Below are positions 1-58,600 of a stretch of 58,600 bases of DNA, piece after piece. Within the stretch, counting starts at the first letter, position 1, and every line of letters starts with the position of its first letter. The notes under the pieces were generated by a model. That model saw only the letters and a program-made list of their open reading frames with translations. It did no database searches and had not been told where the DNA came from. The translations under genes and the position numbers were made by a program. Location: NCBI GenBank assembly GCA_003282435.1, contig QBZG01000007.1, positions 1 through 58,600 on the forward strand, given 5' to 3'. The DNA comes from SAR116 cluster bacterium AG-335-B03. GTDB lineage: Bacteria > Pseudomonadota > Alphaproteobacteria > Puniceispirillales > Marisalimonadaceae.

Positions 1-1321
1 GTAGATTTCTTTTAATTGAAAATAAATTATAATTAAAAACTTCTAAATTATTAAATTTATTAAATGGATTGCTATTATTCTTTCTAAATAATTTAATTCT
101 TTTTTCAATTTCATCTCTAAAAGCCTGTTTAATATTAATATTTTCAATTAAATTAACTTTACTTCTCAAATAATCCCAAAATAAAGCATGACTTTCAGGA
201 TCATGTTCTTTAATTTTTTTTAAACCTTGCATCCATATCATGTCTAGAGCACCCATTGCTCCGTCTAAAATTTTTTCAAATTCATTTAAGCCATTTTTAT
301 TAATAAATTCTTCTGGATCAAGACGGTCTGGTAGAAAAACAAATTTTAATTTTTTATTCAATTTCAACTTTGGAAGATATTTTTCGAATACTCTTAATGT
401 GGCATTTTGACCTGCATTATCTCCGTCAAAAACCAGAAAAGCTTCATCAGATATATTAAAAATGTTTTCAATCTGATTTTCTGTTAATGCTGTGCCTAAC
501 GAAGCAACAGCAGGGTACCCATATGAAGTTAATGAAATAACATCCATATAACCTTCGCAAACAACTAATCTTTTATTATTCAGATATTTTTTTGCATTCA
601 TAACTCCAAATAATTGTTTACTCTTGTGAAATAAAAATGTTTCAGGAGAGTTCAAATATTTAGGGTTACCTTCTCCTATCAATCTACCACCAAAAGCAAT
701 TACCTTTCCTGAGTTATTTAAAATAGGAATCATAAGCCTCTGCTGAAAATAAAAAGTATGCTTTTTGTTTTGATTTTCTTTAACTAAACCAATTTCAATC
801 ATATCAGAAATAGAAAAGCCTTCTTCTTTCAAACGTGATACCAAATAATCATTCGATTTTAAATTGCCAGAATAACCTATTCTAAAATTTTGAATTATAG
901 ATTTGTTTATTCCTCTTTCGTACAAATAGTTTCTTACCTTTTCTCCAATAGGGGCATTTAGATTTTGTACATAAGAATCAGAAACCCTCTTTAAAAGATG
1001 AAGTTGATTTTTTAATTTTGGATTTTCAGAAAACGTATCATAATTATAATTTATTCCTGCTTGATCTGCCAATTTCTTCAAAGCATCTACAAAAGTTACA
1101 TTTTCCATTTCCATCAAATAAGTGAAAATGTCACCATTTTTCCCACATCCAAAACAATGAAAAAAACCTTTATCATCTGAAACATTGAAAGAAGGTGTTT
1201 TTTCTTTATGAAAAGGACATAGAGCAATGTAATTAGATTTGTCACGTCTTTTCAGAGATATATTTTTTCCAATAACCTCAGATAATCTAATTGAATTTTT
1301 GATTTCTTCTTTTATATCCAT
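1..1321 (-). CDS. dnaG: DNA primase DnaG (3' end beyond left edge)
   Basis: Makes RNA primers for DNA replication in the cytoplasm, working with the replicative helicase. I read this frame from an ATG at 1321 down to base 1 without a stop, so about 440 N-terminal residues are present and the C-terminal helicase-binding domain is lost beyond the edge. The CHC2-type zinc finger is clear: CPFHKEKTPSF with Cys35/His38, then CFGCG with Cys56/Cys59. The catalytic core follows, with a TOPRIM region carrying VCEGYMDV and FDGDNAGQNA. It lies 30 nt downstream of yqeY on the same strand, the usual alphaproteobacterial order, in which rpoD normally comes next (outside this window). The identification is certain; only the missing end is unknown. 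Confidence 0.95.
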   Translation of the reverse strand, partial: MDIKEEIKNSIRLSEVIGKNISLKRRDKSNYIALCPFHKEKTPSFNVSDDKGFFHCFGCGKNGDIFTYLMEMENVTFVDALKKLADQAGINYNYDTFSENPKLKNQLHLLKRVSDSYVQNLNAPIGEKVRNYLYERGINKSIIQNFRIGYSGNLKSNDYLVSRLKEEGFSISDMIEIGLVKENQNKKHTFYFQQRLMIPILNNSGKVIAFGGRLIGEGNPKYLNSPETFLFHKSKQLFGVMNAKKYLNNKRLVVCEGYMDVISLTSYGYPAVASLGTALTENQIENIFNISDEAFLVFDGDNAGQNATLRVFEKYLPKLKLNKKLKFVFLPDRLDPEEFINKNGLNEFEKILDGAMGALDMIWMQGLKKIKEHDPESHALFWDYLRSKVNLIENINIKQAFRDEIEKRIKLFRKNNSNPFNKFNNLEVFNYNLFSIKRNL

Positions 1322-1351
1322 TTTATACTTATTTTTTATCAATTAAATTTA

Positions 1352-1813
1352 TTAGCTAGTTAGCTTACTTTTAACGATTTTACTAACATCCCCAAAGTTC
1401 ATTTCTCCATTGTACTTTTTTTTTAATAAATTTATTACTTTACCCATATCTTTCATAGAAGAGGCTTCACATGATTTTATAGTCATATCAATAATATTGT
1501 TTATTTCTTCCTTAGATAGTTGTTTGGGTAAAAACTTGGAAATTATTTCTATTTCATTTTGTTCTTTTTTTGCTAAATCTTCTCTTTTACCCTCCAAATA
1601 CATGTCTATAGACGATTTTCTTTGTTTTATCATTGTTTGAAGAAGGGATATTATTTCTTCATCATTAATGCCTGAGTAATTTCCTTTACCTTTAGCTATT
1701 ATATCTCTATCTTTAATTGAAGCCATAACAAGTCTTAAGGCACTAATTAAATCGACATTTTTTTTTAACATTGCTTCTTTCAAATTATTTTTTATATCTT
1801 CTCTTATAGTCAT
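1352..1813 (-). CDS. yqeY: GatB/YqeY domain protein
   Basis: Protein of 153 aa made of the YqeY domain that is also found at the C-terminus of the amidotransferase subunit GatB. In GatB this helical domain contacts tRNA; the role of the stand-alone protein is not settled. The start MTIREDIKNNLKEAMLKKN, the middle RKSSIDMYLEGKREDLAKKEQNE and the C-terminal DMGKVINLLKKKYNG are all characteristic, and the length is normal for the family. It is the first gene of a yqeY-dnaG pair, divergent from carA across a 233-bp gap. This arrangement is conserved in alphaproteobacteria and supports the call. Confidence 0.9.
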   Translation of the reverse strand: MTIREDIKNNLKEAMLKKNVDLISALRLVMASIKDRDIIAKGKGNYSGINDEEIISLLQTMIKQRKSSIDMYLEGKREDLAKKEQNEIEIISKFLPKQLSKEEINNIIDMTIKSCEASSMKDMGKVINLLKKKYNGEMNFGDVSKIVKSKLTS

Positions 1814-1909
1814 TGCTTTTTCCTCAATTTTGTTATTGATGTTAAAAATATAAGTGCAAATAAAAATATATAAAATCTGTATTAATTTAACTAATTTTTT
1901 TTAATTTTA

Positions 1910-1938
1910 TTGACGAAAATAATAATACATTCTAATTA
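1910..1938 (+). promoter_or_regulatory. Possible carA promoter
   Basis: The sequence TTGACG at 1910-1915 matches the -35 consensus at five of six positions. It is followed after 17 nt by TAATTA, a poor -10 match. It lies in the 233-bp gap between yqeY and carA and would leave a leader of about 100 nt before carA. I saw no riboswitch or attenuator in that leader. AT-rich DNA yields such matches by chance, so this is tentative. Confidence 0.22.
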
Positions 1939-2046
1939 CATCTTTGATGAAAAAAATACGAAAAAATTATTTAGTTTTTATTCCCAAAATTTTATTAATA
2001 CATTATTTCTTATGCTTAAACTTGTAAGTAAAAATTAAAGGGTGGA

Positions 2047-3273
2047 ATGAAAAAATCAAATCAAAAAGAAGAATTTCCAGATAACGGTTATATTCCATTT
2101 GATTTAAACAAAATTAATAAAAAGAAATTAGATAGTATATTAATTTTAAGTGACGGTTCACATTTTTTCGGAACATCTTTTGGTTCAAAAAAAAGAAGCC
2201 TTGGCGAATTATGTTTTAATACTTCTTTTACAGGCTATCAAGAAATAGTTACAGATCCTTCTTATGCGGGTCAAATAATTACCTTTACCTTTCCTCATAT
2301 TGGAAATATAGGTTCAAATAGTTCTGATGATGAAGGACAAACTGGATCTGTGGCAGGAATTGTTGTAAGGCAACCTCCATCATCTCCATCTAATTGGCGT
2401 TCTGAAAAAAGCTTTAATGACTGGTTAATTTTTAACAACATTCCAGGGATTTCTGGGATTGACACACGCTTACTAACTAAAACTATACGCAAATATAAAA
2501 GTTGTAATGCGATGATATGTTATGATGAAAACGGTAATTTTGATTTAAATAAATTGAAATCTGAATTAAATAAACATCCTAAAATGGATGGTTTAAATCT
2601 CTCGTCTTTGGTAACTACAAAGAAGCAATATAAATTTACTGAACGTCCTCACAAATTATTATCCATAAAAAATATAGAAAATAGAAATTTTAAACCAAAA
2701 ATAGTTGTCATCGATTTTGGTGTTAAACGAAATATACTAAGGCACCTAGTAAATTTAAATGCTGATATTGTTGTGTTACCAGAAGATACAAATTTTGAAA
2801 AAATTGAAAATTTTGAACCAGATGGAATTTTCTTATCTAACGGACCAGGAGATCCTGCAGCAACAGAATCAAAATGCAGAAAACTACTTAAATCAATATT
2901 CAAATTAAATATTCCTGTTTTTGGAATATGTATTGGGCATCAATTAATTGGGTTATCTTTTGGGGCTACAACTAGTAAAATGTCTCAAGGACATAGAGGA
3001 GCTAATCACCCAGTTAAAAATTTAATAAATAACAAAGTTGAAATAACAAGCCAAAATCACGGTTATCAAATAGATATAAATTCTCTTCCTAAGTGTTTTG
3101 AAATTACTCACACTTCTTTGTTTGATAGCTCAATAGAAGGCCTAAAACATAAAGATCTTCCAATCTTTTCTGTACAATACCATCCTGAAGCCTCTCCTGG
3201 ACCAACTGAGTCTTCTTATCTGTTTGAAGAATTTTTAAATCATATAAAAGTATCAAAAAATGCCAAAACGTAG
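2047..3273 (+). CDS. carA: Carbamoyl-phosphate synthase small (glutaminase) subunit
   Basis: Hydrolyses glutamine and passes ammonia to CarB for carbamoyl phosphate, the precursor of pyrimidines and arginine. The N-terminal CPSase small-chain domain includes [16 protein letters not shown] and [19 protein letters not shown]. The C-terminal class I glutamine amidotransferase domain carries the nucleophile Cys295 in [11 protein letters not shown] and the His-Glu pair in [11 protein letters not shown]. At 408 aa it is slightly long for the family because of about 20 extra polar N-terminal residues. The ATG at 2047 follows a GGGTGG-like ribosome site closely. Its 3' end overlaps the carB start by 14 nt, which suggests translational coupling of the two subunits. 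Confidence 0.97.
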
Positions 3274-6200
3274 TGATTTAAAATCGGTTTTAATTATTGG
3301 AGCGGGTCCTATTGTTATTGGTCAAGCTTGCGAATTTGACTACTCAGGTGCTCAAGCATGTAAAGCGCTTATGGAAGAAGGTATTAGAGTAATTTTAATA
3401 AATTCTAACCCTGCCACTATTATGACAGATCCAATAATGGCTGATGCAACTTATATTGAGCCTATAGAAAAAAATACAATTGAAAAAATCATACAAATAG
3501 AAAAACCTGACGCCATTCTTCCAACTATGGGCGGACAAACAGCTTTAAATGCTACCTTGGACTTGTATAATTCAGGTATTCTTAAGAAAAATGACGTAGA
3601 AATTATTGGTGCCAAACCAGTCTCTATTAATAAAGCTGAGGATAGAGAATTATTTAAAAAGAGTATGAATAACATTGGATTAGATTCAGCAAGAGCAAAA
3701 ATTGCCAAAAATCTCGATGAGGCTAATTCAGCATTAGATTTTGTAGGATTACCAGCTATTATTAGGCCATCCTTCACCCTTGGTGGAGAAGGAGGTGGCA
3801 TAGCATATAATAAAGAAGAATTTATTGAGATTGTTTCTAATGGACTTAAATTATCTCCAAACACAGAAGTTCTTATTGAAGAGTCTCTTCTTGGCTGGAA
3901 AGAGTATGAAATGGAAGTTGTTAGAGATCATTCTGATAACTGTATAATTATATGTTCCATTGAAAATATAGATCCAATGGGCGTGCATACTGGAGATTCA
4001 ATAACTGTGGCTCCGGCACTAACTCTTTCTGACAAAGAATATCAAAAAATGCGTAATGCCAGTATTGCAGTACTTAGAGAAATTGGTGTTGATACTGGTG
4101 GATCAAATGTACAATTTGCGCTTAATCCAATTGATGGAAGATTAATTGTAATCGAAATGAACCCAAGAGTTAGTAGATCATCTGCCTTAGCTTCTAAAGC
4201 GACTGGTTTTCCTATAGCTAAAGTTGCTGCCAAACTTGCCATTGGATATAATTTAGACGAATTACAAAATGATATTACAAAATCTACACCTGCAAGTTTT
4301 GAGCCTACTATTGACTATGTGGTTACAAAAATACCTCGTTTTACATTTGAAAAGTTTCCTGGAAGTAATAATTTTTTATCAACTTCCATGAAATCTGTAG
4401 GGGAGGCAATGGCCATTGGAAGATCATTTCAAGAATCTCTTCAAAAAGCTCTTAGATCTCTAGAAACAGATTTATCTGGTTTAAATGATGTACCTTTTCC
4501 ATCTCAAAATGAAGCATTAAATGACAAAGACAATATATCTGGCTGGTTAGCTGAACAAGTTCCTGAAAGAATTTTAAGAATATCAACAGCATTAAGATGT
4601 AAAGTCTCAATTGAAGATATTTCAAAAATTACTGGATGGGATAAATGGTTTTTAGAACAAATAGCCGGTATAATAAATGTTGAGGAAAAATTAAAAGAAA
4701 ATTTATTTCCTCTAGAGGAAATATTTTTAAGAAACATAAAGTCTATGGGTTTTTCTGATAAACGTATATCAGAATTAACTAACTTAAGTGTCCAGAAAAT
4801 ATCTGAGCTTCGTTATAAACTTAAAATTTTTCCATCTTACAAGAGAGTTGATACATGTGCTGCCGAATTTTTTTCTGAAACAGCTTACTTGTATAGTTCT
4901 TATGAACAAAATAATATTAATGAATGCGAGGTTTACCCTTCAACAAAAAATAAAGTTATTATTCTTGGAGGAGGTCCAAATAGAATAGGTCAGGGTATAG
5001 AGTTTGACTATTGTTGTGTTCACGCAGCGTACAGTTTAACAGAAGAAAGCTACGAAACTATTATGATCAATTGTAACCCTGAAACAGTTTCTACTGATTA
5101 TGATACGTCCGATAAGCTATATTTTGAACCTCTAACTCATGAAGATGTTATTTCTATTATTGAAAAAGAAAATAAAAATGGAAAGGTGATTGGAGCAATA
5201 GTGCAATTAGGAGGACAAACACCTCTAAAAATTTCATCTGGTCTAGAAAAAGCAGGAATAAAGATTTTAGGAACATCTGTAAAAGCAATAGACTTAGCTG
5301 AAGATAGAAAGAGCTTTAAAGAACTACTACAAACATTAGGACTTAATCAGCCATTAAATGATGTTGCAAGTAGTAAAAACGAGGCTATTGAAATAGCTAA
5401 TAAAATTGGTTTTCCAGTTGTGATAAGACCTAGTTATGTTCTTGGTGGTCGTGCTATGGAAATAGTATATAATAATGACCAGTTGCGAATATATATAAAT
5501 GACGCTGTAAAAGTATCTGGAAATAATCCTGTACTCATAGATAGTTTTTTAAAAAACGCAATTGAAGTTGATGTTGACGCTATATCTGATGGAGAAGAAA
5601 CATTTATTGCAGGCATTATGGAACATATAGAGGAAGCAGGCATACATTCTGGTGATTCAGCTTGTGCTCTTCCGCCTCAAACCCTAGATAAACAAATTAT
5701 TAACGAAATAATTTTACAAACTAAAAAACTTGCTAAAGGATTAAATGTCATTGGTTTTATTAATATACAATTCGCAATTCAAAGTAATAAAATTTTTATA
5801 CTAGAGGTAAATCCCAGAGGTAGCAGAACCATCCCTTTCGTTGCTAAATCAACTGGTATTCCTCTTGTAAAAATAGCATCGCAAATTATGATAGGAAAAA
5901 AATTGTCTGATTTTAAACTTACCCAAAATAAAATGAAACACATATCTGTAAAAGAAGCTGTTTTTCCTTTTGCAAGGTTCCCAGGAACAGATGTAATTCT
6001 GGGACCAGAAATGAAGTCTACTGGTGAAGTCATGGGAATAGGATCAACTTTTGGTGAAGCTTTTGCAAAAAGTCAGCTTGGTGCAAACATTAATTTACCA
6101 CTAAAAGGTCAAGTTTTTATTTCCATCAAGGATGATGATAAAAAAAACATTATTGCAATTGCAAAAGACTTTGAAAATTTAGGTTTCAAAATATGCGCTA

Positions 6201-6499
6201 CAAGTGGAACAGCTAAGAAATTAAATGATAATAAGGTTGATACTAAATATATTAAAAAAGTAATTGAGGGTAGACCAAATGCAGTTGATTCAATGTTATC
6301 TAAAGAAATACAGCTTGTTATTAATACTGCAGAAGGAACAAATTCAATTAAAGACAGTTTCTCTCTAAGACAAACTGCACTTATAAATAAAATACCTTAT
6401 TATACTACTCTGCAAGGTGCTAAAGCAGCCGCATTAGCTATAAAATCCATAAAAAGTAAACATTTAAAAATCAAATCCCTTCAATCATACTTTGAATAG
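3260..6499 (+). CDS. carB: Carbamoyl-phosphate synthase large subunit
   Basis: Synthesises carbamoyl phosphate from bicarbonate, ATP and the ammonia supplied by CarA. The 1079-aa length matches the family. Two homologous ATP-grasp halves are visible: the first begins [20 protein letters not shown] and contains [10 protein letters not shown], the second begins [20 protein letters not shown] and contains [16 protein letters not shown]-terminal MGS-like allosteric domain follows ([31 protein letters not shown]). The ATG at 3260 lies inside the end of carA in another frame, and [16 protein letters not shown] is the classical N-terminus, so the start is secure. No truncation is visible. Confidence 0.97.
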
Positions 6500-6519
6500 T
6501 GTATAATTTGTATTATAAG
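6491..6519 (+). promoter_or_regulatory. Possible greA promoter
   Basis: TTTGAA at 6491-6496 and TATAAG at 6514-6519 are separated by 17 nt just before greA. A perfect TATAAT also occurs at 6502-6507, immediately after the carB stop. Either could act as a -10 element giving greA its own transcript in addition to readthrough from carAB. This rests on base pattern only. Confidence 0.3.
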
Positions 6520-6555
6520 TTTAGAAGATGATTGATTTTTTTTGGAAAATTTAAT

Positions 6556-7035
6556 ATGGACAAAATACCATTTACATTATCTGGGCTTGAAAAGATTAAA
6601 TCTGAACTTAGTGATTTAAAAAAATCTGATCGACCTAAAGTAATACAAGCAATTGCCGTTGCTAGAGAACACGGTGATCTTAAAGAAAATGCTGAATACC
6701 ACGCTGCAAAAGATAAACAATCATTCATTGAAGGAAGAATTACAGAACTCGAGGATGTAACTAGTAGAGCCGAAGTAATAAATCTTAGTAAATTATCAGG
6801 TGAAACTGTAACTTTTGGGACTAAAGTCAAAATCTTAGATGAAGAGAATAATCAGGAAATAGATTATCAAATAGTGGGACCATATGAAGCTAATCTGGAG
6901 TTAAAACTCATATCAACAGCTTCACCAATAGCTAAAGCATTAATAGGCAAAGAAGAAGGTGCATCCGTTGTTGTTTCCACTCCTGGTGGAACTAAACATT
7001 ATGAGATATTGTCAATCGAGGTTATTCCGACATAA
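6556..7035 (+). CDS. greA: Transcription elongation factor GreA
   Basis: Rescues backtracked RNA polymerase by stimulating cleavage of the nascent transcript. The N-terminal coiled coil carries the GreA signature, with SDRPKVIQAIAVAREHGDLKENAEYHAAKD and its acidic tip residues; the C-terminal FKBP-like domain includes FGTKVKILDEENNQ and SPIAKALIGKEEG. The frame is open upstream to a TTG at 6532, but the ATG at 6556 gives MDKIPFTLSGLEKIK, the normal N-terminus, and a normal length of 159 aa, so I chose it. The gene overlaps the tail of the oppositely oriented lrp-type gene by 14 nt. Confidence 0.95.
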   Translation: MDKIPFTLSGLEKIKSELSDLKKSDRPKVIQAIAVAREHGDLKENAEYHAAKDKQSFIEGRITELEDVTSRAEVINLSKLSGETVTFGTKVKILDEENNQEIDYQIVGPYEANLELKLISTASPIAKALIGKEEGASVVVSTPGGTKHYEILSIEVIPT

Positions 7036-7510
7036 TTTCAAATGGAATTTCTGGTAAACTTTTGATACTTCTTATATTTAATGAAGTTTTAACATTACTA
7101 ACTTTAGGAGCTTGAGTAAGATTTTTTGTTAAGAATATTTGAAAATGATCCCAGTCTTTAGCAACAATTTTTAAGAGGAAATCAACTTCTCCAACAAGCA
7201 TATAACACTCTCTTACTTCAGGAAAAAGAGAGATGTAATTTTCAAAAATTTTTAGATCAGTTTCAGCTTGACTTTCAAGTCCCACATGAGCAAAAACTGT
7301 CACTTTAAAACCTAAGAGTTCTGGGTTTAAAATAGCGTTATAACCTCGAATGAAATTCCTCTTCTCTAAAGATTTAACTCGTCTTAAGCATGAAGGGGGA
7401 GAAATGTTAACTATATGAGCTAGTTCTACATTACTGATTTTACCATTTTTTTGTAATTCGCTTAGTATCGAAAGATCAATACTATCCAGCTTAGTTTTTT
7501 CGTTTTTCAT
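7022..7510 (-). CDS. Lrp/AsnC-family transcriptional regulator (first copy)
   Basis: DNA-binding regulator of 162 aa that probably responds to an amino acid. An N-terminal winged helix-turn-helix (about residues 8-60) contains SNVELAHIVNISPPSCLRRVKSLE, and a C-terminal RAM/ligand domain follows (VTVFAHVGL, CYMLVGEVDFLLKIVAKD). The recognition helix CLRRVKSLE is identical to that of the second Lrp-type gene in this window at 53,044. It is divergent from the ELM1-like gene over a 123-bp gap holding a palindrome, so that gene or the regulator itself is a plausible target. The effector cannot be predicted. Confidence 0.9.
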   Translation of the reverse strand: MKNEKTKLDSIDLSILSELQKNGKISNVELAHIVNISPPSCLRRVKSLEKRNFIRGYNAILNPELLGFKVTVFAHVGLESQAETDLKIFENYISLFPEVRECYMLVGEVDFLLKIVAKDWDHFQIFLTKNLTQAPKVSNVKTSLNIRSIKSLPEIPFEIMSE

Positions 7511-7548
7511 TTTATTAATATTTCTTTATAGTATTTGGTAAATAAATT

Positions 7549-7561
7549 GTAATAATATTAC
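7549..7561. promoter_or_regulatory. Palindrome, possible Lrp operator
   Basis: GTAATAATATTAC is a perfect 13-nt palindrome with 6-bp arms around a central A. It sits in the gap between the divergent Lrp-type gene and the ELM1-like gene, next to a TATAAT at 7563-7568. Lrp-family proteins bind AT-rich imperfect palindromes and usually control themselves. A palindrome of the same layout lies beside the second Lrp-type gene. The site is inferred, and its arms are low in complexity. Confidence 0.35.
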
Positions 7562-7633
7562 TATAATGAGTACATATATACAATTTTATTTCAGAAAATA
7601 ATTTAATTATAGAATATAATAAATTTTAGTGAG

Positions 7634-8602
7634 TTGACGTTGAAAAAATCAACAAAAATCGATGCTTGGGTAATAAGCGATGGATCAAAAGGAATGGAAA
7701 ATCAGTCTCTAGCACTTGCCAAATTATTGAACATAAATTTTGAATTAGTTAAATACAATCCACCTTATTTTTTAAAAAAGTTTCCATTAATCACAAAATT
7801 ATTTATTTCTTCTGTTAAAGACCATTTGCTGAAAAATAAATCTCCACCTTCTTTTATAATTACAACCGGCAAACGAATGGCTGGAGTTTCAATTGCTTTA
7901 AAATTTATTCTGAAAGATAAAGTTAAAAATATTCATATTCAAAACCCAAAATTACCTTTTGAATATTTTGATTTATTACTTATTCCAGAACACGACAACA
8001 TAACTGCCAAAAATGTTATACAAACTAAAGGGGCACTTACTTTCTTTAATTTTAATGAATTAAATAAATTTCAAGAAAGAGAAATAAACTTGATAAAAGG
8101 AAGTAAAAAAAATCTTGTTCTTTTGATGATTGGCGGGAATAGTAAAAGATACAAACCTAAGAATTGTGATTATTATTATTTAAGCATGAAAATACTTGAA
8201 GCGACAAAAAATCTTAACTGTAAGTTACTTGTTTTGCTTTCTAGACGTACACCTTTAAAGGCTGCTAAAATTTTAAATTATTCATTTATAAAACATGATG
8301 AAAATTTTCAAATAGTAACTTCAACTGAACAAAACCCTTATCCAGAAATTTTGCAAATAGCCGATTATATTATAGTAACAAGCGATAGTGTTAATATGGT
8401 TTCAGAAACTGCAACATTACCTATACCTTTATTTGTATCAAAGTTCTCAAAAGAAACTGGTAAAATTTCTAATTTCTTAAAAAATCTTGAAGACCTAGGA
8501 ATTTTAAAAAAATTTGAAGGACAATTATTTCATTATTACAAAAATACATTGAAAACCAATCAGGAAACTATTTTAAAAGTTAACAAGCTTTTGGGACTCT
8601 AA
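7634..8602 (+). CDS. ELM1/GtrOC1 family (DUF1022-type) putative glycosyltransferase-like protein
   Basis: Protein of 322 aa resembling the family named after plant mitochondrial fission factor ELM1 (COG3660), common in alphaproteobacteria and of unknown biochemical role. The family start DAWVISDGSKGMENQSLALAKLL is clear. Further conserved parts are PSFIITTGKRMAGVSIALK, IHIQNPKLPFEYFDLLLIPEHD, LMIGGNSKRY and IIVTSDSVNMVSETATL, which resemble a GT-B sugar-nucleotide fold. Initiation is unclear: TTG at 7634 or TTG at 7640, neither with a strong ribosome site, though GTGAG is better spaced for 7640. The last 30 nt overlap the oppositely oriented selO gene. Confidence 0.75.
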   Translation: MTLKKSTKIDAWVISDGSKGMENQSLALAKLLNINFELVKYNPPYFLKKFPLITKLFISSVKDHLLKNKSPPSFIITTGKRMAGVSIALKFILKDKVKNIHIQNPKLPFEYFDLLLIPEHDNITAKNVIQTKGALTFFNFNELNKFQEREINLIKGSKKNLVLLMIGGNSKRYKPKNCDYYYLSMKILEATKNLNCKLLVLLSRRTPLKAAKILNYSFIKHDENFQIVTSTEQNPYPEILQIADYIIVTSDSVNMVSETATLPIPLFVSKFSKETGKISNFLKNLEDLGILKKFEGQLFHYYKNTLKTNQETILKVNKLLGL

Positions 8603-10000
8603 TGAGTTACCTAATTTTCTGACTTTGCTAATTTTTTTCTCTAATAGTTCCCAATTATTATTTTTATTAATTTCCTCCCATATTTGCTCCACTTCTTCTA
8701 TGAGCATATTTTCTCTATTATTATTTATTAATTTTCTTTTTTCTAAAGCTCCTTTAGATGATTGGCTGTCTTTAAGAATATCAGTAATTTTCAAAAATCC
8801 TTCAACCTTGTATTTATTTCCATAATTAGTCTTCAAACAGTCTTTTACTGCTTCTTTGCCACCGAAGAAATCATAGAAAAAGGATGCAAATTCTATTTTA
8901 TGTTTTTCACTTTCGTTTAACAAAACATTTATAATCTCATTTAGGCTTTTAGCATCTATATCTTGTATTCCAATTCTCCAACAAAAATGTCTTTTAAGAG
9001 ATAAGTGAAAAGTTGTGGAAAATTCGTTTAATATTTCAATAATTCTTTTTTCATTAATTAACTTATTGAAACTTTTACCTAACTGAGTTAAAGCCCACAA
9101 TGCTGCTTCTGGCTGCCTGCCAAATGAATACCTGCCATTGTAATCAAAATAAGCCGCAGTAAAATTTTGATTTGCATATTGTATGAATCTCCATGGACCA
9201 AAATCAAAAACTTCACCAGTTACATTAAAGTTGTCCGTATTCAAGACACCATGTACAAAACCTGAAATTATAATTTTACCCATTGAGTTAGCAATGTTTT
9301 TTACACATTCTAAAAAAATTGTCTCTATAAAAACATCACGTTTACTACTTTTATTAATATGAGTGAAATAATTATCTCTTAAATAATCTATTAGTATTTC
9401 GAGATTATCTTGTTGATTTAAATAGGCTAATCTTTGAAAAGTACCAATTCTTATATGACCATTACTTCTTCTGACTAAAACTGCAGATCTAGTCGGAGAT
9501 GGCTCGTCATTTCTATGAAGTTTCTCTTCTGTTTCAATTATAGATAAAGTTTGACTAGTTGCCACACCTAAAGCAGATAAAAACTCTGTAGCTAATAATT
9601 CACGAATTGCTCCTTTCAATGTAAGTCTTCCATCCCCTCCTCTACTATATTTTGTCTGTCCAGATCCTTTTGTTCCTAGATCCCATAAATTTTTATTCTT
9701 GTCTAAAAATTGTGCTAATAGAAAACCTCTTCCATCGCCCAATTCAGAATTGTAATGTCCAAATTGATGACCATGATATTTTAAAGCCAAGGGATCATGA
9801 TTTACTCCAGGATATTTAGAAAATTTCCCAAAATAATCTATCCATTCATCATCTGACAGGTCATCAAAACCAATTAGTTTAGCAGCCCTATCATTTCTAA
9901 ATCTTAAAATATGATTTGGAAACATCGCTGGTTTAGCAATATCATAAAATGCGTTACCTAAGCTAAAATGATTATTCATAACTTTAGAATTATTTTTCAT
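8573..10000 (-). CDS. selO: Protein adenylyltransferase SelO (YdiU)
   Basis: Pseudokinase-fold enzyme that transfers AMP to proteins, linked in characterised members to the oxidative stress response. Characteristic segments: NALAFRNDR-type start (FRNDRAAKLIGF), YHGHQFGHYNSELGDGRGFLLAQ, GSGQTKYSRGGDGRLTLKGAIREL, RTSAVLVRRS-like region, and HGVLNTDNFNVTGEVFDFGPW. The 475-aa length is normal. The last residues contain no cysteine, so a redox switch using a C-terminal Cys, known in some members, is probably absent. It follows msrP on the same strand after 18 nt, so it is likely co-transcribed with that repair enzyme. The start is ATG at 10000; Met8 is an alternative. Confidence 0.92.
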   Translation of the reverse strand: MKNNSKVMNNHFSLGNAFYDIAKPAMFPNHILRFRNDRAAKLIGFDDLSDDEWIDYFGKFSKYPGVNHDPLALKYHGHQFGHYNSELGDGRGFLLAQFLDKNKNLWDLGTKGSGQTKYSRGGDGRLTLKGAIRELLATEFLSALGVATSQTLSIIETEEKLHRNDEPSPTRSAVLVRRSNGHIRIGTFQRLAYLNQQDNLEILIDYLRDNYFTHINKSSKRDVFIETIFLECVKNIANSMGKIIISGFVHGVLNTDNFNVTGEVFDFGPWRFIQYANQNFTAAYFDYNGRYSFGRQPEAALWALTQLGKSFNKLINEKRIIEILNEFSTTFHLSLKRHFCWRIGIQDIDAKSLNEIINVLLNESEKHKIEFASFFYDFFGGKEAVKDCLKTNYGNKYKVEGFLKITDILKDSQSSKGALEKRKLINNNRENMLIEEVEQIWEEINKNNNWELLEKKISKVRKLGNSLESQKLVNF

Positions 10001-10018
10001 AAACAGATTTACATTCGT

Positions 10019-10990
10019 TTATCTAAAAAGATTATTCTGCAAACTTTTCTCTAATTTATTGTACATGGAAGCAACGTGATCACCATACCCATTATAAATA
10101 ACAGTGGGTATCCTTCCATCAACTCCTAATTGTTGCTCAGACTTTTGTGACCATCTAGGATGTGGTACATTTGGATTGACATTAGCCCAAAATCCATATT
10201 CTTTAGGTGCAAGTTTTTCCCACAAACCTATAGGTCTTTTATTTACAAAACTAATTTTTACAATTGATTTAATTGATTTAAAACCATATTTCCATGGAAG
10301 AATTAGACGTAGTGGAGCACCATTCTGATTAGGTAATTCTTTGCCATAAATACCTGTGGCAATAAAACTTAAATCATTCTTTGCTTCTTCGACAGTTATA
10401 CCCTCTTGATAAGGCCATGGATACCACTTTTGTTTTTGTCCTGGCGCAATATCTGGGTTAAAAAAAGTTTCAAACTTTACAAATTTAGCATCAGTCTTTG
10501 GTTCAACAAGTGATAAGATTTTATTAACAGGAAAACCCGCCCAAGGCACTGTCATTGACCATGCTTCCACACATCTAAATCTATAAACTCTTTCTTCAAT
10601 TCCACCAATTTTTTTTAATAAATCGTTAACATCTATAGTTAATGGTTTATTTACCAATCCATCAATTGTTAATAACCAAGGATCTGTTTTAAGCTCTGCA
10701 GCTCTTCTCCAAATATTTTTGCTTGAGCCAAATTCATAAAAGTTTGTATAGGTAGTTGCCAGGCTTTCTTTTGTAAGACCTCTGTCTACTTTGTAGAAAT
10801 TGTTAGTTATTGGAGGATAAAATGAACTAAATGCTGTAAAAGGAATTAATGACGCACTAGGAACAACTAAGGAGCCTATAGCCAAATTTTTAATAATTTT
10901 TCGTCGTTTGTTAAAAATACATTCACTTGTAATACTACTTTCTTTTAAATTCCAAACCTTATTTTTTTTAAGAAACACATTCCACTCCAA
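10019..10990 (-). CDS. msrP: Periplasmic methionine sulfoxide reductase catalytic subunit MsrP
   Basis: Molybdopterin enzyme that reduces oxidised methionines in periplasmic proteins. The N-terminal region has a Tat-type signal (twin arginine in NKRRKIIKNLAIGSLVV, residues about 27-43) for folded export with the cofactor. The sulfite-oxidase-type Moco domain has the metal-ligand Cys140 in RFRCVEAWSMTVPWAGFP; the C-terminal part includes LRLILPWKYGFKSIKSI and NVPHPRWSQ. The membrane partner MsrQ, which normally supplies electrons from quinones and usually sits next to msrP, is not in this window. The gene begins 5 nt after the aminotransferase stop, so it belongs to an aspC-msrP-selO transcript. 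Confidence 0.94.
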   Translation of the reverse strand: MEWNVFLKKNKVWNLKESSITSECIFNKRRKIIKNLAIGSLVVPSASLIPFTAFSSFYPPITNNFYKVDRGLTKESLATTYTNFYEFGSSKNIWRRAAELKTDPWLLTIDGLVNKPLTIDVNDLLKKIGGIEERVYRFRCVEAWSMTVPWAGFPVNKILSLVEPKTDAKFVKFETFFNPDIAPGQKQKWYPWPYQEGITVEEAKNDLSFIATGIYGKELPNQNGAPLRLILPWKYGFKSIKSIVKISFVNKRPIGLWEKLAPKEYGFWANVNPNVPHPRWSQKSEQQLGVDGRIPTVIYNGYGDHVASMYNKLEKSLQNNLFR

Positions 10991-10995
10991 AATTT

Positions 10996-12198
10996 TTAAG
11001 ATAAGCTTAATACTGCTTTTTCAATCCTATTCATCGCTTCTTTTAACAAGTCTAAACTTGTTGCATATGAGATTCTAAAGAAAGGTTCTAATCCAAAAGC
11101 TACTCCAGGTACGGCTGCAACTTCTGCTGTTTCTAAGAGCCATTCAACAATATCTTTATCATTCTTTAATACTATTCCTTCGTTTGTTTTTTTTCCTACT
11201 AAGCCAAAAACATTTGGATAAGCATAAAAGGCTCCTTTAGGTAACAAACAACTTATGCCTTGAATATTATTGAGTTTACTTACAACAAAGCGTCTCCTCT
11301 CATTAAAAGCTTTTAAACAAGGTTTTAAAAAGTCATTACTTCCACTTATTCCTGCCAAAGCAGCATACTGTGAAATGGATGAGGCATTGGAAGTTGACTG
11401 TCCTTGAATTTTAATCATCGCTTTGATTAATATTTCAGGACCAACTGCATATCCAATTCGCCAACCCGTCATACAATGACTTTTTGAAACACCATTTACA
11501 GTTAACACTCTATCTTTTAAATCAGGAGCAACTTGAGCAAATGTAAAGAATTCAAAATTGTCATAAACTATGTATTCATATATATCATCTGTCATGACAT
11601 ATAAATTTTTATGTTTTCTCACAACATCAGCAATTTCTTCAAGCTCTTTTCTAGAATAACAAGATCCAGTTGGATTAGACGGACTATTTAATATCAACCA
11701 CTTGCTATTTTTTGTTATAACTTCTTCTAATTCTTTGGCTGTAAGTTTAAAGTCTGTTTCTTGAGTACAACTTACAATAACTGGCTTACCCCCAGCTAAT
11801 AAAGTCATATCAGGATATGATACCCAATATGGCGCTGGAATTATCACTTCATCATCTTTATTTATAGAACTAATCAGTGCGTTGAATAAAATTTGTTTTC
11901 CACCAGTACTTACAATCACGTCATTTATTGAATAACTCAAACCATTATCTTTTTTAAACTTATCAATTATAGCTTGCCTAAGTTCTGGTATACCTTCTAC
12001 ATTCGTGTATTTTGTATATCCTTTGTGAATTGCATCTATAGCAGCTACCTTTACATGATCTGGTGTATCAAAATCAGGTTCACCAGCCGATAATCCAATA
12101 ACTTTTTTTCCTTCTCTTTTTAGTTGCGCTGCTTTGGCTGTTATGACCATTGTTGCAGAAGGTTTTATTCTATTCAAGCTATCAGAAATAAAAGTCAT
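10996..12198 (-). CDS. aspC: Aspartate/prephenate-type aminotransferase (class I)
   Basis: PLP enzyme of fold type I, 400 aa, that most likely moves amino groups between aspartate (or prephenate/arogenate) and 2-oxoglutarate. It has the Igamma-subgroup pattern: start LNRIKPSATMVITAKAAQLK, GLSAGEPDFDTPDHVK, the PLP-contact segment SPSNPTGSCYS, the Schiff-base Lys239 in NGVSKSHCMTGWRIGY, and FRISYATS near the C-terminus. Alphaproteobacterial members of this subgroup often act on prephenate as well as aspartate. It is the first gene of the run that continues into msrP and selO. The function class is certain; exact substrate preference is inferred. Confidence 0.9.
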   Translation of the reverse strand: MTFISDSLNRIKPSATMVITAKAAQLKREGKKVIGLSAGEPDFDTPDHVKVAAIDAIHKGYTKYTNVEGIPELRQAIIDKFKKDNGLSYSINDVIVSTGGKQILFNALISSINKDDEVIIPAPYWVSYPDMTLLAGGKPVIVSCTQETDFKLTAKELEEVITKNSKWLILNSPSNPTGSCYSRKELEEIADVVRKHKNLYVMTDDIYEYIVYDNFEFFTFAQVAPDLKDRVLTVNGVSKSHCMTGWRIGYAVGPEILIKAMIKIQGQSTSNASSISQYAALAGISGSNDFLKPCLKAFNERRRFVVSKLNNIQGISCLLPKGAFYAYPNVFGLVGKKTNEGIVLKNDKDIVEWLLETAEVAAVPGVAFGLEPFFRISYATSLDLLKEAMNRIEKAVLSLS

Positions 12199-12332
12199 AT
12201 TTAAACTCCAAAAAAAGAAACTTAGTTATCATTAAGATCTACTACAAAATATAGTTGTTAAAAATCTTTTTTATTAATTAATAGGTAATTTTTTGATATA
12301 AAGCTTTTTATGCCAAATTAATTACTTATTTA

Positions 12333-14402
12333 ATGAAAATGAACAACATTGAAAAATTAAATTATAATATTTCAAATTCTTTGAAATCTAATTTTAATCT
12401 AAAATCTGACTTTATTCCTACTGGAGACCAACCACAAGCCATAGACGAGTTAATCTCAGGTGTTAATAATAATGAAAAAGATCAAGTTTTACTTGGTGTT
12501 ACAGGTTCAGGTAAAACTTTTACTATGGCCCATGTCATTAATTCACTGAATAGACCAGCATTGGTAATGGCTCCTAATAAGACACTTGCAGCACAACTTT
12601 ATGGAGAAATGAAAGATTTTTTCCCTGAAAATGCTGTTGAGTATTTTGTTTCATACTATGATTATTATCAACCAGAGGCATATGTACCTCGTTCAGACAC
12701 ATATATAGAAAAAGAATCAAGTATTAATGATCAAATTGATAGAATGCGCCATTCTGCAACAAGAGCTTTACTTGAAAGAAAAGACGTTATTATTGTCGCA
12801 TCGGTATCTTGTATTTATGGTATTGGATCAGTAGAAACATATTCAAAAATGACAATGACTTTAAAAGAAGGACAAGATTTTCCACGACAAAAATTATTAA
12901 GACAATTTACTGAACTTCAATACACTAGAAACGATATGTCCTTTGTAAGAGGTACATTTAGAGTAAGAGGAGATATAATAGAAATATTTCCAGCACACCT
13001 AGAAACTGTTGCTTGGAGAATAACTTTATTCGGTGATGAAATTGAAAATTTATTTGAGGTAGATGCTTTAACAGGGCAGAAACTGTCAAAATTAAGTTCG
13101 ATTAAAATTTATGCTAACTCTCATTATGTCACACCAAGACCAACTTTAAATGAAGCTATAAAGTCTATAAAAAAGGAGTTAAAACATCATTTAGATTTCT
13201 TATACAAAAGCAATAAATTAGTTGAAGCACAAAGACTTGAGCAACGAACTAATTTTGATCTTGAAATGATGCTTGCTGCTGGGACATGCCCAGGAATAGA
13301 AAATTACAGTAGATACCTGTCGGGTAGAAATCCTGGTGAACCTCCACCTACTCTTTTTGAGTATTTACCTGACGACGCGCTTGTATTTACAGATGAAAGC
13401 CATATAACAGTAAGTCAAATAGGTGCAATGTATAAAGGTGATTTTAGAAGAAAATCTACTTTATCAGAGTATGGTTTTAGATTACCTTCTTGTTTGGATA
13501 ACCGACCTTTAAAATTTGAAGAATGGGAGGCTTTTAGACCTAATACTATTCACGTTTCAGCCACTCCTGGAGAGTGGGAACTAAATAAAACTAATGGTAT
13601 ATTTATTGAACAATCAGTCAGACCAACTGGTCTTATAGACCCTAAAATAACTATAAGACCTACTAAAACTCAAGTTGATGATTTAATTCATGAAACAAAG
13701 TTGCAATCTAAAAAAGGAAATAGAGTTTTAATTACCACATTAACCAAAAAAATGGCTGAAGCTTTGAGTGAGTATATGTTTGAGGCTGGTTTAAAAGTAA
13801 GGTACATTCACTCAGACGTAGATACACTTGAACGTATTGAAATAATAAGAGATTTGAGATTAGGAATTTTTGATGCGCTAATAGGAATTAATCTTTTAAG
13901 AGAAGGTTTAGATATTCCAGAGTGCGCACTAGTTGCTATATTAGATGCTGATAAAGAGGGATACCTTAGATCAAAAACATCACTTATCCAAACTATAGGA
14001 CGTGCAGCAAGACATGTTGAAGGTAATGTGATATTATATGCTGATACAATAACTGGATCAATGCAGTACGCTATTGATGAAACAAACAGAAGAAGAAAAA
14101 AACAAATTGATTATAATATAAAGAATAAAATAACTCCAAAAACAGTTATTAGTAAAATTTCTAATATATTAGAAAATCTTAGTGAAGAAGGTGAAGAAAA
14201 TAAAAGTTCGAAACATGTTGGAAAAAGTATAAAGCAATCAATTCAAGAACTTCAGTCAGATATGGAAAAAGCAGCAAGTAACCTTGAATTTGAAGAGGCT
14301 GCGAAAATTAGAGATAAAATAAAAATCTTGCAACAAAAAGAACTAGGATTGATGGTTGCTCCTAAAGAAAATTACAGAAGTAAATTTAGTAAAAAGAAAT
14401 AA
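12333..14402 (+). CDS. uvrB: Excinuclease ABC subunit B
   Basis: Damage-verification helicase of nucleotide excision repair, 689 aa. Walker A is GVTGSGKT at residues 55-62. The damage-probing beta-hairpin region [20 protein letters not shown], the DEAD-like box TDESH, helicase motifs in [23 protein letters not shown] and QTIGRAARH, and a C-terminal UVR motif ([22 protein letters not shown]) that contacts UvrC are all intact. Two start codons lie close together (Met1 and Met3). It is followed by uvrC after 44 nt on the same strand. I looked for an alphaproteobacterial LexA site (GTTC-N7-GTTC or GAAC-N7-GAAC) upstream and saw none. Confidence 0.97.
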
Positions 14403-14446
14403 ACAAACTATTTATTAAAATTAATTTAAGGTGCAAAATTTACTAG

Positions 14447-16324
14447 ATGAAAAAAAAGACTAAACCTTCTCTTAGCAATGGGATTGAGGTTATAAAAAAT
14501 GAATTAAGAACAATTCCTGACAAATCTGGAATTTATCAGATGTTGGGAGAAAACGAAGAGTATTTATATATTGGTAAAGCAAAAAATCTAAAAAATAGAG
14601 TTGGTTTTTACACTCAGCCAAAAAGACTTAACTCAAGACTAACATACATGGTCTCAAGTACAGTTAAAATGGAGATCATTATTACGTCGTCTGAGGTTGA
14701 AGCTCTATTATTAGAGTCGAATTTAATTAAAAAATTCGAACCAATTTACAATATATTACTTAAGGACGACAAAAGTTTTAGTTCTATATTATTTAATTTG
14801 TCACACCCATTTCCACAAATATCTTCTCATCGAGGATTAAGAACTATTAGAGGAGAATACTTTGGACCATTTGTATCTAAAAGAACGATTTACAAAACAA
14901 TTGAAACATTGCAAAAGGCATTTTTACTGAGAACTTGCAATGATAATATATTCAAGTCAAGAACTAGACCCTGTCTACAATATCAAATAAAAAGATGTAG
15001 CGCTCCCTGTGTCAATTTTATATCTGAAGAAAATTATAAAAAAACTGTGGTTGAGGCCAAAAACTTTCTAAATGGAAATTCCAAGAAAATAAAACAAAAT
15101 TTACTAGACAAAATGTATGATGCGTCTAATAAACAAAATTTTGAAGCTGCAGCAATTTTTAGAAATAGAGTTAAAGCATTAACAGAAGTAAATGCAAGTC
15201 AGAACATTAATATACCAAACGTTAAAAATATTGATTTTTTAGTAATAAAAAAAATTGATAATAAAGTCGTAATTCAAATGACTATCATTAGGAACGGTTG
15301 TAACTACGGATCAAAATCTTATTTCCCTAATCCTGGAAGAAATGGGACTGATGTTAATGAAAATGAAATCATGCAAGCATTTATTTGCCAATTCTACGAG
15401 AAAAATATTCCAGCAGAGAGTATACTTGTTAATGAATATCCTAAAGATAAATCCCTCATTGAGGAATTTCTGAGAACAAAACATAAATTTAAAGTTGGAA
15501 TTGAGTCTCCTCAAAGAGGTAAAAAATTAGAACTTATTAATTCTACCCTAAAAAATGCTGAAGAAAACCTTAATAGAAAAATCTATGAAAAATCATCAAA
15601 TCAAAAAAATTTGTTAAAACTTCAAGATGCCTTCCATTTTAGAAAGAAAATAAAAAAATTAGAAGTGTATGACAATTCTCACCATCAAGGCAAATCACCT
15701 GTCGGTGCAATGATAGCTTTTAATGAGGATGGTTTTTTGAAATCATTATACAGAAAGTATAATATAAATTCTAAGTGGAAAAACAAAAATTCATCGAAAA
15801 ATACTGAAACTCTGAATAATAATGATTATTTAATGATGAAAGAAGTCATTGAAAGAAGATTTACTGGAAAAGCTTCTTCAAATTATCCTGATTTATTAAT
15901 AATTGACGGAGGGAAAGGTCATTTGAATACTGTTTTATCCGTACTTAAAAAATTGAAAATTGAAAATATTGAAATAATAGCAGTTTCTAAAGGTATAAAA
16001 AGAGATGCAGGAAGAGAAATCTTTTATACCAAGCATAACGATAAAATTATATTTGAAAAAGATGACACAATTTTATTTTTTCTTCAAAAATTAAGAGATG
16101 AAGTTCACAGATACGCCATTACTGGCCATAGACTTAAAAGTAAAAAAACATTATTTCAAAACCCATTAGATGAAATAGACGGTATAGGTGCTCAAAGAAA
16201 GAAATCATTGCTTGATGAATTCGGTTCAGCAAAAGCTGTTGGAACAGCCAGCTTAAAGGATTTATTAAAAGTTGAAGGAATTAACAAGTCAACAGCACAA
16301 AAAGTATTTAACTTTTTTAATTAA
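14447..16324 (+). CDS. uvrC: Excinuclease ABC subunit C
   Basis: Dual-incision nuclease of nucleotide excision repair, 625 aa. The N-terminal GIY-YIG nuclease domain (SGIYQMLGENEEYLYIGKAKNLKNRV) makes the 3' cut. A UVR motif near residue 230 (NFEAAAIFRNRVKAL) binds UvrB. The RNase H-like endonuclease domain for the 5' cut keeps its acidic residues and histidine in EVYDNSHHQGKSPVGAM, LLIIDGGKGHLN and LRDEVHRYAI. A C-terminal helix-hairpin-helix tail follows (IDGIGAQRKKSLLDEFGS). All catalytic parts appear intact. The uvrC-pgsA-moaD-moaE order downstream is typical of alphaproteobacteria. Confidence 0.96.
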   Translation: MKKKTKPSLSNGIEVIKNELRTIPDKSGIYQMLGENEEYLYIGKAKNLKNRVGFYTQPKRLNSRLTYMVSSTVKMEIIITSSEVEALLLESNLIKKFEPIYNILLKDDKSFSSILFNLSHPFPQISSHRGLRTIRGEYFGPFVSKRTIYKTIETLQKAFLLRTCNDNIFKSRTRPCLQYQIKRCSAPCVNFISEENYKKTVVEAKNFLNGNSKKIKQNLLDKMYDASNKQNFEAAAIFRNRVKALTEVNASQNINIPNVKNIDFLVIKKIDNKVVIQMTIIRNGCNYGSKSYFPNPGRNGTDVNENEIMQAFICQFYEKNIPAESILVNEYPKDKSLIEEFLRTKHKFKVGIESPQRGKKLELINSTLKNAEENLNRKIYEKSSNQKNLLKLQDAFHFRKKIKKLEVYDNSHHQGKSPVGAMIAFNEDGFLKSLYRKYNINSKWKNKNSSKNTETLNNNDYLMMKEVIERRFTGKASSNYPDLLIIDGGKGHLNTVLSVLKKLKIENIEIIAVSKGIKRDAGREIFYTKHNDKIIFEKDDTILFFLQKLRDEVHRYAITGHRLKSKKTLFQNPLDEIDGIGAQRKKSLLDEFGSAKAVGTASLKDLLKVEGINKSTAQKVFNFFN

Positions 16325-16395
16325 TAATAATTGCTTAACTATAATAGATTTTACCTTTATTGTAATAGCAAAATAGATGTTAAGTAAGGCTGTAA

Positions 16396-16998
16396 ATGCT
16401 AAAAGAAAGTTTAATTAAAAGCACAATACCTAATGGTTTAACTTTGTTCAGATGTTTAACAGCATTATTACTTCCTTTAATTGTTATCTATGGCGGTGAA
16501 ATTGGTGCAATAGTTGCTACTCCTTTGTTAATTTTAGCTGGTATGACTGACTATTTTGATGGTTTTTATGCTAGAAAATATAAAGTCATATCCAATTTTG
16601 GAAAAATTCTAGATCCAATTGCTGATAAACTTTTGGTAATTGGATTAATTTTTGCTTTAGCTTCAGAGCATATGTTCGAATATAATTACGCTTTTATACC
16701 TGCACTTATAATCGTTTTGAGAGAAATTTTAATTAGCGGTATAAGAGAAAGTATTGCTGGTTATGATATTAACCTAGAAGTAACCTTTCTTTCAAAATGG
16801 AAGACCACAATACAACTGATTGCCTGTGGCAGTTTCTTAGTTTGGCGAACAAATACTTTTTCCTATAATATAGAAGCGTTAGGCATTATTTCATATACTT
16901 TTCTATGGGTTGCGGCCATAATTACTATTGTAACTGGAATTCAATATATTATGATATTAGTTTTATTTTTTAAAAATAATAAAAATGAGAGACATTAA
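16396..16998 (+). CDS. pgsA: CDP-diacylglycerol-glycerol-3-phosphate 3-phosphatidyltransferase
   Basis: Inner-membrane enzyme that makes phosphatidylglycerol phosphate, the precursor of phosphatidylglycerol and cardiolipin. The CDP-alcohol phosphatidyltransferase signature, D-G-x2-A-R-x8-G-x3-D-x3-D, is complete in DGFYARKYKVISNFGKILDPIADK. Several hydrophobic spans are present, and the 200-aa length is normal. IPNGLTLFRCLTALLLPLI is the usual N-terminus. The stop codon overlaps the moaD start as TAATG, so translation of the two is probably coupled. Confidence 0.93.
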   Translation: MLKESLIKSTIPNGLTLFRCLTALLLPLIVIYGGEIGAIVATPLLILAGMTDYFDGFYARKYKVISNFGKILDPIADKLLVIGLIFALASEHMFEYNYAFIPALIIVLREILISGIRESIAGYDINLEVTFLSKWKTTIQLIACGSFLVWRTNTFSYNIEALGIISYTFLWVAAIITIVTGIQYIMILVLFFKNNKNERH

Positions 16999-17249
16999 TG
17001 GTTATAAAATACTTTTCTTGGATTAAAGAACATATTGGTAAGTCAGAAGAATTTATTGAACTACCTGATAATGTAAAAAACATAAGTGAACTTATTAATT
17101 ACCTAAATAATTTGAACGATAATTACAAAAAAGTTTTTATAAAAAAAGATTTAATTAAAATTGCTGTAAACAGAACATATTGCTCTGTTGAAACAAAAAT
17201 AAGTAATAATGACGAAATAGCTTTTTTCCCCCCTGTGACAGGTGGATAA
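16998..17249 (+). CDS. moaD: Molybdopterin synthase sulfur carrier subunit MoaD
   Basis: Small ubiquitin-like protein of 83 aa. Its C-terminal glycine is converted to a thiocarboxylate and donates sulfur to make molybdopterin from cyclic pyranopterin phosphate. The ending PPVTGG is the diagnostic double-glycine tail. MVIKYFSWIKEHIGKSEEFIELP is a normal MoaD start. It overlaps the pgsA stop by one base (TAATG) and directly abuts moaE with no gap, fitting a 2:2 complex with MoaE. The likely consumer in this window is MsrP. Confidence 0.93.
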   Translation: MVIKYFSWIKEHIGKSEEFIELPDNVKNISELINYLNNLNDNYKKVFIKKDLIKIAVNRTYCSVETKISNNDEIAFFPPVTGG

Positions 17250-17726
17250 ATGGATAGAAAAATAACGATCCCAGTTAAAATCAAAATACAGAATAAAGAT
17301 TTTGATGTTTCAGAAGAGACTAAAATTTTAAGAGAAAATCAAACAGGTGCAATTGTGAATTTTGTTGGCGTTGTGAGAGGTTTTGATGAAAGAAATAATA
17401 GTTTAATAGATGCAATGACACTTGAGCATTATCCTGGAATGACTGAATTAGAAATTGAAAAAATTGTTAAAGAAAGCTGTGAAAGATGGAATATTACTGG
17501 AGTAACTGTAATACATAGAGTTGGGAAATTATTACCCTCAGATCAAATTGTTTTTGTTGGTGTGTCTGCAAAACATAGACAAAATGCTTTCGACAGTTGT
17601 AATTTTATAATGGATTGGCTAAAAACAAAAGCTCCTTTTTGGAAAGTTGAAGAAGATAACAATCAAAAAAAATGGGTTAATTATAATTTGTCTGACGATG
17701 AAGCAACAAAAAAATGGGTTGTTTAA
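17250..17726 (+). CDS. moaE: Molybdopterin synthase catalytic subunit MoaE
   Basis: Catalytic half of molybdopterin synthase; inserts two sulfurs delivered by MoaD. Family features include GAIVNFVGVVRGFDERN, MTLEHYPGMTELEIEKI, VIHRVGKLLPSDQIVFVGVSAKHR and the active-site lysines in DWLKTKAPFWKVE. The 158-aa length is normal. The start codon follows the moaD stop immediately. The stop lies only 7 nt from the convergent ilvE stop, so the transcripts must end within or across each other. Confidence 0.95.
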   Translation: MDRKITIPVKIKIQNKDFDVSEETKILRENQTGAIVNFVGVVRGFDERNNSLIDAMTLEHYPGMTELEIEKIVKESCERWNITGVTVIHRVGKLLPSDQIVFVGVSAKHRQNAFDSCNFIMDWLKTKAPFWKVEEDNNQKKWVNYNLSDDEATKKWVV

Positions 17727-17733
17727 AATTTTT

Positions 17734-18612
17734 CTAACCACCATTAACCAAATCTGAATAAGCTTTTGTCAATTTTAAACAAAATTCAGCTGGTTTAAAC
17801 TTGTAATCTCCAATTGATTGAACTGGAGTAACTTCTGCAGCCGTACCTGTCAAAAAACATTCTTCAGCCTCAGCCATTTCCTCCGGCATAATTTTTCGTT
17901 CAATAATCTCAATACCATTTTCTTTGGCAAGTTTCATTACTGTTCTTCTTGTAATTCCATCAAGAAAACAATCAGCTAATGGGGTATGAAGTTTTCCATC
18001 TGGCATTCTAAAAAAAACATTAGCGCCTGTTGCCTCAGCAACTTGGCCTCTATAATCTAACATTAGTGCGTCACTATAACCTTTTGCTTCTGCTTCATGT
18101 TTGGAGAGTGTACAAATCATATATAAACCAGCAGCTTTAGCGTGAACGGGACCACATTCTGGACTTGGACGTCTCCACCTAGCAATATCAAGTTTGATCC
18201 CTTGCATTTTTTGATCTGGATCGAAATAACTTGGCCATTCCCAAACAGCAATAGCTACATTTATTTTAGTTGATTGTGCAGAAACAGCCATCATTTCACT
18301 ACCTCTCCAAACTACTGGTCTTACATAGGCATCTGACAATGAATTTTTTTCAAGCAAAAGATCTTTTGCTTTTTCTATTTCATTTTGTGAATAAGGTATT
18401 TCCATATCAAGTGAATGGGCGGAGTTAAACAACCGGTCAGTATGCTTCTTTGTTTCAAAAATTTTACCTTTATATGCTCTTTCACCTTCAAAGACACAAC
18501 TAGCATAATGTAAACCATGATTTAATACATGAATGTTAGCTGTTTTCCATTCAACTAAATTTCCATTATGCCAAATATAGCCATCACGATTATCAAATGA
18601 AAAGTTATCCAA
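17734..18612 (-). CDS. ilvE: Branched-chain amino acid aminotransferase
   Basis: Fold-type IV PLP enzyme catalysing the last step of leucine, isoleucine and valine synthesis, and their first degradation step. Conserved parts: HVLNHGLHYASCVFEGERAY, the PLP lysine Lys159 in HAKAAGLYMICTLS, and GQVAEATGANVFF. The start appears to be TTG at 18612: a strong AGGAGG lies 9 nt upstream and the reading MDNFSFDNRDGYIWHNG fits the family, while no ATG lies nearby. A weak start joined to a strong ribosome site may tune its expression. It is divergent from the response regulator gene, a pairing seen in other alphaproteobacteria. Confidence 0.93.
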   Translation of the reverse strand: MDNFSFDNRDGYIWHNGNLVEWKTANIHVLNHGLHYASCVFEGERAYKGKIFETKKHTDRLFNSAHSLDMEIPYSQNEIEKAKDLLLEKNSLSDAYVRPVVWRGSEMMAVSAQSTKINVAIAVWEWPSYFDPDQKMQGIKLDIARWRRPSPECGPVHAKAAGLYMICTLSKHEAEAKGYSDALMLDYRGQVAEATGANVFFRMPDGKLHTPLADCFLDGITRRTVMKLAKENGIEIIERKIMPEEMAEAEECFLTGTAAEVTPVQSIGDYKFKPAEFCLKLTKAYSDLVNGG

Positions 18613-18784
18613 GAAAAATTCCTCCTAATTTACACATAATTTATAATCCACATTATAGTTAAATAATCAAATATTAAGAAATAAGTTTTGTAATTAATTA
18701 AGTATTTTAGTATTTTTATCTTTTTAAAGATTTATCACTGAGTAAATATAATAAATTCAATGTGAACTGACCTGTTTTTGTAAA

Positions 18785-19513
18785 ATGTATAATCAAGATC
18801 TAAAAAAATTAAGTTTTCATATTTTAATAATTGATGATGATCAAAAAATTAGAAAATTACTAAAAAAATTTTTAGAAAATAATAGTTTTAGAGTTTCCGA
18901 CGCTGAAAATACCCAGCAAGCTAAAAAAATTATGGAAACTTTAATTTTTGACTTGTTAGTCATCGATATAATGATGCCAGGACAAAATGGTCTGGAATTT
19001 TTAAAAGAGATAAGACAAACGAATTCAATACCAACTCTTATGTTAACTGCCATGTCAAATCCTGAGGAAAGACTTGATGGTCTCGAGTATGGGGCAGATG
19101 ATTACATGACCAAACCATTTGAACCAAGAGAATTATTACTAAGAATACAAAATATACTTAAAAGACTTCCTAAAAATCTTAAGAAAACTAATATTGAAGA
19201 TAATACTAGATTTGGCCCATTTTCTTTTAATCAAAAATCTTTAAACTTATATAAAAATGATTTACCTGTTCATCTAACTACATCTGAGCAGAAATTGTTA
19301 AATTGTTTTTGTAAATTTCCAAATAAAGCTTTTTCTAGAGATGATATTAATGACTCACTTGGTGGTAATATGGAAATTCGATCTATTGACGTTGCAATTG
19401 CAAGAATAAGACGTAAAATTGAAGATGATCAAAGATACCCCATCTATCTGCAAACAGTTAGAGGGATAGGCTGGATGCTACATACTCACGATGACAGAAT
19501 TAATAATGATTAA
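18785..19513 (+). CDS. OmpR-family response regulator
   Basis: Two-component response regulator of 242 aa. The receiver domain has the acidic pocket in LIIDDDQ, the phosphorylated Asp61 in VIDIMMPGQNGLEF, and Lys in MTKPFEPRELLLR. The C-terminal winged-helix DNA-binding domain has LTTSEQKLLNCF and SIDVAIARIRRKIEDD with QTVRGIGWML. It resembles the alphaproteobacterial PetR/OmpR group, often found beside ilvE, but the regulon cannot be told from sequence. It lies 15 nt before a histidine kinase gene and is surely its partner. Confidence 0.93.
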   Translation: MYNQDLKKLSFHILIIDDDQKIRKLLKKFLENNSFRVSDAENTQQAKKIMETLIFDLLVIDIMMPGQNGLEFLKEIRQTNSIPTLMLTAMSNPEERLDGLEYGADDYMTKPFEPRELLLRIQNILKRLPKNLKKTNIEDNTRFGPFSFNQKSLNLYKNDLPVHLTTSEQKLLNCFCKFPNKAFSRDDINDSLGGNMEIRSIDVAIARIRRKIEDDQRYPIYLQTVRGIGWMLHTHDDRINND

Positions 19514-19528
19514 AAAAAAGTATAGATA

Positions 19529-20839
19529 ATGAGATTACGCAACATAACACCAAAAAGTTTATTTGGAAGAATGTTAGCTATTATACTTGTACCAATAATT
19601 CTTGTTCAAATTATTTCCGTGTCAATTTTCTATGAAAGACATTGGGATTGGGTATCTAGACATATGTCAAAGAATTTAGCAAAAGATTTAGGTCTATTAA
19701 TTGATGAGCTTGGGAACGAGCCCTCTAAGAATCAAAGGGCTTTATCAGCAGTAAGAGCAAGACAATACTTTGATATTATTTTCTACTGGTTGGAAGGGGG
19801 TATATTAAAACCTAATCAATCATTTAATGCTAAATTTAAAAATTTTCGATCCTCTTTAGAATTTAGAATAAAGGAACCTTTCTATTTATCTACAATTGAG
19901 AATTCAAGACAATTTTATGTAGATATACAACTAGCAAATGGAATAGTAAGAATGCATATAGATAATAAAAGGTTATTTGTTCCTACGGGTATTACTTTTA
20001 TTATGTGGTCAGTAGGTGCATCAGTGATACTTTTTTCTGTGGCAATTATTTTTCTAAGAAAACAAGTAAGTCCAATATTAAAGCTTGCAAAAGCAGCACG
20101 TCAAATTGGTTTTGGAAGGGAAGTAGAAAACTATAATATTGAGGGTGCAACAGAAGTAAGAATAGCTGGAAGAGCATTTCAAGCGATGAGACATCGAATA
20201 AATAAACAAATTTCCGAGAAAACGTCACTTTTAGCGGGAGTAAGTCATGACCTAAAAACTCCACTAACCAGAATGAGACTTCAATTAGCAGTTATGAATA
20301 ATAATAAAGAGATTAGAGAAGATTTTGAAAAAGAACTAATAGAATTAGAAAAAATGATAGATGGCTATTTAGATTTTGCAAGGAATGAACGCGAAGAGGA
20401 AATGGTTGATGCAAGTTTATTTAAATTACTTCAACAAGCTGCTAAGACTTCTGATCCTAATGGAGAAAAAATAAATATTTCTGTACCACCAGATAATATT
20501 CCAATTTTTCCAATTCAAGTTCAATCAATAAGACGAGCTCTGATAAATTTATTTACCAATGCAATTAGATACGCAGGTAAAGCAAATGCCCAAATTCAAA
20601 TTTTTGACGATCATAGTGAAGTTATAATTGATGATAATGGCCCAGGAATACCTAGAGATAAAAGAGACGAGGTAGTATTACCGTTTACAAGATTGGATAA
20701 TTCTAGAAATAATAAAACTGGTGGTACTGGACTAGGTTTGTCAATTGCCAAGAATTCAGCACTTAATCATGGTGGAGAACTTATTTTGGAAGATAGTCCC
20801 TTAGGCGGGTTAAGAGTAAGGTTATTACTACCTTTGTAG
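19529..20839 (+). CDS. EnvZ-type sensor histidine kinase
   Basis: Inner-membrane sensor kinase of 436 aa. Transmembrane helices near residues 11-33 and 153-176 bracket a periplasmic sensing region of about 120 residues. HAMP-like linker and dimerisation helix follow, with phospho-acceptor His240 in LLAGVSHDLKTPLTRMRLQLA. The ATPase domain has the N box (NLFTNAIRYAG), G1 (IDDNGPGIP) and G2 (GTGLGLSIAKN). The start FGRMLAIILVPIILVQIIS is typical of the alphaproteobacterial EnvZ-like group. It probably phosphorylates the regulator encoded just upstream; the signal is unknown. Confidence 0.93.
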   Translation: MRLRNITPKSLFGRMLAIILVPIILVQIISVSIFYERHWDWVSRHMSKNLAKDLGLLIDELGNEPSKNQRALSAVRARQYFDIIFYWLEGGILKPNQSFNAKFKNFRSSLEFRIKEPFYLSTIENSRQFYVDIQLANGIVRMHIDNKRLFVPTGITFIMWSVGASVILFSVAIIFLRKQVSPILKLAKAARQIGFGREVENYNIEGATEVRIAGRAFQAMRHRINKQISEKTSLLAGVSHDLKTPLTRMRLQLAVMNNNKEIREDFEKELIELEKMIDGYLDFARNEREEEMVDASLFKLLQQAAKTSDPNGEKINISVPPDNIPIFPIQVQSIRRALINLFTNAIRYAGKANAQIQIFDDHSEVIIDDNGPGIPRDKRDEVVLPFTRLDNSRNNKTGGTGLGLSIAKNSALNHGGELILEDSPLGGLRVRLLLPL

Positions 20840-21448
20840 TTACTTTTTAATAATACCGGTAAAAAAACCAACATCCTCGATATCTTTTAGATATTTATCT
20901 AAATATCTCAGAGTTGAATCAAGGCTGTTGTTTTCATCTCTTAAAAAAACTTCCATTCCTTTTATAAATACAATATTTAAAGCTGCCGACTTAATTGTTT
21001 TTAAACCACAATTTTGTTTGTTTTCAACTATGTCTAAAAGGTTAAACATAAAAGAATAATTTTGTTGTAAAAGTTTAAAAAAGATTTCAGCTTTACGATC
21101 TAATCCTTCACTAAAGATTTTTAAAGCTAGCCTGTACTCTAAAAGCTTTTCAAACCTTAAAGTTATGCCTTCTAAAATTTTGTCATAAGTAGTTGATATT
21201 GAATCTTCAAATACATCAGCTTTAAATTCTTCTAAAGCTTCATCATCTAGCTTAGTAACAAGTATTTTTAGAAAAAAAATTGGGTTATGAACAAAATCTT
21301 TAGGTATTATTTTTCTTGCTTCCTCATATGCGACTTTACTTTTCGAACAGATCTCCTCTAGAGTTATTGAGTTTTTGTTTCCAGCATTTAAAATTGAAAA
21401 ATATGCATCGCATAATTTCCATTTTAAAGCTTGATCTTTATTTTTCAT
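20840..21448 (-). CDS. COQ9-like / TetR-like helical protein
   Basis: All-helical protein of 202 aa. The N-terminal part (KLCDAYFSILNAGNKNSITLEEICSKS) looks like a TetR-type helix-turn-helix, and the C-terminal part resembles COQ9, a lipid-binding ubiquinone-biosynthesis factor of the TetR fold (RFEKLLEYRLALKIFSEGLDR). It is the last gene of a UbiK-YbjN-proC-this run, 8 nt after proC. The presence of UbiK, another ubiquinone factor, in the same run favours the COQ9 reading over a DNA-binding regulator. The similarity is weak, so the assignment is tentative. Confidence 0.55.
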   Translation of the reverse strand: MKNKDQALKWKLCDAYFSILNAGNKNSITLEEICSKSKVAYEEARKIIPKDFVHNPIFFLKILVTKLDDEALEEFKADVFEDSISTTYDKILEGITLRFEKLLEYRLALKIFSEGLDRKAEIFFKLLQQNYSFMFNLLDIVENKQNCGLKTIKSAALNIVFIKGMEVFLRDENNSLDSTLRYLDKYLKDIEDVGFFTGIIKK

Positions 21449-21456
21449 GTAACTAT

Positions 21457-22281
21457 TTAGCCATTAGAATTTAAATCTTTAGCCCTTTTTTTTGCCGCAC
21501 TAACTGTTTTATCCAATAAATTATATAATCCATAATCCTCAGATGCAAGTATTTCTAAACCTGCTTCTGTGGTCCCACCAGGACTAGTTACGTTTTCTTT
21601 TAGTATCTTGGGATTAATATTTGACATTTCTAACAATTTTGCCGAACCTATTATAGTTTCTATAGCTAATGCATTTGCATTTTTTTTCGATAAACCTTGA
21701 TTTAGACCTATTGCAGATAATACCTCTGCAAAATAAAAAACATAAGCTGGACCAGACCCAGATATAGCTGTTACAACATCAATAAAAGCTTCAGTCTCTA
21801 AGTAAACTGCTTTTCCAAAAGCGCTTAATAAATCTTGTACATCAAGTAATTCTATTTTATCTACATTATTAGTTTTGCAATAACCAGTTACCCCAAAACC
21901 TACTGAAGCTGGTAAATTTGGCATTGCTCTAACAAGTTTTATATCTTTTTTAAGATTTGACTGAAACCAATCAAAAGAAAGACCCGCAGCGATTGAAATA
22001 AATAATATCTTAGAAAAATTAAGTCTAGAAAAAACCTTAATTGCTTCACTCATTTGTTGTGGCTTAACAGCAAGAAAAATTATATCAATGGTTTCTTCAT
22101 CAACAAATTTTAACAATTGCTCAAAATTTTCATATGATTTTATACCAACATTAACGGCAGTACTTCTTAAAGAAGATTCTTTTTCAACAACAAAGAAATT
22201 AAAATTTAAACTTTTGAGCATCCATCCCTTTAAAATGGATGATCCCATTTTTCCAAATCCAAATAAAACTACATTCTTCAT
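21457..22281 (-). CDS. proC: Pyrroline-5-carboxylate reductase
   Basis: Reduces pyrroline-5-carboxylate to proline with NAD(P)H. The Rossmann start VVLFGFGKMGSSILKGWM, the family segment FLAVKPQQMSEAIKV, VRAMPNLPASVGFGVTGYC and the C-terminal dimerisation signature ENVTSPGGTTEAGLEIL are all present. The 274-aa length is normal. It lies 47 nt after the YbjN gene and 8 nt before the COQ9-like gene on the same strand. This neighbourhood is recurrent in alphaproteobacteria. Confidence 0.95.
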   Translation of the reverse strand: MKNVVLFGFGKMGSSILKGWMLKSLNFNFFVVEKESSLRSTAVNVGIKSYENFEQLLKFVDEETIDIIFLAVKPQQMSEAIKVFSRLNFSKILFISIAAGLSFDWFQSNLKKDIKLVRAMPNLPASVGFGVTGYCKTNNVDKIELLDVQDLLSAFGKAVYLETEAFIDVVTAISGSGPAYVFYFAEVLSAIGLNQGLSKKNANALAIETIIGSAKLLEMSNINPKILKENVTSPGGTTEAGLEILASEDYGLYNLLDKTVSAAKKRAKDLNSNG

Positions 22282-22328
22282 ATTTTACCTAACATATTGT
22301 AACAATTATTTTTTGAGCATAATTAGAT

Positions 22329-22826
22329 CTAGGCGTATCCTTCGACATCCATAAACATTAATTTAATATAATTCTGATCTGTTTTTTCTGCGTATATTAA
22401 ATTGTGTGTTGCCAGTGTAAAATTACGAAATAAATGATTTGTTAAATTTAAATTTTCTTCAATAACATCTTCTATAGTTTTATTTTTTAATTTTACAAAA
22501 TATTGTTTAATTATGTGGAACTTAACTTTGTCGACTTCCAGATCATAAATGAAAAATCCATTATTAGTTTTTTGATTAACAAAGTTTATCAACTTTTGTA
22601 ATTCATTTATTTTGTCTCTAGGAACCTCTATATCTAAGGTATAATCAAACTGTATATAATTATAATTATAACTTACTACTAAATAATAATCAGCAATTTC
22701 ACCTTGATAATTTAAGCAAAATTTTTTATCAGAATTTGAAGAAATATACCAATGATATTTTTGGAAAATATTGGATATTTTATGATTTAAAATTATGTTT
22801 TTCAATTCATCATTCATAATACCCAT
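22329..22826 (-). CDS. YbjN domain-containing protein
   Basis: Protein of 165 aa with the YbjN fold, related to type III secretion chaperone-like folds and of unknown mechanism. Typical parts: KISNIFQKYHWYISSNSDKKFCL, then VPRDKINELQKLINFVNQKTNNGFFIYDLEVDKVKF, and near the end LATHNLIYAEKTDQNYIKLMFMDVEGYA, matching the usual C-terminal MDVEGYA ending of alphaproteobacterial members. It lies between the UbiK-like gene and proC on the same strand, which is its standard position. Confidence 0.85.
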   Translation of the reverse strand: MGIMNDELKNIILNHKISNIFQKYHWYISSNSDKKFCLNYQGEIADYYLVVSYNYNYIQFDYTLDIEVPRDKINELQKLINFVNQKTNNGFFIYDLEVDKVKFHIIKQYFVKLKNKTIEDVIEENLNLTNHLFRNFTLATHNLIYAEKTDQNYIKLMFMDVEGYA

Positions 22827-22887
22827 ATATAGTATATTTTGATAAATATAAAGATTAATATACTACATATTGAATATACAACAAAAT

Positions 22888-23142
22888 TTACTTTTTGTTT
22901 TTAAAGATTGTCTTTTTATTTTCTAATTTTGCTTTCAAAAGATTAAATTCAGAATTTAATTTTTCATGTCTGTCAACAAGAGCTTCAAAATCTTCTCTAC
23001 TAACAATACCTTGAGAATTAATAAATTTCTCAAACCTACTTTTAATAATATTATCCACTTCATTTTTTAAATCTGAAAATGTTGAAAGAGCACCTGTAAT
23101 AACAGACGCAGTATCTTTTAAAAAAAAATAATTCTTTTTCAT
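22888..23142 (-). CDS. ubiK: UbiK-type accessory factor (BMFP, DUF526)
   Basis: Short coiled-coil protein of 84 aa. UbiK binds the UbiJ lipid carrier and is needed for efficient aerobic ubiquinone synthesis in the characterised bacteria. The C-terminal half REDFEALVDRHEKLNSEFNLLKAKLE has the membrane-fusogenic coiled-coil pattern of the family, and the N-terminal half has the helix DLKNEVDNIIKSRFEKFI. It is the first gene of the minus-strand run and is divergent from lgt over 87 nt. The family is likely correct; a role in ubiquinone synthesis here is by analogy. Confidence 0.8.
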   Translation of the reverse strand: MKKNYFFLKDTASVITGALSTFSDLKNEVDNIIKSRFEKFINSQGIVSREDFEALVDRHEKLNSEFNLLKAKLENKKTIFKNKK

Positions 23143-23229
23143 AAATTTGCCTTAAACGAATAGATTTTATAATACTATATTTTAATTATCGTAACATATA
23201 TACTTTAAATTATTAATTAATTTAATTAA

Positions 23230-24039
23230 ATGTTGTTAAATATGTTTGATTTTCCAAATATTAACCCTGTAGCTATAGACTTAGGCATAATTAAAATCAG
23301 TTGGTACGCTATATCTTACATATGCGGGATTATTTTAAGCTGGTTTTTAATATTGAAAATAATAAAATTTAAAAATATCAAAATCAGCAATAAAAGTATA
23401 AGCGATTTAATTAGTAATTGTATTATTGGAATTATCTTAGGAGGAAGATTAGGTTATGTAATATTTTATAATCCTGAGTATTATTTTAATAACATATTAG
23501 AAATTTTAAAAATTTGGAATGGTGGGATGTCATTTCACGGTGGATTTATAGGTGTTGTAATTGCTGTAATTTATTCAAGTAAATCAAGCAGAATACCTTT
23601 AATGATTTTTTCTGATTTAATCTCAATAGTTTCACCAATTGGGATACTTTTTGGAAGAATAGCAAACTTTATCAATGGGGAACTATACGGTAAAGTAACA
23701 AATCACAAATTTGGGATGATATTTCCAAAAGGAGGGAATTTACCAAGACATCCTAGTCAACTTTATGAGGCCTTTTTTGAAGGTTTGATCTTGTTTATTA
23801 TATTATGGTTGCTGATGAATATGACTAATTTTTTTAAAATCAAAGGATTAATGACAGGATGCTTTATATTTTTATATGGACTTTTTCGCTTTTTTGTAGA
23901 ATTTTTTAGGGAGCCAGATATTCAAATTGGGTACTTATACCTTGATTTTTCAATGGGACAACTCTTATCATTACCAATGATTATAATTGGCTTATTCTTT
24001 ATCATTATAATTTATAAAAATAACAAGAATTTAATTTAA
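23230..24039 (+). CDS. lgt: Prolipoprotein diacylglyceryl transferase
   Basis: Inner-membrane enzyme that attaches diacylglycerol from phosphatidylglycerol to the lipobox cysteine of prolipoproteins. Seven or so hydrophobic spans are visible. The Lgt signature is GRIANFINGELYGKVT, with HGGFIGVVIAV earlier (active-site His region WNGGMSFHGG) and HPSQLYEAFFEG and LFRFFVEFFREPD later. The length of 269 aa is normal. Met1 at 23230 and Met5 are both possible starts. It needs the phosphatidylglycerol whose synthesis uses pgsA. Confidence 0.95.
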   Translation: MLLNMFDFPNINPVAIDLGIIKISWYAISYICGIILSWFLILKIIKFKNIKISNKSISDLISNCIIGIILGGRLGYVIFYNPEYYFNNILEILKIWNGGMSFHGGFIGVVIAVIYSSKSSRIPLMIFSDLISIVSPIGILFGRIANFINGELYGKVTNHKFGMIFPKGGNLPRHPSQLYEAFFEGLILFIILWLLMNMTNFFKIKGLMTGCFIFLYGLFRFFVEFFREPDIQIGYLYLDFSMGQLLSLPMIIIGLFFIIIIYKNNKNLI

Positions 24040-24076
24040 ATTAATTTTATACTGCAGTTCAAAAGTAAACTAATTC

Positions 24077-24856
24077 ATGCCGATACAAAAAATACAGCAT
24101 ATAAATTTAGAAAATAAATGTTTAAGCTATGGTTTTTTTACAAGAAATGGAGGAGTTTCTGAATATCCATTTAATTCTCTTAATTGTAGTTTTAATGTTA
24201 ATGACAATAAGAATAATGTAAAAGAAAATCTAAGATTAGTTAGTCATGAACTTAGATTAAAAAAAATAATAAAATTAAATCAAATACATTCATCTAACGT
24301 TTTGATTATTAACAATCAGAATAAACAAAGAAATTCTCTAAATGCTGATGGTTTGGTGACTAACTTAACAGGTATAGGTTTATCAATTCTTGGTGCTGAC
24401 TGTGCACCTATTTTGTTTTATGATGATCAATCAAAAACTATAGGCGCTTGTCATGCCGGTTGGCGAGGTGCAATAGATAACATTATTGAGGCTACAATAA
24501 TATGTATGGAAAAAATTGGGGCAAATAGGAAAAATATAATAGCTGTAATTGGTCCAACCATACAAAAACAGTCATATGAAATAAAAGATGATGTAGCAAA
24601 AATAGTTAAACAAACATTAAGCTTTAAAAGAAATAATTCTATTTTATCTCAAATGAATAATAATAAATACTTATTTGATTTACCTTTACTATTAAAGGAG
24701 AGTTTAAAAATATCTAAAATCAATAAAATTGGTGATATTAATATAAATACATATGATAATAATTTATTTTTCAGTCATAGATATTCTTCTCACCGAAATT
24801 CGTCAAAAGCAGGCATGACAGGTCGTCATATCTCTGTGATTGGAATTTTGAAATAG
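24077..24856 (+). CDS. pgeF: Peptidoglycan editing factor PgeF (laccase-domain protein)
   Basis: Cytoplasmic member of the multi-copper polyphenol oxidoreductase (laccase-domain) family, 259 aa. In studied bacteria it removes misincorporated amino acids from peptidoglycan precursors; related proteins act on purine nucleosides. Metal-site motifs are present: LNQIHSSNV (His), GADCAPILFYD (Cys) and ACHAGWRGAIDNI (His). The end RYSSHRNSSKAGMTGRHISVI is also typical. It lies 37 nt after lgt on the same strand, its usual neighbour in alphaproteobacteria. Confidence 0.9.
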   Translation: MPIQKIQHINLENKCLSYGFFTRNGGVSEYPFNSLNCSFNVNDNKNNVKENLRLVSHELRLKKIIKLNQIHSSNVLIINNQNKQRNSLNADGLVTNLTGIGLSILGADCAPILFYDDQSKTIGACHAGWRGAIDNIIEATIICMEKIGANRKNIIAVIGPTIQKQSYEIKDDVAKIVKQTLSFKRNNSILSQMNNNKYLFDLPLLLKESLKISKINKIGDININTYDNNLFFSHRYSSHRNSSKAGMTGRHISVIGILK

Positions 24857-24863
24857 GACTAAG

Positions 24864-24929
24864 ATGCCACACTTGATAATTTTTTTTATGTTAATCATTT
24901 TTGGATTATTTATTTTAATGTTCATATAA
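24864..24929 (+). CDS. Possible 21-aa hydrophobic micropeptide
   Basis: A 21-codon frame starting ATG CCA CAC with an AGGA ribosome site (24855-24858) 5 nt upstream. After MPH it is made almost only of Leu, Ile, Phe and Met, enough for one membrane span. It lies just after pgeF and before prs. T-rich DNA encodes such peptides by chance, so the only real support is the well-placed ribosome site. No homologue is recognised. Confidence 0.22.
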   Translation: MPHLIIFFMLIIFGLFILMFI

Positions 24930-25017
24930 AATAAAGGAATAATTTATTAAATTTATCTTGCTATAACTTTGTTGAGACTGCTATTAAATTAATGGAATTA
25001 TCTTGGGATAACACTAA

Positions 25018-25950
25018 ATGAAAATACTGTCTTGCAACTCTAATATAAATTTAGCAGAGAGTATTTCTAAGGCACTTAATTCTCAACTTGTTAAAGTAGA
25101 CGTAAAAAGATTTTCTGATATGGAAGTTTTTGTTGAAGTGCAAGAAAATGTTAGAGGTGAAGATATGTTTATTATACAGTCAACTTCATATCCTGCAAAT
25201 GATAATTTAATGGAATTACTTGTATCATTAGATGCTCTTAGAAGAGCAAGTGCAAGAAGAATTACAGCAGTAATTCCATACTATGGGTATGCAAGACAAG
25301 ATAGGAAATCCGGGCCAAGAACACCCATTTCCGCCAAATTGGTTGCAAACCTAATAACTAAAGCTGGCGCAGACAGAATTTTAACCATGGATTTACATGC
25401 AGATCAAATACAAGGTTTTTTTGACATACCTACTGATAATTTGTTTGCAGCTCCAGTATTTGTAAAAGATATTAAAAGTAGATATAAAAACAAACCTGTA
25501 GTTATTGTCTCTCCAGATGTAGGTGGTGTAGTAAGGGCTAGGGCTATCGCAAGAAGGATAAATGCTAATTTAGCAATAATTGACAAAAGAAGAGAAAAAG
25601 CAGGTTTATCAGAAGTCGTGAATATCATTGGTGATGTTTCAAATCATCACTGTATAATAGTAGATGATATTATTGATTCTGGAGGAACAATATGTAATGC
25701 GGCTCAGGCTTTAATTGACGTAGGCGCATTAAGTGTTGATGCTTATGTTACTCATGGAGTATTATCTGGATCAGCTGTAAGTAATATTAGTAACTCCCCT
25801 TTAACCTCGCTTGTTACCACTGACTCTATAAAAGCAACAGAGGCTGTACGCATATCTAGTAATATAAGACAAATTTCTATTGCACCAATTATTGGAGAAG
25901 CTATTCGTAGAGTCCACACAGAACAATCTGTGTCAAGCCTTTTTGAATAA
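25018..25950 (+). CDS. prs: Ribose-phosphate pyrophosphokinase
   Basis: Makes PRPP from ribose 5-phosphate and ATP, feeding purine, pyrimidine, NAD, histidine and tryptophan synthesis. The 310-aa protein has [19 protein letters not shown], the flexible-loop region [23 protein letters not shown], the metal-binding [19 protein letters not shown], and the PRPP-binding [13 protein letters not shown]. It is a class I enzyme of normal length. The 161-nt gap upstream may carry its promoter, but I could not assign a convincing one. Confidence 0.97.
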
Positions 25951-25990
25951 TTTTTATATTATTTACTTTATATTTTTTAATTAAAACGTT

Positions 25991-26050
25991 ATGAATGCTT
26001 TATTCTTTTACACCCTTGGAGGTAGAAGACTTTTAGAAGGAGATAACTAA
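25991..26050 (+). CDS. Possible 19-aa leader ORF upstream of rplY
   Basis: A 20-codon frame (ATG at 25991, TAA at 26048-26050) whose stop overlaps the rplY start codon as TAATG. It contains two Shine-Dalgarno-like stretches, GGAGG near 26019 and AGAAGGAGAT just before rplY. Ribosomes reading it would cover the rplY ribosome site, so it could couple or gate rplY translation. Its own ribosome site is weak and no homologue is recognised, so it may be a chance frame. Confidence 0.25.
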   Translation: MNALFFYTLGGRRLLEGDN

Positions 26051-26697
26051 TGGAAACTATTGATATTATAGCTGAAGCTCGTAGTCAGGTTGGTAAGGGG
26101 TCTGCCAGAGCTGCAAGACGTGCAGGATTAGTACCTGCAGTTATTTATGGAAACAAACAATCTGCTATACCCATCACTTTAGATGCCAATAAATGGCGTA
26201 AATTAATGCATAAACCAGGTATTTTTAGCCAACTTATGAATATTGAAGTTAATAATGAAAAACATTTTGTATTACCACGCGATATCCAACAACATCCTGT
26301 TTCAGAAGAGGCAGAACATGTTGATTTTTTAAGGGTTACTAAAAATGCAACTGTAGCTGTTGGTATTAACGTAGAATTCTTAAATCAAGATAAATGTACA
26401 GGATTAAAAATGGGTGGTGTTCTAAATATAGTAAGAGCACAAGTAGAACTTAATTGCCCTGCTATTTCAATACCTGAAAAATTAACAGTTGATTTAGAAG
26501 GTCTTAACGTTGGTCACACAATACATATAAGTTCAATAAGTCTGCCAGAAGGTTGTACCCCTACAATTACAGACAGAGATTTTACAGTAGCAACAATAGC
26601 TGCACCAAGAGGTGGTTTAGGTGATGCAGAAGAAGATGAAGATAAAGATAAAGAAGAAACTGCCGAAGATACTGAAGAAAACAAGAGTGATAGTTAG
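26050..26697 (+). CDS. rplY: Ribosomal protein bL25 (general stress protein CTC form)
   Basis: 5S rRNA-binding protein of the large ribosomal subunit, long form of 215 aa. The N-terminal L25 domain includes RSQVGKGSARAARRAGLVPAVIYGNK; the C-terminal TL5/CTC beta domain includes VDFLRVTKNATVAVGINVEF and EGLNVGHTIHISSISLPEG. The acidic, low-complexity tail (EEDEDKDKEETAEDTEEN) is common in alphaproteobacteria. A strong AGAAGGAGAT ribosome site precedes the ATG. It leads the run rplY-pth-ychF-hydrolase, an old and widespread linkage of L25 with Pth. Confidence 0.96.
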   Translation: METIDIIAEARSQVGKGSARAARRAGLVPAVIYGNKQSAIPITLDANKWRKLMHKPGIFSQLMNIEVNNEKHFVLPRDIQQHPVSEEAEHVDFLRVTKNATVAVGINVEFLNQDKCTGLKMGGVLNIVRAQVELNCPAISIPEKLTVDLEGLNVGHTIHISSISLPEGCTPTITDRDFTVATIAAPRGGLGDAEEDEDKDKEETAEDTEENKSDS

Positions 26698-26710
26698 AAA
26701 TAACTATCAC
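26687..26710 (+). repeat. Stem-loop across the rplY stop codon
   Basis: GTGATAGTT at 26687-26695 pairs perfectly with AACTATCAC at 26702-26710, leaving a 6-nt loop (AGAAAT). The rplY stop TAG lies in the left arm. No T-tract follows, so it is not a normal intrinsic terminator. Between rplY and pth it might protect or process the upstream mRNA, or limit readthrough. The pairing is seen directly; any function is inferred. Confidence 0.45.
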
Positions 26711-26735
26711 ATGTTAATGAATAGTAAACTTTAAA

Positions 26736-27293
26736 ATGTTTCTCATAGTTGGCTTGGGGAACCCTGGAAAACAATATATTAATAATAGGCACAATATAGG
26801 TTTTAAAGTTGTAGATGCAATAAAAGAAATTTACAACTTTCCCAAATTTATTAAAAGATTTGATTCTGAATTTTCAAAATCCGAAATACATGGAAATATA
26901 ATTTTCTTAATTAAACCAACAACCTTCATGAATAATTCTGGTATAGCTGTTAAAGAATTTAAAAATTTCTATAATTTCGATATAAATAAAATATATGTCA
27001 TTCATGACGAAATTGATCTAGATCAAGGTCGTATAAAAACTAAAATTGGCGGGGGTCATAATGGACATAACGGTCTTAAAAGCATAGATCAGTTAGTTGG
27101 CAAGGATTACAATAGGGTCAGAGTAGGAGTTTCTAGGCCATCAAAAATATTTGAAAATAAAACAAATGAAAATATTTCAAGTTGGGTGCTTTCTGACTTT
27201 TCTTCGGACGAAAAAATTAAATGGGTTGATGACACAATTAATAAAATTTCAAAAAATATATATTTATTAATAAATAATAAAGATTGTTTTTAA
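26736..27293 (+). CDS. pth: Peptidyl-tRNA hydrolase
   Basis: Frees tRNA from peptidyl-tRNAs that drop off the ribosome. The protein of 185 aa has the start FLIVGLGNPGKQYINNRHNIGF with catalytic His19, KPTTFMNNSG, IHDEIDLDQGRIKTKIGGGHNGHNGLKSI and the RVGVSRP segment. All active-site residues appear present. It lies 38 nt after rplY and 24 nt before ychF, the conserved order in proteobacteria. Confidence 0.96.
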   Translation: MFLIVGLGNPGKQYINNRHNIGFKVVDAIKEIYNFPKFIKRFDSEFSKSEIHGNIIFLIKPTTFMNNSGIAVKEFKNFYNFDINKIYVIHDEIDLDQGRIKTKIGGGHNGHNGLKSIDQLVGKDYNRVRVGVSRPSKIFENKTNENISSWVLSDFSSDEKIKWVDDTINKISKNIYLLINNKDCF

Positions 27294-27317
27294 AACAAAA
27301 AATTTAGGGATAGCTTA

Positions 27318-28415
27318 ATGGGATTTAAATGTGGAATTATTGGTTTGCCAAATGTTGGAAAATCAACTTTATTTAATGCTCTTACGGAGACAGCAACAGC
27401 TGAAGCTGCAAATTATCCTTTTTGTACTATTGAACCTAATACTGGTATAGTAGCAGTTCCTGATAGTAGATTAAAATTACTATCTGAATTAGCTAAATCT
27501 CAAAAGGTAATCCCCGCACAAATGCAATTTGTAGATATAGCTGGACTTGTAAGTGGAGCTAGTAAGGGTGAAGGTTTAGGGAATAAATTTTTATCTCACA
27601 TAAGAGAAGTCGATGCTTTAGTTCATGTATTAAGATGCTTTGAAGATGCTGATATTACACATGTTGCAAACAGTGTAGATCCTCTTAGAGATGCTGAGAT
27701 TATTGAAACAGAATTAATGTTAGCTGACTTGGAAAGTCTTGATCGTCAAATTCAAAATTTATCTAAGAAAGCTAAATCTAATGATGTTGATGCAAAAAAT
27801 GATCTGCTTCTAATGAAGGAATTGTCAGTTTTTTTATCGGATGGTAAGCCAATAAGATTAGCTGATTTAACTCTTGATAAAATAAAAAGAATTAAAAATT
27901 TTAATTTATTAACATCAAAACCAGTATTATATGCTTGCAATGTAAATGAAAATGATGCCGCCAAAGGAAATAACTTCACAAAAAATATTTTTGACAAAGC
28001 TGGCGTTGAAAATTGTGACGCAGTCATAATATCAGGATCAATAGAAGCTGAAATAGCTATGTTGGATGATGATGAGAAAAATGAATTTCTTAAAGATTTA
28101 AATTTAAAAGAATCTGGTCTGTCCAGACTTATTAAAACTGGTTTTAGATTGCTAGATCTAATAACCTTTTTTACAATAGGTCCAAAGGAGTCTAGAGCCT
28201 GGACTTTAAAGAATAATTCCACCGCGCCAGAGGCAGCCGGTATAATACATACAGATTTTCAAAAAGGATTTATTAGGGCTGAAACAATATCATGTGACGA
28301 TTATTTAAATTTAAAAAGTGAGCAAGCTGCAAAGGATGCAGGACGAATGAGGGTTGAAGGGGCAGATTATGTTGTAAAAGATGGAGATGTTTTTCATTTT
28401 AGATTTAATGTTTAA
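27318..28415 (+). CDS. ychF: Redox-regulated ATPase/GTPase YchF (OLA1)
   Basis: Obg-family P-loop nucleotidase that prefers ATP and associates with ribosomes; linked to oxidative stress control. G1 is GLPNVGKST (residues 9-17), with TIEPNTGIVAVPD, G3 VDIAGLVSGASKGEGLGNKFL, and NVNE in place of the GTP-specific NKxD, as expected for an ATP-preferring member. The C-terminal TGS domain includes LLDLITFFTIGPKESRAWT and VVKDGDVFHFRFNV. The 365-aa length is normal. Confidence 0.96.
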   Translation: MGFKCGIIGLPNVGKSTLFNALTETATAEAANYPFCTIEPNTGIVAVPDSRLKLLSELAKSQKVIPAQMQFVDIAGLVSGASKGEGLGNKFLSHIREVDALVHVLRCFEDADITHVANSVDPLRDAEIIETELMLADLESLDRQIQNLSKKAKSNDVDAKNDLLLMKELSVFLSDGKPIRLADLTLDKIKRIKNFNLLTSKPVLYACNVNENDAAKGNNFTKNIFDKAGVENCDAVIISGSIEAEIAMLDDDEKNEFLKDLNLKESGLSRLIKTGFRLLDLITFFTIGPKESRAWTLKNNSTAPEAAGIIHTDFQKGFIRAETISCDDYLNLKSEQAAKDAGRMRVEGADYVVKDGDVFHFRFNV

Positions 28416-28428
28416 TAGGAGTTAAACA

Positions 28429-29091
28429 ATGGGCGAGTTTTTAGAACTTAAAGCAGAGGATAATCATAATTTTTCAGCATATATTTCTCAACCTTCAAAA
28501 AAGCCAATAGCAGGACTAGTGATATTGCAAGAAATATTTGGAGTTAATAACCACATTAGAGAAGTAACAGATCTATACGCAAGTAAAGGTTATCTTTCAA
28601 TAGCTCCTGCATTATTTGATAGAATAGAAAATAGTATTGAACTTGAATATAATGGAAATGGTGTAAATAAGGGAAGAAAATTAAAAGAATTATGTGACAA
28701 AAATGCTCTTAAGGATATTGACGCTACTATTTCGGTAGTGTCTTCTGCAGGTAAAGTTGGTATTGTAGGTTATTGTTGGGGTGGGTCTCTTTCTTGGAGA
28801 ATGGCTTGCCAATCAAATAATTTGTCAGCTTCTGTGTGCTACTATGGCGGTGATATTCCTAAACTTAAAAACCTTGAACCTAAATGCAAAGTTTTGACGC
28901 ATTTTGGTGAATTAGATCAAGGCATACCAATTGAAAGTGTTGAAGTTTTTACATCAGTCAAACCAGAGGTTATTACATATACATATCCAGCAGACCATGG
29001 ATTTAATTGTGATCATAGGAAGCAGTATTGTCAAATTAGTACTAAAGTAGCTTTAGATAGAACATTAAAATTTTTAAGGGTTAATTTATAA
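28429..29091 (+). CDS. Dienelactone hydrolase family protein
   Basis: Alpha/beta hydrolase of 220 aa in the dienelactone hydrolase group. The nucleophile is Cys116 in GIVGYCWGGSLSWRMA, with an acid in HFGELDQGIP and His in YPADHGFNCDHR. Characterised relatives open dienelactones in chloroaromatic breakdown, but many members act on unknown esters. It begins 13 nt after ychF with the site AGGAG upstream and is probably co-transcribed with it. The fold and catalytic Cys are sure; the substrate is unknown. Confidence 0.88.
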   Translation: MGEFLELKAEDNHNFSAYISQPSKKPIAGLVILQEIFGVNNHIREVTDLYASKGYLSIAPALFDRIENSIELEYNGNGVNKGRKLKELCDKNALKDIDATISVVSSAGKVGIVGYCWGGSLSWRMACQSNNLSASVCYYGGDIPKLKNLEPKCKVLTHFGELDQGIPIESVEVFTSVKPEVITYTYPADHGFNCDHRKQYCQISTKVALDRTLKFLRVNL

Positions 29092-29095
29092 TAAT

Positions 29096-29890
29096 CTATC
29101 TGTTTTTTATAGGGGCCCAAATTTGCTTCATTGCTAAATACGATAAGAGGGTAAGTACTAGTAAAAATAAAATTACTGAAATGCCTAGTCTTTTCCTGTC
29201 TTCCATTTCAGGTTCTGCTGCCCATGCTAAAAAGGCTGTTACATCTTTAGCCATTTGATTTGGTGTAGCTTTAGTTCCGTCTGAGTATTCAACGCCGTCT
29301 TCGTATAAGGGTTGTGGCATACCTATAAGTTTTCCAGGATAATATTTATTATAATACATTCCATCTGGAATTTTTTGTTCAGCAGGAGCGTCTACGTAGC
29401 CAGTTAATAAAGCGTGTAAGTAGTTAGCACCGTCAGACCTAGCCTTAACTATTAATGATAAGTCTGGTGGATAAGCTCCTCCGTTAGCTACACGTGCAGC
29501 TTGCTCATTGGGATATGGGGAAACAAATTTATCACTTGGTCTAGCTTCTCTTTCAACTACCTCTCCATCATCATTTAGAGTATTAACACTATTTTCAGAG
29601 GCAAAAGCCTTAATTTCATCATCATTATAGCCAATTGCTTTTAAATTTCTGTAAGCTAAAAGTCGCATACCATGACAACCCGCACAAACTTCTTTATAAA
29701 CTTGAAGTCCTCTTTGCTGAGACGCACGATCAAAAGTTCCTGTGATACCTGAAAAAGACCAATCAAGCTTGGGGAAGGTTATTTTCTCTCCAGCAGCAAA
29801 ACATATGTGAGAAGAAAAAAATAAGTATAAAATAGTACAAGATTGAATTATAAACCTTTTAATTTTAAACCAATAAGGTTTTGCGTTCAT
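29096..29890 (-). CDS. petC: Cytochrome c1 of the bc1 complex
   Basis: Haem subunit of ubiquinol-cytochrome c reductase. An N-terminal signal peptide runs to about Ala33. The haem c motif is Cys69-x2-Cys72-His73 (VCAGCHGMRLLAYRNL), the axial Met ligand lies in LIGMPQPLYEDG, and YLHALLTGYVDAP is conserved. The C-terminal anchor is ISVILFLLVLTLLSYLAMKQIW. The catalytic domain lies in the periplasm. The start codon directly abuts the petB stop; the operon order is petA-petB-petC. Its end lies 4 nt from the dienelactone hydrolase stop. Confidence 0.96.
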   Translation of the reverse strand: MNAKPYWFKIKRFIIQSCTILYLFFSSHICFAAGEKITFPKLDWSFSGITGTFDRASQQRGLQVYKEVCAGCHGMRLLAYRNLKAIGYNDDEIKAFASENSVNTLNDDGEVVEREARPSDKFVSPYPNEQAARVANGGAYPPDLSLIVKARSDGANYLHALLTGYVDAPAEQKIPDGMYYNKYYPGKLIGMPQPLYEDGVEYSDGTKATPNQMAKDVTAFLAWAAEPEMEDRKRLGISVILFLLVLTLLSYLAMKQIWAPIKNR

Positions 29891-31141
29891 CTATTTCTTC
29901 TCCCTAAAGGCAAAAGCTGAAGCTGGAGACGAACCACTCAAAACTGGCTCGGATATTGATATCGGTAGAGGTTTTGTTTTTTCAATGTAAGGTAATAATG
30001 GGAATAAAATTAAAAAGTGAAAGAAATAATAAGCGGTAGCTATTCTAGATAATATAACATAAATACCTTCTGCTGGCATTGCCCCTAAATATCCTAGTAA
30101 CACACAGTCGGCTAAAAGAATCCAAAAAAAGATCTTAAAAATTGGTCTAAACTGGGAGGACCTTACCGACGATCTGTCTAGCCAGGGAATTACAAATAAT
30201 ACAGCGATAGAACCAAACATAAATAGAACACCTCCTAATTTATCAGGAATTGCTCTAAGGATTGCATAAAAAGGCAGAAAATACCATTCGGGTACAATGT
30301 GGGCAGGTGTCACCATCGGGTTAGCTTCAATGTAATTATCAGGGTGCCCCATAAAATTTGGAAAAAAGAAAACAGCCGCCGCAAATATCGTTAAAAACAC
30401 ACCTAGTCCAAATAAATCTTTAATAGTGTAATAAGGATTAAATGGGAGTGTATCTTGAGTACCTTTTACATCAATTCCTATAGGATTATTCGACCCAAAT
30501 CTATGCAAAGCAACAAGGTGGAGTATTACAACACCAACAATTACAAAAGGTAAAACGAAGTGAAGCGAAAAGAAACGGTTAAGGGTTGAATTGTCAACTG
30601 AGAATCCTCCCCACAACCATGTTACTATACTTTCTCCGACTAATGGGATAGCTGAAAATAAATTAGTTATAACTGTAGCCCCCCAAAAGCTCATTTGTCC
30701 CCATGGTAAAACGTAACCCATAAAGGCTGTAGCCATCATTAGTAAAAGAATTAGCACACCCAAAATCCATAAAAGTTCTCTAGGCGCTTTGTAAGATCCG
30801 TAATAGAGTCCACGAAAAATGTGTATATAAACAACTATAAAAAAGAAGCTTGCTCCATTCATATGTATATATCTAATAAGCCATCCATGATTAACATCTC
30901 TCATTATTCTTTCAACAGAATCAAAGGCATAATCCACGTGAGCTGTATAGTTCATAGACAAAACAATCCCAGTTATAATCATTGTTACCAATGCAATACC
31001 TGCCAAAGATCCAAAGTTCCAAAAATAATTTAAATTTTTGGGAGTAGGATAATGATTTAACTCGTGATCCATAAAAGAAAATATAGGTAACCTATGGTCA
31101 ATCCATTTAACTACTGGGTTTTTAAACTTAGCCTTCGACAT
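29891..31141 (-). CDS. petB: Cytochrome b of the bc1 complex
   Basis: Membrane core subunit of the bc1 complex holding two b haems and both quinone sites, 416 aa with about eight or nine spans. Clear motifs: [31 protein letters not shown] (Qo region with haem ligand histidines nearby), [20 protein letters not shown], and the Qo-loop sequence [16 protein letters not shown] (PEWY). It follows petA after 24 nt. The C-terminal tail after the last span is longer and polar. The bc1 complex shows that the organism respires through ubiquinol and cytochrome c. Confidence 0.97.
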
Positions 31142-31165
31142 TTATTACTCCTGATAACAAAAATA

Positions 31166-31705
31166 TTAACCAATCTTAATTAAAGTATCTGATAAGAATT
31201 CATATGAAGGTACAGCCAAGTTTGTTGGAGCAGGACCTTTTCTAATTCTACCAGAATGGTCATAGTGCGAACCATGACAAGGACAAAACCAACCCCCATA
31301 TTGACCTTTAACATCTCCTGATTTTTGACCTAGTGGAACGCAACCTAAGTGAGTGCATACGCCAACTAGAACAATGTATTTCTCATTTGTAACTCGATCA
31401 GAGTCTTTTTCTGGATCTCTCATATCATCCATGGATGCTTCCCTAGCATCTCTAATTTCGCCTGGAGTTCTATGACGTACAAAAACTGGTTTTCCTCTCC
31501 ACTTAACTGTAATAGCTTGCCCTTCTTCTAAAGAAGATAAATCTATTTCGGTTGATGCAAGAGCCAATGTGTCGGCAGCGGGGTTCATTTGATCTATTAA
31601 AGGCCATACGAATGAAGCGGCACCTATCCCAGCCATAGCATAAGTAGAAACAAGAAGAAAATCCCTTTTACTTTCATCATTTTTTTTATTTGGTTTTTTA
31701 GACAT
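31166..31705 (-). CDS. petA: Rieske iron-sulfur subunit of the bc1 complex
   Basis: Carries the 2Fe-2S cluster that takes electrons from ubiquinol. Cluster motifs are CTHLGCVPLG and CPCHGSHYDHSGR, and the PSYEF near the end is conserved. A single N-terminal span (LLVSTYAMAGIGAASFVWPLI) anchors it; RDFLL before it resembles a twin-arginine-like signal with only one Arg visible. The frame is open to an ATG at 31720, but ATG at 31705 has AGGGAG placed 5-6 nt upstream and gives MSKKPNKK, so I chose it. It is the first gene of petABC. Confidence 0.95.
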   Translation of the reverse strand: MSKKPNKKNDESKRDFLLVSTYAMAGIGAASFVWPLIDQMNPAADTLALASTEIDLSSLEEGQAITVKWRGKPVFVRHRTPGEIRDAREASMDDMRDPEKDSDRVTNEKYIVLVGVCTHLGCVPLGQKSGDVKGQYGGWFCPCHGSHYDHSGRIRKGPAPTNLAVPSYEFLSDTLIKIG

Positions 31706-31839
31706 ATATCTCCCTGTCATTATTGATATTTATATAAACATTCTTTTAAAAAATTTCTAGTGTTTTTCTTTATGAAAAATAATTTTTTTAACTAAATTTT
31801 CTCTAATGAAAAATTTGAACATTAATTATTTGTATATAT

Positions 31840-32751
31840 CTAAGTCCAAGAGACTTTTGGAGGCAAACTCATTAAAACTGCTTCTGTGTTTCCCCCAGTT
31901 CTTAATCCAAAAATTGTACCTCTGTCATATAAAAGATTAAACTCTACATACCTACCTCTTTTTATTAATTGAGCATCCCTTTCTTTTTTACTAAATTTTT
32001 TTTCAAGTTTATTTTTTATTATTTTTGAATACGAAGATAGAAATGTTTTGCCAACATCTTTAACAAATGAAAAATCATTTTCCCAATTATCATTATAAAG
32101 ATAATCAAAAAAAATACCCCCAACGCCCCTAGCCTCTTCTCTATGCGGTAAAAAGAAATACTCATCACACCAGTTTTTAAATTTTGGATAATATGAGTTA
32201 TCATACCTGTCACAACTAATTTTTAAATCTTGATGGAATAATTTAGTAACTTCAAAATCCTCAAAGGTTGGAGTTAAATCTCCACCTCCACCAAACCAAA
32301 TCTTTTTTTTATCACCTTCACCAGTAACTAATAGTCTGGTATTCATGTGTGCTGCTGGAATATGCGGGTTACACATATGTGAAACGACTGAAATGCCTGA
32401 AGCCCAAAAAGCCCCATTTTCTTCTGCACCTGGAATTTGTCCTCTAAACTCCTTAGAAAAATTTCCATAAACTGTTGAAATATTTACACCAACTTTTTCA
32501 AAAATTTTACCTTTCATAATCGAAATTATTCCACCACCTCCACCATCTCTTTGCCATTTTTTTTGAACAAAATTTATTTTTGTATTTTTATTTAATTGAC
32601 TATTTTCAATTTCTTCAAAAGATTTACAAATTTCATTACGAAGTTTGGCAAACCAAATGCTTGCCTTTTCTTTTTTATCTTCAAGTAAGTCTGAATTATA
32701 AAGACATTTTTGTTCTTGTAATTTAGCTAACATATCTAGTTTAGTTGTCAT
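31840..32751 (-). CDS. hemF: Oxygen-dependent coproporphyrinogen III oxidase
   Basis: Converts coproporphyrinogen III to protoporphyrinogen IX using oxygen, in the haem pathway that supplies the cytochromes. Diagnostic parts: WQRDGGGGGIISIMKG, FWASGISVVSHMCNPHIPAAHMNTR, WFGGGGDLTP, and RGRYVEFNLLYDRGTIFGLRTGGNTEAVLMSLPP at the end. Length of 303 aa is normal. It overlaps the cca gene by 11 nt, so the two are probably translated together. Its presence implies aerobic growth. Confidence 0.97.
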   Translation of the reverse strand: MTTKLDMLAKLQEQKCLYNSDLLEDKKEKASIWFAKLRNEICKSFEEIENSQLNKNTKINFVQKKWQRDGGGGGIISIMKGKIFEKVGVNISTVYGNFSKEFRGQIPGAEENGAFWASGISVVSHMCNPHIPAAHMNTRLLVTGEGDKKKIWFGGGGDLTPTFEDFEVTKLFHQDLKISCDRYDNSYYPKFKNWCDEYFFLPHREEARGVGGIFFDYLYNDNWENDFSFVKDVGKTFLSSYSKIIKNKLEKKFSKKERDAQLIKRGRYVEFNLLYDRGTIFGLRTGGNTEAVLMSLPPKVSWT

Positions 32752-34069
32752 ATCTAATTTCTTTAACTAAGTAACTTTCTAAAAAAGTTAAAATATTTTC
32801 AGGTGAACTGTTAAAATCGTTATTAACCCAAAAATCTTCAGCTTTAAAGATTAAATCATCAATGTTCTTTAAGTAAGTATTATCTTGTAAATTTTGTATC
32901 TTTTTCCTTGTTAAAGTCAATGTTGGCCATTTCAAGTTAAATAAATCAATTAATTTAATAATTTCAATAGGAAAGACATGTAGTAGTCCAAATTTATACC
33001 AATTGAATGGTATCCTGTCTTTCATAAAAAAACCTTTATTGACCTTATTAATTTTACATCTATATTTCCAAATAAGCTTTAATACATATAATTCTATTTC
33101 ATTAGAGGTAAATTTTTTCATAGTATTTTGATTTACTATGAGTTCGTTGTTTTTCAATTGTTTGATAAAATTAAGAAATTTAATTTTTCTCTTGTTTAAT
33201 TCAAACCGTTTAATAATTTTGTCAAAATTTTCTAAGTTATATAAGTGCGGCATAACTATGGATATTAAATCAAGCTTTTCACTATTTATAATATTCAATC
33301 CATATGTTTTGATGTAATTTACTATCTTGAAATCTTTCGTTTTAAAACCCGTATGCTTATTTATTTTGTTACTTTTGTTAATTTTATTAAGAATGTATTT
33401 GTCTAATTCTAATGTAACTAACATAGATAAACATAGTTCAAAATTTGTAACCATAAGAATTTTATGCAACTCATTTCTAATTCTCATGTTGCTTAATATT
33501 GAAATCTTATTAGCTTTTTTTATAATTTTTTCTTTTAGATTTTGATCAATATCAAAAACCGGAAATGTTCCACAAAAACGGCAAAATCTTAAAATTCTTA
33601 AATGGTCTTCTTCTATTCTGTTAATAGGATCCCCAATGAATCTTAATTTTTTATCAATTATATCTTTATATCCACCAAATGGGTCAATTAAGTTTCCTTT
33701 TTCGTCTAAGTATAAAGCATTAATTGTAAAATCTCTTCTTTTTGCGTCTTCATACAAAGTATTAGTAAAGTCAACAAGCGCACTCCTTCCAAAACTTATC
33801 AAATCCTTTCTAAAGCTTGTAATATGATATTCTTTATTATTTAAAATAATTGAAATTGTCTTATAATATATATTTGTAGAATTAATCTTAATATTTTTTT
33901 TACTAATATTTTCTAAGAATAGACTAATATCAATATTTATTACAAAATCTATATCATAAATTTCCTGGTTGATAAGATAATCTCTTATCGCTCCTCCAAC
34001 AATCCAAGCTTTAGCATTGGCACTTTTAACAATATTAAATATAATTTTAATATTTTTATCTTCATTCAT
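32741..34069 (-). CDS. cca: CCA tRNA nucleotidyltransferase
   Basis: Adds or repairs the 3'-terminal CCA of tRNAs. The nucleotidyltransferase head has AWIVGGAIRDYLINQEIYDIDFVI with the catalytic acid pair DID, then RRDFTINALYLD, IDPFGGYKDI and IEEDHLRILRFCRFCGTF. The long lysine- and asparagine-rich C-terminal body is the usual tRNA-binding part. Length of 442 aa is normal for the class II type. It lies 44 nt after the DUF6111 gene and overlaps hemF by 11 nt. Confidence 0.93.
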   Translation of the reverse strand: MNEDKNIKIIFNIVKSANAKAWIVGGAIRDYLINQEIYDIDFVINIDISLFLENISKKNIKINSTNIYYKTISIILNNKEYHITSFRKDLISFGRSALVDFTNTLYEDAKRRDFTINALYLDEKGNLIDPFGGYKDIIDKKLRFIGDPINRIEEDHLRILRFCRFCGTFPVFDIDQNLKEKIIKKANKISILSNMRIRNELHKILMVTNFELCLSMLVTLELDKYILNKINKSNKINKHTGFKTKDFKIVNYIKTYGLNIINSEKLDLISIVMPHLYNLENFDKIIKRFELNKRKIKFLNFIKQLKNNELIVNQNTMKKFTSNEIELYVLKLIWKYRCKINKVNKGFFMKDRIPFNWYKFGLLHVFPIEIIKLIDLFNLKWPTLTLTRKKIQNLQDNTYLKNIDDLIFKAEDFWVNNDFNSSPENILTFLESYLVKEIRYDN

Positions 34070-34113
34070 AAGATTTTTTAAATCTTGATAAATAATCTAG
34101 AGCCTTTTATTTT

Positions 34114-34368
34114 CTATTTAGAAAAGTTACCGTCTTTAACTTTTCCATCTATGATTGATGGAGGATTATAGGAATAACTTGGATTGAAAGCATTTCCTTC
34201 CAAATATAAAAAGGAAAATAAAATAAATATACAAAATCCTGTAAGACTTACTAAAGTTGAAAAAAATATTCTGTTATTTTTTGTCAGCTTTTTTAAAACA
34301 TAATTAGTTAAGAAAAAAAGAGCTATTGAAAAAAGTATAGCTAAAAAAATAATTAAATATCGTCGCAT
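34114..34368 (-). CDS. DUF6111-family small membrane protein
   Basis: Membrane protein of 84 aa with two hydrophobic spans (about residues 2-23 and 35-55). The C-terminal pattern YNPPSIIDGKVKDGNF matches the ending typical of DUF6111 (aromatic-P-x-x-x-DG-x-v-x-x-G-x-F). It sits between the NUDIX hydrolase and cca, the exact place of DUF6111 genes in alphaproteobacteria. The frame is open to 34434, but ATG at 34368 has GAGGGAG upstream, gives MRRYLIIFLAILFS and overlaps the NUDIX gene by 16 nt. Function unknown. Confidence 0.72.
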   Translation of the reverse strand: MRRYLIIFLAILFSIALFFLTNYVLKKLTKNNRIFFSTLVSLTGFCIFILFSFLYLEGNAFNPSYSYNPPSIIDGKVKDGNFSK

Positions 34369-34976
34369 GGTGGAAACTCCCTCAAACCTAATCCTGCAGA
34401 AATGGTAACTAGAACTCTTGCTGTCAATCCCCAAATATTTTCATTATTATAATTTATTTTCCAAGTCATAGACATGCTTGAATTTACAGGAGGTTTTTCT
34501 CTAATATGAAATTTAGGTGATAATAGATAATAAGATTTAGGATAAAAAATTTTTTCAACTTCATTTGAGTTTGGACTTATTAAACTTTCCCATTCTGAAT
34601 TTTGTTTCATAATAGCAAGAAATGGTGTAACTACATATCCTGTTCCAGTATAGAATTTTGGTAATTTTCCAATAATATCATAATTATCTCTAGGAATATT
34701 TACTTCTTCTTCAGTTTCTCTTTGGACAGTATCTTTTAAATCTTTGTCTTCTCTTTCTTTCCTTCCTCCAGGAAATGCTATTTGTCCAGCATGTTTTCTA
34801 AGATTATTTTTTCTTTTAGTCATTAAAATTAGACTAATATTTTCCACATAATTATTTACAAATAATATTAATATACTTGCTTCAGAGTAATTTACAATTG
34901 AACGATCTCTATCCCCTGCATTTTTCACACTAGTTATACAACTAACAAGATCATTTTTTGATATCGTCTTTATCAT
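34353..34976 (-). CDS. CoA pyrophosphatase-type NUDIX hydrolase
   Basis: NUDIX enzyme of 207 aa. Just before and in the Nudix box is the CoA-diphosphatase pattern MTKRKNNLRKHAGQIAFPGGRKE, followed by RETEEEVNI. Family members split CoA or oxidised CoA into phosphopantetheine and 3',5'-ADP. VVTPFLAIMKQ and WGLTARVLVTISAGLGL are also typical. It is the first gene of the run NUDIX-DUF6111-cca-hemF and is divergent from the TauE/SafE gene over 77 nt. Confidence 0.88.
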   Translation of the reverse strand: MIKTISKNDLVSCITSVKNAGDRDRSIVNYSEASILILFVNNYVENISLILMTKRKNNLRKHAGQIAFPGGRKEREDKDLKDTVQRETEEEVNIPRDNYDIIGKLPKFYTGTGYVVTPFLAIMKQNSEWESLISPNSNEVEKIFYPKSYYLLSPKFHIREKPPVNSSMSMTWKINYNNENIWGLTARVLVTISAGLGLREFPPCDDI

Positions 34977-35053
34977 TAATTTTACTCTAAATAATTATTT
35001 TTAAAATATAAATAATGTACTATCATACATGAACAAATAATAATGAAAATTTT

Positions 35054-35968
35054 ATGTATATATATTTACCTATAGCTGAACAACCAATTCACTCTTTAGC
35101 AATTTTAGGTGTGGGAAGTTTTCTTGGACTTATAATGGGTTTAGTTGGTGTGGGTGGTGGTTTCTTATTAACACCCATTATGATGTTTTTAGGAATACCT
35201 CCTCCAGTTGCGGTAGCATCTGTCGCAAATCAATTAGTTGCACCCTCAGTTTCTGGAGTATTGTCACATTGGAAAAGAGGTAATGTTGATTTCAAAATGG
35301 GCACAGTTTTACTTTTAGGTGGTGTTGTCGGCTCTTCTATAGGAGTTGTGATTTTTAATTTTTTGGGCAAAATCGGACAGCTAGATCTCGTTATTAAATC
35401 TTCTTATGTAGTTTTCCTGACTTTAATAGGAAGCTTAATGTTGTCTGAATCGTTGAATTTAATTTTGCGAAAAAGAAAAGGGAAAGTTTCTAGAGGCAAA
35501 CTTCATCAACATAATTGGCTTCACGGACTTCCTTTTAAAACAAGATTTAGAAAATCAAAATTATATATTTCAGTCTTATTACCTATTTTTATTGGCATTA
35601 TAGTAGGTATTCTCGCAGCATTAATGGGTATTGGTGGAGGGTTTATTATTGTACCTGCGATGATATATCTTTTAGGAATGCCCACTTCTTTAGTGGTCGG
35701 TACGTCTCTCTTTCAGATTATATTTGTTGCTGCAAACACAACAATTCTCCAAGCTTCTCAAAATCAAACAGTTGATATTGTTTTAGCGTCAATCTTGTTA
35801 TTGGGGTCAGTAGTAGGAGTCCAAGTTGGTTCTAGGTTTACCAATATTCTAAAAGGGGAGTATTTGAGATTGATTTTGTCTACCCTTATAATTTTAGTAA
35901 GCCTAAAGCTTTTAACGGATTTAATCACAATTCCTTCAGACATTTTTTCTATAATTATAAGTAGGTAA
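35054..35968 (+). CDS. TauE/SafE family sulfite/organosulfonate exporter
   Basis: Inner-membrane protein of 304 aa with about eight spans in two homologous halves, each with a glycine-rich motif: GLVGVGGGFLLTPIMMFLGIPPPVAVA in the first and AALMGIGGGFIIVPAMIYLLGMPTSLVVG in the second. Members export sulfite or sulfoacetate, or move related sulfur anions. The next two genes (TIGR02186 and UspA) are its standard alphaproteobacterial partners, so the three probably form one unit. The substrate is not shown by sequence. Confidence 0.88.
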   Translation: MYIYLPIAEQPIHSLAILGVGSFLGLIMGLVGVGGGFLLTPIMMFLGIPPPVAVASVANQLVAPSVSGVLSHWKRGNVDFKMGTVLLLGGVVGSSIGVVIFNFLGKIGQLDLVIKSSYVVFLTLIGSLMLSESLNLILRKRKGKVSRGKLHQHNWLHGLPFKTRFRKSKLYISVLLPIFIGIIVGILAALMGIGGGFIIVPAMIYLLGMPTSLVVGTSLFQIIFVAANTTILQASQNQTVDIVLASILLLGSVVGVQVGSRFTNILKGEYLRLILSTLIILVSLKLLTDLITIPSDIFSIIISR

Positions 35969-35975
35969 ATAAAAA

Positions 35976-36725
35976 GTGAAATTTTTAACATCTCTACACA
36001 TATTAGTTATAGCTTTTATTATCTCACATGATGTAAAAGCCAAAAATCAAATTGTGGCAGACCTTTCTCAAGAAAACGTTAAAATTACCACAGATTTTTT
36101 AGGTGCTAAAATACTTTTATTTGGAGCATATGATGGTCAAAAAGGTGACGACATTATTGTAGTTGTGACTGGTCCGAAAGGACTAGTTACAGTTCAAAAG
36201 AAGGAAAAAGTTTTTGGTATTTGGGTGAATACTAAATCAGTGAATTATATAAACACTCCAAAGTATTTAAACATTTCTTCTAATAGGGATATTAATAAAA
36301 TACTCAACCAAAAAACTCAAAAAATTTCAGAAATTGGGTTAAATAATTTAAAAATAAGACTTCAACCTGGTAAAAAAGTTCAAAAAGAAAAGGAATGGAG
36401 AGAAGCTCTTACAAGAAATATGTTAAAATCAAAATTGTGGAGCTTGAATGAGAATTCAATCAGTTTAAATAAAAATGCATTATTTAGGTCTTATTTAAGT
36501 CTTCCATCTAATGTCATCACAGGTCAATTTGAAGTAAAAATATTGCATTATCGAAACAGTAAACTTATATCTAAAGAATTAAGTACAATTAATGTCTCAA
36601 AGTCAGGTGTCAGTGCAGAAATATATAATATAGCCCAAAATTACTCAACATTGTATGGCATTTTTGCCGTTATACTAGCTGTTTTAGTTGGTTGGGGTAC
36701 CAATCTAATTTTTAGGAAAGTTTGA
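35976..36725 (+). CDS. TIGR02186-family membrane-anchored protein
   Basis: Protein of 249 aa with an N-terminal signal peptide (MKFLTSLHILVIAFIISHDVKA), a periplasmic body and a single C-terminal span (YGIFAVILAVLVGWGTNLIF). The body has IVADLSQENVKITTDFLGAKILLFGA and VTGPKGLVTVQKKEKVFGIWVN, the hallmarks of TIGR02186. Initiation is at GTG 35976, 7 nt after the exporter stop. It always travels with TauE/SafE genes in this class, so it probably helps the exporter or senses its substrate. No biochemical role is known. Confidence 0.85.
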   Translation: MKFLTSLHILVIAFIISHDVKAKNQIVADLSQENVKITTDFLGAKILLFGAYDGQKGDDIIVVVTGPKGLVTVQKKEKVFGIWVNTKSVNYINTPKYLNISSNRDINKILNQKTQKISEIGLNNLKIRLQPGKKVQKEKEWREALTRNMLKSKLWSLNENSISLNKNALFRSYLSLPSNVITGQFEVKILHYRNSKLISKELSTINVSKSGVSAEIYNIAQNYSTLYGIFAVILAVLVGWGTNLIFRKV

Positions 36726-36735
36726 TGACGAAGTG

Positions 36736-37245
36736 ATGGCAAAAAAAATAAATGTTAAAACTAAATCTAAAACTCATAAACCAAGTAATCGTTTATTTTT
36801 AGTTGTTGCTGATGATAGTAAGGAATTGCATCAAGCTTTATACTATGCAGCAAGAAGAGCGGCTACTGCTGGAGGCGAAATTGCACTTTTCCGATGCATA
36901 GAGCCCATTGAAGGGCAATTATGGGGCGGCGTTACTGAAATTATGGAATCTGAAGCTGAACAATCAAGTAAAAAATTGCTTAATGAACTTAGTGAATATT
37001 GTGAAAAATTAGGAGCACCTAAACCACGAACATTTGTTAGAAAAGGAATTGCTCACGAAGAATTATTTAATTTAATCGACAAAGAAGAAGCCATTAGAGT
37101 TTTAGTTTTAGGAGTTTCTACTGAACATGGTAATCCTGGCCCATTAATAAATTATATTATTAATAAGGGTAGTAACCAATGCAGAGTTCCTATAACTATT
37201 GTTCCGGGAAACTTAACTGATGAACAAATCGACGCGCTAGTATAA
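36736..37245 (+). CDS. Universal stress protein (UspA fold)
   Basis: Cytoplasmic UspA-like protein of 169 aa. It has the family core RLFLVVADDSKELHQALYYAARRAATAGGEIALFRCI and, near the end, GPLINYIINKGSNQCRVPITIVPG. The nucleotide-binding pattern is less perfect than in the ATP-binding group (VLGVSTEHGNPGPLIN). It is the third gene of the TauE/SafE-TIGR02186 set, so it may serve that system. A GTG at 36733 lies one codon upstream; I chose the ATG at 36736. Confidence 0.85.
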   Translation: MAKKINVKTKSKTHKPSNRLFLVVADDSKELHQALYYAARRAATAGGEIALFRCIEPIEGQLWGGVTEIMESEAEQSSKKLLNELSEYCEKLGAPKPRTFVRKGIAHEELFNLIDKEEAIRVLVLGVSTEHGNPGPLINYIINKGSNQCRVPITIVPGNLTDEQIDALV

Positions 37246-37303
37246 AAAGATGTTGATTTTAAATAATCTAGCCTTATACATTACAAAATAAAGTGAGTGA
37301 ATT

Positions 37304-37834
37304 ATGTTTAAAAAATTAATTATTATTTTATTAGGGGTAATGTGTGTTACAATGGTTAAGCCAACAAAAAAAGCTTCTGCAAATTCAAGTAAATTTATAA
37401 CTATTGAAACATCTCAAGGTAAAGTTGTAATTGAGACACTACCGAAAATTGCTCCTATGCACGTCAAGAGGATAAAACAATTAGTTAAAAATGGTTTTTA
37501 TGATGGTATCATTTTTCACAGAGTTATCAAAGGTTTTATGGCTCAAACTGGTGATCCTGATGGTGTTGGTACAGGCGGCTCAGGTAAAAATTTAAAGGCT
37601 GAATTTTCTGATTACGAATATAAATACGGAACTGTTGGAATGGCCAGATCTATGAGTCCAGACAGTGGTGACAGTCAATTTTTTATTTGTTTTGACGGTT
37701 GTAGTCATTTGACTGGTCAATATACTGTTTGGGGGCAAGTAATTTCTGGAATGGAAGCTGTTGAAAAACTTTCAATAGGAGAGCCTCCAAGTAATCCTGA
37801 CAAAATGATATCAGTAAGACTTGGCAAAAAATAA
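37304..37834 (+). CDS. Secreted peptidyl-prolyl cis-trans isomerase (cyclophilin)
   Basis: Cyclophilin of 176 aa that speeds proline isomerisation during protein folding. An N-terminal signal peptide (FKKLIIILLGVMCVTMVKP then KKASANS) suggests a periplasmic location. Active-site features are FHRVIKGFMAQTGDPDGVGTGGSG, VGMARSMSPDSGDSQFFICF and LTGQYTVWGQVISGMEAVEKL. It follows the UspA gene after 58 nt. Its stop lies 4 nt from the convergent pyk stop. Confidence 0.93.
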   Translation: MFKKLIIILLGVMCVTMVKPTKKASANSSKFITIETSQGKVVIETLPKIAPMHVKRIKQLVKNGFYDGIIFHRVIKGFMAQTGDPDGVGTGGSGKNLKAEFSDYEYKYGTVGMARSMSPDSGDSQFFICFDGCSHLTGQYTVWGQVISGMEAVEKLSIGEPPSNPDKMISVRLGKK

Positions 37835-37838
37835 TTAA

Positions 37839-39254
37839 TTAAATATCAACCACTCTAATTGAATTAGTCGAACCAGAAACACCAAAAGGCATACCTGCAA
37901 CAACAACTATGGCATCACCTTGTTCGGCTAGTTTTTCAATTTTAATTATCTCTCTTGCTTCTTTTATTGCTGCCTCATATCCTTGAACTTTACTAAAAAA
38001 TGAATAAGCTCCCCAGAGAAGAGATAACTTTCTCTTAACTCTTACTTCCGGAGTCATAACTACTAGAAGTAAGTTTGGTCGCTCTCTAGCCATTCTGAAG
38101 GCGGTGTTTCCAGATGCCGTAAAAGCTACTACAGCCCTAGCGTTTACTGCCTCTGCTAAACTAACTGCAGAACGAGCAACTGCATTATAAACATAATTTT
38201 CTACTTTTAAATTTTGTGGACCATCACCTGGATGCATTTTTATATGGTTTTCAGCTGAAAATATTATTCTATCCATTATCTTAACTGTCTCTATTGGAAA
38301 TAAGCCTACAGCCGTTTCCGCACTAAGCATAACTGCATCTGCACTATCAAATACTGCAGTAGCAACATCTGAAGCTTCTGCTCTAGTTGGAGAAGGTGAT
38401 TCAATCATAGACTCTAACATTTGCGTAGCTACGATGACAGGTTTTCCAGCCTGTCTACACTTAAGAATTATATCTTTTTGTATTCCAGGAACTTCCTCTG
38501 GAGGAAGTTCAACACCTAGATCACCCCTAGCAACCATTATACCATCACAAGCTCCAATTATTTTATTTAATTCTTTAAGTGCTGATGGCTTTTCTATTTT
38601 AGCAATAATACATGCTTTATTTTCAATATATTTTTTTACCTCCTCTATATCTCTTAATTTCTGAACGAATGAAAGAGCTATCCAATCAATTTCTTGATTT
38701 AAAATGAACTTAAGATCTTCAATATCTTTAGAAGTTAGTGGGCTTGTATTTAACACTACATCAGGTAAGTTTACTCCTTTATTACTTTTAATATATCCTC
38801 CAACAATAACTTCTGTTTTTATTACATCTTTAGATATATCTTTAACTCTAAATCGAAGTTTACCGTCATCCATTAGAATATTTGAGCCAATTGATAAACT
38901 TTCATATATTTCATTATGTTGTAAATTTACTCTACTAAAATCCCCAATCTCAGCTTTCTTATCAAAAATATAAGTACTTCCTTTTATTACTTTAATATTT
39001 TCTTTAACTTTGCCTATTCTGAATTTTGGACCTTGAAGGTCTGCCAGGATCGCAACATTACAACCAAGTTCATTTTCAGCTGAACGTATATAAGTAATTC
39101 TTTTAAGATGATCTCCATGATTACCGTGACTAAAGTTAAGACGAAAAACATTTACTCCAGCTTTGATTAATGATTTGATTTTTTGAATATCGTCAGTAGC
39201 AGTTCCGACAGTAGCTACTATTTTGGTTGATCTTAAATAATTTTTATCTCTCAT
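37839..39254 (-). CDS. pyk: Pyruvate kinase
   Basis: Last step of glycolysis, making pyruvate and ATP from phosphoenolpyruvate. The protein of 471 aa has TKIVATVGTAT, GVNVFRLNFSHGNHGDH, ILADLQGPKFRIG, CIIAKIEKP with the catalytic Lys, GIMVARGDLGVELPPEEVPGIQK and the C-terminal domain with VVAFTASGNTAFRMARERP. Length and motifs are complete. The gene reads toward the cyclophilin gene and is divergent from a 68-aa gene over 125 nt. Confidence 0.97.
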   Translation of the reverse strand: MRDKNYLRSTKIVATVGTATDDIQKIKSLIKAGVNVFRLNFSHGNHGDHLKRITYIRSAENELGCNVAILADLQGPKFRIGKVKENIKVIKGSTYIFDKKAEIGDFSRVNLQHNEIYESLSIGSNILMDDGKLRFRVKDISKDVIKTEVIVGGYIKSNKGVNLPDVVLNTSPLTSKDIEDLKFILNQEIDWIALSFVQKLRDIEEVKKYIENKACIIAKIEKPSALKELNKIIGACDGIMVARGDLGVELPPEEVPGIQKDIILKCRQAGKPVIVATQMLESMIESPSPTRAEASDVATAVFDSADAVMLSAETAVGLFPIETVKIMDRIIFSAENHIKMHPGDGPQNLKVENYVYNAVARSAVSLAEAVNARAVVAFTASGNTAFRMARERPNLLLVVMTPEVRVKRKLSLLWGAYSFFSKVQGYEAAIKEAREIIKIEKLAEQGDAIVVVAGMPFGVSGSTNSIRVVDI

Positions 39255-39379
39255 AATTAACCTTTATAAGTAATTCTAATGTTATACATCAAATATTAAT
39301 AAAAGATTAAAATTATTTTTTTAAATAATTAAACTCGGCAAGCTATTTGCAATCTTCATTTATAATAGGAGAAATATTC

Positions 39380-39586
39380 ATGGCACAAATTGTTCCCTTT
39401 CCACTCGATAAAGTAAGGAAGTCTAAAAAGGAAAATATTTTTGAAGAAAAACATATTCTTCATATGATAAAAAACATTAGACAAAATTACCCTCCTTCAT
39501 TGTGGAATACTGTTTACCAACTCACAAAACAAGGCCATATAACTGATGATATTCATGAAGATATTGATATAGCTCCAAAAAAATAA
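39380..39586 (+). CDS. Conserved-looking small protein, 68 aa, unknown
   Basis: Small soluble protein of 68 aa that I do not recognise. The ATG at 39380 has AGGAG about 8 nt upstream; an earlier ATG at 39347 lacks one. The start MAQIVPFPLDKVRK, a predicted helix HILHMIKNIRQNYPPSLWNTVYQLTKQG, and an acidic end (DDIHEDIDI) are visible. It lies between pyk (divergent) and the GST gene (63 nt downstream). A good ribosome site and non-random composition make it a likely real gene. Confidence 0.65.
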   Translation: MAQIVPFPLDKVRKSKKENIFEEKHILHMIKNIRQNYPPSLWNTVYQLTKQGHITDDIHEDIDIAPKK

Positions 39587-39649
39587 ATTAATATAATTAA
39601 TTATTAGAAAATAATTTAATCTTAAATAAAATTTAATTAAGATTAAATC

Positions 39650-40309
39650 ATGAAAAAAAGTAAATATCCTATTTTATACTCTTTTAGACGTTGTCCATAT
39701 GCAATGAGGGCAAGACTAGCGATTAAGGTTTCAGAAATTTTTGTAGAAATAAGAGAAATAGAGTTAAAAGATAAACCATTGGAGTTTTTGAATTTATCTC
39801 TAAAAGGAACTGTCCCTGTTTTAGTTACTAGTTCAGGTAAAATTTTAGAGGAAAGCCTAGATATAATTAATTGGGCATTAAATATAAATGATCCCCAAAA
39901 ATGGTTGGCTAATGGCCAGCTTTCACAAAATCAAATAAATCAACTTTTAGAAAATCTTGAAAATGAATTTAAACCAAACTTAGATAAATATAAATACCCA
40001 AATAGATTTGAAAGTGTAGATAAAGATTTTCATAGAGACAAAAATTTAGGCTTTCTATGGTATTTAGACGATTTATTAAAAAAAAATAAGGCTTTAAATT
40101 GTTCTCACCTAAGTTTAATAGATTACGCTATATTTCCATTTATAAGACAATTTAGAAATGTTGATAGTAAATGGTTTGACTCATTAAATTTTAATTTTTT
40201 AAAGCGATGGTTGTTTGAATTAATTGATAGTAATGATTTTTTATCTATAATGAAAAAATATGAAAAATGGGAACCTACTAACACTCCTATTTATACAAAA
40301 TTTTTATAA
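39650..40309 (+). CDS. Glutathione S-transferase-like protein
   Basis: Protein of 219 aa with an N-terminal thioredoxin-fold domain (ILYSFRRCPYAMRARLAIKVS, with the CPYA motif, then KGTVPVLVTSSGKILEESLDIINWAL) and a helical C-terminal domain. The CPYA with a leading Cys suggests glutaredoxin-like or omega-class chemistry rather than classical conjugation. It is 22 nt before the thiolase gene on the same strand. Substrate unknown. Confidence 0.8.
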   Translation: MKKSKYPILYSFRRCPYAMRARLAIKVSEIFVEIREIELKDKPLEFLNLSLKGTVPVLVTSSGKILEESLDIINWALNINDPQKWLANGQLSQNQINQLLENLENEFKPNLDKYKYPNRFESVDKDFHRDKNLGFLWYLDDLLKKNKALNCSHLSLIDYAIFPFIRQFRNVDSKWFDSLNFNFLKRWLFELIDSNDFLSIMKKYEKWEPTNTPIYTKFL

Positions 40310-40330
40310 AATAAATTTTGGAGAAGTTTT

Positions 40331-41533
40331 ATGTCAGAAGCGTTTATATGTGAGGGAACAAGAACCCCTATGGGAAAATTTGGTGGAAGTTTGTCTTCTA
40401 TAAGAACAGACGACCTAGCTTCGTTACCATTGATCTCATTGAAAGAAAAATTAATCAAAACTGATTGGGAAAATTTAGAAGAAGTTTTTTATGGAAATGC
40501 CAATCAAGCTGGGGAAGATAACCGAAATATTGCAAGGATGGCACTTCTTCTCGCAGGTTTACCTCATTCTGTTCCAGGTATTACCTTGAACAGATTATGT
40601 GCCTCAGGAATGGAAGCAATTTCCAGCGCATCTAGAATGATAAAATCAAATGAGGCTGATATGACAATTGCAGGAGGAGCAGAAAGTATGAGTAGAGCCC
40701 CTTTTGTTATGCCTAAAGCTAATTCAGCGTTTTCACGAAACGCAGAAATTTACGATACTACAATTGGATGGAGGTTTGTAAATCCAAAGATGAAGGAAAA
40801 CTTTGGAATAGATTCTATGCCTGAGACTGCTGAAAATGTTGCAGAAAAATATCAAATTAGTAGAGAGGACCAAGACAAAATGGCCTTCTCTAGTCAACAA
40901 AAAGCCGCTAATTCAATTTCCAGTGGTCGATTGGCTAAAGAAATAACTTCGGTTAAGATTCCACAAAGAAAGGGTGAACCTATAATTTTTGATAATGATG
41001 AGCACCCTAGAGTTACCTCACTTGAAAAACTATCATCACTACCGTCTCCGTTTCGCCAAAATGGAAGCGTTACAGCAGGAAATGCAAGTGGAGTAAATGA
41101 CGGTGCAGCTGCAATTATAATTGCCAGTGAAGCTGGTGTAAAACGAAACCATTTATCACCTAAAGCCAGAATAATTTCAGCAGCTAGTGCCGGAGTTGAG
41201 CCAGCATATATGGGTATTGGGCCAGTTCCAGCCTCTATAAAAGCACTTAAAATTGCTGGACTAAATATAGAGGATATGGATGTAATTGAAATTAACGAAG
41301 CATTTGCTGCTCAGGGTTTGGCAAGTTTGCGATCTCTAGGTGTTCAAGACGATGATGAAAGAGTTAATCCTAATGGAGGAGCGATAGCGCTTGGTCATCC
41401 TTTAGGTATGTCAGGAACAAGATTAATTCTAACAGCAACGCAAGAGTTAGTAGAAAAAAGTAAAAAATATGCTTTATGTACTATGTGTGTCGGAGTTGGT
41501 CAGGGTAGTGCCATAATAATTGAAAGAATTTAA
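40331..41533 (+). CDS. Acetyl-CoA acyltransferase (thiolase)
   Basis: Thiolase of 400 aa that cleaves or forms 3-ketoacyl-CoA. Catalytic residues are present: Cys90 in LNRLCASGMEAISSASRMI, His in NPNGGAIALGHPLGMSGTRL, and the second Cys in CTMCVGVGQGSAIIIERI. The AGGAESMSRAPFVMPKA segment and the overall pattern are closest to the PcaF/acetyl-CoA acyltransferase group (beta-ketoadipyl-CoA thiolase). It could serve beta-oxidation or aromatic breakdown. It follows the GST-like gene after 21 nt. Confidence 0.9.
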   Translation: MSEAFICEGTRTPMGKFGGSLSSIRTDDLASLPLISLKEKLIKTDWENLEEVFYGNANQAGEDNRNIARMALLLAGLPHSVPGITLNRLCASGMEAISSASRMIKSNEADMTIAGGAESMSRAPFVMPKANSAFSRNAEIYDTTIGWRFVNPKMKENFGIDSMPETAENVAEKYQISREDQDKMAFSSQQKAANSISSGRLAKEITSVKIPQRKGEPIIFDNDEHPRVTSLEKLSSLPSPFRQNGSVTAGNASGVNDGAAAIIIASEAGVKRNHLSPKARIISAASAGVEPAYMGIGPVPASIKALKIAGLNIEDMDVIEINEAFAAQGLASLRSLGVQDDDERVNPNGGAIALGHPLGMSGTRLILTATQELVEKSKKYALCTMCVGVGQGSAIIIERI

Positions 41534-41543
41534 AAGCTTTTCA

Positions 41544-42659
41544 TTAATATTGATATGCCTGTCTATCAATAGAGACGGAACTTATATAAATATAAACATT
41601 TTTGTTTTCAGCTAATTTCATTTTATTTAAATTATAAGTAGTAATTCTAGCTCTAAGTATTTGTGATGTTTTTTTGATTTTAATCCTCGTCAATTTAATT
41701 ACTAATTCAGAAAAGGCTGTATCTTTTTCAGTATAGATCTTTGTTATTATTCCCACCAATTCATTTTCTGTAATATGTGTGTTAATTTTTACAGGAGAAA
41801 CAATTATATCTCTCGACCTTATTCTAACCCTTACGATATTATCCTTTAGTCCTGGTCTTCCTGGTACAATTAATGTTTGTCCATTTACTTCTAGTGTGGT
41901 CATGTTCATTAATTGATCAGTTTTTATTAAAGTTCCTTCTAACACTGAACTTGATTCAAATTTTCCAATTAATCTTTGAAATGAATTACTATTCAAAATT
42001 TTTGATACGGTACCAGAAGTTATTTTTTTTCCATTTTTTATTAAAATGATTTCATTTGCAATTTGAGATATTTCTTCGATGGAATGTGAAACATATAAAA
42101 TTGGGATTTTAAATTTTTTATTAATCATTTTCAGAAAATTTAATAATCTAGCTTTAGTTTTAATATCTAAATCAGACATAGGCTCATCTAAAAGTAAATA
42201 ATCTGATTTTTTTAATATAGTCCTGGCTAGAGCTACTCTAAGCTTTTCTCCACCAGATAAATTTTGAGGATATCTATTCAACAGAGATCCTAATTCAAGA
42301 TAATTAATTAATTCTTCTTTGGATAATACAGTTTGATCTGAAAACTTATTTCTTTTAATTGGATAATCAAGATTTTGATTCACACTCATATGTTCAAATA
42401 ATATAGGGTTTTGGAACATCGTTCCAAAAGGTCTTTTGTGTGGCGGAAAAATTCTTATATTTTCTATACTTTTGTCATTAAAAACTATTTTGGTTTCTAA
42501 ATGATTTATAAATCCCGATAAGACAGATATAATAGTGCTTTTACCTGATCCATTGGATCCATATAAAACTGTAATTCCATTAGTATTGAATTCATGTTCA
42601 AAGTCTAAGAAAAAATCTCCAACGTATCCTGTTATTTTAACAAATAAACTAGTCATCAT
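41544..42659 (-). CDS. modC: Molybdate ABC transporter ATP-binding protein ModC
   Basis: ATPase of the molybdate importer, 371 aa. Walker A is GSNGSGKS (residues about 34-41), the ABC signature LSGGEKLRVALARTI, Walker B YLLLDEP, and the H-loop in VSHSIEEI. The C-terminal MOP/TOBE extension (NELVGIITKIYTEKDTAFSELVIKL) is the regulatory oxyanion-binding domain typical of ModC. It overlaps modB by 4 nt (ATGA). No modA (periplasmic binding protein) follows; the next gene is a convergent thiolase. It supplies molybdenum for the MoaDE-dependent cofactor. Confidence 0.88.
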   Translation of the reverse strand: MMTSLFVKITGYVGDFFLDFEHEFNTNGITVLYGSNGSGKSTIISVLSGFINHLETKIVFNDKSIENIRIFPPHKRPFGTMFQNPILFEHMSVNQNLDYPIKRNKFSDQTVLSKEELINYLELGSLLNRYPQNLSGGEKLRVALARTILKKSDYLLLDEPMSDLDIKTKARLLNFLKMINKKFKIPILYVSHSIEEISQIANEIILIKNGKKITSGTVSKILNSNSFQRLIGKFESSSVLEGTLIKTDQLMNMTTLEVNGQTLIVPGRPGLKDNIVRVRIRSRDIIVSPVKINTHITENELVGIITKIYTEKDTAFSELVIKLTRIKIKKTSQILRARITTYNLNKMKLAENKNVYIYISSVSIDRQAYQY

Positions 42660-43348
42660 TTAACTTTTACCATCGATCTTTTATTTGAATAAAATAAAGT
42701 TAATAAAATTATAAATGATAAGATTAACATGCCTCCTGAAAGAAAATGAGCTTTTCCAAAAGATAGTTGTTCAACATGATCATAAATGGAGATGGCTATA
42801 ACTTTTGTTTTTCCATGGATTCCCCCGCCCACCATTAAAACAATTCCAAACTCTCCCATTGTATGAGCAAATGAAATAATAAAGGAAGTTAAGAAACCTT
42901 TTTTAGACAATGGTACTATAACATTAATAAACGTATCAAATTTACTTGCCCCCAAACTTTCTGAGGTTTTAAGAGTATCATTACCTATTTTTTCTAATGA
43001 TGATTGAAGGGGTTGAACCCAAAAAGGAAGGGAATAAATAATTGATGCTAAAACAAGTCCATAAAATGAAAAAATAAGCTGTTCGCCTGTTAGTAAGATA
43101 AAAAATTTACCTAAGGGTGTGTCTGGACTAAAAAAAACTATAAGATAAAAACCAATTACGGTGGGTGGTAAAACTAATGGTAAAGTAACAATTGACTCTA
43201 AAAATGGTTTAGCTCTTTTTGATTTAAACGCTAAAAAATAAGCCAAAGGTGTCCCAATTAACGCTAAGAAAAAACAGGTTGTAAGAGCTAGTTTTAACGT
43301 AATTAAAACTGCATTAAAATCTGAGCTTGAAAAATTTAAAGTATCCAT
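42656..43348 (-). CDS. modB: Molybdate ABC transporter permease ModB
   Basis: Membrane permease of the molybdate importer, about 230 aa with five or six spans. It has the family segments PLVLPPTVIGFYLIVFFSPDTPLG, GLVLASIIYSLPFWVQPLQSSL and the cytoplasmic coupling motif ESLGASKFDTFINVIVPLSKKG (EAA-like), then AHTMGEFGIVLMVGG. The frame is open to a TTG at 43360; I chose ATG at 43348. It is divergent from an alpha/beta hydrolase over about 70 nt. There is no modA upstream or downstream. Confidence 0.88.
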   Translation of the reverse strand: MDTLNFSSSDFNAVLITLKLALTTCFFLALIGTPLAYFLAFKSKRAKPFLESIVTLPLVLPPTVIGFYLIVFFSPDTPLGKFFILLTGEQLIFSFYGLVLASIIYSLPFWVQPLQSSLEKIGNDTLKTSESLGASKFDTFINVIVPLSKKGFLTSFIISFAHTMGEFGIVLMVGGGIHGKTKVIAISIYDHVEQLSFGKAHFLSGGMLILSFIILLTLFYSNKRSMVKVK

Positions 43349-43418
43349 TTTTATAACCAATTGTATTTGGTAAAAATTTTAAATAATATGTTACTTAAGT
43401 TATAGATAGGAGCTTCAA

Positions 43419-44306
43419 ATGTCATTTATTAAAACTGATGATAAAGTTAAATTATATTATGAAACAGTTGGCAAAGGTGAGCCTATTATATTTGTTCACG
43501 AATTTGCAGGTGATTACAGAAGTTGGGAACCACAGGTTAATTATTTTTCCAGATATAATAAATGTATTACTTATTGTGCAAGAGGCTATCATCCTTCAGA
43601 AATTCCCCAAAATGAAACACAATACAGCCAAGAAAGAGCTTGGCGCGATATAATAAGTGTGATGGATAACTTAAATATAAAAAAAGCGAATATTGTAGGT
43701 CTATCTATGGGTGGTTTTGCAACTCTTCATTTAGGTATCAACGCTCCTGATAGAGTGTCAAGTTTAGTAATAGCAGGTTGCGGATATGGAGCAATTCCAA
43801 TTGAAAAAACTTCATTTAATAAAGAGGCTGATTTTTCTAATGTTTCTTTTGATACTGCCCAAAATATATTAAATAAGGGTATGGCAAAAGTAGGATCAGA
43901 ATATGCTTTAGGTCCATCCAGAGTTCAATTTCAAAATAAAGATCCAAAAGGTTGGCAGTTATTTAATGATCAGTTAATAAAGCATGATGCAATCGGTTCT
44001 GCTAACACTCTTTTAGGTGTGCAAAACAAAAGACCCAACTTGTACGCATTAGAAGAAGAAATAAGTGAAATAGAAGCTCCAACGTTTATAATAAACGGTG
44101 ATGAAGATGATATGTGTCTTGAAGTAGGTTTGTTTCTAAAGAGAACGATCAAAACTTCTGGTTTGTTGATTGTCCCCAAAACAGGCCATACAATCAATTT
44201 AGAAGAACCAGCTTTATTTAATAGCCAATTATTAAAGTTTTATTCTTCAATTAAAGCATCTACGTGGGGCAAAAGGGACAAAAGAGCAGAAATAATAAAA
44301 TTCTAA
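43419..44306 (+). CDS. Alpha/beta hydrolase
   Basis: Hydrolase of 295 aa with the Ser96 nucleophile in IVGLSMGGFATLHLG, an acid in INGDEDDMCLEVG and His in PKTGHTINLEEP. The oxyanion-loop region reads VHEFAGDYRSW, with Glu where many members have Gly. Nothing marks a particular substrate. It is divergent from modB and overlaps the tail of yajQ by 4 nt. It may be one of several hydrolases this organism uses on environmental esters. Confidence 0.85.
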   Translation: MSFIKTDDKVKLYYETVGKGEPIIFVHEFAGDYRSWEPQVNYFSRYNKCITYCARGYHPSEIPQNETQYSQERAWRDIISVMDNLNIKKANIVGLSMGGFATLHLGINAPDRVSSLVIAGCGYGAIPIEKTSFNKEADFSNVSFDTAQNILNKGMAKVGSEYALGPSRVQFQNKDPKGWQLFNDQLIKHDAIGSANTLLGVQNKRPNLYALEEEISEIEAPTFIINGDEDDMCLEVGLFLKRTIKTSGLLIVPKTGHTINLEEPALFNSQLLKFYSSIKASTWGKRDKRAEIIKF

Positions 44307-44788
44307 TCTCTAAAATTCTCGTATTGCAATGGATGTTTAATGTTTAACTCTTTAATTAGTTTTATTACCGCTTGAAGATCGTCTCTCTTTTTACCTGAAA
44401 CTCTTACCTCATCACCTTGTATAGATGTTTGAGTTTTACTTTTTGAAGATTTAATAACTTTAACAATTTTTTGAGCAATTTCTCTGTCAACACCTTGTTT
44501 GATTAATACAACTTGCCTGATTGAATTTCCAGATGCAGCTTCTGGTTTTTCAAACTCTAATGCTCCTGCATCAACTTTTTTTCTGGTTAAGTGAGTAATG
44601 ATTAGTTCTTCAACCTGTTTTCTTTTTAAATCGTCGTCTGCTTTAATTATAATCTTATCGTCTTGTTGTTCAACCTCACAGACGCTCCCTTTAAAATCAT
44701 ATCTAGTATTTATCTCTTTTTTAACACCTTCAAGCGCATTTTGAACTGAAGGCATATCTATTTTACTTACTATATCAAAACTAGGCAT
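44303..44788 (-). CDS. yajQ: YajQ-family cyclic-di-GMP/nucleotide-binding protein
   Basis: Protein of 161 aa in the UPF0234/YajQ family, two ferredoxin-like domains. It has the classic start PSFDIVSKIDMPSVQNALEGVKKEINTRYDFKGS and the end KKRDDLQAVIKLIKELNIKHPLQYENFRD. Members bind nucleic acids or nucleotides; one plant-pathogen homologue binds cyclic di-GMP and alters transcription. No signalling genes lie nearby, so its local role is unknown. Length is normal. Confidence 0.93.
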   Translation of the reverse strand: MPSFDIVSKIDMPSVQNALEGVKKEINTRYDFKGSVCEVEQQDDKIIIKADDDLKRKQVEELIITHLTRKKVDAGALEFEKPEAASGNSIRQVVLIKQGVDREIAQKIVKVIKSSKSKTQTSIQGDEVRVSGKKRDDLQAVIKLIKELNIKHPLQYENFRD

Positions 44789-44924
44789 AATCTATTTCCT
44801 CTAATAAAGTTTATTACAGTATAATATTAAATTCATATTTCTCAAACAGTCTAAATAACAGTTGATAGATATTAAGTTAAATTATAAATTATATATACAT
44901 TTGAACTTAAGAATTGAAAATTGA

Positions 44925-45722
44925 ATGGATATTATATTTAAATTGTTACTTCTTGTACCTGTTATAATAAGTTCATATTTTTTATTTATAAATATAGGTA
45001 TTTTGTCAATTTTTCCGATTTGGCTTTTGTGCGGCTTAATTGACGTTTCAAGACATAAAACAATGAATTTGAAATTAATTAAGGAGTATTTTTTAGGTAA
45101 AGGCTTTTTAACGTTTATCTTATCTCCCTTGAACCTTTTTGCTGATTTATTATCATTCAGAAATCTTCATACCTTTAAGATAGAAGATCTACCAATAGGA
45201 CACCAAGACGAAATTAATGCTGTTGTTTCTTTATTTGATAAGAATTCTAAAGAAATAGCTGACAGATTTAAGGAAAATATTGAAGATAATAGAACAATGT
45301 TATTTTACAAATGGTATGGCTATATACTAGATGAGTCCATAGACGAGTTTAATAATGATTATAAATATATAAAAACAATTGGAGTGTCTTTATTTAGGCA
45401 AAAGACCTCTACCTCAAGACACTTTGGTCCTTTGAGAATGACCTATCGTATTTTATATAATTTTAATAAAGTAAAAAAAGAAGGCTCGTATATAGAAGCT
45501 GATGGTAGAATAAACAAATGGAAATATGAACCGTTATTTATTTTTGATGATACTCTTATTCATCAAAGTTTTAACGAAGAAGACAATTTAAGATATTGCG
45601 CATTTATTGATATTATAAGACCTTCACACTTTGATAATATTATGAAATCAATTTTGGCTGGAGTTGGTTTTTTATTAAAAAAAACAAGAAGTATTTTTTA
45701 TAAAAACTGGAAAATGGTTTAA
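44925..45722 (+). CDS. Membrane-anchored aspartyl/asparaginyl beta-hydroxylase-like protein (AspH/LpxO type)
   Basis: Protein of 265 aa with one or two N-terminal spans (residues about 4-40) and a cupin-like Fe(II)/2-oxoglutarate oxygenase domain. The metal ligands are retained: His166 in SRHFGPLRM and His213 in FIFDDTLIHQSFN, plus Arg223 in NLRYCAFIDIIRPS, which would bind 2-oxoglutarate. The third conserved His of the family (RYHLGL) is Leu177 here. The membrane anchor and domain order recall LpxO, which hydroxylates lipid A acyl chains. Substrate not certain. It lies alone between yajQ and the nitrile hydratase operon. Confidence 0.65.
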   Translation: MDIIFKLLLLVPVIISSYFLFINIGILSIFPIWLLCGLIDVSRHKTMNLKLIKEYFLGKGFLTFILSPLNLFADLLSFRNLHTFKIEDLPIGHQDEINAVVSLFDKNSKEIADRFKENIEDNRTMLFYKWYGYILDESIDEFNNDYKYIKTIGVSLFRQKTSTSRHFGPLRMTYRILYNFNKVKKEGSYIEADGRINKWKYEPLFIFDDTLIHQSFNEEDNLRYCAFIDIIRPSHFDNIMKSILAGVGFLLKKTRSIFYKNWKMV

Positions 45723-45734
45723 AGATATTTTGAA

Positions 45735-46874
45735 TTAGGCATTAGGCATTAAAATTTGTCTAACCACCTCTCCCTTTGATAACTTATCAAAACCTTCATT
45801 TAAGTCATCAAATGTTATTTTCCCATCAATTAATTTATCTACTGGCAGACGTCCTTGTTGAAATAAATTCAAAAATCTAGGAACATCTCTAACTGGAACA
45901 CACGAACCCATATAACTTCCTAATATTGACTTTTCTTGAGCAACTAGATCACTGTGGTTAAAACTAAATTGGGTATTAATTGGTGATAATCCTGCTGTAA
46001 TGACTGATCCTCCATATCTAATAATTTGATATGCTGTGTTCATAGCCTGGATAACTCCAGCTAAGTCAATCGCATAGTCAACACCTCCATTAGTTAAGGT
46101 TCTAATTTCTTCAATAGTGTCATTATTTCTGCTATCAAAGCAGTGTGTTGCACCGAGCTCTTCTGCTCTACTAAATTTTGACGGGTCAATATCTATTGCA
46201 ATAATAGTTTCTGCTCCCCCAAGTTTTGCACCTATTATACCATTAAGTCCAACACCTCCTAAACCAATTATAGCTACAGAATCTCCTGGTCTAATTCTAG
46301 CCGTGTTTATTACTGCGCCCACCCCAGTCATAACAGCACAGCCAAAAAGAGCTGCATCTTGAATATCAACAGATTTGTCTATTACAACTACAGATCCTCT
46401 ATCGACAACGTTATATTGTGACATGCATGAAATACCTGTATGGTGATTAAGTTTATTTCCATCCAAGTCTGAAAGCCTGCTTCCTCCTGACATTAATTCA
46501 CCTTTTCCTTTAGTAGCTGCTGCAAGCTCACAAACTTGAGGCCTACCCTCAAGGCATCTTCTGCACCTTCCACATGATGGAGAAAATTGAAAGGCCACGT
46601 GATCTCCAACCTTTACATCTTTGATTGCACTTCCTAATTCAACAACCTCTCCCGAGCCTTCATGACCAATCACTAAAGGTAAAGGCATCACTCTTGAGCC
46701 ATTAATTACAGACAGATCTGAATGGCACAATCCTGCTCCCATAACTTTTACAAGTATTTCATTCTCTAAGGGAGGAGCAATTTTAATTTCCTCAATAGAT
46801 AGTGGTTTTGATTCTTTATAGGGCTCTGTTAATTTATTATCTCTAATAACTGCGGCTTTGCATGTAATTGACAT
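45735..46874 (-). CDS. Zinc-dependent alcohol dehydrogenase (end of nitrile hydratase operon)
   Basis: Medium-chain dehydrogenase of 379 aa. Catalytic zinc ligands lie in GAGLCHSDLSVING and IGHEGSGEVVELG; the structural zinc site is CGRCRRCLEGRPQVCE. The Rossmann motif is IIGLGGVGLNGIIGAKLGGAETIIAIDID, with a terminal Asp that favours NAD. It is close to the class III/aryl-alcohol-type group. Its start directly follows the stop of the nitrile hydratase activator gene, so it is the last gene of that operon. It may oxidise an alcohol released or made during nitrile use. Confidence 0.88.
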   Translation of the reverse strand: MSITCKAAVIRDNKLTEPYKESKPLSIEEIKIAPPLENEILVKVMGAGLCHSDLSVINGSRVMPLPLVIGHEGSGEVVELGSAIKDVKVGDHVAFQFSPSCGRCRRCLEGRPQVCELAAATKGKGELMSGGSRLSDLDGNKLNHHTGISCMSQYNVVDRGSVVVIDKSVDIQDAALFGCAVMTGVGAVINTARIRPGDSVAIIGLGGVGLNGIIGAKLGGAETIIAIDIDPSKFSRAEELGATHCFDSRNNDTIEEIRTLTNGGVDYAIDLAGVIQAMNTAYQIIRYGGSVITAGLSPINTQFSFNHSDLVAQEKSILGSYMGSCVPVRDVPRFLNLFQQGRLPVDKLIDGKITFDDLNEGFDKLSKGEVVRQILMPNA

Positions 46875-47237
46875 TTAAGTGCTCCTTTGTTTAATCTTTA
46901 CCGGCTTACCATGAGGCGTTGACAAATAAGCGTTAGTCCAATCTTTTTTCAAAAGTGACAAAATATTTGAGTTTCCTAATTTCTTTGAAATAATAATTTC
47001 CTCAAGTGCGATCAGCCAACAGTTAAAATAATCATCATTACCATCTAAACTATTTAGTTCAAGCCTTGATTCATTCAGAGATTTTCCAAAAAATTGAACA
47101 AACTCCTTCCAGGAGAAGTTCCCTGTTTCTGATAATTGGACTGTAATAGCAAACAACTGACTATGCCAAGGATTTTGAAAAACTACATCATCTTCTATTT
47201 TATTTGTAAATGGTAGAATATAATCAAGTGTATTCAT
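46875..47237 (-). CDS. Nitrile hydratase activator (accessory protein)
   Basis: Protein of 120 aa homologous to the N-terminal part of the nitrile hydratase beta subunit. In characterised cobalt enzymes such small proteins hold the alpha subunit while cobalt is inserted and the cysteines are oxidised, then swap for beta. The family traits are FQNPWHSQLFAITVQLSETGNFSWKEFVQFFG, YFNCWLIALEEIIISKKL and TPHGKPVKI. It lies 19 nt after the beta gene and touches the dehydrogenase gene. The presence of a separate activator supports a functional metallo-enzyme. Confidence 0.87.
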   Translation of the reverse strand: MNTLDYILPFTNKIEDDVVFQNPWHSQLFAITVQLSETGNFSWKEFVQFFGKSLNESRLELNSLDGNDDYFNCWLIALEEIIISKKLGNSNILSLLKKDWTNAYLSTPHGKPVKIKQRST

Positions 47238-47256
47238 TTTAATCTCAAATAAATCT

Positions 47257-47994
47257 TTAAGCTTTAATTTTAAGATAGGGTTCCCATAGATCTAAATAAA
47301 TTTTATCGTTACCATTTTCTGCTGCAAGCCCCCACAATTCAGATGCTTTAAACTCTACCGTATATAGAGGCAAAGGATTTTCTCCAATTCCATGCGCATT
47401 TTTATCAGGAAAAACGTGAGTGCCATTATAAGAAAATATTTTCCCTTCACAACCCATTGCATACGAAGGTAAACGAGTATGACCACCTATAACATTTTCA
47501 TTAGGATTATATTTCAAGGTTATGACATTATCGCCAATTTTATGTATAGGAGTTATATCTGTTTTTCTAAGGGAAGGTCCACCCCACCCCAAAGTTTTTT
47601 GAACATCTTTTGCAAGCCAAGTCCTTTTATCTAATTTAACATTTTCGTTCAAATCTTCAGTTGAGTTATCTTCTTGAACTAAACTTATAAACTTTTTTAA
47701 CTCTTCTATGGAAACCAATTTTTTGTCAACCAGAAGATTAGTAAGGCCGGCCAACCACTTTTCATAATATGAATAATTCATATAATCCTTTGGTGGCAGG
47801 CACTCTCTGTAGTGTCTGCTTACATCTAGGTTCCATTCACCAAGTGCTCCAGCAGCGAGTGTTATAGCCCAAGCTTTTGCATGCCATTCATGTTTGAAAG
47901 TAGGCTCACTATTTTCAACCTGATTGTTTTTATTTCTGGGAACTGGTATAGGACCGTCTCCATAGCGACCTCCCATATCATGAAGTCTACTCAT
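47257..47994 (-). CDS. nthB: Nitrile hydratase beta subunit
   Basis: Beta subunit of 245 aa that forms the alpha-beta dimer and lines the active site. Family features: start [68 protein letters not shown] with the conserved arginine, and the C-terminal SH3-like half [27 protein letters not shown] and [12 protein letters not shown]. Its start overlaps the alpha stop as ATGA. The full-length subunit speaks against thiocyanate hydrolase or split three-subunit forms. Confidence 0.93.
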
Positions 47995-48638
47995 TTTGAA
48001 TTCTCCGGTAAACCTGTTCCAATCATAGAGTTGCGCGTTACTAACTCTGCTAACTGCTCTTCACTCATATTTTCCGTTCCATCTGGTCTTATAGGTAAAA
48101 CTAAATATCTCAATTCAGCAGTTGAGTCCCAAACTTTAATTTCGATTTTTGGATCAATATTTAATCCAAATTCTGAAAGAACTTTTCTAGGTTCTCTTAC
48201 TGTTCTAGATCTATATTCATCACTCTTATACCATGTTGGAGGAATACCTAATACTGGCCAGGGATAACAGCTACATAAAGTACAAACTACTACGTTATGA
48301 ATGTCCGCAGTATTCTCAACCACAACCATATTTTCACCTTGCCTACCCTGATAACTCAACTCTCTAATGGCTGCTGTAGCGTCATCAAGGAGTCTTTTTT
48401 TATAATTTTCATCTACCCATGCCTTAGCTATAACTTTGGCACCATTTTGTGGGCCTATTCTATTTTCGTAAGTATCTATCAATTCATCTAAGGTTTTTGA
48501 GTCTATTAACCCTTTGCTTAAAAGTAATGTTTCAATTGCTTTTACTCTTAATTCCGGATCTGAAGGTAAGTGTGAATGTGCGTCATCTTTTTTATGACCT
48601 TGACTTTGATGCAGATTATGATCGTTATTTGAATTCAT
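47991..48638 (-). CDS. nthA: Nitrile hydratase alpha subunit, cobalt type
   Basis: Metal-binding subunit of the enzyme that hydrates nitriles to amides, 215 aa. The metal motif is Cys119-Thr-Leu-Cys122-Ser-Cys124 in [16 protein letters not shown]; the Thr after the first Cys is the pattern of cobalt enzymes, while iron enzymes have Ser. The oxidised Cys pair and backbone amides bind the metal. [23 protein letters not shown] and [26 protein letters not shown] are also typical. The first 23 residues carry five His, a possible metal-handling segment. It follows a dehydrogenase gene after 45 nt. Confidence 0.95.
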
Positions 48639-48683
48639 TTTATTTGCTCACGATTATTAATTTCTTACTTGGTTACATTAATT

Positions 48684-49730
48684 TTATTTAGGGACTAATA
48701 CTATTCTACCATTGACTTTGCCAGCTCTAAGATCTGCCATAGCTTGATTTGCTGTTTCTAAATATTGTTTCTTTACTGGTATAAGTTTAATTTTTCCTGA
48801 TTTTATAATTTCTACTAATTCTTTTAGTTCTCTCAATTCTCCAACATAAGAGCCCCTTAAAGTAATTGATCTCATTGGTACTAAAGGCAAAGATATTTTA
48901 AGTGAGCCACCATATAATCCAACAACAATGACCATTCCTCCTTTTTTTATAAGAGATAAGCCAAAATCAGTTGTCTGAGGCATCCCTACAAAATCAATTG
49001 CTGCTACAGCGCCTATTCCTATAATTTTTCTAATTGTTTCTTCGTCTTCAGGAGAAAAAGCCTGATCAGCTCCAGCTTCAATTGCTTTTTCTCTTTTTTC
49101 TTTATCATTATCTATAACTAATATTTTTGCATTATGAACAGCTGGGGATAATAAAATTCCGTTTATACCTACCCCACCAGCTCCAATTATTATTATCCAA
49201 TCGTCCACAAAAGTTTTTGGTATTTTTTTTAATGCGCTATATGCCGTTAAACCAGAACAGGCATATGGAGCTGCTACAGCTGGATCCATGTCTCCATAAG
49301 ACACAAGATATTTGCTATCTGGAACAATTATATGATCTGAATACCCTCCGTTAAGGCGTGCACCTAAATATTTGGGAGCTTCACACAAAGTTTCATTTTC
49401 TTTTTTACATGCTTCACATAATCCGCACCCAATCCAAGGAAAAACAATCCCGCTATCTCCAATATTAACATCTTCTGCCTCTTCACCTATATCAACAACT
49501 GACCCTGTAATTTCATGTCCTGGTGTGAACGGTAGTTTTGTTCCTCTGTCAGCCAAAGTAATTCGCTTTCCATCACCAAGGTCAAAATAACCGTCAGATA
49601 AGTGAATATCACTATGACATACTCCGCAAGCGGAAATTTTTACAAGTATTTCTTTTCCTTGCGGTTTAGGGTTTTCATATTCTCTGAGTTCTAAAGGTTT
49701 CCCAAAATCTATAACTTGATAACTTTTCAT
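48684..49730 (-). CDS. Zinc-dependent alcohol dehydrogenase (upstream of nitrile hydratase)
   Basis: Medium-chain dehydrogenase of 348 aa. The catalytic zinc site lies in SACGVCHSDIHLSDG and FTPGHEITGSVVDIG; structural zinc cysteines are in WIGCGLCEACKKENETLCE. The nucleotide-binding motif is IIGAGGVGINGILLSPAVHNAKILVIDND. It is only distantly similar to the other dehydrogenase of this operon, so it is not a recent duplicate. It lies 20 nt after the lyase gene and 45 nt before the nitrile hydratase alpha gene. Substrate unknown. Confidence 0.88.
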   Translation of the reverse strand: MKSYQVIDFGKPLELREYENPKPQGKEILVKISACGVCHSDIHLSDGYFDLGDGKRITLADRGTKLPFTPGHEITGSVVDIGEEAEDVNIGDSGIVFPWIGCGLCEACKKENETLCEAPKYLGARLNGGYSDHIIVPDSKYLVSYGDMDPAVAAPYACSGLTAYSALKKIPKTFVDDWIIIIGAGGVGINGILLSPAVHNAKILVIDNDKEKREKAIEAGADQAFSPEDEETIRKIIGIGAVAAIDFVGMPQTTDFGLSLIKKGGMVIVVGLYGGSLKISLPLVPMRSITLRGSYVGELRELKELVEIIKSGKIKLIPVKKQYLETANQAMADLRAGKVNGRIVLVPK

Positions 49731-49750
49731 TTATCACTCCCTAAAATAAA

Positions 49751-50653
49751 TTAATCTCTTTTAGAAGTTTCATAATTACTAGAAATTTCATAATAGTCGT
49801 CAAAGCCAACTTTTTGCCTTAAGTCTTTAAAGTCTAATAAAAATTCAGACCTGTCTTCATCTTTCATCAAAAGTTCTAATGAATTAGTCATAGCTTTCAT
49901 AGCGGAACTCATAACTGTTAACGGATAAACTGTAAGCTTATAACCTATATCTGCGAGCTCTGTCATAGGTAAATTTGGTGTAATACCACCTTCGACTATA
50001 TTCGCTATTTTAAATCCTGGAACTTCTTTACAAATGGTTTTCATTTCATCTTTATTTTTGGGAGCTTCTACAAATAATATATCTGCGCCTAGTTCATAAA
50101 ATTTCTGTGCTCTTGAAATAGATTCTTTCAACCCGTGTGTATGATTGGCATCTGTTCTTGCCATTATTAAAATATCATAGCCTTCACTTCTCATATCACT
50201 TGCAGCTCTTATTCGATCAAAGGCTTCTTCTCTTTCAACAACATCTTTACCTGGAGTATGGCCACATCTTTTTGGCGCTAATTGATCCTCAATTAAAATC
50301 CCTGCGCATCCAGCTTTTGAACATTCTTTTAATGTTCTTCTTACATTCATTGCATTTCCATAACCAGTATCACAATCAACAATCATAGGTATATTAATTG
50401 CATTACATATATTATTTGCTTGATCAAAAACTTCTGAAAAAGTCATAAGCCCAAGATCCGGGGAGCCTATTCTTGAAGCTGAAGCTGCAAATCCTGACAT
50501 GAAAGTAACATCGAATTTCGCTTGCTCTATTAATTTAGCAGAAAGAGCGTCAAAACATGAAGGAATGGGAATAAAATCTCTTTCATTCATAAGTGTTCTT
50601 AAAATATCTGTTTGGCTTTTTTTTAAATTCATACGTTTGAGGATTTTATTCAA
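49751..50653 (-). CDS. Isocitrate lyase/PEP mutase family lyase
   Basis: TIM-barrel enzyme of 300 aa in the family of methylisocitrate lyase, PEP mutase, oxaloacetate hydrolase and dimethylmalate lyase. The magnesium site includes IVDCDTGYGN (Asp93, Asp95), and the loop IEDQLAPKRCGH (residues 122-132) has the Cys used by C-C lyases and hydrolases rather than by PEP mutases. SGFAASASRIGSPDLGL is typical. Its start overlaps the stop of the E1 gene as ATGA, so both are translated together. It most likely cleaves a C-C bond of a 2-hydroxy-dicarboxylate and yields a 2-oxo acid or succinate-like product. Confidence 0.85.
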   Translation of the reverse strand: MNKILKRMNLKKSQTDILRTLMNERDFIPIPSCFDALSAKLIEQAKFDVTFMSGFAASASRIGSPDLGLMTFSEVFDQANNICNAINIPMIVDCDTGYGNAMNVRRTLKECSKAGCAGILIEDQLAPKRCGHTPGKDVVEREEAFDRIRAASDMRSEGYDILIMARTDANHTHGLKESISRAQKFYELGADILFVEAPKNKDEMKTICKEVPGFKIANIVEGGITPNLPMTELADIGYKLTVYPLTVMSSAMKAMTNSLELLMKDEDRSEFLLDFKDLRQKVGFDDYYEISSNYETSKRD

Positions 50654-52929
50654 TTAATACTAAACCCTAGGTTAGAAATGCTTTGAGAGTCAATGGTAAA
50701 CTCTTTAAAGAGATCTTCAACTTTTCCTGTTTGTCCAAAAGAAGAAACGCCTAACGGGATAGTTTTATGGCCATTAATAGAACCTATCCAGGATAAAGTC
50801 ATTGGATGACCATCGATAACTGTTATTATTCTTGTATCCCTTGGAACGCATTCTAGCAGTAATTCTATATGACTTGTACTATTTTGATTTTTCCATTCAT
50901 GAAATAATTTATCAGAGCTTGTAATGCTAAGTACCCCTGAATTTTTAAATTTTTCACCTAACAAAGCTGTAGATTCTATTGCTTCAATTGCAACAGCTCC
51001 TTGATAAACAATAATAACTTCTGGATTTGGACCTGGCTTCTTTAACCAATAACCTCCCTTTATAATATTATTTTTCAACTCGTTATCTATCTCTCTCATA
51101 GGCTGATCAATAGATCTAGTAGTTAATCTCAAGTAAATAGATCCACCAGCCTCGTCTTGTAGGTAATTAAAACCATAATTCATAATTAAAGCTAGTTCAT
51201 CTGCAAAAGCAGGTTCAAAACTTAAAAGTCCTGGCTGACTTATACCAATTAAAGGTGTGCCAATGGACTGATGAGCTCCTCCTTCTGGAGCTAAAGAAAC
51301 TCCTGATGGGGTCCCAATAATCATAAATCTAGCATCTTGATAACAAGCATAATTCATTGCATCTAGTCCCCTAGATATAAACGGGTCATATACCGTACCT
51401 ATTGGAAATAACCTCTCACCAAAAAATTCATGAGAAAGTCCAGCTGCACCTAACATTAAAAAAAGGTTCATCTCAGCAATACCAAGTTCTATATGCTGTC
51501 CTTGAGAAGAAAATATCCATTTTTGAGCCGAAGGAATTTTTCTATCTTTAAAAGTATCTGAACTATCCTTTCTACCAAATAAACCTTTCCTATTAATCCA
51601 AGGACCTAAGTTAGTAGAAACTGAGACATCTGGAGAAGTTGTTAAAATTCTTTGACTAAAGTCAGTATTATTTTTTGCATATTGATCTAAAATTTTACCA
51701 AAAGCATTTTGCGTTGAAATTTTTGTTTCCTTAGTAAAAACGTTTTCATCAACTAATACTTTTTTACTTTGAAATTTTCTATGCTTTGCTTTTTGAAATG
51801 GTAGATTTTTAATATATTTATCTAATTCAACATTATTTTTTTCATCAGAAAATCGATTCCATTCATTCCCATCAGAAATACCATACTTTAATTTAAAACT
51901 ATTCATTTGGGCTTTGGTCATTAATCCTGCATGATTATCTTTATGACCAGCCAAAGGTGTTCCCCAACCTTTGATTGTATAGGCAATGAAAGCCGTTGGT
52001 TTATCATCTTTTACTTTTTCAAAAACTTTTATCAATGTTTGAACACAATGACCGCCTAAATTAGCCATCAGGTCTAGAAACTCGCTATCTGATCTTTTAT
52101 TTATTAATTCAGAAACAATATCCTGATCACCAATATCATCCAATATTCTTTTCTTAAAAGTAGAACCGCCTTCATAGATTAAGGCTGAATAGAGCTGATT
52201 TGGACAATCATCAATCCATTTTTTTAATAAATAACCACCTGGTTCATCAAATGCTTCTTTTTGCAATTTACCATATTTTAAAATAATGAGATTCCAGCCA
52301 AAAGCTTCAAAAACAGAACCTAAACGCTTAGATAATCCTTCATGAACTACTCCGTCTAATGATTGTCTATTATAATCTATTATCCACCAAACATTTCTTA
52401 GGTCATGTTTCCATCCTTCTTGAAGACATTCATAAACATTACCCTCGTCAAGCTCAGCATCTCCAACTAACGCAATCATCCTTCCTTGTGGTATTTTTTT
52501 ACCAAACTGTTTTAATGAAACATAATCTTGTATAAGTGAAACAAAGCTAGTCATCGCTACACCAAGCCCAACCGAACCTGTTGAAATGTCAACATCATCA
52601 ATATCTTTTGTTCTAGAAGGATATGACTGAGCACCTCCAAAGCCTCTAAAATTTTCAATATTTTCTCTAGTTTGCAACCCAGACAAATACTGAATCGCAT
52701 GAAATACTGGACTAGCGTGTGGTTTTACAGCAACCCTATCTTCCGGTCTTAAAATATTAAAATATAATGCTGTCATTATTGAAACAATTGAGGCAGAACT
52801 AGCCTGATGACCTCCTACTTTTAAACCATCTTCATTATTCCTAAGATGGTTAGCATTATGAATCATCCAACAAGAAAGCCATAAAACTTTCTTCTCAATA
52901 ATTTTCAATAATTTATTTTTATTTAACAT
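50650..52929 (-). CDS. Homodimeric-type 2-oxoacid (pyruvate-like) dehydrogenase E1
   Basis: Thiamine-diphosphate enzyme of 759 aa related to AceE (COG2609), shorter than AceE (about 890 aa). ThDP/Mg motif GDAELDEGN (residues 156-164) leads to YNRQSLDG. GHQASSASIVSIMTALYFNIL, ISTGSVGLGVAMTSF, KGWGTPLAGHKDNHAG and the C-terminal FEPAFADELALIMNYG show the whole length. No E2 or E3 gene lies nearby. In Pseudomonas an AceE-like protein (MdeB) beside an Lrp-type regulator (MdeR) acts on 2-oxobutyrate; here an Lrp gene is also divergent. It is the first gene of the nitrile hydratase operon. Confidence 0.85.
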   Translation of the reverse strand: MLNKNKLLKIIEKKVLWLSCWMIHNANHLRNNEDGLKVGGHQASSASIVSIMTALYFNILRPEDRVAVKPHASPVFHAIQYLSGLQTRENIENFRGFGGAQSYPSRTKDIDDVDISTGSVGLGVAMTSFVSLIQDYVSLKQFGKKIPQGRMIALVGDAELDEGNVYECLQEGWKHDLRNVWWIIDYNRQSLDGVVHEGLSKRLGSVFEAFGWNLIILKYGKLQKEAFDEPGGYLLKKWIDDCPNQLYSALIYEGGSTFKKRILDDIGDQDIVSELINKRSDSEFLDLMANLGGHCVQTLIKVFEKVKDDKPTAFIAYTIKGWGTPLAGHKDNHAGLMTKAQMNSFKLKYGISDGNEWNRFSDEKNNVELDKYIKNLPFQKAKHRKFQSKKVLVDENVFTKETKISTQNAFGKILDQYAKNNTDFSQRILTTSPDVSVSTNLGPWINRKGLFGRKDSSDTFKDRKIPSAQKWIFSSQGQHIELGIAEMNLFLMLGAAGLSHEFFGERLFPIGTVYDPFISRGLDAMNYACYQDARFMIIGTPSGVSLAPEGGAHQSIGTPLIGISQPGLLSFEPAFADELALIMNYGFNYLQDEAGGSIYLRLTTRSIDQPMREIDNELKNNIIKGGYWLKKPGPNPEVIIVYQGAVAIEAIESTALLGEKFKNSGVLSITSSDKLFHEWKNQNSTSHIELLLECVPRDTRIITVIDGHPMTLSWIGSINGHKTIPLGVSSFGQTGKVEDLFKEFTIDSQSISNLGFSIN

Positions 52930-52985
52930 AAAAAAAAGTTTAACACTTTATTAATGAAATAAATGACTAAAGATAACAATTTTAC

Positions 52986-53014
52986 TTTCAATTTTAGCAT
53001 AATATGCTTATAAT
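52986..53014 (+). promoter_or_regulatory. Putative promoter of the second Lrp-type gene with overlapping palindrome
   Basis: A perfect TATAAT lies at 53009-53014, with a weak TTTCAA at 52986-52991 after a 17-nt spacer. Within the spacer, AGCATAATATGCT (52996-53008) is a perfect palindrome, 6-bp arms around a central A, ending next to the -10. A wider pair of arms, AAAGATAA (52969-52976) and TTATCTTT (53014-53021), flanks it. The position is ideal for self-repression by the Lrp protein and for control of the divergent operon. Sequence pattern only. Confidence 0.45.
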
Positions 53015-53043
53015 TATCTTTTTATAAAATATTTTACTTTAAA

Positions 53044-53520
53044 GTGGGTCTTTTGAGCAATATTGATAGAATAGACCAAAAAATAATATTTTTTCTTCAA
53101 AAGGACGGTCGATTAACAAATTTTGATTTGGCTGAAAAGGTAGGACTATCTCCATCACCTTGTTTAAGAAGAGTAAAAAGTTTAGAACAAAAAGGTTTAA
53201 TTGCTGGCTATACTGCAATTATAGATGAAGTATCTTATGGGTATCCAGTAACAGCATTTGTTTCTGTAAGACTAGAAAATCAAACTGATCAAACCCTTAA
53301 GTCATTCGAAAAGGAAATCACATCTTTGGACGCTGTTATGGATTGTTGGTTGGTAACAGGAAATAGAGATTATTTACTTAGAGTAGTAGCATCAGACTTA
53401 AAAAATTATGAGATTTTTATGAGAGAAGAATTGACCAAAGTAAAAGGGATTGCTTCTATCGAAACAAACTTCGCTCTAGGTAGAGTTAAAACTAAGAACA
53501 ACTTACCTTTAAACTCATAA
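53044..53520 (+). CDS. Lrp/AsnC-family transcriptional regulator (second copy)
   Basis: Regulator of 158 aa, winged helix-turn-helix at about residues 8-60 (LTNFDLAEKVGLSPSPCLRRVKSLEQKGLIAGY) and an effector domain with VTAFVSVRLENQTDQTL and CWLVTGNRDYLLRVVASD. The recognition helix CLRRVKSLE is the same as in the first copy at 7,022. It is divergent from the E1-lyase-nitrile hydratase operon and is the best candidate for its regulator. The apparent start is GTG at 53044; TTG at 53053 is an alternative. A hydrolase gene follows after 21 nt. Confidence 0.9.
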   Translation: MGLLSNIDRIDQKIIFFLQKDGRLTNFDLAEKVGLSPSPCLRRVKSLEQKGLIAGYTAIIDEVSYGYPVTAFVSVRLENQTDQTLKSFEKEITSLDAVMDCWLVTGNRDYLLRVVASDLKNYEIFMREELTKVKGIASIETNFALGRVKTKNNLPLNS

Positions 53521-53541
53521 TTTAATTAGAAAGTAATAAAA

Positions 53542-54441
53542 TTGATTGCAGATTTAAAACAAATAAAAGCTGGAGATCTAAATGTAAGCTATTTTGAATC
53601 AGGTCCAATAGATGGTGTTCCCGTTATCCTACTGCATGGCTTTCCTTATGATATTCATTCATACCATGAAGTAGTCCCTGTTTTATCAAATGCTAGATGT
53701 AGAGTAATTGTCCCTTATCTAAGGGGTTATGGAAAAACTTCATTCTTAGCAAAAAAAACATTAAGATCTGGTCAACAAGCTGCACTGGGATACGATTTAT
53801 TAAATTTAATGAATTCAATTAAAATAGATAAAGCTATCTTAGCTGGCTATGATTGGGGAGGTAGGGCGGCGTGTGTAGTTGCTGCTCTTTATCCAGAAAG
53901 ATGTCTAGGATTAATCTCCTGTAATGGCTATAATATTCAAGATATAAAAAATTCTTCAAAACCATCAAATCCAAATACTGAGCAAAAATTATGGTATCAG
54001 TACTTTTTTCATAGTGAAAGAGGTCGTTTGGGCTTAATAAACAAGCGTCATGAATTTATAAAATATCTCTGGCAAACATGGTCACCTTCTTGGGATTTTA
54101 ATGATGAAATATATGGTTTAAGCAAAAACTCATTTGATAATTCTGATTTTGTAGATGTGGTTGTGCATAGTTACAAACATAGATTTGGTATAGTTGCTGG
54201 AGATCCAAAATTTAATTTAATTGAAAAAGACTTATCTAAACAACCAACAATTTTAGTTCCAAGTATAACTATTGACGGTGAAACTGATGGCGTTTCAGGA
54301 TTGTCTAATACTTCTAAAATTAAACAAAAATTCTCAGCTCACGTTAGACATCAAATTCTACCAAACACAGGACATAATGTACCTCAAGAGGATCCTAAAA
54401 ATTTTGCTAGAGCTGTTTTAGAATTAGCATTTATTAATTAA
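53542..54441 (+). CDS. Alpha/beta hydrolase with Asp nucleophile (epoxide hydrolase/dehalogenase-like)
   Basis: Hydrolase of 299 aa. The nucleophile elbow is AGYDWGGRAA with Asp104, as in epoxide hydrolases and haloalkane dehalogenases; the oxyanion loop HGFPYDIHSY (residues 32-41) has the HGFP of epoxide hydrolases. A His lies in LPNTGHNVPQEDP. The cap region includes HSERGRLGLINKRHEFIKYLWQTWSP. The start is a TTG at 53542. It follows the Lrp gene after 21 nt, so it may be co-regulated with the operon facing away. Epoxide or halide substrate is a family guess. Confidence 0.82.
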   Translation: MIADLKQIKAGDLNVSYFESGPIDGVPVILLHGFPYDIHSYHEVVPVLSNARCRVIVPYLRGYGKTSFLAKKTLRSGQQAALGYDLLNLMNSIKIDKAILAGYDWGGRAACVVAALYPERCLGLISCNGYNIQDIKNSSKPSNPNTEQKLWYQYFFHSERGRLGLINKRHEFIKYLWQTWSPSWDFNDEIYGLSKNSFDNSDFVDVVVHSYKHRFGIVAGDPKFNLIEKDLSKQPTILVPSITIDGETDGVSGLSNTSKIKQKFSAHVRHQILPNTGHNVPQEDPKNFARAVLELAFIN

Positions 54442-54444
54442 AAT

Positions 54445-55659
54445 TTATGAATTAGCTATTTGAAGAGGTATACCAAACTCCTTCTGACATATTTCGGCTA
54501 AAATTTTTACCCCCTCATCAATTTCTTCTATTGACGGATTACCAAAACAAAGTCGAATTTTATGATCTCCACTAGAGTTAATCGACCATTCATTTCCAGG
54601 ATTAATCGCGACACCGTCTTTTAATGCAAGCTCGTATAAACGTGACGTATCTATATTATTAGGTAAATTAATCCACACAAAAATTCCACCAACAGGTTTA
54701 TTATAATCTGCTGTAGAACCGAAGTATTTATCTAACGCATTGCATATGGCGTCTGACTTTTTTTTGAGCTCATTTCTAAGTATTTTTATATGGGAATTAA
54801 AATTAATTTTACAAAACTCTGCAAGTGCCATTTGCTCTAATGATCCACTTCCAGCATCAGTTTTATAAGGGAGTATTCTTGATAAAATACTCCAGTCAGC
54901 TGTTAAGTACCCCACCCTTAACGCCGGTGCAATAGATTTTGAAAAAGAGCCACAATATATTACATAACCGTCATTATCAAAGGATTTTATTGCTGGAGGC
55001 CTTTCTTTATCGAAAATAAGATCCGCATAACAATCATCTTCAAAAATTGGTATTTCAAATTTTTTAGATAGTTTTATTAGAGCTTTTCTTTTATTCACAG
55101 ACATAATAGTGCCTGTTGGATTCTGGATTGTTGGAATAGTGTAAATAAATCTTGGTCTGATTTTCTTTTTCTTAAGACTTTCTAAGGTTTGTTCTAAAAC
55201 CTCAATATTCATTCCATCTTTTTCCAATGGAATACCTATCATATTAATGCCGATCCTTCTAAGCCTTGAAATAGTGCCACCATAATTTTCTTCTTCGATT
55301 ATAACTGTGTCGCCTTTTCTTAAAAATGTTTGATTTACTAGATCTAATGCCTGCAATGATCCAGAAACTACTAACACCTCTTTTTCAGAACAGTTAATGC
55401 TCGCACTTTTTTTTAATTGTTTTGAAATGAATTGCCTGAGTGGGAGATATCCTTGAGGACCACTTTCCAATCCATATTTAGCTAATGTTTTTCCCTCTTT
55501 TAAAATTATTTTATCTATAGATTCTTTTAAGGATATAATCGGTATGCTTTCATTATCATTATGCCCACCAATAAAGTTAAACTTTGGATAACCCTTCCAT
55601 TCAATCGCTGGTCCTAAAGCATCTGAGTGTAAAAAACTATTAATATTAAACATATTCAC
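54445..55659 (-). CDS. PLP-dependent aminotransferase (2-aminoadipate/MocR-like group, no HTH)
   Basis: Fold-type I aminotransferase of 404 aa. Features: YGLESGPQGYLPLRQFISKQL, TIPTIQNPTGTIMS, DDCYADLIFD, the PLP lysine in YCGSFSKSIAPALRVGY, and the Arg in KIRLCFGNPS. It resembles the 2-aminoadipate/LysN-type enzymes and the C-terminal domain of MocR regulators but has no winged-helix part. It might move nitrogen from an amino acid in the same pathway as the neighbouring operon. It converges on the Asp-nucleophile hydrolase (3-nt gap) and is divergent from the 122-aa gene. Confidence 0.85.
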   Translation of the reverse strand: MNMFNINSFLHSDALGPAIEWKGYPKFNFIGGHNDNESIPIISLKESIDKIILKEGKTLAKYGLESGPQGYLPLRQFISKQLKKSASINCSEKEVLVVSGSLQALDLVNQTFLRKGDTVIIEEENYGGTISRLRRIGINMIGIPLEKDGMNIEVLEQTLESLKKKKIRPRFIYTIPTIQNPTGTIMSVNKRKALIKLSKKFEIPIFEDDCYADLIFDKERPPAIKSFDNDGYVIYCGSFSKSIAPALRVGYLTADWSILSRILPYKTDAGSGSLEQMALAEFCKINFNSHIKILRNELKKKSDAICNALDKYFGSTADYNKPVGGIFVWINLPNNIDTSRLYELALKDGVAINPGNEWSINSSGDHKIRLCFGNPSIEEIDEGVKILAEICQKEFGIPLQIANS

Positions 55660-55747
55660 TCCCCATTTCTTTTAATATTATAATAAAGAAATTTTTTGTA
55701 AAATATTTATAAAAATTTATAATTAACTCATTTAAAAAAGTGTTGTT

Positions 55748-56116
55748 ATGCAATCGATTGAAACATGGATAGTTAAAATTAATTCTAATAAACGATTAAT
55801 TGAAAAAGGTCGTTGGGTAAATTTAACTTTTACCTTTGGTATTGGACAAAATGATTATTTACTTGAAATTATTGAAGGTAAAGTTATCTCCACAACTAAA
55901 AGAACAATTTTAACTAGGAGTGGAACTTTTAAAATTCATGGGGAAAAAATTGTTTGGGAAAAGCATTGGCTTAATATTCCTCCAAGAGATTATCACGATA
56001 TTTTTGCTATGCTTGCCAAAAAATTAATTATTATAGACGGCGATTTGACCCCATTTATGCAAAACCTTCAATATTTTAAAGATCTTATTGCATCAAATAG
56101 ACAGTCTATAAAGTAG
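55748..56116 (+). CDS. Unknown 122-aa protein coupled to a hydrolase
   Basis: Soluble protein of 122 aa that I cannot name. It has a beta-rich N-terminal half (WVNLTFTFGIGQNDYLLEIIEG) and a charged, aromatic stretch (EKHWLNIPPRDYHDIFAMLAKKLIIIDGDLTPFMQNLQYFKDL) that looks conserved, recalling the SCP2-like sterol carrier pattern but too weak to claim. It is 7 nt upstream of the Ser hydrolase, so the two are surely one unit and may work together. No signal peptide or span is seen. Confidence 0.75.
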   Translation: MQSIETWIVKINSNKRLIEKGRWVNLTFTFGIGQNDYLLEIIEGKVISTTKRTILTRSGTFKIHGEKIVWEKHWLNIPPRDYHDIFAMLAKKLIIIDGDLTPFMQNLQYFKDLIASNRQSIK

Positions 56117-56123
56117 GTTAACT

Positions 56124-56978
56124 ATGAAAAGTATTAATATAGAATTTGAAGATATAATTGGCAGATACTTAAATATAAATGTGGATAACACAAATTACAG
56201 AATTTATGTTGAAGAAGCAGGTCAAGGTATTCCTTTACTATGTCTTCATACAGCAGGATCAGACGGGCGTCAGTTTCGTCATATTTTAAATGATCAAAAA
56301 ATAACTAAAAATTTTAGAGTTATTGCTTTTGATCTTCCTTGGCATGGAAAATCTAATCCTCCAGAAGATTACGAATTAAAGGATTATAAATTAACTACAA
56401 GTCTATATAAAAAAATTATAATGTCTTTTTGTGAAAATTATAAATTAAATGAACCTGTTATTATGGGCTGTTCCATGGGAGGAAGAGTTGTTTTACATCT
56501 TGCCTTAGAACAAAGTAATTATTTTAAAGCTGTCATTGCCCTTGAAGGTTCAGATAAACTAGAACCCTACTACGATTTGGACTGGTTATATAGACCTGAT
56601 ATTCATGGTGGATTAATTCAATCTGCATTTGTTTCATCTCAAATAGCTCCTCAAAGTCCTGATAAATTTAGACACGAGACATTATGGCATTATATGCAAG
56701 GAGGCCCTGGGATTTTTAAAGGAGATCTTTACTTTTATTGGCATGACGGCGATTTTGATGATCGCTCAGGTTTGATAGATACCTCAAAATGTCCTGTATA
56801 TTTATTATCTGGTGAATACGATTGTTCTTGTACTCCTGAAAGAACTTTAGCAACAGCAAGCAGAATTAAAGGAGCTAAAGCGACCATAATTCCTGGCATA
56901 GGACATTTTCCAATGTCAGAAAACCCAGAATTATTTAAATCTTATATTTATCCAATTTTAGATGAAATTTTAAAATAA
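56124..56978 (+). CDS. Alpha/beta hydrolase (Ser nucleophile)
   Basis: Hydrolase of 284 aa. The nucleophile Ser117 lies in MGCSMGGRVVLHLALEQ, the acid in LLSGEYDCSCTPERT and His in IPGIGHFPMSENPELF. The segment LCLHTAGSDGRQFRHILND has His-Thr where many have His-Gly. YDLDWLYRPDIHGGLIQ and HYMQGGPGIFKGDLYFYWHDG are long, tidy motifs that suggest a defined substrate family. It is coupled to the unknown 122-aa gene and converges on the SDR gene. Substrate not known. Confidence 0.85.
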   Translation: MKSINIEFEDIIGRYLNINVDNTNYRIYVEEAGQGIPLLCLHTAGSDGRQFRHILNDQKITKNFRVIAFDLPWHGKSNPPEDYELKDYKLTTSLYKKIIMSFCENYKLNEPVIMGCSMGGRVVLHLALEQSNYFKAVIALEGSDKLEPYYDLDWLYRPDIHGGLIQSAFVSSQIAPQSPDKFRHETLWHYMQGGPGIFKGDLYFYWHDGDFDDRSGLIDTSKCPVYLLSGEYDCSCTPERTLATASRIKGAKATIIPGIGHFPMSENPELFKSYIYPILDEILK

Positions 56979-56980
56979 TT

Positions 56981-57757
56981 CTAACCGGCCTTTTCAATAT
57001 TTCCACAAACACTTACAGCCTGACCAGATATATTCTTCCCTAACGGACTACACAAAAAATGCGCTTGTTCAGCTAAATCATGATGTGTAACAAACCTGTT
57101 AAGAGACGCACCCGACAAAATTTCATCTTTCATATCATCAAAAGAAATATTTTTAACTTTGGCTTTTGCTTCTATTACTCGATTTTGTCTTTCACCCTCC
57201 ACAATCCCAGGCAAAAGAGCATTAGCCCTAATACCCCTAGGGCCCAATTCAATAGCTAAGCTTTTAACCATCCCTATCACAGCCCACTTTGTTGCTGCAT
57301 AAGGCAACCGGTATGCAAAACCAACTCTTCCTGCAACTGATGAAACTGAAAGGATAGATCCTTCATCATTCATACGAGGAACAATTAATCTCATAGTTTC
57401 AAAATGACTAGTTATATTTACTTGAAGACACTCTTGCCATCCACCCAAAGTTTGATCGCCTACCCCAGCAGTCTCACCAGCTATTCCTGCATTGTTAACT
57501 ATTATGTCAACTTCTTTTAAATAATCAAAACCTGCCTCAACCATAGATGCAATTAATTGTGTTTGCCTTAAGTCACATAGCATTGCTTTAATATTATCAT
57601 CAACATCGTTGACTTTATTGACTGCATCTTCATTGATATCGCAGACAAATACTTTCGCACCAGCCTTATCAAATCTTTTAGCTATTGCATATCCTATCCC
57701 GTCAGCACCAGCAGTTATTAATGCCTTCTTGCCTTCAAGCAGTCTTTCATAGTTCAT
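56981..57757 (-). CDS. Short-chain dehydrogenase/reductase
   Basis: NAD(P)-dependent oxidoreductase of 258 aa. The nucleotide motif TAGADGIGYAIA replaces the first Gly of TGxxxGIG by Ala; VCDIN after it suggests NAD. Other SDR parts are IIVNNAGIAGE, the catalytic Ser region SVSSVAGRVG and Tyr-Lys in LPYAATKWAVIG. It lies 11 nt after the BKACE gene on the same strand. The pair suggests oxidation of a beta-hydroxy acid to a beta-keto acid that BKACE then cleaves with acetyl-CoA. Confidence 0.87.
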   Translation of the reverse strand: MNYERLLEGKKALITAGADGIGYAIAKRFDKAGAKVFVCDINEDAVNKVNDVDDNIKAMLCDLRQTQLIASMVEAGFDYLKEVDIIVNNAGIAGETAGVGDQTLGGWQECLQVNITSHFETMRLIVPRMNDEGSILSVSSVAGRVGFAYRLPYAATKWAVIGMVKSLAIELGPRGIRANALLPGIVEGERQNRVIEAKAKVKNISFDDMKDEILSGASLNRFVTHHDLAEQAHFLCSPLGKNISGQAVSVCGNIEKAG

Positions 57758-57768
57758 ATTTTTACTTT

Positions 57769-58600
57769 CTAATTAATGTTAGTTTTATCCTTACCTTTAA
57801 GTCCTAACATTTCTCTTGCTTCATCTGAGGTAGCAACTTCTAACGAGAGACCTTCAAGTATATCTCTAACTCTCTTAACTTGATCTGCATTTGTTTTTGC
57901 AAGGTTACCTGGCCCGTCCCATAAAGAATCTTCAAGACCAACACGAACGTGCGAGCCCAGTGAAGCACCTGTTGCATTCATCTTCATTTGAGTTGCACCA
58001 GCGCCTACAACAGACCACTCATAACCTACATCGCCAAAGAGCTTATCTGCAGTTTTCTTCATATGTAATAAATTATCTACATCTGAGCCTATTCCACCCA
58101 TTATACCCATTACAAATTGAATAAAGTAAGGCCCTTTCAGCATCCCTTCTCTATGGAAATGATGTAAATTATACAAATGACCAACATCATAACATTCAAA
58201 CTCAAACCTAGTGCCATTTTCATAACCAAGTGTCATAATATTTTCTATATCTTCAAACGTATTTTTAAAAAGTGAATGCTTACTTCTTTCAAGCATTTCT
58301 GTTTCCCATTTATGTTTAAATTGATTATGTCTTTTAAGCATTGGAAAAAGACCAAAATTCATTGATCCCATATTTAATGAAGCAAGCTCTGGTTTAAAGT
58401 GCATAGCCGGTTTCATTCTTTCCTCCACAGTCATCTGTGGACCTCCACCAGTTGTTATGTTTATAACAGCATCACACGAGCTTTGTATAGTTGGAAGAAA
58501 CTTTTGAAACTCATCAGGGTCTTGGGTTGGATGTCCGTCAACCTCATCCCTTGCGTGAAGATGAAGAACAGCTGCGCCCGCTTCATGAGCTGCCAAAGAA
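57769..58600 (-). CDS. Beta-keto acid cleavage enzyme (BKACE, DUF849), 5' end beyond right edge
   Basis: Zinc-dependent TIM-barrel enzyme that cleaves a beta-keto acid with acetyl-CoA (for example 3-keto-5-aminohexanoate or dehydrocarnitine), giving an acyl-CoA and acetoacetate. The metal histidines lie in AAVLHLHARDEVDGHPTQDP (HLH); other features are INITTGGGPQMTVEERM, SLNMGSMNFG, ECYDVGHLYNLHHFHREG and SHVRVGLEDSLWDGPGNLAKTNADQVKRV. About 277 residues remain; the first 30 or so are outside the window, so the TTG near 58596 is internal. The exact substrate class cannot be read from the sequence. Confidence 0.9.
   Translation of the reverse strand, partial: SLAAHEAGAAVLHLHARDEVDGHPTQDPDEFQKFLPTIQSSCDAVINITTGGGPQMTVEERMKPAMHFKPELASLNMGSMNFGLFPMLKRHNQFKHKWETEMLERSKHSLFKNTFEDIENIMTLGYENGTRFEFECYDVGHLYNLHHFHREGMLKGPYFIQFVMGIMGGIGSDVDNLLHMKKTADKLFGDVGYEWSVVGAGATQMKMNATGASLGSHVRVGLEDSLWDGPGNLAKTNADQVKRVRDILEGLSLEVATSDEAREMLGLKGKDKTNIN

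Follow-up and report, generated by a model that had tools for sequence, protein, structure and literature searches.

The window, that is, the whole 58,600-nucleotide stretch of SAR116 cluster bacterium AG-335-B03 that was analysed, carries a run of seven minus-strand genes together with a divergent regulator, two further neighbours and an intergenic palindrome:

45735..46874, minus strand: ADH2, zinc alcohol dehydrogenase of a class I/III-like group (Pfam ADH_N/ADH_zinc_N)
46875..47237, minus strand: nitrile hydratase (NHase) activator or accessory protein (TIGR03889)
47257..47994, minus strand: NHase beta subunit (TIGR03888)
47991..48638, minus strand: predicted cobalt-type NHase alpha subunit, with CTLCSC (TIGR01323)
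48684..49730, minus strand: ADH1, zinc alcohol dehydrogenase (nearest PDB chain 2eer, an NAD-dependent alcohol dehydrogenase)
49751..50653, minus strand: C-C lyase of the isocitrate lyase (ICL)/PEP mutase superfamily, with a KRCGH motif (probable start ATG 50632)
50650..52929, minus strand: E1 of a 2-oxoacid dehydrogenase, of MdeB-like homodimeric type and probably acting on 2-oxobutyrate, 759 aa (27 of 27 family loci show the ThDP motif pattern)
52994..53010, no strand assigned: candidate operator, near-perfect 7-3-7 palindrome TTAGCATaatATGCTtA, between Lrp and E1
53044..53520, plus strand: Lrp/AsnC regulator, divergent, adjoining E1
53542..54441, plus strand: alpha/beta hydrolase, adjoining Lrp
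54445..55659, minus strand: PLP aminotransferase-fold protein, MocR-like, no DNA-binding domain matched, a conserved operon neighbour

The sequence-only reading had described seven minus-strand genes with gaps of 45 nt or less, which was borne out over 45735-52929 (gaps from E1 to ADH2 of -4, 20, 45, -4, 19 and 0 nt). Of the two ATGA overlaps it reported, that between alpha and beta was recovered, whereas that between E1 and the lyase is TTGA and requires a TTG lyase start at 50653; the ATG at 50632, 17 nt past the end of E1, is the start matching the L051 orthologue. The assigned families were supported by profile matches, with Pfam recovering PEP_mutase in the lyase, transketolase/PDH E1 domains in E1 and ADH_N/ADH_zinc_N in both ADHs, while NHase alpha, beta and activator scored 310, 206 and 74 bits against TIGR01323, TIGR03888 and TIGR03889 (cut-offs 250, 152 and 46). 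The CTLCSC stretch, which we take to be the cobalt metal motif of Co-type NHases, was found in 26 of 26 readable family loci. With its subunits above the cut-offs and both the metal motif and a dedicated activator present, the operon is predicted to encode a Co-type NHase.

Promoter-like sites numbered 33 against 32.5 in shuffled sequence, and terminator-like sites 2 against 3.4; because both occur at shuffled frequency, we can only infer that the seven genes form a single transcript. The palindrome TTAGCATaatATGCTtA recurs with at most three mismatches of 15 in 20 of 20 g1 and g3 loci, the pattern having been derived from those same related loci, and it is a candidate operator. No alpha/beta hydrolase was detected beside Lrp in six g2 and g4 loci, and it was fragmentary or missing in two g1 loci.

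The seven-gene order holds up and is conserved within its SAR116 family: the closely spaced run recurs across family genomes, so that it is not unique to this contig, and E1 and NHase alpha lie within 8 kb of each other in all 41 genomes of the family that carry both. The gene directly after E1 in 37 family genomes is DctP in 16, the lyase in 13 and ADH1 in 8. Among 27 long family loci, E1-DctP-DctQ-DctM-lyase was found in 12, E1-lyase in 7 and E1-ADH1 in 7, with one contig ending after DctM. Hence the TRAP transporter and the lyase are variably present between E1 and the ADH1-NHase-ADH2 block. In 26 of the 27 loci, across four genera, this five-gene block comes immediately after E1, E1-lyase or E1-TRAP-lyase; the remaining locus ends at a contig edge. 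The TRAP transporter, which comes next after E1 in 16 of the 37 genomes, is missing from the operon of the window's lineage and could not be seen from the window alone. In 7 of the 27 loci NHase adjoins E1 while the lyase is lacking; one of these is from g1 and six are from g2 and g4, and two genera retain the block with E1 in this lyase-free form. All four g4 genomes carrying both lyase and E1 have the two on separate contigs. The operon genes are, then, separable blocks, of which NHase with the two ADHs forms the third. Within the family, the unrelated flanks (yajQ and an ABC transporter) are as stable in order as the operon itself, and therefore this synteny argues only weakly for one pathway.

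Regarding the lyase, its best NCBIfam model is prpB (TIGR02317), at 252 bits against a cut-off of 354, and the f1, f3 and SAR11-like members likewise fall below it (250, 261 and 256 bits); on this curated cut-off, its identification as the methylisocitrate lyase PrpB was rejected. The nearest solved relative is the petal death protein (200 bits), with which it has EAP and EGG-x-TP stretches in common. The ICL superfamily fold and the catalytic KRCGH motif are shared with this protein and with dimethylmalate and methylisocitrate lyases, and the K-[RK]-C-G-H pattern, presumably the catalytic motif of ICL-superfamily C-C lyases, is present at all 19 family loci whose lyase could be read. Unlike those enzymes, the SAR116 lyase is linked to a TRAP transporter and E1 and scores below the prpB cut-off. 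By resemblance, it may be likened to a petal-death-protein-like alkylmalate lyase. The solved homologues of DctP are sialic-acid-binding and mixed (best 115 bits), and for this reason no TRAP ligand was assigned from them.

A functional tie between lyase and E1, already proposed from the window, is supported by its recurrence in independent arrangements. Among 136 genomes of the order, E1 is present in 40 of 43 lyase-bearing genomes against 17 of 93 others (Fisher 2e-17, a test that ignores kinship), and 3 of the 43 gave no E1 match; where both occur, they lie close together on one contig in 34 of 40 genomes and on different contigs in 6. In f3, a lyase-TRAP, Lrp, E1 arrangement is found at L036, L042, L305 and L306 with no NHase nearby, and of the 12 f3 genomes with E1, six gave no lyase match and two have the lyase on another contig. 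In the SAR11-like family the lyase occurs in 8 of 60 genomes, all 8 with DctPQM; a second AceE lies directly upstream in four of these and is missing in the other four, against 0 of 52 genomes without the lyase (Fisher 1.4e-4, again ignoring kinship). Thus, E1 adjoins TRAP-lyase in three arrangements, including the SAR11-like one with a different E1. Beyond the order, the full TRAP-lyase set occurs at seven loci, six of which show no E1 of the present type; of 14 lyase loci, 6 gave no TRAP match.

The E1 has the homodimeric architecture of AceE, but it scores 162 bits against the AceE model TIGR00759 (cut-off 860), which led to rejection of a pyruvate dehydrogenase E1 assignment. Its match begins at profile position 78, and because the N-terminal part of AceE is missing, it is doubtful whether this E1 couples to an E2; the incomplete source genome has two E2 genes. 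The mdeR-mdeA-mdeB genes serve methionine catabolism in Pseudomonas putida, and methionine gamma-lyase, ACC deaminase and threonine dehydratase all yield 2-oxobutyrate. Relatives of E1 were surveyed at 65 loci (L082-L146, 58-62% identical, from the best 80 of 577 confirmed) in records not titled SAR116, several titled Alphaproteobacteria only. Within 3 kb of these 65, all from that list of the best 80, a Lrp gene was found in 42, methionine gamma-lyase in 25, ACC deaminase in 5 and threonine dehydratase in 2; any of the three enzymes occurred in 31 and none in 34, and NHase, lyase and ADH in none. One example of each enzyme exceeded its curated cut-off (753 against 666, 585 against 392 and 500 against 317 bits, respectively). 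As in the mde system, a Lrp-type regulator stands near a homodimeric E1, and methionine gamma-lyase accompanies those 25 relatives; unlike it, the SAR116 operon has no methionine gamma-lyase and carries the lyase, NHase and ADHs. A search of 58 family genomes, many of them incomplete, gave no methionine gamma-lyase match at 1e-60, so that an MdeB-type E1 with this partner in the same genome was not found in the window's family. From these likenesses, the enzyme is probably an MdeB-like 2-oxobutyrate E1.

Among the loci examined, NHase stands beside E1 only in the window's family. Elsewhere, 40 NHase loci were inspected, 20 of them from the order's 40 other NHase genomes and 20 from the higher-scoring among 137 further class genomes; some end at a contig edge, and none showed an E1, a lyase or a similar ADH within 5 kb. 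The lyase loci retrieved from beyond the family gave no NHase match. ADH2 was rejected as a regular NHase partner elsewhere, with no NHase within 1.5 kb at 29 loci from 53 matching genomes. In a tree that left out L202, whose readable frame was too short, the family's NHase alpha subunits form a clade of their own (100/97), separate from the main f3/f4 clade with 15 of the 19 other order rows; vertical descent within the order was therefore not adopted, and the family may have acquired its NHase separately.

The absence of an amidase, noted by the sequence-only reading, was upheld by nine amidase queries, which found no match in the window; no aldoxime dehydratase, likewise missing in that reading, appeared among the 40 Pfam-scanned ORFs of the window. 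That an amidase elsewhere might be the regular NHase partner holds in part: in f3/f4, an amidase of one similarity cluster adjoins NHase at 8 of 20 fetched loci, although the best match in the incomplete source genome reaches 32%, too low for a close orthologue; this genome has seven other amidase-signature genes. Compared with the NHase-amidase aldoxime-nitrile clusters in the available part of PMC8955678, the alpha, beta and activator genes and the Co-type motif are alike, whereas the SAR116 NHase lies in a 2-oxoacid operon with two ADHs, with no linked amidase and no aldoxime dehydratase seen. PMC12262181 predicts asparagine auxotrophy in some SAR116 subclades, and hence a possible role in forming asparagine from beta-cyanoalanine was considered for NHase.

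The idea of a single pathway, in which hydration of a cyano compound is followed by oxidation of its skeleton, lyase cleavage and decarboxylation through E1, agrees with the window's gene order and the lyase-E1 linkage. However, NHase and lyase segregate independently: NHase adjoins E1 without the lyase, f3 has lyase-E1 without NHase nearby, the SAR11-like lyase keeps company with another E1, and outside the family neither the 40 NHase loci nor the fetched lyase loci join the two. Since its two halves come apart in relatives, the operon is probably not one nitrile pathway; a lyase and E1 acting on a cyano-compound skeleton found no support, and the single-pathway model, rejected as leading explanation, appears highly improbable. 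A methylisocitrate lyase downstream of E1, closing the 2-methylcitrate cycle on propionyl-CoA from E1, would suit the expected E1 product and the best NCBIfam model, but seems distinctly unlikely given scores of 250-261 bits against 354, the petal death protein as nearest solved relative, the frequent TRAP neighbour and no methylcitrate-cycle gene among the 40 scanned ORFs.

A stronger contender, possible if still doubtful, is that NHase, activator and both ADHs are passengers in the E1 operon of a streamlined genome, a set for nitriles or nitrogen scavenging that was joined to it by chance and has no pathway in common with it. The confinement of NHase-E1 adjacency to one family, the 40 outside loci and the ADH2 relatives without NHase all fit, and block retention needs no shared function because the yajQ and ABC flanks are equally conserved; against this, the block stays after the E1 set in 26 of 27 loci while TRAP and lyase vary. 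The explanation we favour, giving it an even chance of being right, is that catabolic blocks of separate inheritance have been fused around an MdeB-type E1 next to Lrp, with a lyase-E1 arm that probably runs via 2-oxobutyrate and a following NHase-ADH block that may feed E1. From the observed genes, families and linkages, we infer that the TRAP transporter, where present, would import a branched or alkyl-substituted malate-type acid, which the lyase would split into a carboxylic acid and a 2-oxoacid, probably 2-oxobutyrate, to be converted by E1, with E2/E3 encoded elsewhere, into an acyl-CoA, probably propionyl-CoA. ADH1, Co-NHase with its activator and ADH2 would turn nitrile into amide and oxidise an alcohol, possibly feeding the same E1; a second feeder or a co-transcribed passenger is the best reading of this block.

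SAR116 and SAR11 rank among the most abundant heterotrophs in the ocean, and what they feed on is known only in part. Literature searches found nothing joining 'nitrile hydratase' with SAR116, nothing on mdeB with methionine gamma-lyase and, over titles and abstract beginnings, nothing on this gene set; in the main text of PMC12262181 and PMC8547437, as far as available, the terms 'nitrile' and 'TRAP' are absent. The recurrence of a transporter-lyase-E1 module with E1s of two types predicts that seawater contains a real but as yet unnamed organic acid, which ligand screening of DctP, lyase and E1 would identify, and one lineage places NHase inside a 2-oxoacid operon, away from its usual amidase. 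More speculatively, and on the unlikely side, the operon could be a 2-oxobutyrate hub, where an imported alkylmalate (through TRAP-lyase) and a C4 hydroxynitrile (through NHase, an unlinked amidase and ADH) converge and E1 beside Lrp yields propionyl-CoA. If true, this hub would be an undescribed SAR116 route assimilating nitrile carbon and nitrogen, with a TRAP-lyase-E1 arm common to SAR11.

The seven genes that the sequence-only reading had placed on the minus strand at 45735-52929 (E1, lyase, ADH1, nitrile hydratase (NHase) alpha and beta, activator, ADH2) were all present as described. In profile searches, NHase alpha, NHase beta and the activator scored above curated cut-offs, and the alcohol dehydrogenases (ADHs), the lyase and E1 were clear superfamily members. 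The reported E1/lyase overlap was recovered, although its sequence is TTGA and not ATGA, and the lyase start fitting the orthologue in L051, a family locus with TRAP transporter genes, is an ATG located 17 nt past the E1 stop. The Lrp regulator gene is divergent from E1, with 114 nt between the starts, and a palindrome lies in the gap:

52994-53010, palindrome between Lrp and E1

This palindrome was found with three or fewer mismatches of 15 in 20/20 loci of genera g1 and g3, the same related loci from which the pattern was derived; among six g2/g4 loci, two did not exceed shuffled sequence in match quality and one more exceeded it only marginally. The alpha/beta hydrolase gene beside Lrp (window 53542-54441) was present only as fragments in L061 (genome G040), and neither L052 (G021) nor any of the six g2/g4 loci showed it.

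The host genome comprises 1.45 Mb and is 66% complete, and E1 was 95-98% identical in four named records, three labelled SAR116 and one Alpha proteobacterium. Among 136 genomes of the order, 58 of them from the window's family, E1 was found in 57 (45 within the family) and NHase alpha in 82 (42 within the family). E1 and NHase alpha lay less than 8 kb apart on one contig in all 41 family genomes carrying both. In the four family genomes with E1 but no NHase, E1 was less than 4 kb from the downstream contig end, and in the only one with NHase but no E1, NHase started 616 nt from a contig end. The order ADH1-alpha-beta-activator-ADH2 was unbroken in 26 of 27 fetched family loci, the remaining one being cut off. 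The unrelated flanking genes, yajQ among them, keep their order equally well, so synteny is weak evidence here for a single pathway.

The MdeB-like E1 scored far under the AceE cut-off, at 162 against 860 bits. Its relatives were examined in 65 loci (58-62% identity, among the best 80 of 577 matches). Among the matches listed, 31 of the 65 lay within 3 kb of a methionine gamma-lyase (25), an ACC deaminase (5) or a threonine dehydratase (2), with two of these enzymes at a single locus; 34 had none of the three nearby, and an Lrp gene was near 42. Curated models confirmed one example of each enzyme. Because all three make 2-oxobutyrate as their common product, we infer that this would be the substrate of E1. 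A search of all 58 family genomes at 1e-60 gave no match to methionine gamma-lyase; therefore, another 2-oxobutyrate source would be needed. Unlike this family, 53 genomes of families f3 and f4 carry a homologue, if only a distant one, from the PLP family of methionine gamma-lyase. In L039 (315-9389), from the f3 genus g6, Lrp-E1 adjoins genes encoding a D-amino-acid dehydrogenase-like protein and a ThDP enzyme similar to IlvB; by eye, DctP and two further genes, one racemase-like and one of the enolase superfamily, were also seen nearby.

The KRCGH motif is present in the lyase, whose nearest relative among solved structures is petal death protein; as methylisocitrate lyase (prpB), it fell under the cut-off in 4/4 members scanned. 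Across 37 family genomes, the gene following E1 was DctP, part of a TRAP transporter missing from the window's operon, in 16, the lyase in 13 (the window included) and ADH1 in eight. The 27 long family loci read E1-DctP-DctQ-DctM-lyase-ADH1 (12), E1-lyase-ADH1 (seven) or E1-ADH1 (seven), and one was cut off after DctM. In L051, the TRAP genes matched dctM (377 bits) and DctP TRAP_S1 (129 bits), and DctQ had no NCBIfam match. In genus g4, lyase and E1 occur together in four genomes, each time on separate contigs; five fetched g4 loci, two from genomes without an E1 match, showed the order DctPQM-lyase, with neither E1 nor NHase seen in them. In family f3, lyase and E1 flank the Lrp gene on either side in L036, L042, L305 and L306. 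Twelve f3 genomes carry E1; the lyase was without a match in six of them and lies on a different contig in two.

A class-level search at 1e-70 found the lyase in 27/385 genomes. DctP, DctQ and DctM were close by in seven of 14 fetched neighbourhoods (L245-L249, L254, L258), an eighth (L252) had DctM at the contig end, and six had no TRAP match; E1 was present in L258 only. In a further family of small genomes (mostly 0.8-1.3 Mb, loci 29-34% GC), classed as SAR11-like from this size and composition, eight of 60 have the lyase, all eight with DctPQM, and four of these carry a second, divergent AceE immediately upstream, giving E1-DctP-Q-M-lyase:

L258, 7204-13596, second AceE directly upstream of DctPQM and lyase, SAR11-like
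L293, the same arrangement, SAR11-like
L294, the same arrangement, SAR11-like
L295, the same arrangement, SAR11-like

None of the 52 lyase-less genomes has a second AceE, two AceE pieces in one of them being counted as a single split gene (Fisher 1.4e-4, kinship ignored), and six of the 60 have no AceE match whatever. The second AceE of L258 scores slightly higher to TIGR03186 (AKGDH_not_PDH) than to aceE, below the cut-off of the former and above that of the latter. That the same transporter-lyase set is joined to two different E1 types argues most strongly for a shared function.

The NHase block was compared with 40 outside loci, some of them cut by contig ends. Within the order, where 40 other genomes have NHase, 20 were sampled, and a further 20 came from the higher-scoring among 137 additional class genomes. 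Within 5 kb of NHase, beta was present in 37, the activator in 36 and an amidase in 11 (eight forming one similarity cluster, all f3/f4, and three weaker), and E1, lyase or ADHs like those of the window in 0/40. Family NHase alpha forms one clade (100/97), separate from the main f3/f4 clade. As had been stated, no amidase was found in the window; the host genome encodes seven amidase-signature genes outside it. L204 (genome G103) carries two NHase-alpha-like ORFs of ~330 aa, ~2.8 kb apart and ~41% identical to the window alpha, with no beta found within 5 kb, and G097, G101 and G104 also have matches. NHase alpha frames broken by stop codons in two f3 genomes (G088:C35:36066-36659 and G080:C18:26396-26995) suggest decay there. 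In L277, a relative of ADH2 (51%) adjoins an SDR-like gene and a BKACE gene 62% identical to window 57769-58596, which hints at an earlier ADH2-BKACE link; in the window the two genes lie ~10 kb apart.

The operon components are of known kinds. No description was found in the searched literature either of the gene combination or of an E1-TRAP-lyase module common to the SAR116 and SAR11-like families. Nor did that literature yield a paper pairing nitrile hydratase with SAR116, and term searches in the main text of two SAR116 genomics papers turned up neither "nitrile" nor "TRAP". The single nitrile pathway through all seven genes proposed from the sequence is unlikely, because the blocks assort independently. 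A 2-oxoacid hub supplied by a TRAP-lyase feeder fits the data best, and the NHase and ADHs may either feed this same hub or ride along with it.
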